Shown: one piece after another, positions 1 through 64,000 of the stretch
Position numbering within the stretch: position 1 is the stretch's first letter
Layout: every line of letters starts with the position of its first letter
Assembly (NCBI GenBank): GCA_024698145.1
Contig: JAILRO010000057.1
Span: forward strand, 1 to 64,000
Length of the DNA stretch: 64,000 bases
Reading direction: 5' to 3'
From: Lachnospiraceae bacterium
Lineage (GTDB): Bacteria > Bacillota > Clostridia > Lachnospirales > Lachnospiraceae
The notes under the pieces: generated by a model
Databases searched by the model: none
What the model saw: the letters and a program-made list of their open reading frames with translations, nothing else
Told to the model about the DNA's origin: nothing
Translations under genes and position numbers: made by a program

Positions 1-95
1 CCGGCACTTAGCGAGTACAAGGTACGAGCTTAGTACCGTTGCGTTCTTATACGCAGCGAAAGCGGCCTGCGATGGAACTGTAATCATAAGAGACG
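1..95 (-). repeat. Palindromic intergenic repeat element, copy 1 (truncated by window edge)
   Basis: ccggcacttagcgag...gcttagtaccgttgcg...gcctgcgatggaactgtaatc is the reverse complement of the 14.7 kb copy (cgcaacggtactaagttcgc...ctaagtaccgg; tacagttccatcgcaggc). Confidence 0.75.
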
Positions 96-190
96 CCTTA
101 AAACAATTAGAAGTTTCGCTCGTAAAACTTAACTAAACAGCAATATTACAGTATATGAATTACATGCGTGCTCCAAGTGTATTCATGCTT

Positions 191-371
191 GCACAAAAAA
201 AATGCATTACTGCATCTTTTTAGTGCGGATGACAGGGTGCTGCGTGCCGGTGGCACGCGATAAGCACTGACCGAGCGGCATCCCTCATGCCGCGAGACCG
301 AACCTGCGGGGTTCAAGCCTCTTCACAAGCACAAAAAAAGATGCATTACTGCATCTTTTTAGTGCGGATGA
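191..371. repeat. Direct repeat (about 42 bp, 191-232 and 329-371) containing the tRNA-Leu 3' end plus terminator
   Basis: gcacaaaaaaa(g)atgcattactgcatctttttagtgcggatga occurs twice, flanking a GC-rich hairpin segment. Confidence 0.85.
334..360 (-). terminator. Intrinsic terminator of the tRNA cluster
   Basis: GATGCA-GTAA-TGCATC hairpin followed by T-run on minus strand, directly after tRNA-Leu. Confidence 0.75.
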
Positions 372-442
372 AGGGACTTGAACCCCCACACCGAAGTACT
401 AGATCCTAAGTCTAGCGCGTCTGCCAGTTCCGCCACATCCGC
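363..442 (-). tRNA. tRNA-Leu(TAG)
   Basis: Reverse complement GCGGATGTGGCGGAACTGGCAGACGCGCTAGACTTAGGATCTAGTACTTCGGTGTGGGGGTTCAAGTCCCTTCATCCGCA with class II variable arm. Confidence 0.95.
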
Positions 443-482
443 TTATATAAAATTAAAAAGAAGCATCTCTGCTTCTTCCTAG

Positions 483-555
483 TGAAGCACGGGGGATTCG
501 AACCCCCGACAACCTGATTAAAAGTCAGGTGCTCTACCGACTGAGCTAGTGCTCC
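483..555 (-). tRNA. tRNA-Lys(TTT)
   Basis: Reverse complement GGAGCACTAGCTCAGTCGGTAGAGCACCTGACTTTTAATCAGG...GGTTCGAATCCCCCGTGCTTCA. Confidence 0.95.
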
Positions 556-590
556 ATATTATAATTAAGTTATTGCCAAATATTAAATGG

Positions 591-662
591 CTGGGGTAGC
601 CAGATTCGAACTGGCGAATGCAGGAGTCAAAGTCCTGTGCCTTACCGCTTGGCGATACCCCA
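591..662 (-). tRNA. tRNA-Gln(TTG)
   Basis: Reverse complement TGGGGTATCGCCAAGCGGTAAGGCACAGGACTTTGACTCC...AGTTCGAATCTGGCTACCCCAG. Confidence 0.95.
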
Positions 663-707
663 GTACTCACTGCATTCATGATGATCTGAAGCCATCATTA
701 TTGCAAG

Positions 708-782
708 GGTGGGTAAAGGGATTCGAACCCTTGGCCTCCAGAGCCACAATCTGGCGCGCTAACCAACTGCGCCATACCCACC
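708..782 (-). tRNA. tRNA-His(GTG)
   Basis: Reverse complement GGTGGGTATGGCGCAGTTGGTTAGCGCGCCAGATTGTGGCTCTGG...GGTTCGAATCCCTTTACCCACC. Confidence 0.95.
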
Positions 783-789
783 ATATAAG

Positions 790-863
<74 letters not shown>

Positions 864-888
864 ACGTCACGCATAATTGCGTAACAAA

Positions 889-959
889 AGCGGGTGATGG
901 GAATCGAACCCACGTATCTAGCTTGGAAGGCTAGTGTTCTACCATTGAACTACACCCGC
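889..959 (-). tRNA. tRNA-Gly(TCC)
   Basis: Reverse complement GCGGGTGTAGTTCAATGGTAGAACACTAGCCTTCCAAGCTAG...GGTTCGATTCCCATCACCCGC. Confidence 0.95.
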
Positions 960-993
960 ATATTGATGACTATTAAAATTGAGGTGATGAAGA

Positions 994-1068
994 TCGGGGT
1001 GACAGGATTCGAACCTGCGACCTCTTGATCCCAAATCAAGCGCTCTAGCCAAGCTGAGCCACACCCCG
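994..1068 (-). tRNA. tRNA-Pro(TGG)
   Basis: Reverse complement CGGGGTGTGGCTCAGCTTGG...TTTGGGAT...GGTTCGAATCCTGTCACCCCG; matching acceptor arms and T-loop. Confidence 0.95.
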
Positions 1069-1158
1069 TTTTTCAGGTGTCATCGCTGACGCAAGGACTA
1101 CTATAACAAAACACTTTCAAATTGTCAACAATTATTTTTAATTTTTTTTAAAAATTTT

Positions 1159-2097
1159 TCAAAGGTTGTTTTTTCCCTTGCTACTGACCATATCACTGAC
1201 TATATATCTTGGTCTTTGCTTAATTTCTTCGTATATTTTTGAAAGATAATAACCTATTATTCCAAGACTGAGCATAATAAGGCTTCCAATTATCAAAAGC
1301 AACAAAATAACCGTAGTAAATCCTTCAAGTGCAGAGCCATATGCCCATCTATACAAAGATTGAAAACCAAGAATTAATGCAAAGGCGAAAAAAACACAAC
1401 CCATTATAGTAATAAGCTGCATAGGTGCAGTTGTAAATGAGCAGATGCTTCCAACCGCGTATCTTACAAGTGACTTTAACGACCATTTAGTCCTGCCCGA
1501 AGCTCTTTCATGTACGTCGAATTCAACAGTTGCACATTTGTATCCCATCCAGGATGAAACGGCTCTAAAGAAAATATTTCTTTCGGGAAGTTTGATATAC
1601 TCATCAACAACCTTTCGATCCATCATCTTGAAATCAGATGCCCTTTCCATGTTTACACCTGTTGATTTCGTAATTAACTTATAAAAAAGATTGGCAAAAT
1701 CTCTGTAGAGGAAGTTCTCCCTGCCTCTCGTCCTCTTAACACCCTCAATCACCTCAAAGCCCTGTTCCCACATTCTATACATGGAAACCAACACCTCAGG
1801 CGGATGCTGAAGGTCACAGTCCATAACTGCGCACACATCTCCAGAAGCATGCGTAAGTCCGGCAAGTATCGCAGCTTCCTTTCCGAAATTTCTGGAAAAA
1901 GACACTCCTGTAATGAGACAATCGTTTACTTTCTCGGAAAGTTCCTTGACTTTATCGAAACTAAAGTCCTTCGAACCATCATTAACATACACAAGTTCAA
2001 ACTCAATACCTTCCGGATTCAAAATATTTTTAACAGCATTGTATACTTTTTCTATATTATCTTCTTCATTATACGTAGGTAAAATAACCGATAACAT
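1159..2097 (-). CDS. Glycosyltransferase family 2 (DPM1/GtrB-like) with C-terminal TM helices
   Basis: MLSVILPTYNEEDNIEKVY...VMDCDLQHPPE...; start chosen after GGAGATAAGT RBS. Confidence 0.9.
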   Translation of the reverse strand: MLSVILPTYNEEDNIEKVYNAVKNILNPEGIEFELVYVNDGSKDFSFDKVKELSEKVNDCLITGVSFSRNFGKEAAILAGLTHASGDVCAVMDCDLQHPPEVLVSMYRMWEQGFEVIEGVKRTRGRENFLYRDFANLFYKLITKSTGVNMERASDFKMMDRKVVDEYIKLPERNIFFRAVSSWMGYKCATVEFDVHERASGRTKWSLKSLVRYAVGSICSFTTAPMQLITIMGCVFFAFALILGFQSLYRWAYGSALEGFTTVILLLLIIGSLIMLSLGIIGYYLSKIYEEIKQRPRYIVSDMVSSKGKNNL

Positions 2098-2222
2098 ACT
2101 TATCTCCAAGTTAACATAATATTGCTTACCAACATTCAATAAACGTCGGCAAAAAATTAACCGTTCCGAAAATCATACAGACTCCGGAACGGTTCTTATT
2201 CTTTGAATCAAAAACTTCCGAA

Positions 2223-2501
2223 TTATGCTTCCGGAACTGCAGATGGCTTTGCAGACGGCTTAACATCCTCTTCATCAAAAAAGTCATCATCAAAATCATC
2301 ATCGAAATCATCATCAAAATCATCGAGATAATCCGGTGTGAGGTAACAATATACCGCATATGCAATTGCCGCAATTGCTGTTATGGCTCCAACAATAGCA
2401 AGAACCCATACTATTCTTCTTGTTGCTTTCTGCTGAGGATCTTCACGCTTAATAAGTTCCTGAATCTTAGCTGCATTAATTAAATCATCAAAATTCTTCA
2501 T
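2223..2501 (-). CDS. Small single-TM protein with acidic DDF-repeat tail
   Basis: MKNFDDLINAAKIQELIKRED...VWVLAIVGAITAIAAIAYAVY...DDFDDDFDDDFDDDFF; RBS ggaggtatt upstream of 2501. Confidence 0.75.
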   Translation of the reverse strand: MKNFDDLINAAKIQELIKREDPQQKATRRIVWVLAIVGAITAIAAIAYAVYCYLTPDYLDDFDDDFDDDFDDDFFDEEDVKPSAKPSAVPEA

Positions 2502-2621
2502 GTAATACCTCCCTTTCATATACCGGTTAGCAAACCGGTGTTTAAATCTGTCATTTAGTATAACACAATCTATCAAAATATACTATATATATTATATATT
2601 TTTTTCCAAGTTTTTATGTCA

Positions 2622-4856
2622 TTAGTCGATTTTCTTAAGTTTGGCAAATGACGCAAACATTTTCTTAATTCCGTAGTTCTCGTTATCAAACTCGACCTTA
2701 ACCTCGTAATCACGGCCACCCTTTTCAAGTTCAAGAACAGTTCCGTCACCAAACTTAACATGCCTTACCCTATCGCCGACAGCATAATCTATTGCGACCT
2801 CCGTTATGACAAACTCTTTACCAAATGCAGGCTTAGCAGAATACGGTTTCTGCTTTGCATAGGATTTTATCTGCTCCATACTCTTATCTGCACGCAAAGA
2901 GGCCTCCTCCTGACGTTTCATCGCAAAAGATCCATTACCATTCATGGTAATTATTTCTTTGGGAATCTCCTTAACAAACCTCGAAATAGGATTATAGTTC
3001 GTACTTCCTTGCATCATACGTTGTCTTGCAGCAGTCATATAAAGTCTCTGTTCGGCACGCGTAATTCCAACGTAGCAAAGTCTTCGCTCTTCTTCTATTG
3101 CATCCGGATCTTCCGAATTAAGCGCCATCGAGCTTGGGAACAGCCTATCCTCCATTCCGCCCAAGAACACATAAGGAAATTCCAGTCCCTTCGCACTATG
3201 CAATGTCATAAGCAAAACAACATCCTCATTCTCTACCATACTGTCAATATCAGCAACAAGCGCGATTTCCTCCAACAATCCCGAAAGAGATGGCTCAGCA
3301 TTATCCTGCTCGTATGTGACAAGCTTATTCTTAAGTTCTGTAATATTCTCCATTCTGACTTCTGCTTCGTCCGTACCTTCAGCAATAAGTTCATCCCAAT
3401 ATCCGGTACGTTCTAATATCTCATCGAAAAGCTGTTCAAGACTCATGCCTCTGTCAAGTTCTTCTCGAAGTTCCTCAATCAGACCTGTAAATGACAGAAT
3501 TTTACCGGCAGTCTTTCCTAAAGTGGTTATACTTTCAGCATCGCAAAGAGCCTCGTAAAGGCTCATTCCATAAGTATCCGCATACGCCGCCACTTTATCA
3601 ACACTTGCAGCTCCTATTCCGCGTTTCGGGACATTTACAACACGTCTTACGGCAATCTCATCCTGCCCGTTGTCAATTATCTTAAGGTAAGCGATTATAT
3701 CCTTAACCTCTTTTCGTCCATAGAAGTTCTGACCTCCAATTATCTTATAAGGCACATTTCTAAGAAGGAGTTTCTCCTCAAAAATACGCGACTGGGCATT
3801 GGTTCTGTATAATATTGCAAAATTATGATATGCAAGGCCTTCCCGATGACATTTGACAATCTCGGAAACAACACCCTCTGCCTCCTGATATTCATTGTCA
3901 TACAGTGAGAATGAAACCTCCTCACCGCTGTCCTTATCCGTCCATAACGCCTTGTCCTTCCTACCTTCATTATTGGAAATAACGCTATTGGCAGCCTTAA
4001 GGATATTTCCGGTAGATCTATAATTCTGCTCTAACTTAATAACCTTCGCGTCGGGATATTCTTCTTCAAAGTTAAGAATATTATAAATATTAGCACCTCT
4101 AAACTTGTAAATAGACTGATCATCATCACCGACAACGCAAAGATTCCTATATTTTGAAGCAAGCAGTTTCACAAGCAAAAACTGTATATGATTGGTATCC
4201 TGGTACTCGTCTATCATTATATACAGAAAACGTTCCTGATAATCCCTAAGTACATCCGGATGAAACTGAAAAAGTTCAACCGTCTTATACAACAAGTCAT
4301 CAAAATCCAATGCATTGCTTGCCTTAAGGCGATTCTGATACTCTGTATATATCCTTGCAATTTGCATTTTACGATACTGTCCACTTGCCTCTCTGTCGTA
4401 TTCAGCAGGTGATACAAAACGTTCCTTTGCTTTGGAAATTTCAGAAAGTACCATACGCTCCGGATATTGTTTTGAATCAATGTTAAGCTTTTTAAGACAG
4501 GCTTTAACTGCCGCCTTCTGATCGTCGGTATCATAAATTGTAAATCCCGGCTCGTAACCCAATCTATCTATATATCTTCGAAGAATACGCACACAAAGCG
4601 CATGAAAAGTCGATACCCAAACCTGTGAAGCTCCACGGGATACAATGCGGTCAACCCTGTCTCTCATTTCTCCCGCTGCTTTGTTTGTAAATGTTATAGC
4701 TAATATATTATAAGGGTTCACACCCTTTTCTTCTATAAGATACGCCACTCTATGCGTTAGCACTCTTGTCTTACCACTACCTGCGCCGGCAAGCAAAAGA
4801 AGCGGGCCTTCTGTATATTCAACAGCTTTTTTCTGTCTGTCATTTAATCCTTCCAT
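2622..4856 (-). CDS. pcrA: ATP-dependent DNA helicase PcrA/UvrD
   Basis: MEGLNDRQKKAVEYTEGPLLLLAGAGSGKTRVLTHR; DEYQDTN; VGDDDQSIYKFRGA; C-terminal VGDRVRHVKFGDGTVL. Confidence 0.95.
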   Translation of the reverse strand: MEGLNDRQKKAVEYTEGPLLLLAGAGSGKTRVLTHRVAYLIEEKGVNPYNILAITFTNKAAGEMRDRVDRIVSRGASQVWVSTFHALCVRILRRYIDRLGYEPGFTIYDTDDQKAAVKACLKKLNIDSKQYPERMVLSEISKAKERFVSPAEYDREASGQYRKMQIARIYTEYQNRLKASNALDFDDLLYKTVELFQFHPDVLRDYQERFLYIMIDEYQDTNHIQFLLVKLLASKYRNLCVVGDDDQSIYKFRGANIYNILNFEEEYPDAKVIKLEQNYRSTGNILKAANSVISNNEGRKDKALWTDKDSGEEVSFSLYDNEYQEAEGVVSEIVKCHREGLAYHNFAILYRTNAQSRIFEEKLLLRNVPYKIIGGQNFYGRKEVKDIIAYLKIIDNGQDEIAVRRVVNVPKRGIGAASVDKVAAYADTYGMSLYEALCDAESITTLGKTAGKILSFTGLIEELREELDRGMSLEQLFDEILERTGYWDELIAEGTDEAEVRMENITELKNKLVTYEQDNAEPSLSGLLEEIALVADIDSMVENEDVVLLMTLHSAKGLEFPYVFLGGMEDRLFPSSMALNSEDPDAIEEERRLCYVGITRAEQRLYMTAARQRMMQGSTNYNPISRFVKEIPKEIITMNGNGSFAMKRQEEASLRADKSMEQIKSYAKQKPYSAKPAFGKEFVITEVAIDYAVGDRVRHVKFGDGTVLELEKGGRDYEVKVEFDNENYGIKKMFASFAKLKKID

Positions 4857-4994
4857 ATGACGGTTCTCCTTAATCGTACATTTGTTCTTATCAGTATAAA
4901 TGATTTTATTCACGCATGCAAGATATACTTGCAATATAGTATTGAAAACTATATAATGTTGATACTAACATTTTAAAGATTTCGGAGATATGAT

Positions 4995-5660
4995 ATGGAT
5001 TCATTTCAATTTGATGAGATAAAAAAGCACATACATGAATGGACAAAACTTGATTATATTACTCCAGAAGACATCCCTTCTATCGAGCTTTACATGGATC
5101 AGATAACAACATTTATGGATAACAAATTGTCAGGAACCAAAAGACATGAGGACGACAAGATTCTGACAAAGACAATGATTAACAACTATTCCAAGAACGA
5201 TCTTCTTCCACCTTCGGATAAGAAGAAGTATTCAAGGGATCATATTATTTTGCTTATCTACATATACTACATGAAGAATTTTCTCTCGATAAGCGATATC
5301 AACAATCTGTTATCGCCCATGACAGATAATCATTTTCAGGCAGACAAAGGTATAACCATGTCTGATATATACAAGGATATATTTGAACTTGAGCAAAAAC
5401 ATAAGGCTAGTCTTCAGGAAAGTATAACGGATATATGCGATATAGCAGATAACGAATTCGCCGAGGATTCTGATTATCTCAAGACTTTTGCAATGGTTGC
5501 AATGTTAAGTTATGATATTTACGCAAAGAAACAACTTATTGAACGTCTTATAGATTTCTCAACACCAAAAGAGCCAAGCAAGGCCGATATAAAAGAAGCA
5601 AAAGAATTAGCGAAAAAGAAAGAAAAGCTTGCCAAAGAACAGGCAAAACACAACAAATAG
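4995..5660 (+). CDS. DUF1836 domain protein
   Basis: Family-level recognition of YSRDHIILLIYIYYMKNFLSISDINNLLSP. Confidence 0.75.
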   Translation: MDSFQFDEIKKHIHEWTKLDYITPEDIPSIELYMDQITTFMDNKLSGTKRHEDDKILTKTMINNYSKNDLLPPSDKKKYSRDHIILLIYIYYMKNFLSISDINNLLSPMTDNHFQADKGITMSDIYKDIFELEQKHKASLQESITDICDIADNEFAEDSDYLKTFAMVAMLSYDIYAKKQLIERLIDFSTPKEPSKADIKEAKELAKKKEKLAKEQAKHNK

Positions 5661-5663
5661 TTA

Positions 5664-5696
5664 AAAGGGACAGGTATTACTACCTGTCCTTTTTCA
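5664..5696. terminator. Bidirectional terminator
   Basis: aaagggacaggta-ttac-tacctgtcctttttc hairpin between convergent genes. Confidence 0.8.
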
Positions 5697-5976
5697 TTCT
5701 GTCAAAAACTATTTCATACCCGGAACCACCACCATAATTAAGTGACCTGTTAACTCTCGAAATCGTCGCTGTCGACGCTCCCGTCTCTTCAGCAACCTCA
5801 AGATAAGTATGTCCTTCCGTAAGCATCTTTGCAACCTCAAATCTTTGTGCTAACGTAAGAAGCTCATTAACAGTACATACATCTTCAAAAAACGCGAAGC
5901 ATTCTTCTTCACTCTCCAAGGTAAGAATAGCCTCAAACATTTCTTTAACTTCTTTTGTCCTAATCTCTTTGCCCAT
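5680..5976 (-). CDS. YerC/YecD family TrpR-related protein
   Basis: LLTLAQRFEVAKMLTEGHTYLEVAEETGASTATISRVNRSLNYG. Confidence 0.9.
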   Translation of the reverse strand: MGKEIRTKEVKEMFEAILTLESEEECFAFFEDVCTVNELLTLAQRFEVAKMLTEGHTYLEVAEETGASTATISRVNRSLNYGGGSGYEIVFDRMKKDR

Positions 5977-5990
5977 AGTATACTCCTATA

Positions 5991-7448
5991 TTACAGTTTT
6001 ACATCTTCACAAATCCAAACCGAAACTGTCTCACGGTTAACATAGAAATCTCCACAACCGTCATCGCCGATTTTGATATTGTACTTGGCATTACCCAAAA
6101 CATCTTTGAAGAACTTTCCTGCAAACTTATGTCCAACATACATATGCTTACTTCCACCGGTACTGTCTGACATTATAACTGCAAGTCCCGAATTCTTATG
6201 TTCGTCGTCCCCCTCTCTTGTCCAACCAACAACATTGAAATCGTCAAAATAATCATGCTGTGGACCGTAAGAAAGACGTTTTCTGATCTTCATCATTTTG
6301 TTAAGCATTGTTTTCTTCGCAGAAATATTGTCATGCGGTATGCCGTAATAATCACCATAAAACAAACACGGATAACCATCCTGTCTTAACAATGTTATAG
6401 CATATGCATGTGGTTTGAACCAGTCATCAACCCAAGACTCAAGTGCCTGTCCCGGTTGTGTGTCATGGTTGTCAACAAATGTCACAGCGTGTACCGGATG
6501 ACGTGCAACCAATGTATTGTCAAGAATTGTCGACATATTATAATCTCCATGTGCAACAGAAGCATCGTGGAAATGCAAGTGAAGCGGCACATCAAAAAGC
6601 GACATTTCATAATTAACATTAGCAAGATAACGCTCTAAATGACCAACATCCCAGTGCCAATATTCACCAACTGCAAATAAATCCTTGTCCAAAGTCTCAC
6701 GCATAACAGGAAGCCAATCTTTGTAGAAATAAAATCCGATATGCTTAACAGCATCAAGTCTTATTCCATTAACACCTGTCATTTTCAGGTACCATTTTCC
6801 CCACTTGTACAATTCATCCCGCACTTCAGGATTCTCAAAATCAATATCCGCACCCATGAGGTAATCATAATTACCATTCTCTTCATCAACAGAATTATCC
6901 CACTCTTTGCCGGAGAATCTGTAAAGAGCATTCTTCATCTCATCCTGATTCCAGTCAATACCATCAAAATGAGTCCAGTTCCATGTAAAATCCGAATACT
7001 TTCCTTTTCTTCCAGGAAAATTGAACTTAGTCCAGCCACAAATAGTCTTCTCTTCTCCAACCATCTGATTCCTGCTGAACTTATTAAACTCTTCTGCACT
7101 GATAAGTTCTGTCTCATCAGCTCCTATTTTGTGATTGAGAACAATATCCGCATATATATCAACACCCTTCTTCTGAACGGCATCAATCATTTCTATATAT
7201 TCTTTCTTGGTTCCGTATTTGGTAGGCACACTTCCTTTTTGCTTAAACTCGCCAAGATCGTATAAATCATATACTCCGTATCCGACATCTTTATCTCCGC
7301 CTGCACCTTTGTAAGCAGGTGGCATCCATAATGCACTGACTCCCAAAGTCTTAAGCTTCGAAGCATCCTCCATCGCCTGTTTCCACAAGCTATGGTCCTC
7401 CGGAAGATACCACTCAAAATACTGCATCATCAAACCATTGTTACTCAT
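5991..7448 (-). CDS. Cytoplasmic alpha-amylase (GH13)
   Basis: MMQYFEWYLPEDHSLWKQ...GIRLDAVKHIG...VGEYW...FVDNHDTQPGQ. Confidence 0.92.
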   Translation of the reverse strand: MSNNGLMMQYFEWYLPEDHSLWKQAMEDASKLKTLGVSALWMPPAYKGAGGDKDVGYGVYDLYDLGEFKQKGSVPTKYGTKKEYIEMIDAVQKKGVDIYADIVLNHKIGADETELISAEEFNKFSRNQMVGEEKTICGWTKFNFPGRKGKYSDFTWNWTHFDGIDWNQDEMKNALYRFSGKEWDNSVDEENGNYDYLMGADIDFENPEVRDELYKWGKWYLKMTGVNGIRLDAVKHIGFYFYKDWLPVMRETLDKDLFAVGEYWHWDVGHLERYLANVNYEMSLFDVPLHLHFHDASVAHGDYNMSTILDNTLVARHPVHAVTFVDNHDTQPGQALESWVDDWFKPHAYAITLLRQDGYPCLFYGDYYGIPHDNISAKKTMLNKMMKIRKRLSYGPQHDYFDDFNVVGWTREGDDEHKNSGLAVIMSDSTGGSKHMYVGHKFAGKFFKDVLGNAKYNIKIGDDGCGDFYVNRETVSVWICEDVKL

Positions 7449-7604
7449 CCATACCCCTCCTGAAAACGGAAATTAACTTCTGTAATCTTATTCAGACTCA
7501 TATGGATTAAGTATATCAAAAAAAGTATGCAACTTCAAGAGTCATAACAAAGCACATATAACGTCGTCATGAATATAATACTACAAAAAGCACAGGAGTT
7601 TTTT

Positions 7605-8621
7605 ATGCGATTAAGAAATTTTTTGCGTCCCATTCCTTCGGTAGCTCTCGCTATTGCTCTTATTGTGTCAATGCTCACCGGATGTTCTACCAAAGACAGC
7701 AATCTGACTCATGTAACTTTAAACGAAGTTGCGCACTCCATCTTCTACGCACCTCAGTACGTAGCCATCGAAAAAGGTTATTTCAAAGATGAAGGTATTG
7801 ACCTTGAACTTGTCACAGGATTTGGAGCAGACAAAACCATGTCGGCACTTGTATCCGGTGAAGCTGACATTGGATTTATGGGGGCTGAGTCGTCGATTTA
7901 TCTCTACAGCGAAGGTGCCTCCGACTATGCCGTAAACTTTGCGCAGTTAACACAAAGAGCCGGTAATTTCCTTGTAGCAAGAAAACCTATCGATGATTTT
8001 TCATGGGATATGTTAAAGGGAAAAAATGTTATAGGTGGAAGAAAAGGTGGTATGCCCGAAATGGTATTCGAGTATATCTTAAAAAAGAATAATTTGGATC
8101 CGGCTACAGATATAGACATTAACCAAAGTATAGATTTTGGTAGTACTGCTGCTGCATTTTCCGGTGGTCAAGGTGACTACACAGTAGAGTTTGAACCGGC
8201 AGCAACCGCTCTTGAAACCGCAGGGGAAGGCTATGTTGTTGCATCATTAGGGGTTGATTCCGGATATGTTCCCTACACCTCTTACTGTACAACCAAATCA
8301 TATCTTGAAAAAAACGGGAAGATTATAGAGAAATTCACAAGAGCTCTGCAAAAGGGAATGGAATACGTCAATACTCATACGCCTGCTGAAATTGCCGAGG
8401 TTATAGCACCTCAATTCGAAGAGACCGATGTTACAACAATAGAGGCTATCGTAACAAGGTATTACGAACAGGATACCTGGAAAGATAACCTTGTGTTTGA
8501 GGAAAGCAGTTTTGATTTGCTCCAAAATATCTTAAGTGACGCGGGCGAATTAAACAACCGCGTTCCGTACGAAAAGCTTGTCAACACAAGTTTTGCTGAA
8601 AAAGTCCGAAACAACAAGTAA
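7605..8621 (+). CDS. NitT/TauT-type ABC substrate-binding lipoprotein (orphan)
   Basis: Lipobox LTGCSTK; HSIFYAPQYVAIEKGYFKDEGIDLEL...SGEADIGFMG; no permease or ATPase adjacent. Confidence 0.85.
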   Translation: MRLRNFLRPIPSVALAIALIVSMLTGCSTKDSNLTHVTLNEVAHSIFYAPQYVAIEKGYFKDEGIDLELVTGFGADKTMSALVSGEADIGFMGAESSIYLYSEGASDYAVNFAQLTQRAGNFLVARKPIDDFSWDMLKGKNVIGGRKGGMPEMVFEYILKKNNLDPATDIDINQSIDFGSTAAAFSGGQGDYTVEFEPAATALETAGEGYVVASLGVDSGYVPYTSYCTTKSYLEKNGKIIEKFTRALQKGMEYVNTHTPAEIAEVIAPQFEETDVTTIEAIVTRYYEQDTWKDNLVFEESSFDLLQNILSDAGELNNRVPYEKLVNTSFAEKVRNNK

Positions 8622-8637
8622 TCATTTAACCTGTATT

Positions 8638-8682
8638 ATATGCCGAAACTGTCACATATATGTCAGTTTTGGCATATTTTAT
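8638..8682 (+). terminator. Intrinsic terminator
   Basis: tatgccgaaactgtcacatatatgtcagttttggcata hairpin plus T-rich tract. Confidence 0.7.
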
Positions 8683-8710
8683 ATTATAAAAAAAATCAAG
8701 GAGATATGTT

Positions 8711-8998
8711 GTGGAATGTAATTGCAACAACAATCATACCGGATATATGTCAAGGCCACAGACTTATGCAGGCTCTCGTCAGATTCCGAACCAGCAACCA
8801 TGCTTACAATACCAGAACAGAAAACCATATCAAATGAAGAATCCAATTGTACCGACAAATGCCATCAACGACTGTCCCCCTGTAATGGCATATGTACCAT
8901 GGCAACAATGGGGCGACTTATACGAGCCTGATTGTGGAATAAAACAGGGTACAATTTTCAAAGATTTAAACTATATATTCTGTGGAACGAGGTGCTGA
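8711..8998 (+). CDS. cotJA: Spore coat associated protein CotJA
   Basis: PPVMAYVPWQQWGDLYEPDCGIKQGTIFKDLNYIF; followed by cotJB and cotJC. Confidence 0.88.
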   Translation: MECNCNNNHTGYMSRPQTYAGSRQIPNQQPCLQYQNRKPYQMKNPIVPTNAINDCPPVMAYVPWQQWGDLYEPDCGIKQGTIFKDLNYIFCGTRC

Positions 8999-8999
8999 T

Positions 9000-9263
9000 A
9001 TGGAAAATATGTGTAGAGAAGATCTTATGAAAATGATTCAGAGCACCAATTTCACTGTAATCGAGCTTGGGATGTATTTAGACACTCATCCCGAATGTCC
9101 CTATGCTCTGTCCACGTACGAAGAAGCATGCCATACGTTAAAAACTGCAATAAAAATATATGAAATGAAATTCGGCCCGCTGACAATTCACGGCGTAGAA
9201 ACTGATAATGGCTGGTCATGGACTGCTACCCCTTGGCCATGGCAGAAAGGATGTGAATATTAA
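9000..9263 (+). CDS. cotJB: Spore coat protein CotJB
   Basis: MKMIQSTNFTVIELGMYLDTHPECPYAL; position in operon. Confidence 0.9.
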   Translation: MENMCREDLMKMIQSTNFTVIELGMYLDTHPECPYALSTYEEACHTLKTAIKIYEMKFGPLTIHGVETDNGWSWTATPWPWQKGCEY

Positions 9264-9877
9264 TGTGGACTTATATAAAAATGCTTGAATATCCTGTCAA
9301 TATCAAAACCACCAATGCAAAACTTGCAACTGCCATAATGAGTCAATTAGGCGGACCTGATGGTGAAAAAGGTGCTGCAACAAGATATCTTTCTCAAAGA
9401 TACGCAATGCCGGACAAAAGAGTATGCGGTGTCTTGACCGATATCGGTACAGAAGAACTTGGTCACGAAGAAATGGTATCGACCATTATTACGATGCTGA
9501 CAAAGAATTTAACCATGGATGAAATTGAAAAATCCGGCTTTGCACCATACTACGTCGACCATACTATCGGCGTTTATCCGCAAGCAGCATCCGGTGTGCC
9601 TTTTAGTGCCGCAACAATACAATCCACCGGTGATCCATTAGCAGACCTTCACGAGGATTTAGCCGCAGAACAAAAAGCCCGACTCACCTACGATAATATA
9701 TTAAGACTCTGTAAAGATGAACCGGATGTATATGACGCAATCAAATTCTTACGTGCACGAGAAATGGTTCACTATCAAAGATTCGGTGAAAGTCTCCGTC
9801 TTATTCAGGATAATCTTGATTCGAAAAACTTCTATGCATTTAACCCTGCTTTTGACAAAGGTGAAAATTGCTTATAG
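9263..9877 (+). CDS. cotJC: Manganese catalase-like spore coat protein CotJC
   Basis: MWTYIKMLEYPVNIKTTNAKLATAIMSQLGGPDGEKGAATRYLSQRYAM...TDIGTEELGHEEMV. Confidence 0.95.
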   Translation: MWTYIKMLEYPVNIKTTNAKLATAIMSQLGGPDGEKGAATRYLSQRYAMPDKRVCGVLTDIGTEELGHEEMVSTIITMLTKNLTMDEIEKSGFAPYYVDHTIGVYPQAASGVPFSAATIQSTGDPLADLHEDLAAEQKARLTYDNILRLCKDEPDVYDAIKFLRAREMVHYQRFGESLRLIQDNLDSKNFYAFNPAFDKGENCL

Positions 9878-9887
9878 TATTTATAAA

Positions 9888-9927
9888 AAAGAGAAGGCAT
9901 ACCCTTTGTGATATGCCTTCTCTTTTT
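9888..9927. terminator. Intrinsic terminator
   Basis: aaaagagaaggcatacc...gatatgccttctctttttg hairpin. Confidence 0.8.
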
Positions 9928-9952
9928 GAAAATATGATTATCGATTTGCTTA

Positions 9953-10810
9953 TTACTTCTCGTACAATACCGCCAACATTCCCGGTCCCGTATGTGTTCC
10001 GATTATCGGTCCGATTTTGGTTATGCCAACCTCTGTGGCATCGGTTTCTTCCTTAATTCTCTCTGCCAACGCAATTGCTCTATCCTCGCAATCTCCATGA
10101 GCCACAAACACTGTATGATTCTCTGCAGACAACTCTTCTTTTATCTTATTAATCATGAATTCTTCACTCTTCTTGTTGCCTCGAACTTTGGCAGCCGCAT
10201 AGAGTTTGCCTTCTTCATCAACACTTAATATTGGCTTAATCTTGAGTGCACTTCCAACCATCGCCTCAGCAATACTCAAGCGTCCGCCCTTCTGAAGATG
10301 GAACAAATCATCAACCGTAAACCAATGTGCGATATTCCGCTGAATGCCTGTCACCCAATCAAAAAGTTCCTCAACACTCAAACCTTCTTCTTTTTTCATA
10401 CATGCAAGGTTTACGCAATATCCAAGTCCGGCAGACGCACAAAATGATTCAACAATCATAATCTTTCTGTCAGGATAATCATCTTTAAGCATTCCCTTTG
10501 CAATATTAGCTGACTGATATGTACCACTAAGTCCTGAAGTAAGACCCATATATATAATGTCTTCCCCCGCTTCAAGAATAGGTGTAAAATGCTCAATATA
10601 CAAATTAGGATTAATCTGTGATGTTGTAGAAGACTTACCTTCTCTTAAAGCATTGTAAAAATCTTTTATCGTAAGATTACGTTCACTCGGCTCATACTCA
10701 ATTTCTTCACCGTCCAATATAATAGTCATTGGAATTACATAAACGTTGTGTTTTTCAATCAGCTCCATAGGAAGATCCAATGTCGCATCACTAACTATAC
10801 GGTAACTCAT
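9953..10810 (-). CDS. DegV family fatty-acid-binding protein
   Basis: MSYRIVSDATLDLPMELIEKHNV...TSGLSGTYQSA...GPGMLAVLYEK. Confidence 0.93.
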   Translation of the reverse strand: MSYRIVSDATLDLPMELIEKHNVYVIPMTIILDGEEIEYEPSERNLTIKDFYNALREGKSSTTSQINPNLYIEHFTPILEAGEDIIYMGLTSGLSGTYQSANIAKGMLKDDYPDRKIMIVESFCASAGLGYCVNLACMKKEEGLSVEELFDWVTGIQRNIAHWFTVDDLFHLQKGGRLSIAEAMVGSALKIKPILSVDEEGKLYAAAKVRGNKKSEEFMINKIKEELSAENHTVFVAHGDCEDRAIALAERIKEETDATEVGITKIGPIIGTHTGPGMLAVLYEK

Positions 10811-10886
10811 CTTATCTCTCCTTTTCCCCCATCTTACGCTGCAAGCCATTGTACACTAAAAGTCCATTAATTGTAAAGAGTAAATA

Positions 10887-13313
10887 TCAATCTCCTTGCT
10901 TAATATACCTTGAAAGAACCCTATAAAGAGTATCTACATCAACAGGTTTTGAAAGTTGCTCCTGCATTCCGGCTTTTATAGACTCTTCTACATCCTTCTC
11001 AGTACTATCCGTCATCAAACCAATTATCGGAAGAGTTTCTCCATCTTCCTTTCCTGAAATCCTGATACATTTTGCAGCTTCTCGTCCGTCCATAAACGGC
11101 ATATGAATATCCATAATAACAGCATCATATGTAAATGCCGGTTGTGATACAAATTGTATAACTGCCTTTCTGCCATTCTCAACAGCATCTACTTCAAAGC
11201 CAACAACTTCAAGAACAGCGGATATTGCATCCTTTGAAAGGTCGCTATCCTCGGCAACAAGTATTTTCTTACCGGTAAAGTCACCGACCTTTGCTCTGGA
11301 AAGTTTCTTCTTAACAGGCTTTGCATCCTGCTCCTGTATTTCAAACGGAAGGTTAAAATTAAGATGCGTTCCCTCGCCATCAACATTTACACCGATACTT
11401 CCACCCATCAGTTCTATTATTCTTGAAGCAAGTGAAAGGTTAAAATGCTCTGCATCAACAGCTATACTCGGATCACCGTCATTCATGCCGAAAATACTTT
11501 CTTTCATTTTCGTAGACATACTGTTACCGGTATCTTCAAGCATAAATCTTATAAAAATACGTTTGTTGTCCGCCGCCACCTGCGTAGCCGAAAGCTTGAT
11601 TTCACCGGAAATCGGCGTAAACTCAATCGAATTGTTAATAAGTGCAGTGAGTGCCTGCTGAAGCCTTACGGAATCACCCATAAGAGTGTCATATTGGCAC
11701 TTACATTCAACTTTGAAATTAACATTCTTTTTCTCGATTTTCTCACGAACAGCAATATCGATTTTATTAAGGAAACTCTTAAGTCTGAAAGGTTGTTTTG
11801 CAATAACTATCGAATCCTGATCAACCTTAACAGTCTCAAGGAGTGAATCCATAACCTGCACCATATGGTCAGCATAATTATCAATGTTAGAAAGACACTC
11901 TAACAGCCTGTCTTCCTGCTTATACACCTGTCTTGCGACACTCGACATACTCATAATACCATTAATCGGTGTACGAATCTCATGCGAAATGTTGGCAAGC
12001 ACTTGTCCCTTTAATTCCGCAGCAGAACGCGACGCCATCAAAGAATCAAACATCTGCTTGCTCTCCTCAATCTGACGGCTTCTAACTTGTTCAACATCCT
12101 GAAATAATATAAATACAGTAACCTCTTTGTTGCTGTTATGGTCAAAAATTATTTGTCCATTCATACAGTGATACTCACCTTCGTGAGTACGGTATCTGAA
12201 ATCTATACTCTTCTTATTCTCGCCATTCTGATACGCATTCTGCAAAAAACTGATATCAAAAGTTTCAAGGAACTTCTGCTTATCGTCCAAATGAACCTTC
12301 GAAAGCCACTTCAATACAAAATCCATACTATACGAAAATCTATTGTCAACCTGCTGCGAAAAAAGATTGTAAAAAATATCACGCCTTATCTCAACTGCAA
12401 TAGCATCTTTGTACAAGCTCTTTAACGCAAAAACGAACTTCTTACCCGTGGTTCCGCGTCTTTCGACCTGTTGCAGTCTGTCCTGACTCTGCAACGTCAT
12501 AAGATAACCTGCACGGTTATTCTCCAACTGAACCTTTGCCGAACTAATAAAAAATGATTCCTCAAGGTACGGGAGATATAATCTATCCTCGTGAGTACCC
12601 CCGATTTCGAGTTCTCTAAAAGGACACGCTTCACAAGGCTCATTTCTGTCTTTTAGCATCTTATAACAGAAATCACCTATCTTAACATCTGGATTATGCT
12701 TCTTTCCATATGTGTTAATGTATTGTATTTTGTACTCGTCATCGATGAGATATACAAGTGTTCTTGTAATATCTCCGGCAATTTTGAACATATTGGCATC
12801 ACTTTGGCCCATGATTTCTCTACTGAATTGTCTGATAAGCACCTCATTCATAAGCTTAAGTAAAACATGCAGATTCTTAAGTTCGTCATCATCTATACTT
12901 CTTATATGATTCCACCCGAGAAAAATATAGCCCATTATCCTGCCGTGATTTGTCATCTGATACTCAACAACGGCTTCATATGAATGCTTGTGATAAAATA
13001 CTCTTTCAGACGACGGCAATACCATTGTCGCCTTTGCCACAAACATATCATCCTCGTCAAAATGATAGCACTCTCTTATCATGCTAATATATTCGTCAAA
13101 ATCTATATTTCTATTGACATTATCCATCTCCCACTCGAATGCAACCTCTGCACGTGCAATCTCGTCGCTATATTTGACGATGTACATACTGTCCATTTCA
13201 AGTTCATGCAGCATGCATTCCATTGTACGTTCAACGCCTTTGGAAATGCTGGAACTGTGTAACAGATTCTCTATAACATCAGCATCCAATAACCCCATTT
13301 GTATATCCCTCAC
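10887..13313 (-). CDS. Hybrid sensor histidine kinase/response regulator
   Basis: H-box LANISHEIRTPINGIMS; receiver KKILVAEDSDLSKD...VIMDIHMPFMDGREA. Confidence 0.9.
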   Translation of the reverse strand: MRDIQMGLLDADVIENLLHSSSISKGVERTMECMLHELEMDSMYIVKYSDEIARAEVAFEWEMDNVNRNIDFDEYISMIRECYHFDEDDMFVAKATMVLPSSERVFYHKHSYEAVVEYQMTNHGRIMGYIFLGWNHIRSIDDDELKNLHVLLKLMNEVLIRQFSREIMGQSDANMFKIAGDITRTLVYLIDDEYKIQYINTYGKKHNPDVKIGDFCYKMLKDRNEPCEACPFRELEIGGTHEDRLYLPYLEESFFISSAKVQLENNRAGYLMTLQSQDRLQQVERRGTTGKKFVFALKSLYKDAIAVEIRRDIFYNLFSQQVDNRFSYSMDFVLKWLSKVHLDDKQKFLETFDISFLQNAYQNGENKKSIDFRYRTHEGEYHCMNGQIIFDHNSNKEVTVFILFQDVEQVRSRQIEESKQMFDSLMASRSAAELKGQVLANISHEIRTPINGIMSMSSVARQVYKQEDRLLECLSNIDNYADHMVQVMDSLLETVKVDQDSIVIAKQPFRLKSFLNKIDIAVREKIEKKNVNFKVECKCQYDTLMGDSVRLQQALTALINNSIEFTPISGEIKLSATQVAADNKRIFIRFMLEDTGNSMSTKMKESIFGMNDGDPSIAVDAEHFNLSLASRIIELMGGSIGVNVDGEGTHLNFNLPFEIQEQDAKPVKKKLSRAKVGDFTGKKILVAEDSDLSKDAISAVLEVVGFEVDAVENGRKAVIQFVSQPAFTYDAVIMDIHMPFMDGREAAKCIRISGKEDGETLPIIGLMTDSTEKDVEESIKAGMQEQLSKPVDVDTLYRVLSRYIKQGD

Positions 13314-13355
13314 TTGTCATAAAATTAACCGCAGTTAATATGTATATTTCAACTG

Positions 13356-13988
13356 TTATTCTTCGTAAAACAGCTTTGTTTCATCAATTACAGTATATCC
13401 TTTTTTGTCATAATTGACAATAATAACATTACAGTTTTTCTGTAGTCCTCCGGACCAAAACTTATCTATTCCATGTTTCTTGACATGACACATTATAGCC
13501 TTATTAAGCGCCCCATGACCGACAATCATAATTCTCTCATAACGACTTGCATTAGGCTCCACAACCTCTTCCATGAAGTTCTTGGCACGACTGCATATAT
13601 GTTCCAATGTCTCCCCGTCCTCCGGTGCCATGTATTTATCAGGTGCTTTAAAAAAATAATGAAAAGGCGTGCTTGTGTCTTCCAGAAGCTTCGAAAAATT
13701 CTTTCCTTCATTTATGCCAAAGCGAAGTTCCTTAAGTCTGTCATCACGAATTATCGGTATATTACGATAGCCTCTTATAAGACATGCTGTTTCATAAGCC
13801 CTGATAAGTGGCGAACTGTATATAACGTCAAAATTCAAATCAGAAAGATTACGTCCCGTCTCGCCTGCAAGTTTTCGTCCGTTTTCGTTTAATTCCACAT
13901 CAACACTGCCTTGAAGTTTCTTTGCGGCATTCCATATAGTTTCGCCATGCCGTACTATATATATTTCCACTTGTTTTCCCTCTTTCAC
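13356..13988 (-). CDS. Histidine phosphatase family protein
   Basis: IYIVRHGETIWNAAKKLQG...IMIVGHGALNKA. Confidence 0.9.
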   Translation of the reverse strand: MKEGKQVEIYIVRHGETIWNAAKKLQGSVDVELNENGRKLAGETGRNLSDLNFDVIYSSPLIRAYETACLIRGYRNIPIIRDDRLKELRFGINEGKNFSKLLEDTSTPFHYFFKAPDKYMAPEDGETLEHICSRAKNFMEEVVEPNASRYERIMIVGHGALNKAIMCHVKKHGIDKFWSGGLQKNCNVIIVNYDKKGYTVIDETKLFYEE

Positions 13989-14662
13989 ACGTTCTCTATC
14001 TGCCAGTCAATCGGAGACAAACCATGTTCCTTTAGAAATTGATTGGCCTTGCTGAAATGCTTACATCCAAAAAAACCCCTATACGCAGACAATGGACTTG
14101 GATGTGGAGCTTTTAGTATTAAATGATTCGGATTGTTAAGACGTGCCGCTTTATTCTGTGCAGGCTTACCCCAAAGTAAGAATACAATCGGTCTGTCCTG
14201 TTCATTCAAGATATCCATAACGGCATCCGTGAACTTCTCCCATCCTATTCCCTGATGTGAAAATGCCTGATGTGCCCTAACCGTAAGTACACTGTTAAGC
14301 AGTAGTACCCCCTGTTCTGCCCACTTGACGAGATAACCATTGTTAGGAATATCACAACCAAGATCATCATTAAGTTCTTTGTAAATGTTAACCAGCGACG
14401 GTGGGATATCAACATCCGGTCTCACCGAAAAACAAAGTCCGTGTGCCTGGCCATCACCATGATAAGGATCTTGTCCGATTATCACACACTTTACTTTCGA
14501 TAAAGGTGTCAAATGAAACGCATTAAATATATCATCTGCCGGTGGGAAGATTGTTCTTCCGCTGCCATATTCTTCGTTAACCTTATTGTATAAATCCTTG
14601 TAGTAAGGTTTCTTATATTCGGGCTTTAAAGCTTCGGCCCAATCATTTGTTATTTGGGGCAT
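13985..14662 (-). CDS. ung: Uracil-DNA glycosylase
   Basis: VIIGQDPYHGDGQAHGLCFSV...HPSPLSAYRGFFGCKHFSKAN. Confidence 0.96.
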   Translation of the reverse strand: MPQITNDWAEALKPEYKKPYYKDLYNKVNEEYGSGRTIFPPADDIFNAFHLTPLSKVKCVIIGQDPYHGDGQAHGLCFSVRPDVDIPPSLVNIYKELNDDLGCDIPNNGYLVKWAEQGVLLLNSVLTVRAHQAFSHQGIGWEKFTDAVMDILNEQDRPIVFLLWGKPAQNKAARLNNPNHLILKAPHPSPLSAYRGFFGCKHFSKANQFLKEHGLSPIDWQIENV

Positions 14663-14701
14663 TTGATGTCATCCTTTCGTAAATCATATACTATTTTCAT
14701 A

Positions 14702-14900
14702 CTTTGTACATATTATACAGTTCCATCGCAGGCACGCAGCACAAGGCATGCCCTGTCTCTAAGCTCATGCTTTGCATTCGCTAAGAGAGAGGGGATTCCG
14801 CCCGTTTTGAGCGCAACGGTACTAAGTTCGCAATAATTGCTCACTAAGTACCGGCGATCAAAAAGGACCTGCTTACGGAATCTGCATAATATGTACAAAG
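14702..14900. repeat. Palindromic intergenic repeat/MITE-like element, copy 2
   Basis: Terminal inverted repeats ctttgtacatattatacagttcc / cggaatctgcataatatgtacaaag and core acggtactaa...ctaagtaccg. Confidence 0.8.
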
Positions 14901-14913
14901 CAGTATACTATAT

Positions 14914-15507
14914 TCAAAAAAACAAGTTACGTACGCTATGCTCTCCTTCAAAAAGGATTCCTTCCATGCCGACTTTATGAGCGGCATCGATGTTTTCTTG
15001 GCGGTCATCGAAGAAGACACACTCTTCGGGTTTTAGGTTGTAGCGTTCGCAAAGTAAATTGTATATTGCAGGGTTTGGTTTACATAACTTTTCTGCAGCT
15101 GATACGACGTAGCCATCAACCTTACTGTAAAAGTCGAATAACGGCCAATGAATCTTATAAAGTCCAAGCGGATAATTGGATAGTAGGTAGACATAATATC
15201 CCTTATCATGTAATTCATCTACCAGCGGTGATGCAAAGTCATATTCCCGCACCAATTTCTCCGGGTGTTCCCAGAACCTATCTATTTCTTTGACATATTG
15301 AGGCATTTCCTCTTTAAACTTAAGGAGTGCGTCTTCTTCGGTAAGAAGTCCTTCATCCATAAGTCCCCAATATTTAGAATTAATCATGTATTTTTCAAAA
15401 GTCTTAATTACCTCATCAGAAAGGCCGATATCTCTGCAATGTTGTTCCCAGCAAAAATCGATCAACACCATCCCTACATCAAATACAACATTCTTAACAT
15501 CTTTCAT
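14914..15507 (-). CDS. HAD family hydrolase
   Basis: VVFDVGMVLIDFCWEQH...YLLSNYP...KPNPAIYNLL...CVFFDDRQENIDAA. Confidence 0.88.
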   Translation of the reverse strand: MKDVKNVVFDVGMVLIDFCWEQHCRDIGLSDEVIKTFEKYMINSKYWGLMDEGLLTEEDALLKFKEEMPQYVKEIDRFWEHPEKLVREYDFASPLVDELHDKGYYVYLLSNYPLGLYKIHWPLFDFYSKVDGYVVSAAEKLCKPNPAIYNLLCERYNLKPEECVFFDDRQENIDAAHKVGMEGILFEGEHSVRNLFF

Positions 15508-15529
15508 TCTATTATCCTCTGTTTCTTCG

Positions 15530-15931
15530 TTATTCTCCTACTTCTTTGACATTCTCTTCAAATCTTTTTATCATTTCTCTTGCCTCATCTTCTTCAGCCA
15601 TCGAAATAAATGCAATCATTTTATCCATTAAAGCAGCCTGTTCTTTTGGTAACGCAGACGATGAACTTCGCAAATTATACAGGTAATCGTCAATTCTCTC
15701 TGAAAACACAAGTACAACATTGTTGTTATATATATCCATCTGCATAGAGTATGCACATCCCGGCCATTCGTAATCGGTACTTTCCTTGGAAATTTCACTC
15801 GCCTTCTTGATAAACATGCGTCCTAAAGGTGTACGGTTCACCAAATCATCAAGCGTCACACCATGCTGTCTCAAATCTGTTCTGTCCACTGTGCAAGATA
15901 CCTTATATAAATCCATTTCTATTATATGCAC
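15530..15931 (-). CDS. Possible MecA-like adaptor protein
   Basis: Short acidic protein with MecA N-domain-like pattern (RTDLRQHGVTLDDL...FIKKASE); tentative. Confidence 0.45.
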   Translation of the reverse strand: MHIIEMDLYKVSCTVDRTDLRQHGVTLDDLVNRTPLGRMFIKKASEISKESTDYEWPGCAYSMQMDIYNNNVVLVFSERIDDYLYNLRSSSSALPKEQAALMDKMIAFISMAEEDEAREMIKRFEENVKEVGE

Positions 15932-16091
15932 GCGCTCACCTCCACATTATGTAAACCAAGCAAATCATTTTAATAATAACCTATATATAATACCATAATT
16001 CAAAATCTTTGCCAACAATTCTTGTTTTCCATGCCATTGCAAACACTACTTTGTTTTGGTATAATTACATCGTTTGGAAGGAGGATATTAT

Positions 16092-17345
16092 ATGAGCACG
16101 CAAACAACCAATATTGCTGTTGCAGGAACAGGATATGTCGGACTCTCAATCGCAACATTACTTTCACAACATAATAACGTAACAGCAGTTGACATAATAC
16201 CAGAAAAGGTAGACATGATTAATAACCGAATCTCACCGATTCAGGACGAATATATAGAAAAATATTTAAAGGAAAAACAGTTAAAACTTACCGCAACACT
16301 TGATGGTAAAGAAGCGTATGAAAATGCTGAATTTGTTGTTATTGCTGCACCTACCAACTATGACAGCGCAAAAAACTATTTTGACACGAGCGCTGTAGAA
16401 AGTGTAATCGAACTTGTACTTTCTGTTAATCCTGAAGCCATTATGGTCATAAAAAGTACAATTCCGGTAGGTTATACCGAATCAGTTAAGAAGAAATACA
16501 ATACCGATAATATCATATTCAGTCCTGAATTCCTTAGAGAATCCAAGGCTTTGTATGATAATCTTTACCCATCGAGAATTATAGTATCCACCGACAGTGC
16601 AAACGAAAAAATAGTCAATGCATCCAAAAAGTTTGCCACTCTTCTTTGCGAAGGGGCACTCAAGGAAGATATAGATGTTTTATACATGAGCTCTACAGAG
16701 GCGGAAGCCGTCAAACTTTTCGCCAATACTTATTTGGCACTCAGAGTTTCTTATTTCAATGAGCTTGATACTTATGCAGAAATGAAAGGGCTTAACACCA
16801 AGAATATTATTGATGGTGTATGTCTCGACCCTCGTATAGGTTCACATTATAACAATCCGTCATTTGGTTACGGCGGATATTGTCTCCCAAAAGACACGAA
16901 ACAATTACTCGCAAACTATGCTGATGTACCACAGAACATGATGAGCGCGATTGTTGAAAGCAACAGAACAAGAAAAGATTTCATAGCAGATCAGGTGCTT
17001 CATATGGCAGGATATTACGATTACTATCATCGTGGTGACTTTGACAGCAGTCAGGAAAAAGAATGTGTTATAGGTGTGTATAGACTTACAATGAAATCAA
17101 ACTCAGATAACTTCCGACAGTCATCGATTCAGGGAGTAATGAAACGAATCAAAGCAAAAGGTGCAACTGTTATCATCTACGAACCAACTCTTCCCGACAA
17201 TTCAACATTTTTCGGAAGTAAAGTTGTAAATGATATAGAAAGTTTCAAAAAACAAAGTCATGCAATAATAGCAAACCGATATGACGATTGCCTTGATGAT
17301 GTTGAAAATAAAGTATATACAAGAGATCTTTTCAGAAGAGACTAA
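16092..17345 (+). CDS. ugd: UDP-glucose 6-dehydrogenase
   Basis: [27 protein letters not shown]...SPEFLRES...[15 protein letters not shown]. Confidence 0.93.
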
Positions 17346-17357
17346 AAAAGACATAAA

Positions 17358-17393
17358 ACTACCCGTGATAATGTTCATTAACACGGGTAGCCT
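17358..17393 (+). terminator. Intrinsic terminator
   Basis: ctacccgtg...cacgggtag hairpin after ugd. Confidence 0.7.
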
Positions 17394-17438
17394 TATTTCA
17401 ATATTCTATTCATATATGATTCTCCTTATCATATTATT

Positions 17439-17651
17439 TTATGCATTAAAACTTATATGCTTACGTCCTTCTTCATCCATTTCGTAATGAAGTTCTCCAA
17501 CTCCTACAAACATTGATGCAAATGGATCTAATCTTTTGGCTTTTTTCTTTGCCTTAGAAGCACGATACTTCTCATCCTTGTTCTTATCATTATAAAAAAG
17601 GTCTGAACCTAATTCAATGGGGATTACTTTGTATTCCGTCATGGTAATCAA
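17439..17651 (-). CDS. Small uncharacterized protein (70 aa)
   Basis: Charged ORF MTEYKVIPIELGSDLFYNDKNKDEKYRASKAKKKAKRLDPFASMFVG. Confidence 0.5.
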   Translation of the reverse strand: MITMTEYKVIPIELGSDLFYNDKNKDEKYRASKAKKKAKRLDPFASMFVGVGELHYEMDEEGRKHISFNA

Positions 17652-17781
17652 CTCCCTTCTTTCCCATGCAGCCTACTTAATATAATCTTATCTATTAACT
17701 TGTTGTGAAGGAGAGTCTTTCGCATCCTTGCCAGAATCCCTTTCACTTATTATATCGGTATAACAATCCCCATTGTTAATA

Positions 17782-19092
17782 TCAATTATCTTTTTTATCA
17801 GACGCAAGCGAAGCAATAGCGCGTCTGATATTTGAAGCACACTCCTCAACTCCCATTTTATCGAAGATGTATTCGTCAGCACCGCTTTTAAATGCATCTA
17901 TAATCTTCTCATTCTCCATATTAGGTATGATAAGACTCATTTCGTAATTGTGTTCTTTCATCTCCTGAATTGCAATATATTCTGTTGATTCTGCAAGTCC
18001 GTCTTGCTTCAGCGCTTCTACTGCTGAATTACTTACAGGTACACCTTTTTCCGTCTGCTGAAGTCTTGCCATTTCCGGATCATTTAAAAGGAAGTTAACC
18101 AGCTTCGCTGAAGCAACAGGATCACTTGTATCCGCACCGATTGCCCACATAGTAGCAGGTTTGATATACCAGCCTGTCCTCTTTGCACCCGGTACCATTG
18201 GATAATCAACTCTTATTACATTAACACCTTTTTGAACCAAAGTATCGTGGTAGATCTTAGTATCACTTACCCAGCACATAGTTCCAATCATTTCTCCTGA
18301 TAAATAACTGTTTCTCTCAAACAAATCTATCGGGCACACAACGTTGTGATCAATCAATTTCTTGTAGAAAACAAGAATATCCTGCACATCCTGTTCATTC
18401 AGATTAAATGTTCCATCTTCATTAAACATCGCTTTATCATGGCTCTGTTCAAAATAAGCAACAAGGAATATGAAAAACTGCTTCTTACTCATTCCAAGAA
18501 CGTATTTTCCATGCTTCTTGACAATGTCCCCCATCTCAAACAAATCATCCCATGTTCTAGGAACCGAAAAATCGTATTCATCAAGCAAATCCTTATTATA
18601 GTAAAATACATGAGTATTCATCGCAATCGGAATTGCATTGAGTTTACCGTTTTGCGTTCCGTAACTTAGTTCCTCTTCGGTGAAATTGTCTAGGTCAATA
18701 TAATCCGACAATTCATTAAGATCATAAAAACCATTACCGTCCGGCGAATACTGGTCTATCCACGCATAGTTAATCTGCATTACATCCGCCTCATTATGTG
18801 ATTCCATCCACACATGATTTCTATCCTCATAACCTGTCCATTCACCATAGCGGAATGAAACATTAACACCGGTGTTTTTCTCCTTGAATAGTTCAACACC
18901 TTCCATAGTATATATATGTCTTACATCATTGCCCCACCATGAAAGTTTTATATTTGTCTGCTCATCGTGAGCAGTTATTGTATCAGCATTATCAGGGTTT
19001 GAACTAAGTTTTAATATAAGAACTATCATACATATTGCAAATGCCAAAACCAAAACATAGGGAATAATTCTCTTGATTTTTGTCTTCATCAT
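17782..19092 (-). CDS. Membrane-anchored extracellular solute-binding protein (family 1-like)
   Basis: N-terminal TM segment; LSWWGNDVRHIYTMEGVELFKEKNTGVNVSFRYGEWTGYEDR...NAIPIAMNTHVFYYNKDLLDEYDFSVPRTWDDLF. Confidence 0.85.
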   Translation of the reverse strand: MMKTKIKRIIPYVLVLAFAICMIVLILKLSSNPDNADTITAHDEQTNIKLSWWGNDVRHIYTMEGVELFKEKNTGVNVSFRYGEWTGYEDRNHVWMESHNEADVMQINYAWIDQYSPDGNGFYDLNELSDYIDLDNFTEEELSYGTQNGKLNAIPIAMNTHVFYYNKDLLDEYDFSVPRTWDDLFEMGDIVKKHGKYVLGMSKKQFFIFLVAYFEQSHDKAMFNEDGTFNLNEQDVQDILVFYKKLIDHNVVCPIDLFERNSYLSGEMIGTMCWVSDTKIYHDTLVQKGVNVIRVDYPMVPGAKRTGWYIKPATMWAIGADTSDPVASAKLVNFLLNDPEMARLQQTEKGVPVSNSAVEALKQDGLAESTEYIAIQEMKEHNYEMSLIIPNMENEKIIDAFKSGADEYIFDKMGVEECASNIRRAIASLASDKKDN

Positions 19093-20603
19093 TCATCCCC
19101 CTCTCTGTAAAAGTTAAAGCAATTCTTACCGCTATTCTTTGACTTATAAAGGGCCTTATCAGCCTTACCATATAATGCTTCGAAATCTTCTGACATGTCA
19201 TCTGTCATATACACTCCTGCACTCATGGAAACATTACACTGTTCACGTTCAAGTTCAAACTCAATTAAGAACTCTTCTAACACATACTCAACCTGCGTGC
19301 TTACAGCATCCTTAACAGCAGTAAAATCAACACCGACACATTCTGTATATAATGCAAACTCATCACCGCCAAGACGACCTATGAGAGTCTCCTCATTGTA
19401 CATTCTCTTTAATAATTTACCAACACGAATAATAACCTGATCTCCATAAATGTGGCCTAACTTATCATTGATCTGCTTGAAATTGTCCATATCCAGCATT
19501 ACAAACACTGATATTCTTTCCTTGGCTTCCTTTGCAAGAATCTTTTCAACCTCATCCTGAAATGTCGCCTTATTCATAACACCTGACAGCCTGTCTATCT
19601 CTGCTCGATTTTCAAGCGTTGATACCATACCATCAACAGGTTTTGATATATTAATTATGAGCATTAGTCCAATTAACACAAAAAGAGCAGCAAGACATAT
19701 AGATACCCTCACAGTAAACCCTCTAAGTCTGATATTCTCCTCAAGAATAATGCGTGTAGGTATCGAACATACCACCTGCCAATCATTAGAACATACGTTA
19801 GAATTGATAATATAATCACTACTTATAACAGTTCTTGAATTGGTAGCATCTGTAGCTGCCTGATTAAGTTCAGCTGCAATATCGCCCGGAAGTGAACTTC
19901 CTATTTCGTCAGTGTTGACAGAAAACATTATTATTCCGCTATCATCTACGAAACGAACAGTCATAGAATCAAGCTGTTCAGGATATACAAAAACAGATGC
20001 TAATTCCCTTGTATAAATTGATGAAACCAGTATCGCATTGGGATTTAATCTCTTGAAATAAAACATACGGTCAGTATTACCGTTAATACCAAAGCCCCAA
20101 CCGTCTTTTTTCCTCTCATTGACGATATATGACGCAAAGGTATCGTACATACCACCGTCAGGAAACAAATCCTCAGTGCCATGCGAAATCCAGCCAACCT
20201 TGTGATCATCAGAATAAACAATTCCAAAATCAGCATAGTTATCCATAAGTCCGATATCCACTATACGAGAGCTTATAAGTTCTTCAGTCTTAACCTTGTC
20301 GTACTCTTCCATGCTCTCATCCGTGGCATCATACTCATAGTAAGCCTCATCAGAAAACATTAAAGTGGCAGTTGTCTCCATTCTTTGTAAATACGAATTA
20401 ATATTAAGCTCTAGCTGTCTGCTGTCTGCCGCAACAAGTTTTGAGACCGTCTCTTTCATAGCACGATCAGAGCGCTGCAATATCACATAATCAAGAAAGA
20501 TTGTAACAATTGCAATCAGTGCCGAAAAAATTATTAATATTTCAATTTGGAACAGACGAAAACGATGTCCCGAGCGTTCATGCCTTTTATCTTTTCCTGA
20601 CAA
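19089..20603 (-). CDS. Membrane diguanylate cyclase (periplasmic sensor plus GGDEF)
   Basis: Two TM segments; LDMDNFKQINDKLGHIYGDQVI...RLGGDEFALY. Confidence 0.9.
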   Translation of the reverse strand: MSGKDKRHERSGHRFRLFQIEILIIFSALIAIVTIFLDYVILQRSDRAMKETVSKLVAADSRQLELNINSYLQRMETTATLMFSDEAYYEYDATDESMEEYDKVKTEELISSRIVDIGLMDNYADFGIVYSDDHKVGWISHGTEDLFPDGGMYDTFASYIVNERKKDGWGFGINGNTDRMFYFKRLNPNAILVSSIYTRELASVFVYPEQLDSMTVRFVDDSGIIMFSVNTDEIGSSLPGDIAAELNQAATDATNSRTVISSDYIINSNVCSNDWQVVCSIPTRIILEENIRLRGFTVRVSICLAALFVLIGLMLIINISKPVDGMVSTLENRAEIDRLSGVMNKATFQDEVEKILAKEAKERISVFVMLDMDNFKQINDKLGHIYGDQVIIRVGKLLKRMYNEETLIGRLGGDEFALYTECVGVDFTAVKDAVSTQVEYVLEEFLIEFELEREQCNVSMSAGVYMTDDMSEDFEALYGKADKALYKSKNSGKNCFNFYREGDE

Positions 20604-20802
20604 AATCCGCTAACCTTCTCTCATAAATAAAAAAATAATTAATAGCCACAAATAACGGTTAATTATACCACATTTCAACAAATAATTCAACATTTTCCAG
20701 GCCCATGAAATCAATCTCACCCATTGCATTTTTTAATTGAGAATTGTCGTATTTTTTGTTATGATATTTACAGATATATTCACTTTACAAGGAGGATAAT
20801 TT

Positions 20803-21306
20803 ATGGGGAAAATTAATGCTGCTGCAGTAGCACAAATTGAATCCATCTGTGCCCGTTACAAGGACGAAAAAACGCCGCTTATGATGATTCTTAGCGACAT
20901 TCAAAACGAGTACGGATACATTCCGCTGGAGGTTCAGGAGATTGTGTCACAACACACCGGTATTTCCGTGGCGGAAATCTATGGAGTTGTTACATTCTAT
21001 TCATTCTTCTCGCTTACTCCAAAAGGAAAATATGTTATCGGTTGTTGTCTGGGAACAGCTTGTTATGTCAAGGGTGCCCAACAGGTAATCGATAAGTTTT
21101 CAGAGCTTCTTCACATCAAACCCGGTGAGACAACAGACGACGGACTGTTCACATTAGACGCATTAAGATGTATAGGTGCATGTGGAATTGCCCCCGCTGT
21201 TTCCATCAACGGTAAAGTTTATCCCAAAATGACAGTTTCACAGGTAAATGAAGTCATTGCAAGTTACCTCATTTCCGAAGAAAAAGGACAGGAGGTGACA
21301 GCATGA
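20803..21306 (+). CDS. hydC: NuoE-like [2Fe-2S] subunit of trimeric [FeFe] hydrogenase
   Basis: GVVTFYSFFSLTPKGKYVIGCCLGTACYVKGA...LRCIGACGIAPA. Confidence 0.92.
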   Translation: MGKINAAAVAQIESICARYKDEKTPLMMILSDIQNEYGYIPLEVQEIVSQHTGISVAEIYGVVTFYSFFSLTPKGKYVIGCCLGTACYVKGAQQVIDKFSELLHIKPGETTDDGLFTLDALRCIGACGIAPAVSINGKVYPKMTVSQVNEVIASYLISEEKGQEVTA

Positions 21307-23189
21307 TTATAGATTCAATAGAAAAATTAGATGAGAGAGCTGCCGCTTGTACTAGGTGCTTCGATGACAAATTAAAAGGTTCGGACGGAAAAAGACACAT
21401 TGTTATATGCGGTGGTACAGGCTGTCTTTCCAACAATTCAAAAGAAATCAAAGAAAAGTTTGAAAAACGTCTCGAAGAAAAAGACGTTTCATACAAAACA
21501 ACCGTTAATATTGTAGGATGTTTTGGTTTCTGTTCACAGGGACCATTTGTAAAAATATATCCGGAAGACACCCTATACAGACTTGTTACGATTGAAGATG
21601 TTGCCGAAATCGTCGATTCCGACATAGTAAATGGTGTTGTAGTAGAAAGGCTGCTCTATCAGGATCCGGCCACCGGTGTAAAAGTGACCAAGCAGGCCGA
21701 TATCAACTTCTACAAAAAACAACATAGAATTGCCCTTCACGGATGCGGCGAAATCAATCCGGAGGATATCAACGAAGCCTTAGGTCTCGGAGCTTTTATG
21801 GGACTTAAAAAAGCTCTCTCCATGTCAAGACAGGAAGTTATCGACGAAGTACTTGCTTCCGGAATAAGAGGACGCGGAGGTGCAGGTTTCCCCTCCGGAA
21901 GAAAATGGCAGTTTGCCTATAACGTTGACAGCGACGAGAAGTATGTTGTCTGTAACGGTGACGAAGGTGACCCCGGTGCATTTATGGATCGAAGCATATT
22001 AGAAGGTAATCCTTTAAGCGTTATAGAGGGTATGATGATTGCCGGATATGCCATTGGCGCAAAGAACGGCTACTTCTATGTACGTGCCGAATATCCTATT
22101 GCCGTAAACAGATTAAAAGAAGCTATCAAGCAGGCCGAAGACCTCGGACTTATAGGTGACAATATTTTTGGAACAGATTTCTCCTTCAGGTGTCACCTTC
22201 GTCTCGGTGCCGGCGCCTTTGTATGTGGAGAAGAAACTGCATTGCTTAATTCTATTGAAGGCAAGCGCGGCAATCCAAGACCAAGACCGCCATTCCCTGC
22301 ACTTAAAGGATTATGGGGTCAACCAACCATTATCAACAACGTGGAAACACTTTCGTGTATCCCCTTCATTTTAAGGGAAGGCGCTGCTGCTTTCTCAAGT
22401 GTCGGAACCGAGGGTTCAAAAGGAACCAAGGTTTTTGCACTCGGTGGAAAAGTCAACAACGTCGGACTTGTTGAAGTTCCTATGGGAACAACACTTCGCG
22501 AGTTAATCTTTGATATTGGTGGTGGCATACCGGACGGCAAGAAATTCAAAGCCATTCAGACAGGTGGTCCTTCCGGTGGATGTCTTACCGAGGAGTTCCT
22601 TGACGAACCGATTGACTTTGATAACCTTGTTCAGAAGGGCTCTATGATGGGCTCCGGTGGTGCGATTGTAATGGACGAGGACAACTGTATGGTTGACGTT
22701 GCAAAGTTCTACATGGAATTCATATGCGATGAATCCTGTGGAAAATGTTCCCCTTGCCGTATAGGTACAAAACGTATGTTAGAGATACTTACACGTATTA
22801 CAGAGGGCAACGGTACAATGCAGGATCTTGAAGATCTTGAGGAATTAAGCGCTACTGTTAAAACCAACTCATTGTGTGCATTGGGACAAACAGCTGCCAA
22901 CCCGGTAACGTCAACACTTACACATTTTAGAGATGAATACATAGCCCATATCGTCGATAAGAAATGTCCGGCCCGCGTATGTAAGAATCTCATGGAATAT
23001 CATATCGACCCTGATAAATGTATCGGTTGCGGCATGTGTGCCAAAGGCTGTCCGACTGATTGTATCAAACGAACCGAATATATTCCCGAAGGTCATAAAC
23101 TGGCTTCATTTGAAATCGATACTTCAAAATGCGTCAAGTGTGGTTCCTGCATAAGCGGATGTCGACTTGGTGCAATTTCGAAGAGATAA
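21303..23189 (+). CDS. hydB: NuoF-like subunit of trimeric [FeFe] hydrogenase
   Basis: GRGGAGFPSGRKWQFAY...VVCNGDEGDPGAFMDRS...CGKCSPCRIGTKRM; C-terminal 2x[4Fe-4S]. Confidence 0.94.
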   Translation: MIIDSIEKLDERAAACTRCFDDKLKGSDGKRHIVICGGTGCLSNNSKEIKEKFEKRLEEKDVSYKTTVNIVGCFGFCSQGPFVKIYPEDTLYRLVTIEDVAEIVDSDIVNGVVVERLLYQDPATGVKVTKQADINFYKKQHRIALHGCGEINPEDINEALGLGAFMGLKKALSMSRQEVIDEVLASGIRGRGGAGFPSGRKWQFAYNVDSDEKYVVCNGDEGDPGAFMDRSILEGNPLSVIEGMMIAGYAIGAKNGYFYVRAEYPIAVNRLKEAIKQAEDLGLIGDNIFGTDFSFRCHLRLGAGAFVCGEETALLNSIEGKRGNPRPRPPFPALKGLWGQPTIINNVETLSCIPFILREGAAAFSSVGTEGSKGTKVFALGGKVNNVGLVEVPMGTTLRELIFDIGGGIPDGKKFKAIQTGGPSGGCLTEEFLDEPIDFDNLVQKGSMMGSGGAIVMDEDNCMVDVAKFYMEFICDESCGKCSPCRIGTKRMLEILTRITEGNGTMQDLEDLEELSATVKTNSLCALGQTAANPVTSTLTHFRDEYIAHIVDKKCPARVCKNLMEYHIDPDKCIGCGMCAKGCPTDCIKRTEYIPEGHKLASFEIDTSKCVKCGSCISGCRLGAISKR

Positions 23190-23202
23190 GGGGGTATATA
23201 CT

Positions 23203-24981
23203 ATGGCATTGATTAATATTAAGATAGAGGGCATCTCCTATCAGGTTGAGGAGGGCCAGACAATACTTGAAGCGGCGAAAAAATGCGGATATGAAATTCC
23301 TTCTCTTTGCACCTTCAATCATGGTGAGTGTAACCAAGGCTCCTGTCGTGTATGTCTAGTAGAAGCTACCGGTGCAAGAGGTCTTGTTGCAAGTTGCGTT
23401 TATCCGATTTCTGACGGTATGGAGATAACAATTTCCTCACCAAAAGCCGTTGAAGCAAGAAGAAACAGTGTCGAATTACTGCTATCCGACCACAACCAGA
23501 ACTGTCAGCAATGCGACAAAAACGGCAAATGCGAGCTGTTGCGTGTTGCTTCGATAACCGGTTCACGAGAGCTTAAGTTCTCCGGCAGTCATTCAGAGAC
23601 GCACCTTGATACATTAGCACCGGGGCTTGTTCGCGACACTTCAAAATGTATACTTTGTGGCAGATGTATTGCACGATGTGAAAACGCACAAGGAATCGGA
23701 ATACTCGGTTTTGAAAACCGTGGATTCGACACATTTGTTTCACCAGCAGGTGACAGAAGTTTTGCAGATTCTCCATGTATCCAATGCGGACAATGTGTAA
23801 ATGTATGTCCTACCGGTGCGCTTATGGAACATTCAGAAATCAGTCTTGTTGATGAAGCATTCAAAGCAGGCAAGCATGTTATAGTTCAAGCTGCTCCTGC
23901 TGTTCGTGCAGCACTCGGCGAAGAGTTTGACTACCCAATCGGCACTCCGGTGACCGGCAAAATGATTGCCGCACTTAGACGACTTGGTTTTTATAGGGTA
24001 TATGACGTTAACTTCGGTGCAGATCTTACTATTATGGAAGAAGGAACCGAACTCCTTAATCGAATCAAAAACGGCGGCGTACTTCCTATGATAACCTCAT
24101 GTTCTCCGGGTTGGATTAACTATGCCGAATACAACTACGGCGATTTGCTTCCTCATTTATCATCCTGCAAATCTCCACATCAGATGCAGGGTGCAATAAT
24201 CAAGTCTTACTGGGCAAAACAAAACAACTTAAAACCGGAAGACATCTTCGTTGTATCAGTAATGCCTTGTATTGCCAAGAAGTTTGAGAAAGAAAGAGAA
24301 CAACTTAAAGTTAATGATATCCCTGATGTAGATGCAGTAATCACAACAAGAGAACTTGCACGAATGATAAAACGTGCGGGTATAGTTTTCGACAAGCTCC
24401 CTGATGAAGAATGGGATGCCGACATAATGGGTGATTATTCCGGTGCAGGCGTTATCTTCGGTGTAACCGGTGGTGTTATGGAAGCTGCGCTTCGTACTGT
24501 ATACTACAAGCTTACCGGCAAGGAAAAGGATGAAATAACCTTTACCGAAGTAAGAGGTCACGAAGCAGGTATTCGCGAAGCCTCTCTTGATATTGACGGC
24601 ACAACAATAAATGTTGCCATGGCTTCCGGCATGCGTTCTGCAAAAATACTTTTAGACGATATCAAGGACGGCAAATCCAAGTATCATTTCATAGAGATAA
24701 TGGGATGCCCCGGCGGATGCATTAACGGCGGTGGCCAACCTTATGTAAGAAGTTGCTTCCTTCCTAATGAAGATGATGACATAATGGAAACATACAAAGA
24801 AAAGAGAGCCCAGGCATTATACAAAGAAGACGAAGGCAGACCAATTCGTCAGTCTCATAACAATCCTCAAATAAAAGAGCTTTACGACAAGTTCCTAGAG
24901 GAACCTAATTCTCACAAGGCACACGAACTTTTACATACTACCTACGAAGCAAGAGTGGGATTTAACGAGATAGCAAACTAG
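23203..24981 (+). CDS. hydA: [FeFe] hydrogenase catalytic subunit
   Basis: H-cluster motifs TSCSPGW, MPCIAKK, MGCPGGCINGGGQP; N-terminal NuoG-like Fe-S domain. Confidence 0.96.
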   Translation: MALINIKIEGISYQVEEGQTILEAAKKCGYEIPSLCTFNHGECNQGSCRVCLVEATGARGLVASCVYPISDGMEITISSPKAVEARRNSVELLLSDHNQNCQQCDKNGKCELLRVASITGSRELKFSGSHSETHLDTLAPGLVRDTSKCILCGRCIARCENAQGIGILGFENRGFDTFVSPAGDRSFADSPCIQCGQCVNVCPTGALMEHSEISLVDEAFKAGKHVIVQAAPAVRAALGEEFDYPIGTPVTGKMIAALRRLGFYRVYDVNFGADLTIMEEGTELLNRIKNGGVLPMITSCSPGWINYAEYNYGDLLPHLSSCKSPHQMQGAIIKSYWAKQNNLKPEDIFVVSVMPCIAKKFEKEREQLKVNDIPDVDAVITTRELARMIKRAGIVFDKLPDEEWDADIMGDYSGAGVIFGVTGGVMEAALRTVYYKLTGKEKDEITFTEVRGHEAGIREASLDIDGTTINVAMASGMRSAKILLDDIKDGKSKYHFIEIMGCPGGCINGGGQPYVRSCFLPNEDDDIMETYKEKRAQALYKEDEGRPIRQSHNNPQIKELYDKFLEEPNSHKAHELLHTTYEARVGFNEIAN

Positions 24982-25065
24982 CACACGTTTTTATATTTTC
25001 GTTGAATTGTCAGGTAAAATCGTGTAAAATATTGTATTATGATGTAGTTACTTGGAGGGTTGCTC

Positions 25066-26466
25066 ATGGATTACAAAGAGTGTGCTGAGAATTTTGAACA
25101 GATTGCATGCGTTGTTTCGATGGAACTGTTGGAGAATGGGGATTACGGTGACATCAGAATAGAATACGGTAATCAGGCATACAGAAATTACGTTGATGAA
25201 CTCGGTGATTTTTATGTGCCAGGTGGATTGTACACAGATTATATTCCGAAAGATATGAATTTTGAAAATCTGTGTTACAATTGCATAACCGAGAAGAAAG
25301 CAATGCATTCGTATGTTAACGCAGTAGGGTTTGATGCATGGATGGATATCAATTTGATGCCACTTAAGTCTGATGATGACAAATTAGGTTATTGCTTGTT
25401 TTCTTTTGAGATGACGCCTGAGGTTGATGTTGAAAAATTGGCGGATATTTCAAGCGACACAGCTTCGCATGTACTTAGAACGTGTTTGAAACTTCGTGAG
25501 AATGATGACTTTGAGGCTGCGATGAAATCTGTGATAGGCGATATAAGAGAATTATGTGATTCAAGTCATTGTTGTATTTTGCTTACAGATTTTAAGAAAA
25601 GAGAAGCAAGAGTGCTTGCAGAATCAATTAAGGAAGGCAGTGGTCTTCTTCCTATGAACACATACTTAGGTCCGGAGTTCTTTGATATAGTAGCCACATG
25701 GCCGGGTATTATAGGTGGAAGTAATTGTTGTGTTGTTTCCGATAAGCGTGGAATGACAGAGCTTGAAAAGAATAATCCTACATGGGCTGCTTCCTTAAAG
25801 AATGCAGGAGCTAATAGTGTTGTACTTTATCCACTTAAAGGTAATGGACAGACGTTAGGATACATATGGGCAATCAATTTTGATACGGATAGAACGATGG
25901 TAATCAAGGAAATCCTTGAGGTTACAACATTTATTCTTTCTTCAGAGATTGCCAGTTACCAATTATACAAACATTTGGAACTTACAAGTCGTTATGATTT
26001 ACTTACCGGTATTATGAATCGTAATGCCATGAATATCAGGATAGACAAGATAGTTCTTGGCGAGAGTAACATTTCAGGAACATTTGGTGTTGCATTCGCC
26101 GGTATCAAAGGTCTTCGTACTATGAACGATAACATCGGACATCATGCAGGTGATGAATTGTTAAAGAGAGCTGCGGACACTTTGAGTAGGATATTTGATG
26201 GATATGAAGTGTACAGAGCAGGTGGAGATGAATTCCTTGTGTTCTGCGAAGGAATAGCCAAGAAAGATTTTGACAAACTTATCAAAGATTTAAAAGGTAA
26301 TTTCAAGACAGAAGGCGGTGTTAATTTTGCTGTCGGAAGTTGCTATGGAGAAGACGGTGAAGAACTTCGAAAGGCCCTTAAAATTGCAGACGAAATGATG
26401 TATTCGGATATGGAAGAGTTCTACAGGAAACATCCGGGACAAGAACGAAGAGGATTTCTTGCATAG
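25066..26466 (+). CDS. Diguanylate cyclase with N-terminal sensor/GAF-like region
   Basis: YDLLTGIMNRNAMN...RAGGDEFLVF. Confidence 0.85.
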   Translation: MDYKECAENFEQIACVVSMELLENGDYGDIRIEYGNQAYRNYVDELGDFYVPGGLYTDYIPKDMNFENLCYNCITEKKAMHSYVNAVGFDAWMDINLMPLKSDDDKLGYCLFSFEMTPEVDVEKLADISSDTASHVLRTCLKLRENDDFEAAMKSVIGDIRELCDSSHCCILLTDFKKREARVLAESIKEGSGLLPMNTYLGPEFFDIVATWPGIIGGSNCCVVSDKRGMTELEKNNPTWAASLKNAGANSVVLYPLKGNGQTLGYIWAINFDTDRTMVIKEILEVTTFILSSEIASYQLYKHLELTSRYDLLTGIMNRNAMNIRIDKIVLGESNISGTFGVAFAGIKGLRTMNDNIGHHAGDELLKRAADTLSRIFDGYEVYRAGGDEFLVFCEGIAKKDFDKLIKDLKGNFKTEGGVNFAVGSCYGEDGEELRKALKIADEMMYSDMEEFYRKHPGQERRGFLA

Positions 26467-26474
26467 AATAGCAA

Positions 26475-26513
26475 CAAAAGCGCGAGATGGATTTAGCCCA
26501 TCTCGCGCTTTTG
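26475..26513. terminator. Intrinsic terminator
   Basis: aaaagcgcgagatgg-atttag-cccatctcgcgctttt long perfect hairpin. Confidence 0.85.
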
Positions 26514-26559
26514 TTATGAATTTAATCAAGCAATAAAGCCACTACCACTTTCTATTAGA

Positions 26560-27930
26560 TTATTTAAATACGCGTCGAACGAAGTTAGTAAAGACATCTA
26601 CGTGTCCGGCACCCTCTTTTTTCAGGAAAACATGAGGAACCCCATTAGCTTCAAGGGTATCATGATAAACTGTTGGAACCGTGCGGGCAACATTGTCAGA
26701 TGTTCCCTGAAATATCATTATTAGTGTGTTGTTCTTATATTTATCCTCAAGTGTGAAATCCGAAGTTTCAAAAAGTACATGATCGATATCATTAAATCCA
26801 TCATCTTCTGTACCGGTCACAACACCTGCCCAAGGGCTTGCTGCACCGATATACTTAAATGTATCCTGCAGAGCTATTCCAAGATGGAGTGCAACACGGC
26901 CTCCCATGCTAAATCCATATATAGCAGTATGTTCTCTGTCTGTAAGAGTAGGATAGTGTTCATCAATATATGGCTTCAAACAATCTTTAAAATCATTCAG
27001 AAAATTATCATAATTTTTTATTTCATCCGCTCCCATACCACTTGATTCTTTTCCTGCAGCGCAGTTTGCAGACACCACTATCGCTTCTTTTGCTAATCCT
27101 TCACCAACTGCGGTCCAATAACATCCTATATAATGATCACAGTAATCTGCATTAGACATAATCGGATGACAATAATAAATAACAGGATATTTTTTCGAAG
27201 GATTGTAACCCTTCGGAAGATATACATTGGCCTTTATATCAACGGTCTCATTTTCCTTAATACACGTTGATGGATATGTTATCGTTTCCTTTGTTCCCTT
27301 TACAGCATCACTTGCGTCGTTCGATAATTCCGGATAAATTGTATTATCCAAGTCTATTGTAGTATTCTCTTTCCCGGTATTCCCCTCTTCTGTAGTGGTA
27401 CCTTCTTCTGTAGTCTTATCCTCTTTTGAAGATGTATTGTTCGCATCATCAGAAGGTGTCGTTGTAGGTTTTACATTAGAATCAGGTGTTTGAGTTTTTT
27501 TCTCTTCATTTGCCGGTGTCACCGGATTCTTTGTTTCCTCTTGTTTATCAGACGTTGTATTATTTTTCCTGTTAACAGCCTTAACATTAATGGTCATTTT
27601 CTTAACCTTAACAGATTTGCCATTTTTGATTTTAGCAGTTACAACTGCTTTACCAACTTTCCTACCATTGATAATTGCATAAACATTTTTTCCTTTGGTT
27701 TTCTTTTTGGTAATCTTAGCTATCTTTGGATTGTTGGTAGACCACTGTACCTTGGTTTTTCCAGTAGCTTTACTGATTGTAAGTTTTATAGATTCGTTGA
27801 CATTGATTGATACCTTTTTCTTCGAGATATCTGTTTTCTTTGTTGCCGCATGAGATACTGCAGTTGTAGAGATACTTGCAAGTAAAAGCACTGCCACAAC
27901 TAATAACGATAACTTTTTCCTGCTCTTCAT
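26560..27930 (-). CDS. Secreted esterase with N-terminal Ig-like (Big_2) domain
   Basis: Signal peptide; VQWSTNNPKIAKI; Thr-rich linker; nucleophile elbow AIYGFSMGGRVAL. Confidence 0.85.
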   Translation of the reverse strand: MKSRKKLSLLVVAVLLLASISTTAVSHAATKKTDISKKKVSINVNESIKLTISKATGKTKVQWSTNNPKIAKITKKKTKGKNVYAIINGRKVGKAVVTAKIKNGKSVKVKKMTINVKAVNRKNNTTSDKQEETKNPVTPANEEKKTQTPDSNVKPTTTPSDDANNTSSKEDKTTEEGTTTEEGNTGKENTTIDLDNTIYPELSNDASDAVKGTKETITYPSTCIKENETVDIKANVYLPKGYNPSKKYPVIYYCHPIMSNADYCDHYIGCYWTAVGEGLAKEAIVVSANCAAGKESSGMGADEIKNYDNFLNDFKDCLKPYIDEHYPTLTDREHTAIYGFSMGGRVALHLGIALQDTFKYIGAASPWAGVVTGTEDDGFNDIDHVLFETSDFTLEDKYKNNTLIMIFQGTSDNVARTVPTVYHDTLEANGVPHVFLKKEGAGHVDVFTNFVRRVFK

Positions 27931-28025
27931 AATTAGCCTCCTTCTTCATAGTATGTGATAAAAATCAGTATAAAGTCACTACAAATAGTTTGTCAATAAA
28001 GTTTTGACAACATATTACTAATACC

Positions 28026-28841
28026 CTACTGCTTATTTCTGTAATACGCAAACATATATTGCTGGTATACTCCATTATATGGGCTGTACACTTCAAAAGG
28101 ATAACCATCGCTGTACTCTGTCTCCAAAACGCGTTTAATCCACACATCAATTGGGAATGCGTTGAGTCTGTGAAAACCAAACAGCAACATGCAACTTGCA
28201 ACCTTTTTGCCTACCCCGTAAATGTTGGTAAGACTTTTTAAGACTTCCTCATCATCCCCTACATTCAGTCCTTCAAAATCAATATTTCCTGAAACAACAG
28301 ATTTGGCAAACTCTGTTATATATTTATCCCTGTATCCGAATTTGCAATAAGCCACGTCCTCATCACTCATATTAACTATGGCTTCCGGTGTGGGAAATGT
28401 GTAATATATTTCTCCTCTTGTATCTTTCTTCTGCACGCCGGCTTTTTCGGAAAGTTTCTCTATGGACGCTTTAATTGCCGGTATATTACGGTTCTGTGAT
28501 ATTATAAAACTAATAAGCGATTCCCATGGATCTTGTCTTAATATTCTTATTCCACGCTCATGCTCTGCCGCCTCGTACAAGAAAGGATCAGACTTCTTAT
28601 CAATTTTACTCCTGATAGTCCCATAATCCTCTGACATATCCAGATAATCACTCCAAATAGATTCATACTCTTCCTTCGTACAATCAAGTTCGTATACGTA
28701 ACCATCCACTTTGTATATGCACAGACATTTACCACGATGTATTATTCTATAGCCGTTATCCTCTATCGGCTGCCATCGAAAACATTGTCCGCTATCCGCT
28801 ATTTTCTTCAAATCAAAATCATCTTTTATTTCTACTCTCAT
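28026..28841 (-). CDS. ogg: 8-oxoguanine DNA glycosylase (OGG-type)
   Basis: SGQCFRWQ...DPWESLISFIISQNRNIPAIKASIEKL...GVGKKVASCMLLFGFHRLNAFPIDVWIKRV. Confidence 0.9.
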   Translation of the reverse strand: MRVEIKDDFDLKKIADSGQCFRWQPIEDNGYRIIHRGKCLCIYKVDGYVYELDCTKEEYESIWSDYLDMSEDYGTIRSKIDKKSDPFLYEAAEHERGIRILRQDPWESLISFIISQNRNIPAIKASIEKLSEKAGVQKKDTRGEIYYTFPTPEAIVNMSDEDVAYCKFGYRDKYITEFAKSVVSGNIDFEGLNVGDDEEVLKSLTNIYGVGKKVASCMLLFGFHRLNAFPIDVWIKRVLETEYSDGYPFEVYSPYNGVYQQYMFAYYRNKQ

Positions 28842-28928
28842 CCCGAAACAACCTCAAAATCATACACTATAAAGCAAACGAAGGACCGGCACAAATGACG
28901 GTCCTTCCTTGCATATAATAAATCATTA

Positions 28929-29894
28929 TTACTTGTCACTCAAATCAAAGTTCTCATCGTAGCATACTATAAGATCTACCGGTTCATCCTCGACAAAAAG
29001 TGGAACCTTATACATATGAGCACTTGCTTTCAAAATAGAATGATCCTTCTTCATAACCGGTGATTCAAGAACTGCATTAACATTCTGATCACTAAGGCCT
29101 GTAACAAATAAACCATTGTTACAATTAAGGAACTCATTAACTGCATCCAAGGTATCAACCGACTGTTCAAAACTGTCGTTAGCAAAAGCTTTGCTCGCAA
29201 AACCTCTTGCAACCTTACCAATGCCCTCTTCGTCTCCGCAAAGAGCGGTATAGAAACGATAATCTCCTACGATATGCTGAGTTGCACAACGTGCCGCATC
29301 ATAATCTGTTATTCTCTCAATCTTCTCCATACGGAAGAATCTGTCAACAAATCTTACAACGTTTCTTGATGTTAACATAATGTAATCTTTGATATATGAC
29401 GGCATCTCATCATCCTTGACAAATATAGGAATTATTCTATCTACATCGCCGGTCTTGATAGCCTCCAACTCAAGAGTTGTAAGTCCTCTGTCTTTTCTAT
29501 AATTGATAAGCTCTTCTCTGATTCTATCCATTGTAAGCAAATCATTCTCAAGAAGCGCTTGTATGAACAACAAGTATGAGTCTCCCTGTCTGTCTAACAA
29601 ATCAGAAACATCCAATTCCGAAAGATATCCCTTCTCTATCGCGATATCTCCAAAGCGCTTATCTTCCTGCTGTTGAAGCAAATTAACTTCTCTTGTCTGC
29701 TCTTCAGTCATTAACCCCGTTTCAACTGCAAGCAAACCCATCTGTACCTTGCTATTCTTCGTATTCTCTACAAGGTCATTATACTTATCGTGTGTTATAA
29801 TCCCCTTGTCCACAAGATACTTTCCGAAATAAATTCCAAACATAGAGCCCCACCTTCCTTTGTATAAATACATACATTTATTATACATAACCAT
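28929..29894 (-). CDS. Protein with N-terminal GspE-N/MshEN-like repeats and CheX-like C-terminal domain
   Basis: KRFGDIAIEKGYLSELDVSDLLDRQ pattern; CheX-like C-terminal half (family-level recognition). Confidence 0.6.
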   Translation of the reverse strand: MVMYNKCMYLYKGRWGSMFGIYFGKYLVDKGIITHDKYNDLVENTKNSKVQMGLLAVETGLMTEEQTREVNLLQQQEDKRFGDIAIEKGYLSELDVSDLLDRQGDSYLLFIQALLENDLLTMDRIREELINYRKDRGLTTLELEAIKTGDVDRIIPIFVKDDEMPSYIKDYIMLTSRNVVRFVDRFFRMEKIERITDYDAARCATQHIVGDYRFYTALCGDEEGIGKVARGFASKAFANDSFEQSVDTLDAVNEFLNCNNGLFVTGLSDQNVNAVLESPVMKKDHSILKASAHMYKVPLFVEDEPVDLIVCYDENFDLSDK

Positions 29895-29943
29895 TAGTTA
29901 ATTTGCAACCTGATAAATGTTGTTTTACCCCATCAAAAAAACG

Positions 29944-31611
29944 TTATACCTCAGCTCCAAGGTCACTCCAGCGTCTCTCAAACTCTACTATAGACATCGG
30001 TCTTGCAAAGTAGAATCCTTGGAACATATAACATCCAAGTTCTATCATTTTATCAAGCTGTTTCTTAGTCTCAACACCCTCTGTTATAACCCTCATAGAC
30101 AAGCGGTCTGACATATCAATTACCGTACCCAATATGTCCTCGCTTCTCTTGCTGTTCTCTGTTTCCTGAAGAAAATCCTTATCAATTTTGAGAACATCTG
30201 CATTAATGTCTTTAAGAAGACTAAGTGATGAATATCCTTTTCCAAAATCATCAATCTCGATGTCGAAACCTTCATCATGAAGTTTATTTACAAGTGCAAG
30301 TTGCTTAAGTGCATCCTGCATAAGAATAGTTTCCGTAATCTCAAGCTTAAGTTTCTTCTTATTGATATCATACTTCTTAACCAAATCATTCATAAATGTA
30401 TAAACATCCATATAGAAGAAATCTTTTGGCGAAATATTAACGGATATATAGAGTCCCTCCTTATCCGTACCCTTCCATGACGCAAGCGTTTTAGCCGCTT
30501 CCTCCCAAATAAACTTGTCCAAATCCGTTATAAGATCTGTTCGCTCCAATACGTCCAAAAACTCGCCCGGTGCAACAATCTCGCCCGATTTCCTAATCCA
30601 GCGGATAAGTGCCTCCGCTCCTTTGACAACTCCTCTGTGAGAAACCTGCGGCTGAAGAAACATATGGAACTCACCATCAACTAAAGCACGTCTAAAATCT
30701 GTAATAATCTGCTGTTCCTTAAGAACCTTTTCCATAAGATTCTCATCAAACTCAACAAGTCTCTGCTCACTACTTCCCTTGATTGTAGAAAGAGCCAACT
30801 GTGCTCTGTCAACCATCGCTGACACCATAAGAGATCTGTCTGTAACGATGTAGACACCACCCTGAATATGAACATGAAATTGAGGACTGTCTATTATTCC
30901 CGGAAGCTCCTTTGATGCTGATATGATAAACGAATTATCAAAATTCTCCTTATGAATACAAACAGCATACAAGTCTCCTCTAAGACGTGCACACACCTCG
31001 TCAGGGGCACATTTGGACTTGATAAGATTACCTACAGCCTTAAGAACCTCGTCTCCCTTCTCTTCACCGAAAAGATCGTTAACAAGCTTAAAGCTCATAA
31101 TATCGTACACGATGATGACCCATTCTTTATCCCATTGTTCATCCATCGTTTCTCTTGCCTTTTCAAAAAATCCGTCCCAATTATACAAACCTGTAAGAGG
31201 ATCTTTGATTGAACGTTTCGCGCTTCCTCGTTTTGTGTTCTCTTCCGCATTATAATCAACGCCCTCGATTCTTGTCACACATTCAAGAACACATCTGACT
31301 GTTTCAGTATCGGAAACATAATCCACCGGAACCATAAGGATATGATATGTGTTTCCATCATATTCCTTAACACGCTCTATTCTTTTCCCTTTGACACAGG
31401 CAGCAGCCACATCCATGTTACGATTATCTTCTCCACCGTCCCATATGTGACAACCGAAAATTTCTGTCTCTATTTCTCCGTTGTCATTTATGTGCCACTC
31501 CTCATTCCTATCGGGATTGATTACACTCACATAGTCATACAATTCTGTCATCTGACTCATTATAATTGTAAGTTCTGAAAGCATATGTTTCTTAACTGTC
31601 ATCGTTTGCAA
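29944..31611 (-). CDS. Degenerate GGDEF plus EAL phosphodiesterase
   Basis: RLRGDLYAV in place of GGDEF; EAL motifs GAEALIRW, VNISPKDF, IDDFGKGYSSL. Confidence 0.9.
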   Translation of the reverse strand: MQTMTVKKHMLSELTIIMSQMTELYDYVSVINPDRNEEWHINDNGEIETEIFGCHIWDGGEDNRNMDVAAACVKGKRIERVKEYDGNTYHILMVPVDYVSDTETVRCVLECVTRIEGVDYNAEENTKRGSAKRSIKDPLTGLYNWDGFFEKARETMDEQWDKEWVIIVYDIMSFKLVNDLFGEEKGDEVLKAVGNLIKSKCAPDEVCARLRGDLYAVCIHKENFDNSFIISASKELPGIIDSPQFHVHIQGGVYIVTDRSLMVSAMVDRAQLALSTIKGSSEQRLVEFDENLMEKVLKEQQIITDFRRALVDGEFHMFLQPQVSHRGVVKGAEALIRWIRKSGEIVAPGEFLDVLERTDLITDLDKFIWEEAAKTLASWKGTDKEGLYISVNISPKDFFYMDVYTFMNDLVKKYDINKKKLKLEITETILMQDALKQLALVNKLHDEGFDIEIDDFGKGYSSLSLLKDINADVLKIDKDFLQETENSKRSEDILGTVIDMSDRLSMRVITEGVETKKQLDKMIELGCYMFQGFYFARPMSIVEFERRWSDLGAEV

Positions 31612-31716
31612 CTCCTAATCAATTCAAAATCTGTGTATATTATACAATAAACGTACAGCCTTGCCTACTGATTTTTGTGATTTTGAATAAAATAGTGAAA
31701 TTTAATAAAAATTCAC

Positions 31717-33618
31717 TCATTTTTTAATAACATTACCAATCAGGTTTGCCTTGTACTGATTGTCCCATAAATTGTTTGAAAATCTTATTGGATAATGGCC
31801 TTTTCCATTATCTACAAGTAAATATACTTTGTAATTTTGGTCAGAAGTAATTTCTCCCTCTCTAAATGATACAACAAACTCTTCATTATCTTTACCCGTA
31901 AAAGTACCGGCATCTTTTCGTATCTCATTACCTTGTTCATCTACAAATAATAAAGTTGCTGACTTTACTCTGTTAAGATTACCAAAACCAACATTTACAA
32001 ACTCAAGATTGGCTTTCACAACTGTTCTTTCTTCGTCATATGATAAAGTTGATTTCTTAAGTACAAAGCGATAACCCATATGGTTTTGTATATAGGTAAA
32101 TGCCGACTTACCATAATAAAGCTTGTCGTCACCGGAAGCTTCTGTATATGTCTGCTCGCTTGCCCATTGCGTCTGAACTACAGTCGTATCCCACTCATAG
32201 TCAAGATATGACAGATGTGACGCCTTCATATCACCAACACATTTATCTATGTGATGATATTCAGAGGTAGGTATAGTTACCTCTCCACCATAAGGAAGAT
32301 GTGCTGACTGCTTCGCAACCCAAGCCAGTTCCTCATCATGCTTATTGTCTGCGTATGTCCCCTGGTCACTGTCCGAGCCACGATACCCATCATTATACAA
32401 TCCCACTCTATAGCCATTGTCTTGCGGTGTCAGCACTGTATTCTTAAGTGTTTCCGATGTTCCTGACGCAAAACTATGCACACCGTTTTTCTTTCTAAAA
32501 TTAACCGGTATACCAACATACTGATATATTCTGTCAGGCGTTCTTACAAGCACCGGAATATTACCGGTTTTTGTTGCGTTAAGCCATGCATCAATAATTT
32601 TGTTATTAACAGACGTATCATAAGCAATATCACTGGTATGCATTTCTCCCCAAGGACCAATCATTCCCGCTTCAACGGCAGTTATTACATCCGGATACTC
32701 ATTAATTGCAGCCCCTAACTTTGCAATATGACTTTCCATCATTTCAACTGAAGGCTCATTATTAGCTGTATTCCCAAAATCAGGTGCATAGCAAAATCTT
32801 ATAATGATGCTCTTGTTTTTTTTATAAGCTGCGTCAAAAAGCTTTTTAAACTGTGTAATTGCCATATCCGGCACTTCAATGTCAGCGGTATTATTAACTT
32901 TTTCGGATAACTCACTTATATCCACACGAAGATGATACAGATTATGGTCAGGATCATTATCAAATATTTTATCGGAAAAACTATCAATTCCCGATTGCGT
33001 CACTTTAAGCCCTCTAGTTCTGTAGAACCCTTGATCCGGATTAAGAATCGTATCTGTAATCTCTTTATAATCCATGTCTTGCACATACGAAGAAAGCTTC
33101 TTCTCCTCTTTGGATTCTTCTGTCGTTTTTTCCGAACTTGACTCGGTTGAACTCGTTGTCTTTTCTGAACTGTTTTCGCTTGTCTTGTTGCTATCTTGAG
33201 TTGTAGCCTCTGATGTATTGGCGTTTTCAGAAGTTGCTTCTTTTGAGCTTTTCTTTGTGGTAACCTTAATTACCTTGCTATATTTTGAATAAATCAATGT
33301 CTTCCTAAACTTCTTATAAGCTCTTATCTTGAAATAATACGTCTTATTCGCAGAAAGCTTACCCACTTTACACTTTGTCTTAGTGTTTTTTCCCGAATAC
33401 ACGCATTTGTATTTTCCTTTTGATTTGCCGGACATATATATCATATACCCTTTACAACTCTTGACTTTTTTCCACGAAAAACTCACAGCATTTTCCGAGA
33501 CCTTCGTTACTTTGAACTTCCCAACTTTAGCAGGTCTTTTGGCCGCTTGTGATGTATTTGAAAAAAGTATTGTCAAACATAGTACCGCTAACAAAACAAT
33601 TAATCTGTTCTTTTTCAT
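31717..33618 (-). CDS. Secreted fibronectin-III plus DUF4874/DUF4832 protein
   Basis: Signal peptide; PAKVGKFKVTKVSENAVSFSWKKVKSCKGYMIYM; NPDQGFYRTRGLKV...EAGMIGPWGEMHTS. Confidence 0.8.
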   Translation of the reverse strand: MKKNRLIVLLAVLCLTILFSNTSQAAKRPAKVGKFKVTKVSENAVSFSWKKVKSCKGYMIYMSGKSKGKYKCVYSGKNTKTKCKVGKLSANKTYYFKIRAYKKFRKTLIYSKYSKVIKVTTKKSSKEATSENANTSEATTQDSNKTSENSSEKTTSSTESSSEKTTEESKEEKKLSSYVQDMDYKEITDTILNPDQGFYRTRGLKVTQSGIDSFSDKIFDNDPDHNLYHLRVDISELSEKVNNTADIEVPDMAITQFKKLFDAAYKKNKSIIIRFCYAPDFGNTANNEPSVEMMESHIAKLGAAINEYPDVITAVEAGMIGPWGEMHTSDIAYDTSVNNKIIDAWLNATKTGNIPVLVRTPDRIYQYVGIPVNFRKKNGVHSFASGTSETLKNTVLTPQDNGYRVGLYNDGYRGSDSDQGTYADNKHDEELAWVAKQSAHLPYGGEVTIPTSEYHHIDKCVGDMKASHLSYLDYEWDTTVVQTQWASEQTYTEASGDDKLYYGKSAFTYIQNHMGYRFVLKKSTLSYDEERTVVKANLEFVNVGFGNLNRVKSATLLFVDEQGNEIRKDAGTFTGKDNEEFVVSFREGEITSDQNYKVYLLVDNGKGHYPIRFSNNLWDNQYKANLIGNVIKK

Positions 33619-33649
33619 AAAATTTACCTCCGGTTAATTTTGCTTCCTA

Positions 33650-34720
33650 TCAATAATTACAAAAATCCGGGTGATCACCTCGACTATTCGATAAATGATA
33701 CCCTATATTTTCCACTCTTCTCTTAAGACACTCTACGCACTCTGCCGACTCTTCACCTGTACAAATCTTGCCGTCATAAAGCAAATATTTGTCTCTCACA
33801 TCAACAGGCGAGAGATTAGGCATTAGCACATTTGCACCAGCAAGTATTCCCTTTTCTCTACCGCTAACATCCGCCGTTCCAAGTGCTGTTGTTGCCGGAA
33901 GCAACACATCAGGGAATATTAATCTTAAGATTGAAAGCAGCTTAAGTGTAAGCTCAACACTTCCCATAGGCTCATTGGCAAAAGGTGTATCCTTGTGCGG
34001 AATAAACGGCCCTATACCAATCATGTGTGGCTTTAGCTCCTTCATAAAACATATATCCTCATATATATTCTCCACAGTCTGATGGGGCGTTCCAACCATA
34101 ATACCGCACCCCACCTGATACCCGATTTCTTTGAGGTCCTTCAAACATTTCTTTCGATTATCACAGGAAAGTGTTTGCGGATGAAGTTTTTCATAATGTT
34201 CCTTATTGGCGGTCTCATGTCTTAAAAGATACCTGTCAGCACCTGCATTAAAATATTCAAGATAGCTCTCATGCGACTTCTCGCCGATAGACAGGGTAAC
34301 TGCACATCCGGGATTTTCCTGCTTGATTTGTCTTACAATATCGCAAATCATATCGTCGTTATAATAGTTGTCTTCACCGCCCTGAAGGACAAAAGTTCTA
34401 AAACCCAACTCATAACCTTTTTTGCAGCAGGCAAGAATATCTTCCTTACTCATACGATATCTTTCTGCATAAAAATTACTGCAGCGAATTCCACAATAAT
34501 AGCAATCATTCCTGCAGTAATTGGTAAATTCAATAAGTCCCCTAAGATAAACTTCTTTGTTATAGATTCTTTGTGCAACTTCGCTTGCTTTTTGATACAA
34601 ATAATCCGGATCATCTTTATAATTCAGAATATATTCAAGTTGTTCCTTGGTTATATCCTGCTTATTTCTTATTGAAGCTATAATATTCTTAAACTCAGTT
34701 GTATTATACATGTATGTCAC
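33650..34720 (-). CDS. hydE: [FeFe] hydrogenase H-cluster radical SAM maturase HydE
   Basis: GLIEFTNYCRNDCYYCGIRCSN; LQGGEDNYYNDD; GCGIMVGTPHQT. Confidence 0.92.
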   Translation of the reverse strand: MTYMYNTTEFKNIIASIRNKQDITKEQLEYILNYKDDPDYLYQKASEVAQRIYNKEVYLRGLIEFTNYCRNDCYYCGIRCSNFYAERYRMSKEDILACCKKGYELGFRTFVLQGGEDNYYNDDMICDIVRQIKQENPGCAVTLSIGEKSHESYLEYFNAGADRYLLRHETANKEHYEKLHPQTLSCDNRKKCLKDLKEIGYQVGCGIMVGTPHQTVENIYEDICFMKELKPHMIGIGPFIPHKDTPFANEPMGSVELTLKLLSILRLIFPDVLLPATTALGTADVSGREKGILAGANVLMPNLSPVDVRDKYLLYDGKICTGEESAECVECLKRRVENIGYHLSNSRGDHPDFCNY

Positions 34721-36456
34721 TCCAAAAAGCCCCAGTTCGTATATATTATTCTGCTAATCTGCAATGTTAAAAACTCACCGGTTTCTATAAGGCTTCGGTC
34801 AACACCGCATACAAATATTCCAAACACGTAATTACCGAAAAATAACGGGAATCCTACATATCCTTTCTTAACCTCAGGAAGCTCTGATCTTCTGTAGATA
34901 TCTCCAACACTGCACTCCTGTCGTTCTTCAGGGATTTGATACAATTCTCCATCACGCAAAACGCACTTAAGATAAATGTTGCCTTTTAACCCTTCTGTCG
35001 AACTGCCCTCGTATTTCACAGGTGACTTATACAAATATAACGCAGCATTGGGAAAACCTGTTTTACCAAAGTTCTCAAACAAATAATCAAGAGCTTTCTC
35101 ACCCGTTTCACCATAATTGGTTGCGCACGCCATAAGGTCATGCATTCTACCTCTACCGGCTGTATATCCCTTTGTCTGCATATTCCTTGCATATGCCTGA
35201 GCCTGTATTGCATTGTCCTTCATATATGAAAACAGACGGTTATTCCTCGTATTAACAAACACAAGTTTCTGTGTCTCATTCATACTTTTTTGTAGTTTTT
35301 CAACACTAGCCAAAAACTTGTTGGGATCAGTGTATTTCATGGCACCCTTCTGGAAGAATATCGTAATAAGTCTTCTTATTTCGTAGAACTGGTCCTCGCC
35401 CATATATCTGTTCTTAAGAGCATATAACATCTTTGATATAATCTCATAAAACAATCTCTTCAAATTGATAGAATTGCGGTCTAACACTTCATTCCTATAG
35501 CGATAAAAACAATCATCAAACATCCTGTATATAAATGCAGCATCAATGTTAAGCATTTCTATTGTGGTATATTCATACATATCATATGGCAACGAATCTC
35601 TACCGTACAGACACGTCGGAATGACCTCCGATTCCACTTCCTGACCGTTCATCTTATCGATAAGCATTTCCAGCGCACGTTGTCCCAAAGTAACACCATC
35701 AGCGCCTATTGATGCAAGTGTTGGAACTAATTCTGTTGCCATCGAAGTATTATCAAAACCAAATACAATTATATCTTTTCCGGGAACAAGTCCTTTTTGC
35801 CTCATAACATCATAAAGTCCTGAAGCAGTCTGGTCATTTACACAGAATATCGCCTGAACTCCCGGATTCTTTGTCAAAAGTCTCTCTGCAGCTTCATGGG
35901 AATTAACCGACATATCCGACTTCTCATACAAACGTGAAGAGTAAGCAAGACCGTTTTCGCAAAGACAATCTTCAAATATTCGTTTCCTCTTCTGTGCATC
36001 GGCATTGTCATCACGACCACCAATCATACAGATATTAATTATTCCCTTGATTTTAACGAGATAATCAATCGTTTCTCTTATGCCCATCTCATCATTGTAG
36101 TTGACAGTGAGTTCATTCTCCATCGTAGTAGCAATGAACACTTTAGGTACATCTTTGAAAATCTCATAGAGTTCTTTGTCAATATTAGGCAAAGTTAATA
36201 AAAGCCCGTCAAATCTGCACACGCCATTAATGTCATATATTGAATTATAGACCTGTTTATATCGATGAAGTCTATCTTCCGGATCCTCACAGTCATCATG
36301 GCGTCCGGCAATAACAACAAGTCGTATATTATTATAACCTGCTATTGCATGAGCTACACTGTGAAGTATTTCTTTTGTAAAGTCTGTGTCAACGTCTTCG
36401 ACAACGACACCGATATATTTGACTTTTTCTTCTCTTTGCTTCATATAACTTTCCAC
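34717..36456 (-). CDS. LacI-type periplasmic-binding-like sensor protein without HTH
   Basis: KVKYIGVVVEDVDTDFTKEILHSV...AIFCVNDQTASGLYDVMRQKGLVPGKDIIVFGFDN; no DNA-binding N-terminus. Confidence 0.75.
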   Translation of the reverse strand: MESYMKQREEKVKYIGVVVEDVDTDFTKEILHSVAHAIAGYNNIRLVVIAGRHDDCEDPEDRLHRYKQVYNSIYDINGVCRFDGLLLTLPNIDKELYEIFKDVPKVFIATTMENELTVNYNDEMGIRETIDYLVKIKGIINICMIGGRDDNADAQKRKRIFEDCLCENGLAYSSRLYEKSDMSVNSHEAAERLLTKNPGVQAIFCVNDQTASGLYDVMRQKGLVPGKDIIVFGFDNTSMATELVPTLASIGADGVTLGQRALEMLIDKMNGQEVESEVIPTCLYGRDSLPYDMYEYTTIEMLNIDAAFIYRMFDDCFYRYRNEVLDRNSINLKRLFYEIISKMLYALKNRYMGEDQFYEIRRLITIFFQKGAMKYTDPNKFLASVEKLQKSMNETQKLVFVNTRNNRLFSYMKDNAIQAQAYARNMQTKGYTAGRGRMHDLMACATNYGETGEKALDYLFENFGKTGFPNAALYLYKSPVKYEGSSTEGLKGNIYLKCVLRDGELYQIPEERQECSVGDIYRRSELPEVKKGYVGFPLFFGNYVFGIFVCGVDRSLIETGEFLTLQISRIIYTNWGFLE

Positions 36457-36476
36457 CCTGTAAGAACAATCACAAA

Positions 36477-38999
36477 CTACATTCCGTCAATATCCGGAGA
36501 AGGCTTGGAAAACAAATAGCCCTGCGAATAATCAATATTATATTCCATAATCTTTGCTTGTATATCTTCGTTCTCCACGTATTCTGCAACAATCTCAACA
36601 CTACGATCAGACAACTTCTTCCAACCCGACATCAATGCAACAAGGTTCTCCGAATCCGTACTGTTGCAGCAATTCCTTACAATTGAACCATCAATCTTAA
36701 TGAAATCAGAATGAATGCTGGCTATATGCTGAAGATTTGAATATCCGCTTCCGAAGTCGTCTATCGATATCTTGCCGCCCAATCTATGTATATTATCAAC
36801 AAACATAACAAGAGATTCGTAATCATCAACATCTTCGTTCTCGAGAATCTCGAATATAAAGTTGTTCGGATACTTAGCCGTTGCAAGAAATCCGTAAACA
36901 TACTTAATCAGCTCATCATTCCTGATATCACGCATACTTATATTGATACTAACACTCTTATCTGCCACTTTCTTGAATGCTTTTAATACTTTTTTGATCA
37001 TAATAAGTGACAATGAATCATATAGCACGCCGAAGTTTCTTGCCACATCAAGAAAACTACCCGGGTTATATACTTTTCCATCCTCGTCCATAAGTCTCAT
37101 TAACGATTCGTAATGATGAATGCTACCCGACTTATTATCATATATACCCTGATAATAAGGTATTACCTTATCATGAGAAAGCGCATAGTTAATGACATTA
37201 ACCATGTGATATTTCTCGCGAATGCTTTCCTCATCTAACATTCCTTCATTAGCTTCACATACATAAAACTGTATATTTCTATTGAGCATTTCCAAACGCG
37301 CTGCATTATATACCGTTCTGATATTGTCAACATTACATTCATTTATAACGCAAAAGACAGGTACTATCGCTATGAAATCAGCTGCAGTCTCAAACAACTC
37401 TTCATGCAGTTGCTTCATATCATCCTCAAAGCCCTGTAACGATACCATATACGACGGTGCCGCAATCGCAATACGCCATGAATCAAGAACGTATAAATGA
37501 TAATCATGCTGTGAGGCAAACGCAGAACACTTTGAAACGTATTCCTTATATGTCATATCTATTTTCTGCGGTGCAAACACGGTACGCATGCTGGAAGTAT
37601 CCAATACATCGATAAGACAAACCCTGTCATAACCGCCAATCTTGATATCCATGTTAAGTGCTGCTTCATTGGGAAGTTCCTCATTCTCCGAACGAAGAAG
37701 CTTAAGCTCGCAATCTTTAACGAATGCCTTGAAACTTTCATTCATCGTTCTATCTACACTTTTGTCGCACTCTTCTTCTACTTCCATAAGATATGAAAGT
37801 AACCTTCTGTTATCAGTCGACAACGACTCGGTGTGAAGAAAGACATACGGATTATAATGCTGAATAACTTCATTCTCACCTATCGCAGATATCGCGAGCA
37901 CACAATTAGCAAATACATTCTTCGTACTATCGTATATTATTTCTCCATCCGTAACACATCCACTCATAATGGAATTATCATAAGTTGAGAGCTCCCATTT
38001 AACTATGTTGGGAAATGTCTTTAATCTGTCCTTGCTGACATACCCGAATATAGTCTCCGCTTTCTCGAACATCTCAAACTGACTAAACATCGCCCTATTG
38101 GAAATGACTGTTTTCCTGTCGTAGATAAATGCTCTTTTTATCTTGCTGCCCTTAACAACATTGTGACTGGTATATAATCCTTCTTCACTGTATCTGACAA
38201 CATAGGGCACTTTGACATTATCGGAATATACAAAAGGAAACAGACCGTCGATTTCCGGCTTTTTGCGTATTTCCTCTCCTACGCATTCGCGATACACTTC
38301 CGCTGCCGATACACCATCAAGCGAAATGATTCTGTTGCCATCAGCTTCCGTTATGGTCATCTCTTTGCCGGCTTCCTGGACACCGGAAGCAAAAGCACTT
38401 CGACTCTCCACCTTGGCTCCACCAAACGAAGCAAGAAGTATGCTGCTGTTCGACCAACCATTCTCATCAAAAACGAAACCATAAGCATCCTCATCAGGAT
38501 CTATCATATCTGAACTGCAGGCAATACCACCTGCCATCTGAACCCCCGGGAATGATTTGTTACAGGCATCCACAAACTCATTGATAGCTTGATATTTCCT
38601 ACTTGTAAATGCAAGTAACAAACGGGTATCATTATCAATAACCGTATTCTTAACATTCTCACATAGAACACGTGGTTCTATAGCATCTTCCGAGCGATGC
38701 GAAAATGTTGGGAGCATTGCTGTTTTGAGATGACCTCCCGAAAACTGTGTCACTGATATAACACACTGGTCATGTGCAAGTTTGCCCCAACTGATTACTG
38801 CCGACGTGCTCGTTCCCAAAATATGAGCCCCCGGAACCAATTCTTTAATAAATGCAGCCAATTCCACCGCCTTGTTACCAGGATGAAATGCTGTATGTAT
38901 TCTTATAAGTATGTCTCCCTTGTCAGAATCAAGTGTTAACTGCTTAAGAGTATCAGCTATTCTCGTCTTAGAGACATACTGAAAATTCCATGTAAACAT
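36477..38999 (-). CDS. FIST sensor domain plus EAL domain protein
   Basis: FIST N/C-like region (GAHILGTSTSAVI...GVQMAGGIACSSD); EAL-type YESLMRL, VNISMRD, IDDFGSGYSNL, IKIDGSIV. Confidence 0.85.
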   Translation of the reverse strand: MFTWNFQYVSKTRIADTLKQLTLDSDKGDILIRIHTAFHPGNKAVELAAFIKELVPGAHILGTSTSAVISWGKLAHDQCVISVTQFSGGHLKTAMLPTFSHRSEDAIEPRVLCENVKNTVIDNDTRLLLAFTSRKYQAINEFVDACNKSFPGVQMAGGIACSSDMIDPDEDAYGFVFDENGWSNSSILLASFGGAKVESRSAFASGVQEAGKEMTITEADGNRIISLDGVSAAEVYRECVGEEIRKKPEIDGLFPFVYSDNVKVPYVVRYSEEGLYTSHNVVKGSKIKRAFIYDRKTVISNRAMFSQFEMFEKAETIFGYVSKDRLKTFPNIVKWELSTYDNSIMSGCVTDGEIIYDSTKNVFANCVLAISAIGENEVIQHYNPYVFLHTESLSTDNRRLLSYLMEVEEECDKSVDRTMNESFKAFVKDCELKLLRSENEELPNEAALNMDIKIGGYDRVCLIDVLDTSSMRTVFAPQKIDMTYKEYVSKCSAFASQHDYHLYVLDSWRIAIAAPSYMVSLQGFEDDMKQLHEELFETAADFIAIVPVFCVINECNVDNIRTVYNAARLEMLNRNIQFYVCEANEGMLDEESIREKYHMVNVINYALSHDKVIPYYQGIYDNKSGSIHHYESLMRLMDEDGKVYNPGSFLDVARNFGVLYDSLSLIMIKKVLKAFKKVADKSVSINISMRDIRNDELIKYVYGFLATAKYPNNFIFEILENEDVDDYESLVMFVDNIHRLGGKISIDDFGSGYSNLQHIASIHSDFIKIDGSIVRNCCNSTDSENLVALMSGWKKLSDRSVEIVAEYVENEDIQAKIMEYNIDYSQGYLFSKPSPDIDGM

Positions 39000-39142
39000 A
39001 TTCTCAACCCCTCAATATCTACAACCTAAAAAACAACAAAAATAAAAAAACGGTAACCATGTGACATACTCTAAATAATACCACATTTTACCGTTTTTTA
39101 CAATATTTTCAACAGCCTGTAAGGCTAATAAAACTGCGATTT

Positions 39143-39967
39143 TTACATAAGCACAAGTTCTTGTATAGTCGCTTCGAAGTCAACACCATACCATGGTTTT
39201 TCCGGGTTGTTAAGAGTGACTTCTATCGTATGAACAGTGTAATCCGCAGCGATACGCATTGCCTCTTTCCAATCCCTACCTTTCATTATTTCACCAACAC
39301 ATGTACTTGAGAACACATCTCCTGTTCCATGGAACGAAGAAGCTATTTTCTTATTCTGATACAAATAATACTCCTTGCTTTCTCTGTCATATCCCATGAC
39401 TCCGATTTTGCCTTCTTCAAGAGAAACGCCGGTAAGTACACTCACCTTGGCACCAAGCTCACTTAATTTTGCAAGCATTGTCTTGATATATTCTTCATCA
39501 TGCTCTGTTCTATACTCCATGCCTGTCATAAGAGAGGCTTCTGTTATGTTAGGAACAATTATATCTGCCTTTTCGCAAAGAGTTGCATTGGCCTTAACAT
39601 AGTCCATATCAAATGCCGGATATAACTTACCGTTATCCGCCATAACAGGATCAATAAACACAAGAGTATTATCATCTTTGAAACTGTCAATCAAACCCTT
39701 TATCTGTTCTATCTGCTCAATGGTTCCAAGATACCCCGTATATATGGCATCAAATCTGACATTCTGACTAAGCCAATGGTCTTTAATCGGGGCAATCTGG
39801 TCTGACAAATCCTTACAGGTAAAATCCTTAAATGCTGTATGTGTTGACAATACGGCTGTCGGTAAAATTACTGTTTCCGAACCGAGTGCCGAAATTATCG
39901 GCAATGCAACCGTAAGTGAACATTTTCCCAAGCATGAAATATCCTGCACTGTTAATACTCTTTTCAT
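39143..39967 (-). CDS. Pyridoxal/pyridoxamine kinase
   Basis: RVLTVQDISCLGKCSLTVALPIISALGSETVILPTAVLSTHT...FHGTGDVFSS. Confidence 0.9.
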   Translation of the reverse strand: MKRVLTVQDISCLGKCSLTVALPIISALGSETVILPTAVLSTHTAFKDFTCKDLSDQIAPIKDHWLSQNVRFDAIYTGYLGTIEQIEQIKGLIDSFKDDNTLVFIDPVMADNGKLYPAFDMDYVKANATLCEKADIIVPNITEASLMTGMEYRTEHDEEYIKTMLAKLSELGAKVSVLTGVSLEEGKIGVMGYDRESKEYYLYQNKKIASSFHGTGDVFSSTCVGEIMKGRDWKEAMRIAADYTVHTIEVTLNNPEKPWYGVDFEATIQELVLM

Positions 39968-39995
39968 TGATAAAGCCTCCGCAATATTATGTAAA

Positions 39996-40508
39996 CTAGC
40001 GTCTGTTAAGGTAAACCTTCTTTACTGTCGGATATAAAGCAAAGAAGATAACAACTCCTGAAATACCCTGAACAACATTCCACGGAACACTTACAAATGC
40101 AGCTTTTCCGTACAAAATAAGCTCGTAGAAGAAATATCCGCCGACATTAATAATTACAGATATTACAGCGCCAATAACAGCACCTGTCTTCTCATGATCT
40201 TTTTGTGTCTTAAATATCTCAAGTATTTTACCTACCGAAAATGCCATAAGCGCTTTAACCAAAAATGTTACCGGCGCATACAACGCATAACCGCCCAGAA
40301 GGTCTGCTGTAGCTCCGCCTATACCTGAAGCAACCGCTCCAAATACCGGTCCCAATAACGCGCCTGATAAAACAACAAATCCGTCTCCCGGATGAATATA
40401 TCCATTAGTTGCAGGAATAGGAATCTTAATGAAAAATGTAGCAACACAAATTATTGCCGCAAACAATGCTGTTATAGTTATTTTCTGTGTATTAATATTC
40501 TGTTTCAT
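39996..40508 (-). CDS. ECF transporter S component (pyridoxine-specific by context)
   Basis: ALFAAIICVATFFIKIPIPATNGYIHPGDGFVVLSGALLGP. Confidence 0.88.
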   Translation of the reverse strand: MKQNINTQKITITALFAAIICVATFFIKIPIPATNGYIHPGDGFVVLSGALLGPVFGAVASGIGGATADLLGGYALYAPVTFLVKALMAFSVGKILEIFKTQKDHEKTGAVIGAVISVIINVGGYFFYELILYGKAAFVSVPWNVVQGISGVVIFFALYPTVKKVYLNRR

Positions 40509-41832
40509 TTATCTTACTCTCCTTTTCTTTGCATAGTTGTAATCCTTTTTTGACGAAACCGTCATCAAACATTTTACGTACCTTCCATGCATATCTGTTG
40601 TCTGCATCTTCAAACTTTGCAATCTGGTATGAAATTATATCCATTATAAAATCTTTTAAATCGTCATCAACCGTATTCTCATAAAACGACTTCATGCTTT
40701 GAAGAACTTCTACCGCAGCATCCGCCACCCACAAAGTTCTATGGTCAGTTGTTATGACATTAATTGTCTTTAAGTCATAATGTGCCGCATTTTTCGTATT
40801 CTGTATTGCAAATACCTGCTCACCCGGACTGATATCCACTTCCGGTATCGTTGCAAGATAAACAAGCAACAGCTTAATAAAATGCACATCGCGTTCATCT
40901 ATTCCCCACGTTGAAAGCGGATTAAGATCTATCATTCTAAGTTCAATATGGCTCACGCCTTCATCTTTTAAGGAATTAAGTTCGTACTTTCCGGCAGGCT
41001 TTAATCTTACCGGATAATAAAGTTCTGCCGAGGAATGAATCAACCCCTGCTCAACGTACTTTACAATACTATCAACGTATTTGTCAATATCACTGTAATC
41101 AAGTATCGGTGTGAACATATTCCAATATCCAAGTTCGGAACATCTGCTGCTTCCCATGCCATTGAAAATATCCTTACCATATACTCCCTTTTCAAAATAC
41201 GAACTGTCTAACAACGGACTAGCCGCAGTCACCGCAACAACAAGCCAGTTATAAACCTGCGCCTTTGCCGCCAGTGATACATAGAATCGGTTTTTGTAGT
41301 CCTTATATGATTCTTCACCATTTTTATCGATTTTGTACGCCGCCTGCAACAGCTCCTCTGAAAAGGAATAATTAAAATGAATACCGGAAAATGTCATCTT
41401 ATATCTCCCGTATCTTTCCGATAAATAATCACGATAATGCTGTTTATGTATCTCATCACCATCATATTGTGCAATTGGAATCTCATCCTCTTTTCTTATG
41501 TACGGAGGGTTAGAAAAAGGCCATAGGTACTCAGGCTCATTTAATTGCGAAAGCGTTCTGCATATTCGCAACGTATGAGTTTTCAACTGATCCATAGCCT
41601 CCCCAACACTGTCACAGACATCTGTATTAATTTCTGTTTGATTTTCGCAAAAATCTCTTACGATATTCCTATCGTTCTTGTCGAAAGGATGTTTTGTACG
41701 TGCAAAAAAACCATTTTTGTCAATTCGTAAGCTTTCCTTTTCAAGTCCGATGCTGCCTTTTAGAAGACAGCGTTTTACTTCGTTGTCACTTACATCTAAC
41801 ATCGCATGCTCCTTACCTTTATTCTCACACAT
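40492..41832 (-). CDS. gshA: Glutamate-cysteine ligase (GshA/GshF-N type)
   Basis: GSIGLEKESLRID...PFDKNDRNIVRDFCENQTEINTDV...FSGIHFNYSF...IELRMIDLNP. Confidence 0.9.
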   Translation of the reverse strand: MCENKGKEHAMLDVSDNEVKRCLLKGSIGLEKESLRIDKNGFFARTKHPFDKNDRNIVRDFCENQTEINTDVCDSVGEAMDQLKTHTLRICRTLSQLNEPEYLWPFSNPPYIRKEDEIPIAQYDGDEIHKQHYRDYLSERYGRYKMTFSGIHFNYSFSEELLQAAYKIDKNGEESYKDYKNRFYVSLAAKAQVYNWLVVAVTAASPLLDSSYFEKGVYGKDIFNGMGSSRCSELGYWNMFTPILDYSDIDKYVDSIVKYVEQGLIHSSAELYYPVRLKPAGKYELNSLKDEGVSHIELRMIDLNPLSTWGIDERDVHFIKLLLVYLATIPEVDISPGEQVFAIQNTKNAAHYDLKTINVITTDHRTLWVADAAVEVLQSMKSFYENTVDDDLKDFIMDIISYQIAKFEDADNRYAWKVRKMFDDGFVKKGLQLCKEKESKINETEY

Positions 41833-41846
41833 TACATATACAGTTC

Positions 41847-42671
41847 CTACAGATTTGCATATGCCATATATATATGCTTTAAAGCCTCGGCATCTTCATG
41901 ATATTCTATACCATGACGCTGTCCCTCAAACTCAAGTTCTGCGCCTTTGTAGGCAACAAGTGTTGTAATCGGCAGTGGCTTCCAATCCTTTGCCGAAAAT
42001 CTCTTTTCTCCCGGATGACCGTCTCCATAGAAAATGCTACTGTTAACGAGCGGTTCGGTAGAAAAAAGCACTCCGCATTTTCCTTTGTAATAATGCAGGG
42101 AATCTTTGAGATTTGAGTGAACATACATAAGTTCTCCGTCATATATGATAAGATTCAACTTGTTGTTTTCAGACATTTCACATATGTATTCATCCAGCAC
42201 ATCGAATCTTTCCCTGCTTGTCAAAGGACTTTCCTTTTGACTTCGCTTGCCATTTATCTTGTCAATCAGATATAAAAGAATCCTCTCACTGTCAGTATCA
42301 CCTTTTTGTTTTCTTATGTATTCGTCCATAGGTGTATAATCAAAAATAGTGCCGTTATGAATGAGAGTCCATCTTCTTCCATCGGCATCTATCTTGGTAA
42401 ACGGATGACAATTCTTAAGTTCAACATTACCTATTGTCGCATATCGTATATGTGCAAGGACAGCCGGTGACTTCACTTTATCTTTAAGGCGTCCCGCAAG
42501 GTACTCACTTTTATTAGCCGCAACAACTTCTCTTTCGATATTTGCATGCGTTCCGTCAAGGAGTGCAAGTCCCCAGCCATTTGGATGCTTATCGCTATGA
42601 GAATAGAACTCTTTTAACACATTATTAAGTTCAAGATGTTCATTCCCACTGAATCCAAAAAGCTGGCACAT
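41847..42671 (-). CDS. Class II glutamine amidotransferase (EgtC-like)
   Basis: MCQLFGFSGNE...HPNGWGLALLDG...AHIRYATIGNVELKNCHPF. Confidence 0.88.
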   Translation of the reverse strand: MCQLFGFSGNEHLELNNVLKEFYSHSDKHPNGWGLALLDGTHANIEREVVAANKSEYLAGRLKDKVKSPAVLAHIRYATIGNVELKNCHPFTKIDADGRRWTLIHNGTIFDYTPMDEYIRKQKGDTDSERILLYLIDKINGKRSQKESPLTSRERFDVLDEYICEMSENNKLNLIIYDGELMYVHSNLKDSLHYYKGKCGVLFSTEPLVNSSIFYGDGHPGEKRFSAKDWKPLPITTLVAYKGAELEFEGQRHGIEYHEDAEALKHIYMAYANL

Positions 42672-42694
42672 AACACTCTCTCCTTAATTATTTA

Positions 42695-43975
42695 CTAGAT
42701 AGCAGCAAATCCTTTCTCAAGGTCTGCAATTATATCATCGATATGCTCTGTTCCGATAGAAAGACGTATGGTATTCTTACCGATTCCCTGATCTGCAAGC
42801 TCCTCATCAGAAAGCTGTGAATGAGTTGTTGACGCAGGGTGAATAACCAAACTCTTAACATCGGCAACATTTGCAAGCAATGAGAATATCTCAAGATTGT
42901 CGATAAACTTCCATGCTTCATCTTGGCCGCCCTTGATTTCGAAAGTAAATATTGATGCTCCGCCATTAGGGAAATACTTCTCATAAAGTGCGTGATCCGG
43001 ATGGTCAGAAAGTGAAGGATGATTAACCTTCTCAACCTTTGGATGATTACTCAAAAACTCAACAACCTTCTTTGTATTCTCTGCATGGCGCTCAAGACGA
43101 AGTGATAATGTCTCAACACCCTGAAGAAGAAGGAATGCATTAAACGGTGAAATAGTTGCTCCTGTATCTCTTAAAAGAATTGCTCTGATGTATGTCACAA
43201 ATGCTGCAGGTCCAACTACATCATAGAAAGATACTCCATGATAGCTTGGGTTAGGTGCTGCAATATTAGGATACTTGCCGCTTGCTTTCCAATCAAACTT
43301 ACCTGCCTCAACGATAATTCCACCAAGTGTTGTACCATGGCCACCGATGAACTTTGTTGCTGAATGAACAACGATATCTGCACCGTGCTCAATTGGTCTT
43401 ATAAGATATGGTGTTCCGAATGTGTTATCTACAACAAGTGGAAGTCCATGCTTGTGTGCAATCTCAGCTATCGCATCAATGTCAGGAATATCACTGTTCG
43501 GATTACCAAGTGTTTCAATGTAGATTGCTCTTGTATTGTCCTTGATTGCCCCTTCAACCTCTGAAAGATTGTGTGCATCAACAAATGTTGTCTCAATACC
43601 ATACTGCGGAAGTGTATGTGCTAACAAATTGTAGCTTCCTCCGTATATAGTCTTCTGTGCAACAATGTGTCCGCCGTTTGCAGCAAGTGCTTCTATAGTA
43701 TATGTAATTGCTGCTGCTCCTGATGCAAGTGCAAGTGCTGCGCTTCCGCCCTCTAATGCTGCAAGTCTCTTTTCAAGCACATCCTGTGTTGAGTTTGTAA
43801 GTCTTCCATAAATGTTACCTGCATCTGCAAGACCAAATCTGTCTGCTGCATGCTTGCTGTTATGGAATACATAAGATGTTGTCTGATAAATAGGAACAGC
43901 TCTTGAATCTGTTGTTGGGTCTGCCTGCTCCTGTCCTACGTGTAACTGTTTTGTTTCAAATCTGTAATCGCTCAT
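42695..43975 (-). CDS. metY: O-acetylhomoserine sulfhydrylase / aminocarboxypropyltransferase
   Basis: RFETKQLHVGQEQADPTTDSRAVPIYQTTSYVF...VVHSATKFIGGHGTTLGGIIVE. Confidence 0.93.
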   Translation of the reverse strand: MSDYRFETKQLHVGQEQADPTTDSRAVPIYQTTSYVFHNSKHAADRFGLADAGNIYGRLTNSTQDVLEKRLAALEGGSAALALASGAAAITYTIEALAANGGHIVAQKTIYGGSYNLLAHTLPQYGIETTFVDAHNLSEVEGAIKDNTRAIYIETLGNPNSDIPDIDAIAEIAHKHGLPLVVDNTFGTPYLIRPIEHGADIVVHSATKFIGGHGTTLGGIIVEAGKFDWKASGKYPNIAAPNPSYHGVSFYDVVGPAAFVTYIRAILLRDTGATISPFNAFLLLQGVETLSLRLERHAENTKKVVEFLSNHPKVEKVNHPSLSDHPDHALYEKYFPNGGASIFTFEIKGGQDEAWKFIDNLEIFSLLANVADVKSLVIHPASTTHSQLSDEELADQGIGKNTIRLSIGTEHIDDIIADLEKGFAAI

Positions 43976-44077
43976 AATTCATTCTCCTTTTCTTTTTCAT
44001 ATCTTTTTGGTATGTTTTATAAGCCTATATTATCACAACACTTCTTACTTGTATAATTCTTAAATACTATCATTAGT

Positions 44078-44094
44078 TATAGGTATCACCTATA
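44078..44094. promoter_or_regulatory. Perfect inverted repeat TATAGGT-ATC-ACCTATA upstream of metY (candidate operator)
   Basis: Palindrome read directly between nifU and metY. Confidence 0.5.
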
Positions 44095-44103
44095 GCTCAT
44101 AAA

Positions 44104-44541
44104 TTAATAATCTTCGTCCTCAATCTTTTCCTCAATGTCATTAACAGGTTTCTCAAGACCCTCAATTACAATATTATTCTTCTCTGCATAATCCCAAAGT
44201 GCCGCGTGAATTGCTTCTTCTGCAAGAAGTGAACAGTGAACCTTGATTGGCGGAAGTCCGTCAAGCGCCTCCATAACAGCTTTGTTAGTTACCTTAAGAG
44301 CTTCATTAACACTTTTTCCTTTAACAAGTTCTGTAGCCATTGAGCTTGTTGCAACGGCGGCACCGCAACCAAAAGTTTTAAACTTAACATCCTGTATTAT
44401 TTTGTCATCATCAATGTCTAAATATATTCTCATGATATCGCCGCACTTGGCATTGCCGACTGTACCGACACCGCTTGCGTTATCTATTTCGCCAACGTTT
44501 CTTGGGTTATTAAAATGGTCCATTACTTTTTCGCTATACAT
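44104..44541 (-). CDS. nifU: NifU-like Fe-S scaffold protein
   Basis: MYSEKVMDHFNNPRNVGEIDNASGVGTVGNAKCGDIMRIYL...TFGCGAAVATSSM. Confidence 0.95.
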   Translation of the reverse strand: MYSEKVMDHFNNPRNVGEIDNASGVGTVGNAKCGDIMRIYLDIDDDKIIQDVKFKTFGCGAAVATSSMATELVKGKSVNEALKVTNKAVMEALDGLPPIKVHCSLLAEEAIHAALWDYAEKNNIVIEGLEKPVNDIEEKIEDEDY

Positions 44542-44571
44542 ATTATTTCTCCTTTTTTATTATTATTCTAA

Positions 44572-44716
44572 CCATGTACATATTCAATACAGTTTCACCG
44601 CAGACTCGCTTCTGCTCGAGTATTCACGTAACGGTACTAAACTCACACTTCGTGTTCGCTAAGTACCGACGTGAATAGACGGTCTGCTTGTAAAACTGTA
44701 CTAAACATGTACATGG
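44572..44716. repeat. Palindromic intergenic repeat/MITE-like element, copy 3
   Basis: Terminal inverted repeats ccatgtacatattcaatacagtttcaccgcagac / ggtctgcttgtaaaactgtactaaacatgtacatgg and core aacggtactaa...gctaagtaccg. Confidence 0.8.
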
Positions 44717-44744
44717 ACTACACTTACACCAAATGAAATATATA

Positions 44745-45926
44745 TTACGCTTGACGCTTTACAAAGTCTTCGTATAGAGGGGACATTTTGCGGAGACGCT
44801 CGACGATTTTGACAAGTTCGTCTACAACAAAGTCGATATCCTCAAGGGTGGTTTCCTCGGATAGTGTAAGACGAAGTGAGCCATGTGCTATCTCGTGAGG
44901 AAGTCCGATTGCAAGCAATACATGACTCGGATCAAGAGAGCCTGATGTACATGCCGAACCGCTTGAAGCACATACGCCTAACTGATCTAACAGAATAAGT
45001 AACGACTCACCTTCAATGAATCTAAAGCAGAAGTTTGCGTTACCCGGAAGTCTGTCCTCTTTATGTCCGTTAAGTCTTGAATACGGAATCTCTGCAAGAA
45101 CTCGTTCTATCAAGTGATTTCTGAGTTCTTCCTGCTTTGCCTTATTCTTCTCCAAATCCTGTCCTGCAAGTTTTGCAGCTGTACCGATTCCGATAATACC
45201 TGTTGTGTTATGAGTTCCGGCACGTCTGTTTCTCTCCTGTGCTCCACCATGTATGAAAGAACGAATCTTAACACCTTTTCTTATATACATAAGTCCGATT
45301 CCTTTAGGACCACCAAACTTGTGACCACTTGCAGAAAGCATATCTATATTCATCTCATCAACATTTAAAGGAATATGTCCATACGCCTGAACCGCATCTG
45401 TATGGAATAACACTCCATGCTCGTGGGCAATTCTTCCTATCTCAGCAAGAGGCTGAATTGTGCCTATTTCATTGTTTGCTGCCATAATACTGATTAAGAT
45501 AGTATCCTCTCTTATCGCTTTCTCAAGTTCCTCAAGTGAAATCTTTCCATCACTGTCAACATCAAGGTATGTTACTTCAAAGCCCTTCTTTTCAAGATAC
45601 TCGCAAGTATGAAGTATTGCATGATGCTCAATCTTACTTGTTATAATATGCTTTCCCTTATTACCGTAAGCATCTGCTGTTGCCTTAAGCGCCCAGTTAT
45701 CAGATTCGCTTCCACCGGCTGTAAAATACATCTCATCAGCCTTCGCACCGATAAGTTCGGCCACCTGACTTCTGGCAGAATCAACTGCCTTACGAGTCTT
45801 TTGTGCAAATGTGTATATTGCTGATGGGTTGCCATACTCCTCTGTAAAATATGGAAGCATCTCCTTAAGCACTTCATCCTTAACTTTTGTTGTTGCTGCG
45901 TTGTCTAAATAAATTAGTTTACTCAT
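44745..45926 (-). CDS. nifS: Cysteine desulfurase NifS/IscS
   Basis: MSKLIYLDNAATTKVKDEVL...SASGHKFGGPKGIGLMYIRKG...CASSGSACTSGSLDPSHVL. Confidence 0.96.
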   Translation of the reverse strand: MSKLIYLDNAATTKVKDEVLKEMLPYFTEEYGNPSAIYTFAQKTRKAVDSARSQVAELIGAKADEMYFTAGGSESDNWALKATADAYGNKGKHIITSKIEHHAILHTCEYLEKKGFEVTYLDVDSDGKISLEELEKAIREDTILISIMAANNEIGTIQPLAEIGRIAHEHGVLFHTDAVQAYGHIPLNVDEMNIDMLSASGHKFGGPKGIGLMYIRKGVKIRSFIHGGAQERNRRAGTHNTTGIIGIGTAAKLAGQDLEKNKAKQEELRNHLIERVLAEIPYSRLNGHKEDRLPGNANFCFRFIEGESLLILLDQLGVCASSGSACTSGSLDPSHVLLAIGLPHEIAHGSLRLTLSEETTLEDIDFVVDELVKIVERLRKMSPLYEDFVKRQA

Positions 45927-45940
45927 ATTGTATCTCCTTC

Positions 45941-46378
45941 TTATATATTAATATTTTCTGTGTATATTTCCTGCTGCCACGATAACATGTCTGCAAGTGT
46001 AATTCCCTCTAACACATCATTAAGTGCATCATCCAACCTTCCCCATAATCTGTAGTTAACACATGTAGATTTGTTAGGACACGGTGCACTGTTTTCACCG
46101 AAACAATCTGTAGGATTCATGTTGCTCTCAACTGCCCTTACAATCTGTCCGACCGTGTATTCCTCCGGAGTATATCTTAATGAATAACCACCGTTCTTGC
46201 CCCTTACACTGTTAACCAGACCTCTCTTGTGTAATCCTGATACAATCTGTTCAAGATACTTTTCTGAAATATTCTGCCTATCTGCCACATCCTTGAGCCT
46301 AACTTTATCTTTTGTCTTGGCTTCTGCTAGGTCAAGCATGAGCTTTAAAGCATTCTTACCTCTTGTTGATATAATCAT
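45941..46378 (-). CDS. Rrf2 family (IscR-like) regulator with Cys triad
   Basis: MIISTRGKNALKLMLDLAEA...CFGENSAPCPNKSTC. Confidence 0.92.
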   Translation of the reverse strand: MIISTRGKNALKLMLDLAEAKTKDKVRLKDVADRQNISEKYLEQIVSGLHKRGLVNSVRGKNGGYSLRYTPEEYTVGQIVRAVESNMNPTDCFGENSAPCPNKSTCVNYRLWGRLDDALNDVLEGITLADMLSWQQEIYTENINI

Positions 46379-46406
46379 AGTTTCCCCCTACCGCGCAAAA
46401 AACGCG

Positions 46407-46450
46407 AAAAAAAAATATGCAAATGATGAACTAATCTTCATTTGCATATT
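46407..46450 (-). terminator. Hairpin plus T9 tract between the two Rrf2 genes (terminator, attenuator or operator)
   Basis: Perfect 13-bp stem aatatgcaaatga/tcatttgcatatt followed by T-run on minus strand. Confidence 0.6.
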
Positions 46451-46479
46451 ATCATACTATGTTAGTAGGTATTTGTAAA
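46451..46479 (-). promoter_or_regulatory. Putative sigma-A promoter for rrf2(iscR)-nifS-nifU
   Basis: TTTACA-17 bp-TATGAT on minus strand. Confidence 0.5.
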
Positions 46480-46488
46480 GTATTATTT

Positions 46489-46899
46489 TTATTTTTTTGA
46501 TTCTTCCTGCCATTTAATCAAATCCTGCAAAGTTATATTATCTACAACTCCATTAACGGCATCTTCTAACTGCTCCCATATTTTGGAGATACCTGCCTCG
46601 CGCTGAAAACTTTCGTCATCATCATACGACACCGCAGACAGTTCCCCATCAGCAACTTTAAGAATCATTCCAACAGTATATTTAAAAGGTTCATTTTTTA
46701 AAAGATAACCACCTTTTGACCCGCGTATACTTTTGACTAATCCTGCTCTATTAAGATGCGCAATAATCTTTTCAAGATATTTTTCTGAGATGCCCTGCCT
46801 TACTGAAATATCTTTGATTCTTACAGGAACGCCGGTATTATTTGTGGCCAAATCAAGCATTATTAACAAGGCATATCTTCCTCTTGTAGATACAATCAT
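46489..46899 (-). CDS. Rrf2 family regulator lacking all cysteines (CymR-like)
   Basis: MIVSTRGRYALLIMLDLATN...SEKYLEKIIAHLNRAGLVKSIRGSKGGY; no Cys residue in the ORF. Confidence 0.9.
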   Translation of the reverse strand: MIVSTRGRYALLIMLDLATNNTGVPVRIKDISVRQGISEKYLEKIIAHLNRAGLVKSIRGSKGGYLLKNEPFKYTVGMILKVADGELSAVSYDDDESFQREAGISKIWEQLEDAVNGVVDNITLQDLIKWQEESKK

Positions 46900-46941
46900 A
46901 AATACTCTCCTTTTCGTTGACCACGCATTTATAGACTATGC

Positions 46942-47811
<870 letters not shown>

Positions 47812-47853
47812 TTAATATTTTAGAAAACGTTTTTCGTTTTCGAATAAACTTAA

Positions 47854-48210
47854 TCAAAACAACTTCTGTACCTGAAGGTATTTGACCAAACGACTGATTG
47901 ATTCTTCTATCATGCCAGAGTTTTCATATACCTTTATACCTATACTCTCTGCCACACTTGCCGCTCCGATTCCAATTCTGCTAACAAGCATATATTTACA
48001 ATCACCAAACGTGAGCAAGTTTTCCTTCAATCTGTCACTATCATGATTACCGCCTTCACATACAGGAATAACGTTTCTTTGTTCCAACAGACTCACTTTA
48101 TCGCCATCAGACACCTCATACACATAGAATTTTGATGCTCTGCCGAAATGACTATTAACTACAATTCCATCGCTTGAAGCTACCGCTATCAAATACTTCT
48201 CATTATCCAT
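47854..48210 (-). CDS. NifX/NifB-C-terminal-type dinitrogenase cofactor-binding protein
   Basis: IAVASSDGIVVNSHFGRASKFYVYEV; overlaps nifB by 8 bp. Confidence 0.9.
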   Translation of the reverse strand: MDNEKYLIAVASSDGIVVNSHFGRASKFYVYEVSDGDKVSLLEQRNVIPVCEGGNHDSDRLKENLLTFGDCKYMLVSRIGIGAASVAESIGIKVYENSGMIEESISRLVKYLQVQKLF

Positions 48211-49075
48211 GCGAAAACGTCTCCTTTACCTGTAGTCTTCTCTGATATATTTGATCACCATACTCCGACTTCCCCGGAACTCCAACTGCATCAGCTCTAC
48301 AATGCTGACAGTGTCTAAATACATCGATATACTTAGATGCCACTGTTCTTGCAGCATCAATCTCCAAACATCCGGGCGCCTTATAGTCCTTTAATTCATG
48401 CTGCGGAATCAAAGGAATAATGTTATATATCTTTGCTCCTGCCTCTTTTACAGTTTTTGCAATTTCTTCAATATGTTCGCCGTTAATTTCCGGAACAAGT
48501 ACCGTATTAACCTTAACTGTTATCCCCGCCAAAGCTATTTTTTTAATTCCCTCTAACTGGTTACGAATTAATATTTCTGCGCCCTCTACCCCTTCAATTT
48601 TTACACCGTGATAAATGATATATGAATTTAACTGTGCCTCTATTTGTGGGTCCACCGCATTAACTGTTACTGTTAATGAATCAATTCCCGCCTGTATTAC
48701 CTCTTCTGCCTTTTCATTTAAAAGCAAACCATTGGTACTCATACATTTAATTAAATCCGGGAATTCTTTCTTAATAATCTGAAATGTCTTTAATGCATTA
48801 TCAGATGCCAACGTATCGCCCGGGCCGGCGATTCCTGCCACCTTAATATCGGGGCATATAGATAATGCTTTTTGCAAAATATCCACACATTCCTCAGGTT
48901 TTAGTACCTTTGATGTCACTCCAGGTCTTTCTTCCACATCATTGATTGTTCGATCACAAAACTTGCATGCTATATTACATCCCGGGCTAACCGGCAAATG
49001 TATTCTTCCTGCATTATTTTTGTGGTCTCCAAAACATGGATGTGAATTCTGTAACCGCTCATATGTATTACTCAT
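48203..49075 (-). CDS. nifB: NifB-like radical SAM protein
   Basis: HPCFGDHKNNAGRIHLPVSPGCNIACKFCDRTIN...AGIAGPGDTLA...CQHCRADAVGVPG. Confidence 0.94.
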   Translation of the reverse strand: MSNTYERLQNSHPCFGDHKNNAGRIHLPVSPGCNIACKFCDRTINDVEERPGVTSKVLKPEECVDILQKALSICPDIKVAGIAGPGDTLASDNALKTFQIIKKEFPDLIKCMSTNGLLLNEKAEEVIQAGIDSLTVTVNAVDPQIEAQLNSYIIYHGVKIEGVEGAEILIRNQLEGIKKIALAGITVKVNTVLVPEINGEHIEEIAKTVKEAGAKIYNIIPLIPQHELKDYKAPGCLEIDAARTVASKYIDVFRHCQHCRADAVGVPGKSEYGDQIYQRRLQVKETFSHG

Positions 49076-49156
49076 ATGAAAATCCTCTTTTCCGATAGAC
49101 TATTATGTATTTACTTTCGTGAAATTACTTTATCATACATCTATAATCCTGACTAA

Positions 49157-49181
49157 TACTCAAAACTTTTTACCCGTTATA
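49157..49181 (-). promoter_or_regulatory. Candidate shared operator upstream of nifB
   Basis: TATAACGGGTAAAAAGTTTTGAGTAT resembles TATAACGAGTGATAAATTTTATCTAT upstream of the 62 kb D-like gene (about 19/26 identical). Confidence 0.4.
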
Positions 49182-49209
49182 ACTTTTCTTTATATCACTT
49201 TGATTTTAA

Positions 49210-49246
49210 AAAACCTTAGAGCGATAATATCTCTAAGGTTTTTTAA
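49210..49246 (-). terminator. Intrinsic terminator downstream of the ABC module
   Basis: aaaaccttagagcgataatatctctaaggtttttt hairpin separating it from nifB. Confidence 0.8.
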
Positions 49247-49251
49247 ACTTT

Positions 49252-49902
49252 TCAACTTAACTTTAACATTTCATATACTCGTGTTCCGTAATTGAGTACT
49301 TGTTCATCATGTGTAGCAACAACTACAGTTGCACCCTTTTCCACACGTTCTTTGAGGCACTCCATAACAATTTGTGTTGTCTCCTTATCAAGTCCTCCTG
49401 ACGGTTCATCTAATAAATACAGTTGTGGTTGCCTGAGCAACAGCCTTGCAATTGACGCTCGCCTTAGTTCCCCTCCGGACAATTCAAACGGACGTCTGTT
49501 GGCAAGTTCTTTAATATCAAGTCTCTCCATTATTTCCAATGCCTCTTCTTTTTTTCTTTCATTTTCGAAAAGAAGAAACGGTAATAGGACATTTTCTAAA
49601 ATAGTATAGTCTGACAACAGTACATTACTTTGAGGAAGATAGCCAATCTTATCAGAATGAAGTCTTAATAATTCATTTTCACTTATAGTCTGATAATTCT
49701 TTTCGTTATAAATAACACTTCCCTCATCCGGTGTAAGATAACCTCCCATCAATGCCAAAAGAGTACTTTTCCCACTACCCGATTTGCCGGATAGCACGAG
49801 AAGATTCTGTTCTTTTACATCAAGCCAAACATTTTTTATTACATCAAAAACTCTGTTTCCTCTACTGTAAGTTTTTGTTACATCTTCAATTTGAAGGATC
49901 AT
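49252..49902 (-). CDS. ABC transporter ATP-binding protein (LolD/MacB type)
   Basis: MILQIEDVTKTYSRGNRV; GKSGSGKSTLLALMGG; LSGGELRRASIARLLLRQPQLYLLDEPSGGLD. Confidence 0.92.
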   Translation of the reverse strand: MILQIEDVTKTYSRGNRVFDVIKNVWLDVKEQNLLVLSGKSGSGKSTLLALMGGYLTPDEGSVIYNEKNYQTISENELLRLHSDKIGYLPQSNVLLSDYTILENVLLPFLLFENERKKEEALEIMERLDIKELANRRPFELSGGELRRASIARLLLRQPQLYLLDEPSGGLDKETTQIVMECLKERVEKGATVVVATHDEQVLNYGTRVYEMLKLS

Positions 49903-49904
49903 TT

Positions 49905-51101
49905 TCACTCCTCCTCGCGTAAAACCGTATAAGCATCCTGTTTGCCAATTTGTCTTATAGGTACTATTGCAGATACTATACCTGAAATTTCCAAAGCCAA
50001 AAATCCTGTGAGCAACAGTATTACAACCTCTTTTGCTCCCGGAGTTATATATGCTATTCCCAAACAATATGTAAGATATCTTCCAAAAGGAAATACAATC
50101 AAAAACGTCAACAAGACTCCAAGAATATAACCGATTGTAGTAATCAATAACATCTGTTTAACCAAAACAAGACTAAGTTGCCTTTTCCCAACGCCTTGTA
50201 TTCGCAACAGCGCATATTCTTTTTTTCTCGAATTGGAATACAAATAGCAGACAATAACCAAAATGACTTCTGCCACTATCCAAATTACAAGCAAGAACAA
50301 TTTGATACTTGATACAAGATATTTAGTATTTTTAGAAAACGACTTAAACATCTTCCCCGGGAAAACCACATCTATCTTATCGGCATTTTCCAAAATCAAA
50401 TCTTTAATAACCAGGTGTTCGTCCACACCACTTTTGACTTTAATAAACACGGATGAAATCGTATTTTCATCCCTTTGAGCCGGCAAAAAATCCACACCCT
50501 TCTTTTGGGCATTTTCAATTATTTCCGGCATTGTATCCATTGGAAAATATACAGAAGTATCCAAACTTGTTCCTGTCTCAGCGAGCGTAGAAACGACCTC
50601 ATACTTCTTTCCAAAAATCTTAACAGTATGATCCTTCTCTAAAAGTATCCTGCTTCCGGCTACCGCTTTTCCGGCAACAATTTTGTTTCTATCTTTGCTT
50701 TTTACCCAAGGTGTTATTACAAAATCTGTCTCCGGAGAAAAACCTACTATCTGGACCTGACTGGTACAACAATCCGCCGAAAGGCTTGTCAAATAGAACT
50801 GCTCCGTTACTGCCTCAATCCCTTCAACGTCCTGCAAACCATCCAATACCATTCTGTCAAAATAAAAGCATTCTCTTGTCCCTTCCAAAAGAATGCTTTC
50901 TGCTTTTTCTTCACACTCAGACGGAACAATCATTATATCTGCACCTAATCGTTTTTCAAATCCGAGCATCCCGTTTTGAAGCATAAGGAGAAAATATGTG
51001 CCACCAATAATAACAAATGCCAGTATTGTAGTAACACCTAATAAAAATAAACTTATATGTTTTCTCCTAAAAATGCTTGTCATCAAGAAGTGATTATTCA
51101 C
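49905..51101 (-). CDS. FtsX/MacB-type ABC permease
   Basis: Four-TM FtsX-like topology; LGADIMIVPSECEEKAE...RKKEYALLRIQGVGKRQL. Confidence 0.85.
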   Translation of the reverse strand: MNNHFLMTSIFRRKHISLFLLGVTTILAFVIIGGTYFLLMLQNGMLGFEKRLGADIMIVPSECEEKAESILLEGTRECFYFDRMVLDGLQDVEGIEAVTEQFYLTSLSADCCTSQVQIVGFSPETDFVITPWVKSKDRNKIVAGKAVAGSRILLEKDHTVKIFGKKYEVVSTLAETGTSLDTSVYFPMDTMPEIIENAQKKGVDFLPAQRDENTISSVFIKVKSGVDEHLVIKDLILENADKIDVVFPGKMFKSFSKNTKYLVSSIKLFLLVIWIVAEVILVIVCYLYSNSRKKEYALLRIQGVGKRQLSLVLVKQMLLITTIGYILGVLLTFLIVFPFGRYLTYCLGIAYITPGAKEVVILLLTGFLALEISGIVSAIVPIRQIGKQDAYTVLREEE

Positions 51102-51496
51102 TAATTATCACTCTCCACTTTTTTTCTTGTTGCAAGAACAATCAAAATTACATCTACAACAATTATAATAATTCCCAAAACCACCAAGAACGGACGTGTT
51201 GCCATACGGCATCTCATCATATCATTTCCGCAAACACCAATCCATCCAAGCGGAGCTGCTGCAATCAAAGCTCCAATACCGACAACGGATATGTAAAGTC
51301 CAAGTCTAACTTTTTCTTCAAAGAAAAACGCAACAACTCCTATAAGTATCAATAAAATTCCCAATCCTATTTCTGCTTTTTTGGTGTATGTACAAGCCAT
51401 AACTTCTTTACAAACCGGGAAAATAACTGTCGGTCCTAAAATTGTCAATATTCCCAATACTATAAAACTAATAGTTGCTGCTAATTTATTTTTCAT
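51101..51496 (-). CDS. DUF4418 family membrane protein
   Basis: GPTVIFPVCKEVMACTYTKKAEIGLG...MMRCRMATRPFLVVLGI. Confidence 0.85.
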   Translation of the reverse strand: MKNKLAATISFIVLGILTILGPTVIFPVCKEVMACTYTKKAEIGLGILLILIGVVAFFFEEKVRLGLYISVVGIGALIAAAPLGWIGVCGNDMMRCRMATRPFLVVLGIIIIVVDVILIVLATRKKVESDN

Positions 51497-51535
51497 CTTT
51501 TATTCCTCCTAATCAAAACTAGTATAAGATTTTAG

Positions 51536-52441
51536 TTATAATTCTTTATATTTTTTCAACTCCTCCACATACAACTCGCCGATATCACTTAATTTGTGAT
51601 TTTTACGCAATATATAACCGATAGTTAACGGATCTTCCTCTTTAAGCTTTATTGCAGTGACGCCTTCTTTTAATGCAATACTGTCTGTCATGATTCCAGT
51701 ACCGATAGAATAGCCGTTAAGCGCAGCCATTATTTCAGCTGTAGTAGCCCTGTCATTTGATTTAATCAACTTTTGATAATCATAATTCTCCAGCGCTTCT
51801 TCTGAAAGATAAAAATCACTTTCACTATTCTGGTCAAAAGATACGCACGGATATTCCTGCAAATCATCTAAAGAAATTTCCTTATTGCCTGCTAATGGAT
51901 GTTCTTTCCACAAATATGCAAATGTTTCTCTAACCATCAATGGGAAAAACTCAAGCTGATATTCTCTAAACAGCTTTTTTAAGACGTTTTCATTGTTTTT
52001 CGAGTATGCGAGTATTCCTATTTCACTTCTCATCTCTTTGACATCCAAAAGCACTTCATCTGTACGGGTTTCCTTAACAGAGTACACATATTTGTTATTA
52101 TCAAACTCTTTAACAGTCTTTAAAAAAGCATGTACCGCAAATACATAATGCTGCATCGACACAGAAAAATGTTTCTTTTCCTTATCCTTACCCAAAAACC
52201 TGTCCTCAATCAACTCATATTGACCGACAGCTTGTTTAGCATAAGCCAAAAACTCATATCCCGCTTCCGTTAGTGATATTCCTCTGTTATTGCGTTCAAA
52301 TATCTTTACACCGATTTCATCCTCAAGTTCTCTTACTGCAGAGGAAAGAGCAGGCTGGGAAATATATAACTTATTTCCCGCCTCTCTCATAGAAGATGAA
52401 CCTGCTATTGTAATTACATATTTTAATTGTAAAATTGTCAT
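51536..52441 (-). CDS. LysR family transcriptional regulator
   Basis: MTILQLKYVITIAGSSSMREAGNKLYISQPALSSAVRELEDEIGVKIFERNNRGISLTEAG. Confidence 0.94.
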   Translation of the reverse strand: MTILQLKYVITIAGSSSMREAGNKLYISQPALSSAVRELEDEIGVKIFERNNRGISLTEAGYEFLAYAKQAVGQYELIEDRFLGKDKEKKHFSVSMQHYVFAVHAFLKTVKEFDNNKYVYSVKETRTDEVLLDVKEMRSEIGILAYSKNNENVLKKLFREYQLEFFPLMVRETFAYLWKEHPLAGNKEISLDDLQEYPCVSFDQNSESDFYLSEEALENYDYQKLIKSNDRATTAEIMAALNGYSIGTGIMTDSIALKEGVTAIKLKEEDPLTIGYILRKNHKLSDIGELYVEELKKYKEL

Positions 52442-52463
52442 AATTCACCTTCCTTAATAATTG

Positions 52464-53537
52464 TTATTTTGTATTGGTTTCCTTATACTCTTCATAAAGA
52501 GCCTTGTATATCTCATCATCAGGATTTTCTTCTATAATCTGCTCTATAGCATCCTTAAAGATTGTTGAATCTACATTCTGAGCAACATCTGCATTACCAT
52601 CTACATAACCTAAAAGCTTCATAGAATTGTAGAAATCGATAATCTTATCCTTTGCAGGGTTCGGATCAAGTGTTAAATGACCGTACTCAAAAAGCTGATT
52701 GCGAATTACTTCCTCATCAATTTCCATGTACTCCTTCATATATTTAACGCTGCTGTCCTGATCTGTATTAAGAAGGTGATATGCCTTAATGATTGCGCGT
52801 GTAAATGCTACATAATCATCTCTGTTTTCCTCTAACTTCTCAGGTGTTGTTGTCAAACGGCAGCAAATGAACTCCTCAAGGTCATCAATGTGTGTTACTC
52901 TGTTTAATCCCTGCTCTTCTGCAGTCAAACGGAAAGTAAGATAAATCAATCCAAGATCGATTTCTCCCTTACGGATTGCCTCAATAATAGTTGGGATTGA
53001 ATCCAACTCAACCCATTCAATCTTTGTATAATCGATATCATTTTTCTGAAGCCAATCAACGAAACCGAAAAGTCCGCTTGTTCCTCTTGTTACACCAATC
53101 TTCTTTCCTGCAAGACTTTCATTATTAAGTTCTTTAAACTCGTCTGCTCGCTCAGGAAGAGAATATATACCTGCACCATTTCCCATCGCACCTGCAAACA
53201 TCACTAACTTGTCTCCATGGTCAATAAGTTCAAGTGGCTGTGGTGCACCACCGGAAGTAATATCAAGCTTACCTGTCAAAAGAGGCTCATAAGCATTTGA
53301 TGCTGTAGGTGTCAAATTGACATCAAGACCTTCCTCTTCAAAATATCCCGCATACTTTGCAATAACAGTAAGTGCGGAAGAAACCATATTATTTCCTGCT
53401 GTTACCTCTAACTTCTTTAATTCTTTCTTATCACTTGTCTTGCTTGTATCCTTTGAAGAACCACAAGCAACAAGTCCAAGTACAAGTGCAAATGACAAAA
53501 CAAGTGCGAAAATCTTTTTAATATTTTTTAATTTCAT
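52464..53537 (-). CDS. NitT/TauT/SsuA-type ABC substrate-binding lipoprotein
   Basis: Lipobox LVACGSS; YAGYFEEEGLDVNLTPTASNAYEPLLTGKLDITSGGA. Confidence 0.9.
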   Translation of the reverse strand: MKLKNIKKIFALVLSFALVLGLVACGSSKDTSKTSDKKELKKLEVTAGNNMVSSALTVIAKYAGYFEEEGLDVNLTPTASNAYEPLLTGKLDITSGGAPQPLELIDHGDKLVMFAGAMGNGAGIYSLPERADEFKELNNESLAGKKIGVTRGTSGLFGFVDWLQKNDIDYTKIEWVELDSIPTIIEAIRKGEIDLGLIYLTFRLTAEEQGLNRVTHIDDLEEFICCRLTTTPEKLEENRDDYVAFTRAIIKAYHLLNTDQDSSVKYMKEYMEIDEEVIRNQLFEYGHLTLDPNPAKDKIIDFYNSMKLLGYVDGNADVAQNVDSTIFKDAIEQIIEENPDDEIYKALYEEYKETNTK

Positions 53538-53555
53538 AATTTTTCTCCTATCTTC

Positions 53556-54455
53556 TTATTTCCATTTTACAAGTTTCTTACTTACCCAACCGATTCCCTT
53601 GTTAATTACTGTTACAACGATACCAATCATGATGATACCGGACACAACACGTGTATAATCCGAGAAGTCGGAATAGTATTTTACAAACCATCCAAGACCG
53701 GATGTTGAACCAAGCATTTCTGCTCCTGTTAATACCATAAATGAAGCTCCTACTGACAATGTCACACCATGTATAATTCCCGGAACACTATAGGGAAGTA
53801 AAATGTTCACGAGCAAGGTCCATGAACTTACATTTAGTGTACGTGCGGAATCCAAAAGCTTTTTATCAATACTTCCTACGCTCAAAACCGTATTTATAAA
53901 TGTTGGCCAAAAAATTGCACAAGCAACAACAAATACTCTGGCTACATCAAACGAAGGAAGCAAGGCTACCGCATATGGCATATAAATTATAGGTGGAATC
54001 GGACTTATAACCTGTGCAATTGGATAAACCGCTTTTTTAAGCCTGTCAAACCATCCCACCAAAAGTCCCAAGCCAACTCCAAGTATTAACGCTATCAGAA
54101 AGCCAAGGAATAATAGATACAAGGAACTAAATATTCCTTCAATAACTTTGTGTGCGTCGGTAACAAAAACATTAAAGACGCGTTCCGGTACCGGATAAAG
54201 CATTGTATTGTTAGTTTCAAACTTTGTAGTAACGAACTCCCACACGAGCAAAAACAGAAACAAAACTGTTCCGATATCTCGACTCGATTGCTTCTTAATC
54301 TTCACAAGAAGATTTATCTCTAATGCAATCACGACAATCAAGAACACATATCGGTTTTCAATCTCGACTTTTGCCGGCAAAAATATTGATATGACCAAAA
54401 GTACAAAGAACAAGTTGGGAAGAATGTAAGATAATGTTTCTCTGAGTTTTTTCAT
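53556..54455 (-). CDS. NitT/TauT/SsuC-type ABC permease
   Basis: Multi-[50 protein letters not shown]. Confidence 0.92.
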
Positions 54456-55255
54456 ATAATTCCTCCCTCATCACCGATTTTTTCACTTACATTGCTGTAG
54501 AATAGCATCATTACTTTATGATGTAATTCTCTGTAAGTATCCGTACCGAATATATCCTGTCGTCTTCGTGGTCTTTCAAGATTAACCTCGATTTCTTCTT
54601 TGATTTTTTTGTTATCCATAAACAGTATTCGGTCAGATAATAAAATTGCCTCATCAATGTCATGTGTAACCATAACAATCGTTTTTTTCTGATCCTGGTC
54701 TTCTAATAGTTCTAATAGCATATCCTGTAAATCAGCACGATTTTTTGCATCAACAGCACCAAAAGGCTCATCCATTAGCATAATCTCCGGTCCCATTGCA
54801 AGCGTTCTTGCAATAGCAACCCTCTGCTGCATACCACCTGAAAGTTGAAACGGATATTTGTTCTCAAATCCTTCAAGCCCTACAGCTTCTAGAAATTCCT
54901 CTGCTTTTTTGTTGTACTCTTTTTTTGACAGATCTCCGTTAACCTGTTTGATTCCAAAGCTAACGTTCTTCTTTGCTGTCATCCAAGGAAAAAGCGAGTA
55001 ATGTTGGAATACAACTCCTCTGTTTTTTCCTGTACCGACTGATTCTTCACCATCTATGTATATCTTTCCTTGTGTTGGCTGTCGTAAACCGGATAAAATA
55101 CTTAACGTCGTACTTTTACCGCATCCACTGGAACCAATTATGCTGATGAATTCTCCTTCCTTTACAGAAAAATTCACATCTTCAAGAGCACTATATCTTT
55201 CATTTCCCTCGTCATTGTACTCCAGATAAACGTTTTCCAATTTTATTTTATCCAT
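54452..55255 (-). CDS. NitT/TauT/SsuB-type ABC ATP-binding protein
   Basis: [52 protein letters not shown]. Confidence 0.94.
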
Positions 55256-55377
55256 GTTTCATCGCCCCTTTTTAAAACTAATTAAGTTTTTCTAGCTACA
55301 GAAGTTCCCCCTATACCCCTCATTAATGAATAGTAATTCGAATTTCCTCTTCATATAATTTCCTTTCTGTGAGTATG

Positions 55378-56901
55378 TTATTTTCCTTCTTTTATATAGC
55401 TGTATGGATCTTTATCGAACCATTCTTTTTTGTATGGTAATTTAATCTTTTTCGATAACTTTTTACTAAATGCATGGTTTTCTAATTGAAAGGCTAAGTT
55501 CCTTACAAAAGCATATTCACCTATATAACCCAAGAACGGTCTTCCAGGTCCGAACAAGCAGATTGACGGATAACCCGTTTTTGCAATCCAACCGTGTTTT
55601 CCGGGATGTTCAACAATAATATCCGGGTCGGTTTTCTTTAACTGGTTTACCAATTCAAATAACTGGGTACTAACTGCTAACGGAACATCAGGTAGTTCCT
55701 CCCCCAATTCTTCATAAACAGATTCAGCGCCATTATCATAATGGTAAGCACGTACACCTATTACATCCATGCCAAGCTCTCTTAACATTCTTGCTTCCTC
55801 GGCAACACGTACAACACCGCCACCAAGAAGAACACGCTTACCTTGCAATTTCGGAAGGAACTCTTCCAATGCGGCATCAAGTCTCTTTTCTTCGTAATCA
55901 CATATTCTCTCGGCCATCTCCTCTTTGCCGAAAAATGATGCAATTGAAACTAACCATTTCCTGATTCCTGCTTTACCAAGCGGCATACCTTGAATTATGT
56001 ATGGGATGCCGTATTTTTCTTCAAGATATTTAAGAATATAGTCGTCATGAACATTACACATGCTGACATTAAGTGCTGCTTCGGATATGAATCTCATCTT
56101 ATCCCTTGAGCTATACTCCGCAAATATCTGAACATTTAAATCCAATGCATTTAACAACCTTACAATCTCAGCTTCATCATCAGGATTGATTGAAGTTGCA
56201 TTAAATAAATTGACAGTTCTTCCCTTGTTATACTGATAATTAACAAGTCCACCACGATTATACGGATTGGCAAAATCATCCGGATTGTAATCAACGTAAG
56301 GTTCGGGTTCAAACTGTATATGTTTGATTAATGAATGATAAAAGGAATCATATGCTGATGCTACGACTCTTGACTTAAAGCCCGGACAATGGATGTAGGT
56401 TATATCTGCCGCTATATTTTCTGACTCGCTTTTCACAACCTCGCCTACATCATCACCGATAATACTTGGCGCACAAGTTACAACGACAAATATTATTTCC
56501 GGTCTAAACTCCTTATCAGCATATCGTATTGTTTCTCTTAAAGATTTTTCTCCTCCGCCGATAATGTCTTGCTTCTTCATATTGGTAGAAAGCCATACTA
56601 CAGAATTGTTATCCAAGCCACGCTTGAGTTTTCCGGAATCTGTGTTACTTGCAAGAGTTGACATCTGCACTCCACAACCAATTGGTGCATGAAGAATAAT
56701 TACAGAATTCTCTACAGTTGCTGCCATCATCAAAGACAAAGACATCTGACATGCATTAGCCTGCCAAAAGCTACGGTCTTTCTTAAACATACAGCCTTCC
56801 TTTGCACAGTTTACAAAATCACATCCACATCCGCTATAACTATCAACAATAGAAAGTCTCGTATCACGCACAGGTGGATCCTGTTGCTCATATATGCTCA
56901 T
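55378..56901 (-). CDS. NifD-like nitrogenase component 1 subunit (second pair)
   Basis: P-cluster-type Cys: ANACQM, HAPIGCG, VTCAPSIIGDD; cofactor Cys in MCNVHDDYILKYLEEKYGIPYI. Confidence 0.9.
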   Translation of the reverse strand: MSIYEQQDPPVRDTRLSIVDSYSGCGCDFVNCAKEGCMFKKDRSFWQANACQMSLSLMMAATVENSVIILHAPIGCGVQMSTLASNTDSGKLKRGLDNNSVVWLSTNMKKQDIIGGGEKSLRETIRYADKEFRPEIIFVVVTCAPSIIGDDVGEVVKSESENIAADITYIHCPGFKSRVVASAYDSFYHSLIKHIQFEPEPYVDYNPDDFANPYNRGGLVNYQYNKGRTVNLFNATSINPDDEAEIVRLLNALDLNVQIFAEYSSRDKMRFISEAALNVSMCNVHDDYILKYLEEKYGIPYIIQGMPLGKAGIRKWLVSIASFFGKEEMAERICDYEEKRLDAALEEFLPKLQGKRVLLGGGVVRVAEEARMLRELGMDVIGVRAYHYDNGAESVYEELGEELPDVPLAVSTQLFELVNQLKKTDPDIIVEHPGKHGWIAKTGYPSICLFGPGRPFLGYIGEYAFVRNLAFQLENHAFSKKLSKKIKLPYKKEWFDKDPYSYIKEGK

Positions 56902-56912
56902 TTACGTTCCTC

Positions 56913-58286
56913 CTATCTGCCTGCCACCAAGCTGCTAAAAATATCTTCAAACAAATGAAGTCCGCCGCGATATCCGGCATATCCTCTATCTAAGACAACT
57001 CTGTTGTACACCGGATAACTTACATACAAGCCTCCGCTTGCACTTTTCTGAATGAAACTCTTCTCAAACGTACTACCTAATACATACACAGGTGTGTGAG
57101 TATTTTGATAAAATGAACCATTTGAACGAACCATAGTTTCAGTCATTTTTCTTTGTATCTGAGTTGCATGAGGCTCAAAAATCAGCTGTCCTCCAAGTTT
57201 CTTTTGGGCAAACGCCTCTTCAATACCGGGTATATCTCTCTTCTTTAACGCCTCACTTATAAAGATATTTTCCGGAATCCAGCCAAGTTCCTTTTCCAAA
57301 AACTCAGCATACGGTAGTGCCGTTGAAGAATTAGATACAACATGATAGTAAAACTTAAACTCACTGTCACAAATCAAATCTGCAAGTCTCTCTACATAGG
57401 AATAGTAATTCTTATTTTCCTCATTGATAACTTTATTAACCACCTTCTTCTCGACATCCAGTCTGGATGCAACAAGCTTCAGAAACTCATCAGTCTGTTC
57501 AGCTCCTACCGGAATATCTGTAATCAGATAAGGCGTTTTATGCTTTTTCTCAAACTCCTTTGCAAGTTTTACGCCATGTGTTCTGGATAAAACAATATTC
57601 AAAGCAGCTTTCGGTGCAGATTTAATATTCTGAAATGTCTGATCTGCTGTAAAAAATGTATTGACCTTTAATCCAAGTTTTTCAAGCAATCGTTTTATTT
57701 CCTCTAAATCACCCCTGAAAAAAGGATCCAAAAGCGGCACAACACCGAAAATATTGACTAGTGTCGGATCCTTTTTTTTCACCGGTTTTAAGTAATTATT
57801 AAAAATCCCGTCTAAAACCAGATCATATCCAACATATGCATCACCCTCAAAACTCGGTGTATTTACATAAAGAATAGGTTTACCTTCGTCCTCAAACTCT
57901 TTAACTACCGAATAGAGATCATCGGCAATTATCTCCGTCATACATCCGGTTGTTACTACAAAAAGGTCTCCCTCCAACAGTTCGAAGGTACTCTCAATTT
58001 CCTCTTTTAATCGATTTCCACCACCGAAAATAACCTGAAACTCTCCGATATTACTAACCGGTACATTCTGTCCGCTACAATAACTCGAACCACAATACCC
58101 GGAATTAAATGCTGTTGCATTACTTAAGTTACCGGCGCATCCGGAGGCAGTATGTGAAATAGGTATTACTCCCGGCATAGAACTAAGTACTGCAAGAGCT
58201 CCACCCAGAGAACATGTTGTTCTTGGTTTTTCTATATATGATGACATTTTATTCTCTCCTTTACTCCAAGCATTTACTTTGTTCAA
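56913..58286 (-). CDS. NifK-like nitrogenase component 1 subunit (second pair)
   Basis: RTTCSLGGALAVLSSMPGVIPISHTASGCAG; VVTTGCMTEIIADDL. Confidence 0.9.
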   Translation of the reverse strand: MNKVNAWSKGENKMSSYIEKPRTTCSLGGALAVLSSMPGVIPISHTASGCAGNLSNATAFNSGYCGSSYCSGQNVPVSNIGEFQVIFGGGNRLKEEIESTFELLEGDLFVVTTGCMTEIIADDLYSVVKEFEDEGKPILYVNTPSFEGDAYVGYDLVLDGIFNNYLKPVKKKDPTLVNIFGVVPLLDPFFRGDLEEIKRLLEKLGLKVNTFFTADQTFQNIKSAPKAALNIVLSRTHGVKLAKEFEKKHKTPYLITDIPVGAEQTDEFLKLVASRLDVEKKVVNKVINEENKNYYSYVERLADLICDSEFKFYYHVVSNSSTALPYAEFLEKELGWIPENIFISEALKKRDIPGIEEAFAQKKLGGQLIFEPHATQIQRKMTETMVRSNGSFYQNTHTPVYVLGSTFEKSFIQKSASGGLYVSYPVYNRVVLDRGYAGYRGGLHLFEDIFSSLVAGR

Positions 58287-59221
58287 TATTGATATAGCTC
58301 TGTAGATAGATATCTCTCACCGGTATCAGGAAGCAAGGCAACAATATTCTTTCCCGCATTTTCCGGTCTTTTTGCAATTTGCGTTGCTGCAAATGCTGCA
58401 GCTCCCGATGAAATACCTACCAGTAATCCTTCTTTCCTTCCCAGCTCTCTGGAAGTATCTATTGCTTCATCATTTCTAACCCTATATATTTCATCTATTA
58501 CATTCGCTTGAAATACGTTAGGTACAAATCCTGCTCCTATACCTTGTATTTTATGAGGCCCTGCATTTCCACCGGATAGCACAGGCGATGAAAACGGTTC
58601 AACGGCAATAACCTGAATGTTTTCATTAAATGCCTTTAGTGCCGCACCAACACCTGATACAGTACCTCCCGTTCCTGCACCGGCCACAAAAATATCTATA
58701 GCCCCTTCAGTATCCTCTATAATTTCCTTCGCAGTGGTCTCTTTGTGCGTTTGAGGATTAGCAGGATTATTAAACTGTTGCAATATGATACTGTTTGGAA
58801 TTACGCTGTTTAAAGCTTCCGCTTTCTGAATAGCACCTTTCATTCCGTCTTTTCCGGGAGTAAGGATAATCTGCGCTCCGAGAGCTCTTACAAGTGTTCT
58901 TCTCTCAACCGTCATCGTATCAGGCATGACAATGATTACCTTATATCCTCTTGATGCAGCAACAAATGATATTCCCACACCTGTGTTTCCGCTCGTGGGT
59001 TCTATAATTGTTGCACCCGGCTTTAACTTACCACTTTTTTCCGCATCTATAATCATTCCGTATGCGATTCTATCCTTGACACTTCCGGCAGGATTAAAGT
59101 ATTCCAATTTTAAATACAAATCTGATTTCAAACCCTTTCCCTCTGCATATCGACTACATTTCAGAAGAGGGGTATTTCCAATCAAGTCAGTCAGACTTTC
59201 AGCCGCCTTTACCATATTCAA
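58283..59221 (-). CDS. cysK: Cysteine synthase (O-acetylserine sulfhydrylase)
   Basis: LTDLIGNTPLLKCSRY...EYFNPAGSVKDRIAYGMI...IEPTSGNTGVGISFVAASRGYK...GAGTGGTVSGVG. Confidence 0.95.
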   Translation of the reverse strand: MNMVKAAESLTDLIGNTPLLKCSRYAEGKGLKSDLYLKLEYFNPAGSVKDRIAYGMIIDAEKSGKLKPGATIIEPTSGNTGVGISFVAASRGYKVIIVMPDTMTVERRTLVRALGAQIILTPGKDGMKGAIQKAEALNSVIPNSIILQQFNNPANPQTHKETTAKEIIEDTEGAIDIFVAGAGTGGTVSGVGAALKAFNENIQVIAVEPFSSPVLSGGNAGPHKIQGIGAGFVPNVFQANVIDEIYRVRNDEAIDTSRELGRKEGLLVGISSGAAAFAATQIAKRPENAGKNIVALLPDTGERYLSTELYQY

Positions 59222-59245
59222 TGTCCTCGTTTCTAAAAAAAATAG

Positions 59246-60598
59246 TTAAATAGATGTTCTTCCACCTTCCAAAAGACGTGTATAGAAATCTACAAAGAAA
59301 TCAACGCCACCCGTATATCCAAAATAGCTCTTTCTTCCTATAAGTCCCGGTCCAATCGGCACGGATATCGGGAAAAATGTTGCATTTAAATCTCGCGCTA
59401 AAACCTCATCCCAAGTAGAACCTAAAATCACCTCACCCGGTGTTTCCTCCTGTAATAATTCTGCTGCAGGAAGACCACCATCATCAGTGAATACAAGTTC
59501 AAAATCTTTATCCTCTAATTCGAGATCATACAATGCATTTCTTACTGCTTCTTCATGTTTTTCAGGAACATTTTCCACAATGTAAACTTTTTTAGGAACA
59601 AAGCCCAAATCATTAACCATAAAACGAACCGTCGAAACTGCAGCTGCTGCACTACCAATCAAACTAAATGTTTTAGGAAGATTAATTCCCTCATTGATAG
59701 ATGCCAACTGTCTTGAAATATAGTAGTAATATTCCTCTTCCCCATCTCTGATATAATCTTCCACAAACTCTTTATCCAAATCAGCAAACTCTGCAATTGC
59801 ACGAATTAATTTTGTTGTTTCTGTCGGACCACTTGGTACATGATCAAAATGTAAAAACGGAGTCTGATATTTCTTCTCAAGTTTCTTGACAATATCGAGA
59901 TCCAGCCATGGTGATAACAAGAGATTCCATTCTGCCTGAGGTATTTTCTTTACCTCTTCAATTCCTTTATTTCTTCCGTAAATGATATTTGGTTTAAACC
60001 CTAGATCCTTCAAAAGCTTTTCTATTCCGACTAATGTTCCCTGCCATGTTGCATCATAAAATGGAACTATACCCCAAACATTAACTTGCTTTTCAACCTT
60101 TTCTACAGGACCATCCAAAAATTGATCTATTATCGCTTTTAAAACCTGGCTGTGACCGTACAAGTTGTTGCCTTTAAAGCCCGGAAGTGTTGCATATATT
60201 ACCGGAACATCACTTCCTTCAAAGCTCTCTGCAACTTCTTTTATATCATCACCTACAATCTCAGCAGTACAACCATCTACTGCAACAATAAGATCCGTTT
60301 TATAATATTTCATAGAAGATGCTATAACCTTACGAAAACGCTCTGACCCGCCAAAAATAACATCAGCTTCCGAAAAATCCGTACATGGTATAATAGTCTC
60401 CTGATAAGGATATGCATTTTGACCACCATTTAATTTTGCAAGTACTGTACCCGATTGTAATTGGCATCCGGGACCTGAATGTAATACTGGCAGTACATTG
60501 TTGATTGCCAATGCAGTGTAGATTCCTCCCAAAGCACAACCAACTCTCTGTTGCTCAGAACCACAATTTTGTTTTCTGTTTTCTTCTTTATTCGACAT
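59246..60598 (-). CDS. NifK-like nitrogenase component 1 subunit (first pair)
   Basis: RVGCALGGIYTALAINNVLPVLHSGPGCQ; VDGCTAEIVGDDI. Confidence 0.9.
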   Translation of the reverse strand: MSNKEENRKQNCGSEQQRVGCALGGIYTALAINNVLPVLHSGPGCQLQSGTVLAKLNGGQNAYPYQETIIPCTDFSEADVIFGGSERFRKVIASSMKYYKTDLIVAVDGCTAEIVGDDIKEVAESFEGSDVPVIYATLPGFKGNNLYGHSQVLKAIIDQFLDGPVEKVEKQVNVWGIVPFYDATWQGTLVGIEKLLKDLGFKPNIIYGRNKGIEEVKKIPQAEWNLLLSPWLDLDIVKKLEKKYQTPFLHFDHVPSGPTETTKLIRAIAEFADLDKEFVEDYIRDGEEEYYYYISRQLASINEGINLPKTFSLIGSAAAAVSTVRFMVNDLGFVPKKVYIVENVPEKHEEAVRNALYDLELEDKDFELVFTDDGGLPAAELLQEETPGEVILGSTWDEVLARDLNATFFPISVPIGPGLIGRKSYFGYTGGVDFFVDFYTRLLEGGRTSI

Positions 60599-62078
60599 CT
60601 TCTTTTCCTCCTTGCAAGAAATGAAGCTGCTTTAACTGCTCGTATTCTTCGGTAAACGGAGATTTGAAATTCTTACCCAGCTTCGTTACAAAGTTTTTAT
60701 TTTTTAATTCTTCTACTATACGCTCTCCAAACTCAACCAATGCACGATATCCTACTAAGTTCAAAGAAGCACTTCCCGTCACTGCAGGGATTCCTATCTT
60801 CATTGACCACGGTGCAGTTTCATGAACTCGTGAGATGACAACGTCAGGTTTTTCCAGATTTCTCATTGTTAGTAAAGTCTCCATCTGCTGACTGTCATTT
60901 ACGCTGGTCGAAACATTTTCTAATCCTGATTCTATGGCATCTACTGCAGCAGCAACTCTTTCATCAGTAATATTATCAAGTCTTGGATCATAGTGATATG
61001 CAACTGTATGTATTACTCCAAGACCGAGTTCTCCTGCAATTCTTGTATATTCATATGCAAATGTCGCACCCAACGCTATAAATACTTTCTTGCCTTTCAA
61101 CTGTTCTCGTACACGTTCCAACCTATCAGCGTACTTTTCTCTCTCTTCACGAATGATTTCTTCTACCTCATCCTGCTTACCCAAATATTCTCCAACCTCT
61201 CTGAAAAATCGTTCAAAACCAATTCCTCCATATGGGAAATGAGATTGGAAATACTTCACGCCAAAGCGCTTTTCTAGCGCACCGCAAAGGTAGCTTGACT
61301 GTGCACCACACTGTCCAAAAGAAGCAACTGCTTTCGAAGCTCTTTCATAATCTTCTGTTTTTGCTCTTGCGGTTAAGAAATTCATTTTGTAGCCTAATCG
61401 TTCAAAGAACCCTTCAATATACTCCTTGCCTAACGGCGAAAAACCAACATAGTTGATGATATTCTCTCTTTCGTCAGAATCCTTCAAAATTGTTCTTGCT
61501 ACTGCATGACTGTAATCATCATATCCGGATGCCCAAATTTTTGATTTAATTCCCTCTGAAGCGGCAAATCCGATTGGTATTCCAAGTTCCTCTTGCATTT
61601 CCTCTACAACGCTATTGGCATCTTCACCAATTATTGCCGAAACACAACTTGTGACAACATATATCTGAGATGGATGGTATCTGTCGTATGCCTTACGAAT
61701 TGTTTTTCTAAGCTTTGCAAGTCCGCCAAATACCGTATCTGATTCCTTAATATCAGTTGACATTATTCTAAAGTTTCTTCCACGTTCTCCAATCATCTTA
61801 CTGACATTAAGATTGAAAATCCTGTTGAAACAAACTTGTCCGGCAGAACATCCCACCGGTGCATGGTCAATAATTACTGCATCATCAACAGCCGCCAACT
61901 GTCCCAACGCCTCATAATGACTACATTGACTAACGGTGGTAAAACAGCGTTTCTTGTTTTTTAAGCAGCCCTCACAGCCTTTTCTTGTCATGTCTCCGAT
62001 TGTTCCAAAATATCCGGTTATTGAACCCAATCGACGTTCTTTAATCTCACATCCCGGCGTGTTTAAATTAACTGCCAT
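60588..62078 (-). CDS. NifD-like nitrogenase component 1 subunit (first pair)
   Basis: VSQCSHYEALGQ...HAPVGCS; VVTSCVSAIIGED; cofactor Cys in FGQCGAQSSYLCGALEKRFGVKYF. Confidence 0.9.
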   Translation of the reverse strand: MAVNLNTPGCEIKERRLGSITGYFGTIGDMTRKGCEGCLKNKKRCFTTVSQCSHYEALGQLAAVDDAVIIDHAPVGCSAGQVCFNRIFNLNVSKMIGERGRNFRIMSTDIKESDTVFGGLAKLRKTIRKAYDRYHPSQIYVVTSCVSAIIGEDANSVVEEMQEELGIPIGFAASEGIKSKIWASGYDDYSHAVARTILKDSDERENIINYVGFSPLGKEYIEGFFERLGYKMNFLTARAKTEDYERASKAVASFGQCGAQSSYLCGALEKRFGVKYFQSHFPYGGIGFERFFREVGEYLGKQDEVEEIIREEREKYADRLERVREQLKGKKVFIALGATFAYEYTRIAGELGLGVIHTVAYHYDPRLDNITDERVAAAVDAIESGLENVSTSVNDSQQMETLLTMRNLEKPDVVISRVHETAPWSMKIGIPAVTGSASLNLVGYRALVEFGERIVEELKNKNFVTKLGKNFKSPFTEEYEQLKQLHFLQGGKEDVE

Positions 62079-62153
62079 AGCTACCTCCTAATAATTACCT
62101 TTTCTTATTTCATATTATTCCGCTAGGAATACTATGTGTAACCTGTTATTAAA

Positions 62154-62183
62154 TGTATATCATTTTTTATAAGCACTTGTCAA
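62154..62183 (-). promoter_or_regulatory. Putative sigma-A promoter of the D/K-cysK operon
   Basis: TTGACA-18 bp-TATACA on minus strand. Confidence 0.55.
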
Positions 62184-62193
62184 TATAATGTGG

Positions 62194-62220
62194 TATAGAT
62201 AAAATTTATCACTCGTTATA
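62194..62220 (-). promoter_or_regulatory. Candidate activator site with GATAAAATTTATC palindrome
   Basis: TATAACGAGTGATAAATTTTATCTATA just upstream of the -35; similar to the nifB upstream motif. Confidence 0.4.
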
Positions 62221-62249
62221 CATTTCGTTTCTACCTTTAAAACGGCGCA

Positions 62250-62292
62250 AAAAAACTCCCCAAAGAAGTTTGTAACTTCTCTGAGGAGTTAT
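62250..62292 (-). terminator. Intrinsic terminator after SDR gene
   Basis: aactcctcagagaagttacaaacttctttggggagtttttttg on minus strand. Confidence 0.85.
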
Positions 62293-62306
62293 ATAAAATA
62301 TATTTT

Positions 62307-63068
62307 TTATAATCCGATTGTTCCTGTATATGTAGGCACTTCTTTTTCAGCCTTTTGTACTGCTTCTTCCAGTTCCATCCCTGCAAATGATTGTGCCGAA
62401 AAACATCTTCCGGATTTCTTATCATTTATAAACGCTCCCAAAACAACTCCGGGGATTGCTGATTCAGGGGAGTTGGGTGCCTGACTTCCACCAAGATCGG
62501 TTCTGCACCAACCCGGATCTGTAAGACTTATACAAATATCTGTACCATCATACTTGGATGCCAAATCCATTGTGACTTTATCTAAAGCTGCTTTACTTGC
62601 AGAATAACCGGCCTGTTCCGGTTCAAGTCGTATTCCGCTTGTCGTGTTAACTATTCTACCAAATCCTGTTTTCTCCATCTTCTCAAGGAAATGATATGTA
62701 ATCATCATCGGTGCAATAGTATTAATCATGAAACTCTGTTCATAATCCTTGGCGGGTGTTTTGATATATTCATTTCTGTATGCTACCTGAACTCCTGCAT
62801 TGTTAAGCACAATATCTATCTGCTTGCCAAGTCCATCAATTTCCTTAAGCATATTTTCAACTTGCAAAATATCAGAGAACTCTGCAGCTACAGGGATTAC
62901 TTCAACCCCATATTTCTTTGCTTCTTCTACTACTTTTTCACAGTGCTCCTTTGTTCTTCCCTGCACAATAAGGTTGCAGCCCTGTTTTGCCAACATAACA
63001 GCCGCACCATATCCTATGCCTCTTGCGGCACCGGTAACAAGTGCCCATTTTCGTTTTACCTGTAACAT
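62307..63068 (-). CDS. Short-chain dehydrogenase/reductase
   Basis: WALVTGAARGIGYGAAVML...LNNAGVQ...YSASKAALDKVT. Confidence 0.92.
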   Translation of the reverse strand: MLQVKRKWALVTGAARGIGYGAAVMLAKQGCNLIVQGRTKEHCEKVVEEAKKYGVEVIPVAAEFSDILQVENMLKEIDGLGKQIDIVLNNAGVQVAYRNEYIKTPAKDYEQSFMINTIAPMMITYHFLEKMEKTGFGRIVNTTSGIRLEPEQAGYSASKAALDKVTMDLASKYDGTDICISLTDPGWCRTDLGGSQAPNSPESAIPGVVLGAFINDKKSGRCFSAQSFAGMELEEAVQKAEKEVPTYTGTIGL

Positions 63069-63073
63069 TGTAA

Positions 63074-63760
63074 CTACCTCCTATTAATTCGTTTTGTTAT
63101 AACGTCAGCTATCACAAGATAGCAAAGCCCCACTACAATCAAGAATATCATAAGCACAAGCATCCACCATGCACTTCCCATGAAAGGAAGCTCATTTACA
63201 AAACCGAAAGCACCGGCTTTACTTCCCCAGTTAAGGAAGAAATACGGATAGTTGTATCCTTCTGCAAACTGCCAACCCTTCACGTAACCTATACCTGCGT
63301 AAATTGCATATAGGATAGGTGGAATAGTTACATACAGCACATTCAACTTCTCTATTCTCTTAACACTACTCACAACAATAAAATCAATAACTGATACGAC
63401 CGGTACAACAACATGTGTCAGTACATTCTGTATATTCCATGCCGATGCTCCAAAAGTAGGTGCCAACACGAAACAGAAAACCACTCCTGTGAGAGTAATC
63501 GAAACAGTTCCAACAAACTTGAATATGTACCAAGCCTTGCTAATCTCCTTATCTTTCAAGAGTAATGCAAGCCCTATCAAACAAATAACAGCAATAAGTA
63601 GATTAGATTGCGTTGTAAAATACATGAAAACTCTGCTTCCTCCCATAAATGTTTTCCGCCCGGCAAGATAACTGAGCGTCGTACCGGTAAATGCTGATAA
63701 CGCAACTATAAGTTTTAGAATGTAGCTTATACATTTCTGTTTATTCGTAATATTATTCAT
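63074..63760 (-). CDS. Pr6Pr-like family membrane protein
   Basis: Multi-TM; MYFTTQSNLLIAVICLIGLAL...VLTHVVVPVVSVIDFI. Confidence 0.7.
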   Translation of the reverse strand: MNNITNKQKCISYILKLIVALSAFTGTTLSYLAGRKTFMGGSRVFMYFTTQSNLLIAVICLIGLALLLKDKEISKAWYIFKFVGTVSITLTGVVFCFVLAPTFGASAWNIQNVLTHVVVPVVSVIDFIVVSSVKRIEKLNVLYVTIPPILYAIYAGIGYVKGWQFAEGYNYPYFFLNWGSKAGAFGFVNELPFMGSAWWMLVLMIFLIVVGLCYLVIADVITKRINRR

Positions 63761-63964
63761 ATAACATAAAACCTCCGATCTTTTGCTTTATATTAAATAA
63801 ATAATATGAAGTTCTGATGAAAAAACTTCTTGCTATAACAGGTATTCTGTCATGCACACGATTACCAAAAAACATTTTGAAAATCACGTTACCATGCTTT
63901 ATAATAATATTAAAACACTATCATTTATATACAAGTATGGCCCTTCAGAAAGGAGCATGGATAT

Positions 63965-64000
63965 ATGAAAGACGGAAAAGATAAAAAAGATAAAGATAAA
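63965..64000 (+). CDS. 5' end of a lysine-rich protein truncated by the window
   Basis: RBS-like aaaggag then ATG: MKDGKDKKDKDK... Confidence 0.4.
   Translation, partial: MKDGKDKKDKDK

Follow-up and report, generated by a model that had tools for sequence, protein, structure and literature searches.

Which residues hold the metal cluster of a NifD-like protein that lacks the cofactor ligand His442, and what chemistry would such a protein perform? These questions are raised by D1, a NifD/MarD-like catalytic subunit of 507 residues encoded on the minus strand at positions 55378–56901 of the window, the 64,000-nucleotide stretch of Lachnospiraceae DNA analyzed here. The open reading frame is intact, with 507 codons running from an ATG start at 56901 to 55378. 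A preliminary description of this DNA had recognized a NifD-like subunit and proposed that a Cys at the His442 position serves as an unusual cofactor ligand. The family relationship is borne out by our analysis, which points to a different residue as the second ligand.

D1 belongs to the group IV nitrogenase-like proteins

D1 matches the Pfam nitrogenase component 1 family (Oxidored_nitro, PF00148) with an E-value of 6.2e-69. Its best match in a phmmer search of the PDB is MarD from the methylthio-alkane reductase (MAR) of R. rubrum (9fmg/9d9u; E-value 1.3e-49, 172 bits), with the next match at 4.7e-26, and a profile search pairs D1 with MarD at 454 bits, followed by a match of 245. The AlphaFold model of D1, for which 45 window and locus sequences served as input, has a pLDDT of 90.8 and a pTM of 0.90. 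Foldseek comparison of this model with the PDB returns 9fmg_A first (TM 0.83/0.89, 2.8 Å); NifD chains reach query-normalized TM values of 0.65–0.74.

The three P-cluster cysteines of MarD (PDB 9FMG, 9D9U) are retained in D1 as Cys51 (codon 56749–56751, minus strand; MarD Cys66), Cys76 (56674–56676, minus strand; MarD Cys91), and Cys143 (56473–56475, minus strand; MarD Cys158). The neighboring NifK/MarK-like partner, K1 (56913–58286, minus strand), contributes Cys25, Cys50, and Cys115, so that all six P-cluster positions of the pair are occupied and invariant in the conservation alignment. D1 and MarD also have in common their fold, a Cys/His ligand pair, and dedicated NifH and NifB partners, but they are only 29% identical. 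Mo-nitrogenase NifD shares the PF00148 domain, the P-cluster cysteines, and Cys275 with D1; it differs at 23% identity, in the His442 and Gln191/His195 that D1 lacks, and in its association with NifEN and NifV, neither of which is found in the host genome.

D1K1 is a PF00148 D and K pair with a dedicated NifH that lies outside the NifD/NifE clade, the features that define group IV nitrogenase-like proteins. A 2012 survey by Dos Santos described a Cys275-positive, His442-negative nitrogenase-like group commonly encoded near cysteine synthase or O-acetylhomoserine (OAH) sulfhydrylase, and read that neighborhood as pointing to sulfur metabolism (PMC3464626). These group IV sequences resemble D1 in gross features: their Cys275 equivalent, missing His442, P-cluster cysteines, and cysteine synthase neighbors. 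The survey predates any resolution of two finer features described below, the Loop I His and the D1-clade motif, neither of which it identified. A literature search on the D1 clade by name found nothing specific to it; Heliophilum NflDK2-4 may be members. Relatives recovered in a plasmid search for D1 are all below 60% identity.

An IQ-TREE phylogeny of 69 D proteins places D1 in a clade of 34 rows (support 100/99) drawn from Bacillota, Synergistota, and Spirochaetota. The clade containing R. rubrum MarD (support 100/100) leaves the D1 clade outside. D1 is likewise apart from NifD, NifE, and the Isr-like proteins, and from a third clade whose members carry His442. Because the tree contains long branches, we make no claim about the branching order of the deep D clades. 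The label Nfa-like, which we give to the third clade, rests on its ligand pattern.

Candidate cluster ligands of D1

MarD binds its Fe8S9C cluster through Cys270 and His429 (PMC12552129). His429 lies on an extended Loop I rather than in the His442 loop, which is why earlier sequence analysis missed it (PMC12552129). When 70 D-type sequences are aligned with MAFFT, Cys282 of D1 pairs with MarD Cys270 and His432 with MarD His429. The HMMER profile alignment gives the same pairings, as does an hhalign comparison of the D1 clade with MarD-like loci (100% probability), in which Arg-His is invariant on the MarD-like side. Both residues are invariant in 35 of 35 D1-clade relatives: Cys282 (codon 56056–56058, minus strand), equivalent to the cluster Fe1 ligand MarD Cys270/NifD Cys275, and His432 (codon 55606–55608, minus strand), equivalent to the Fe8 ligand in Loop I of MarD. 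The positions flanking His432 vary freely among the 35 members, with eight different letters at residue 431 and nine at residue 433. The Cys282-equivalent Cys is invariant in all D-type groups examined except the Isr-like proteins. By alignment to the solved relative MarD, the metal-holding His of D1 is therefore most likely His432, in the loop neighboring the one where NifD carries His442.

The segments on which the preliminary description was based are all present in D1: CNVHDDYILKYLEEKYG (residues 282–298), ICLFGPGRPFLG (residues 447–458), and CPGFKSRVVASAYDSFYH (residues 172–189). Its assignment of a conserved Cys275 equivalent corresponds to Cys282. Its second ligand, by contrast, was Cys448 (codon 55558–55560, minus strand), placed at the His442 position by an ungapped alignment, and His432 was not mentioned. 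We consider a ligand role for Cys448 very improbable. In the profile–profile alignment of D1 with NifD, the NifD His falls in a two-residue insertion that has no D1 counterpart, and Cys448 stands opposite a Gln two residues before it. Since the Nfa-like clade, of the same length as D1, has His in the 442 column, the column assignment is arguable, and relative to that clade, or without gaps, Cys448 would indeed occupy the 442 position. Conservation decides the matter: of the 35 D1-clade relatives, 2 have Cys in this column, 23 have Gln, 7 Pro, 2 Asn, and 1 His, and a residue so rarely kept cannot be the ligand of the family, whereas His432, aligned with a structurally proven ligand, is kept in every member. 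We rejected Cys448 on these grounds.

The active-site pocket and a clade-specific motif

The pocket of D1 is altered relative to both NifD and MarD. Val180 and Tyr184 replace NifD Gln191 and His195, in agreement with the preliminary description. Relative to MarD, His194/Trp195 become Val179/Val180, Phe199 becomes Tyr184, and Cys73/Gln74 become Met58/Met59. MarD His375 is kept as His387 in 32 of 35 members of the clade. Arg428, which adjoins His429 and has been proposed as a hallmark of MarD, corresponds to a one-residue deletion in the D1 clade in all three alignments. The D1 clade has in turn a motif of its own that begins with the Cys ligand, C-x-x-H-D-D-Y at residues 282–288 (CNVHDDY in D1), of which His285, Asp286, and Asp287 are near-invariant (at least 33 of 34). 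His285 was not found in the other D groups compared.

Genomic context of D1K1

All genes given with coordinates in this section lie on the minus strand. K1 overlaps by 4 bp with cysK (58283–59221), a cysteine synthase A scoring over the TIGR01139 cut-off at 439.7 bits, and beyond it lie a second NifK-like subunit, K2 (59246–60598), and a second NifD-like subunit, D2 (60588–62078). Neighbors in the D2-K2-cysK-K1-D1 array overlap or are at most 25 bp apart. The array is followed by an ABC transporter comprising an ATPase of the nitrate/sulfonate/taurine family (54452–55255), an SsuC/TauC/SaoP-like permease (53556–54455), and a substrate-binding protein of the NMT1/SsuA family (52464–53537), and then by a LysR-type regulator (51536–52441). 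The binding protein scores 51.8 bits against the SsuA family, for which the cut-off is 163.5, so the transporter does not name a substrate.

Beyond the transporter, a stretch that includes two Rrf2 regulators encodes a NifB radical SAM core with HPC, CxxxCxxC, ERP, AGPG, and CxxCRxDA motifs (48203–49075), a NifX/Nitro_FeMo-Co domain protein that is a candidate cluster carrier (47854–48210), the only full NifH-type Fe protein of the genome (46942–47790), a NifS cysteine desulfurase (44745–45926; over the TIGR03402 cut-off), a clostridial NifU-type scaffold (44104–44541; over the TIGR03419 cut-off), and an OAH sulfhydrylase (42695–43975; over the TIGR01326 cut-off). Their motifs mark NifB and NifH as intact. 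NifB is split, with its radical SAM core and NifX/Nitro_FeMo-Co domain encoded by separate, overlapping genes (47854–49075).

The association with cysK is conserved. Of the 26 relatives whose upstream DNA extends far enough, 23 have cysK immediately upstream of K1 (exceptions L036, L055, and L064), and the cysK-K1-D1 cassette spans Bacillota, Synergistota, and Spirochaetota. Genes for a sulfonate-type permease and ATPase usually lie nearby, and NifH and NifB are often in the same cluster. In termite spirochetes, too, group IV nifKD has been reported together with a cysteine synthase, in a 2026 paper (PMC13067680). Clostridium sp. LS and [Clostridium] fimetarium DSM 9179 are cultured carriers of D1.

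The window genome (G000, 99.85% complete) encodes four PF00148 proteins in total, D2, K2, K1, and D1, all within the window. None of the four exceeds the NifD, NifE, or NifN cut-offs in profile searches, no protein of the genome exceeds the NifV cut-off (best 148 bits, against 462.9), and no other nitrogenase was found in it. The siroheme sulfite/nitrite reductase domain PF01077 was not found in this 99.85% complete genome either. Among nine other D1-bearing genomes, PF01077 is absent from five (G165, G116, G207, G146, and G251) and present in four (G099, G024, G250, and G252).

Proposed function of D1K1

We propose that D1K1 is probably an ATP-driven Fe8S9C-cluster reductase that cleaves the C–S bond of an imported organosulfur compound and feeds CysK, and, jointly with this mechanism, that D1 is its catalytic α subunit and the pair a nitrogenase-like reductase of group IV, akin to MAR but outside the MAR clade. 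The genes and their motifs, the conserved ligands, the cassette, and the fold are observed directly; the cluster, the C–S chemistry, and the product are extrapolated from them. In favor of this reading are the sequence and fold match to MarD, the invariant cluster and P-cluster ligands, the intact NifB and NifH, the lack of NifEN-class and NifV matches over cut-off, the cysK cassette with its transporter, and the PatB-family C–S lyases that adjoin the cassette in L035 and L040. By analogy with MarDK, D1K1 would carry a P-cluster and an Fe8S9C cluster, receive electrons by ATP-gated delivery, and perform reductive C–S cleavage. The adjacent sulfonate-type ABC transporter would take up the organosulfur compound. 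The NifH-type Fe protein would pass electrons, driven by ATP, to the P-cluster common to D1 (Cys51, Cys76, and Cys143) and K1, from where they would move onward to the [Fe8S9C] cluster, a NifB product coordinated by Cys282 and His432, at which the imported compound would be reductively cleaved at its C–S bond. The sulfide or thiol set free would be captured by CysK of the same cassette; we infer this handover from the presence of cysK and the missing sulfite reductase. Given that PF01077 is absent from the window genome and from five of the nine others, a sulfide- or thiol-level product is likelier than sulfite, at least in the window genome. Elsewhere in the clade sulfite may be the product, since four of the nine genomes carry PF01077. 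The changed residues near S2B (MarD His194 and Trp195) and the missing Arg428 count against reading D1K1 as a C–S reductase.

That D1K1 is instead a true methylthio-alkane reductase, releasing methanethiol and a hydrocarbon, is unlikely, even though MarD is the best sequence and fold match of D1 and has the same ligands, H and B genes are present, and an OAH sulfhydrylase is encoded 11 kb away. D1 falls outside the R. rubrum MarD clade at a split supported 100/100 and lacks both Arg428 and Trp195. Its fixed partner is cysK rather than OAH sulfhydrylase, and the other pair of the genome, D2K2, is nearer to MarD.

The presence of two pairs in one operon with a single H and B suggests another role, in which D1K1 would act as a scaffold like NifEN and mature the cluster of D2K2; a role of this sort has been put forward for some clusters of four nitrogenase-like genes (PMC3464626). 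We regard this as decidedly improbable. G116 (99% complete), G207 (100%), and G258 each encode exactly two PF00148 proteins, which in G116 and G207 sit at the D1-K1 locus; with this pair alone in those two genomes, D1K1 probably works alone, as an enzyme rather than a scaffold, and a scaffold-only role was rejected. Together with the six P-cluster cysteines, the lone pairs make a free-standing reductase the better reading. The top fold similarity of D1 is, moreover, to an active reductase, and MarDK itself is proposed to need the NifB product only.

Equally improbable is a sulfonate reductase that releases sulfite, like the isethionate reductase IsrHDK. IsrD of Rhodobacter capsulatus is, like D1, a nitrogenase-like protein linked to a sulfonate-type transporter and to sulfur assimilation, and the transporter that adjoins D1 is of the kind essential for Isr function (PMC11423573). 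IsrD is, however, defined by a single P-cluster Cys and the absence of Cys275 (PMC11423573), whereas D1 has the two further P-cluster cysteines and the Cys275 equivalent, Cys282. The Isr-like proteins form a separate clade, and the host lacks the sulfite reductase. Ligand pattern and tree together led us to reject Isr membership. The substrate may nevertheless be a sulfonate, if its reduction is carried through to sulfide.

That D1 is a divergent enzyme for N2 reduction like those of the Nfa type (group IV-A), which use NifB and dispense with NifEN (PMC9147875), is scarcely credible, because Nfa proteins carry all N2-reduction ligands including His442, and D1 has no His in the 442 column, has Val and Tyr for Gln191 and His195, is separate from the His442-bearing clade, and sits in a cassette built around cysK. 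As the preliminary description had argued, N2 reduction is very unlikely; the ligands and the absence of NifEN and NifV lead us to reject a nitrogenase identity for D1.

The D1 clade remains a set of uncharacterized sulfur enzymes of the group IV nitrogenase-like type that neighbor MAR, have a pocket of their own, and are of a kind already recognized. We suggest, more tentatively, that it could represent an Fe8S9C enzyme with a non-MAR substrate, direct sulfide release from the imported organosulfur compound, and a clade-specific active-site motif, Cys-x-x-His-Asp-Asp, working alongside a MAR-like enzyme encoded in the same operon. If the function proposed here is right, gut and termite-gut anaerobes would use nitrogenase-type complex clusters to scavenge sulfur, and would do so with more than one enzyme. 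Ligation by the Loop I His would then hold generally on this side of the family and would bear on the evolution of Fe8S9C enzymes before N2 fixation. A missing His442 does not mean a missing His ligand, which corrects a natural misreading, and the cultured carriers make the substrate question testable.

Accessory genes and other D-type subunits

A PatB-family C–S lyase adjoins the cysK-K1-D1 cassette in L035 (6403–7614) and L040 (11551–12717), and another lies near the cassette in L075 (2735–3919). A DUF4418 protein, an FtsX-type permease, and an FtsE-type ATPase recur beside D1 clusters (49252–52441 in the window; L074, L075, and L036), accompanied in most cases by LysR regulators; the set is possibly a linked exporter.

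The third, Nfa-like D clade (L012–L015, L017–L021, L073, and L076) lacks the Loop I His and has His in the NifD-442 column. In L073 and L076 an Nfa-like pair has a MarD-like pair next to it and a single NifH and a single NifB, so that these clusters, too, contain two pairs. Isr-like D subunits occur in other genomes of the D1 host's family (L024, L026, and L028); in these, Asp and Pro replace P-cluster cysteines and Asn replaces Cys275.

D2 groups within the broader clade around MarD and has retained Trp195. Its Loop I reads Arg-Val-His, and D2 and the subunits in L035 (3550–5022), L030, and L032 all carry Arg-(Val/Ala)-His where MarD has Arg428-His429, so that each of the four has its candidate ligand His displaced by one position.
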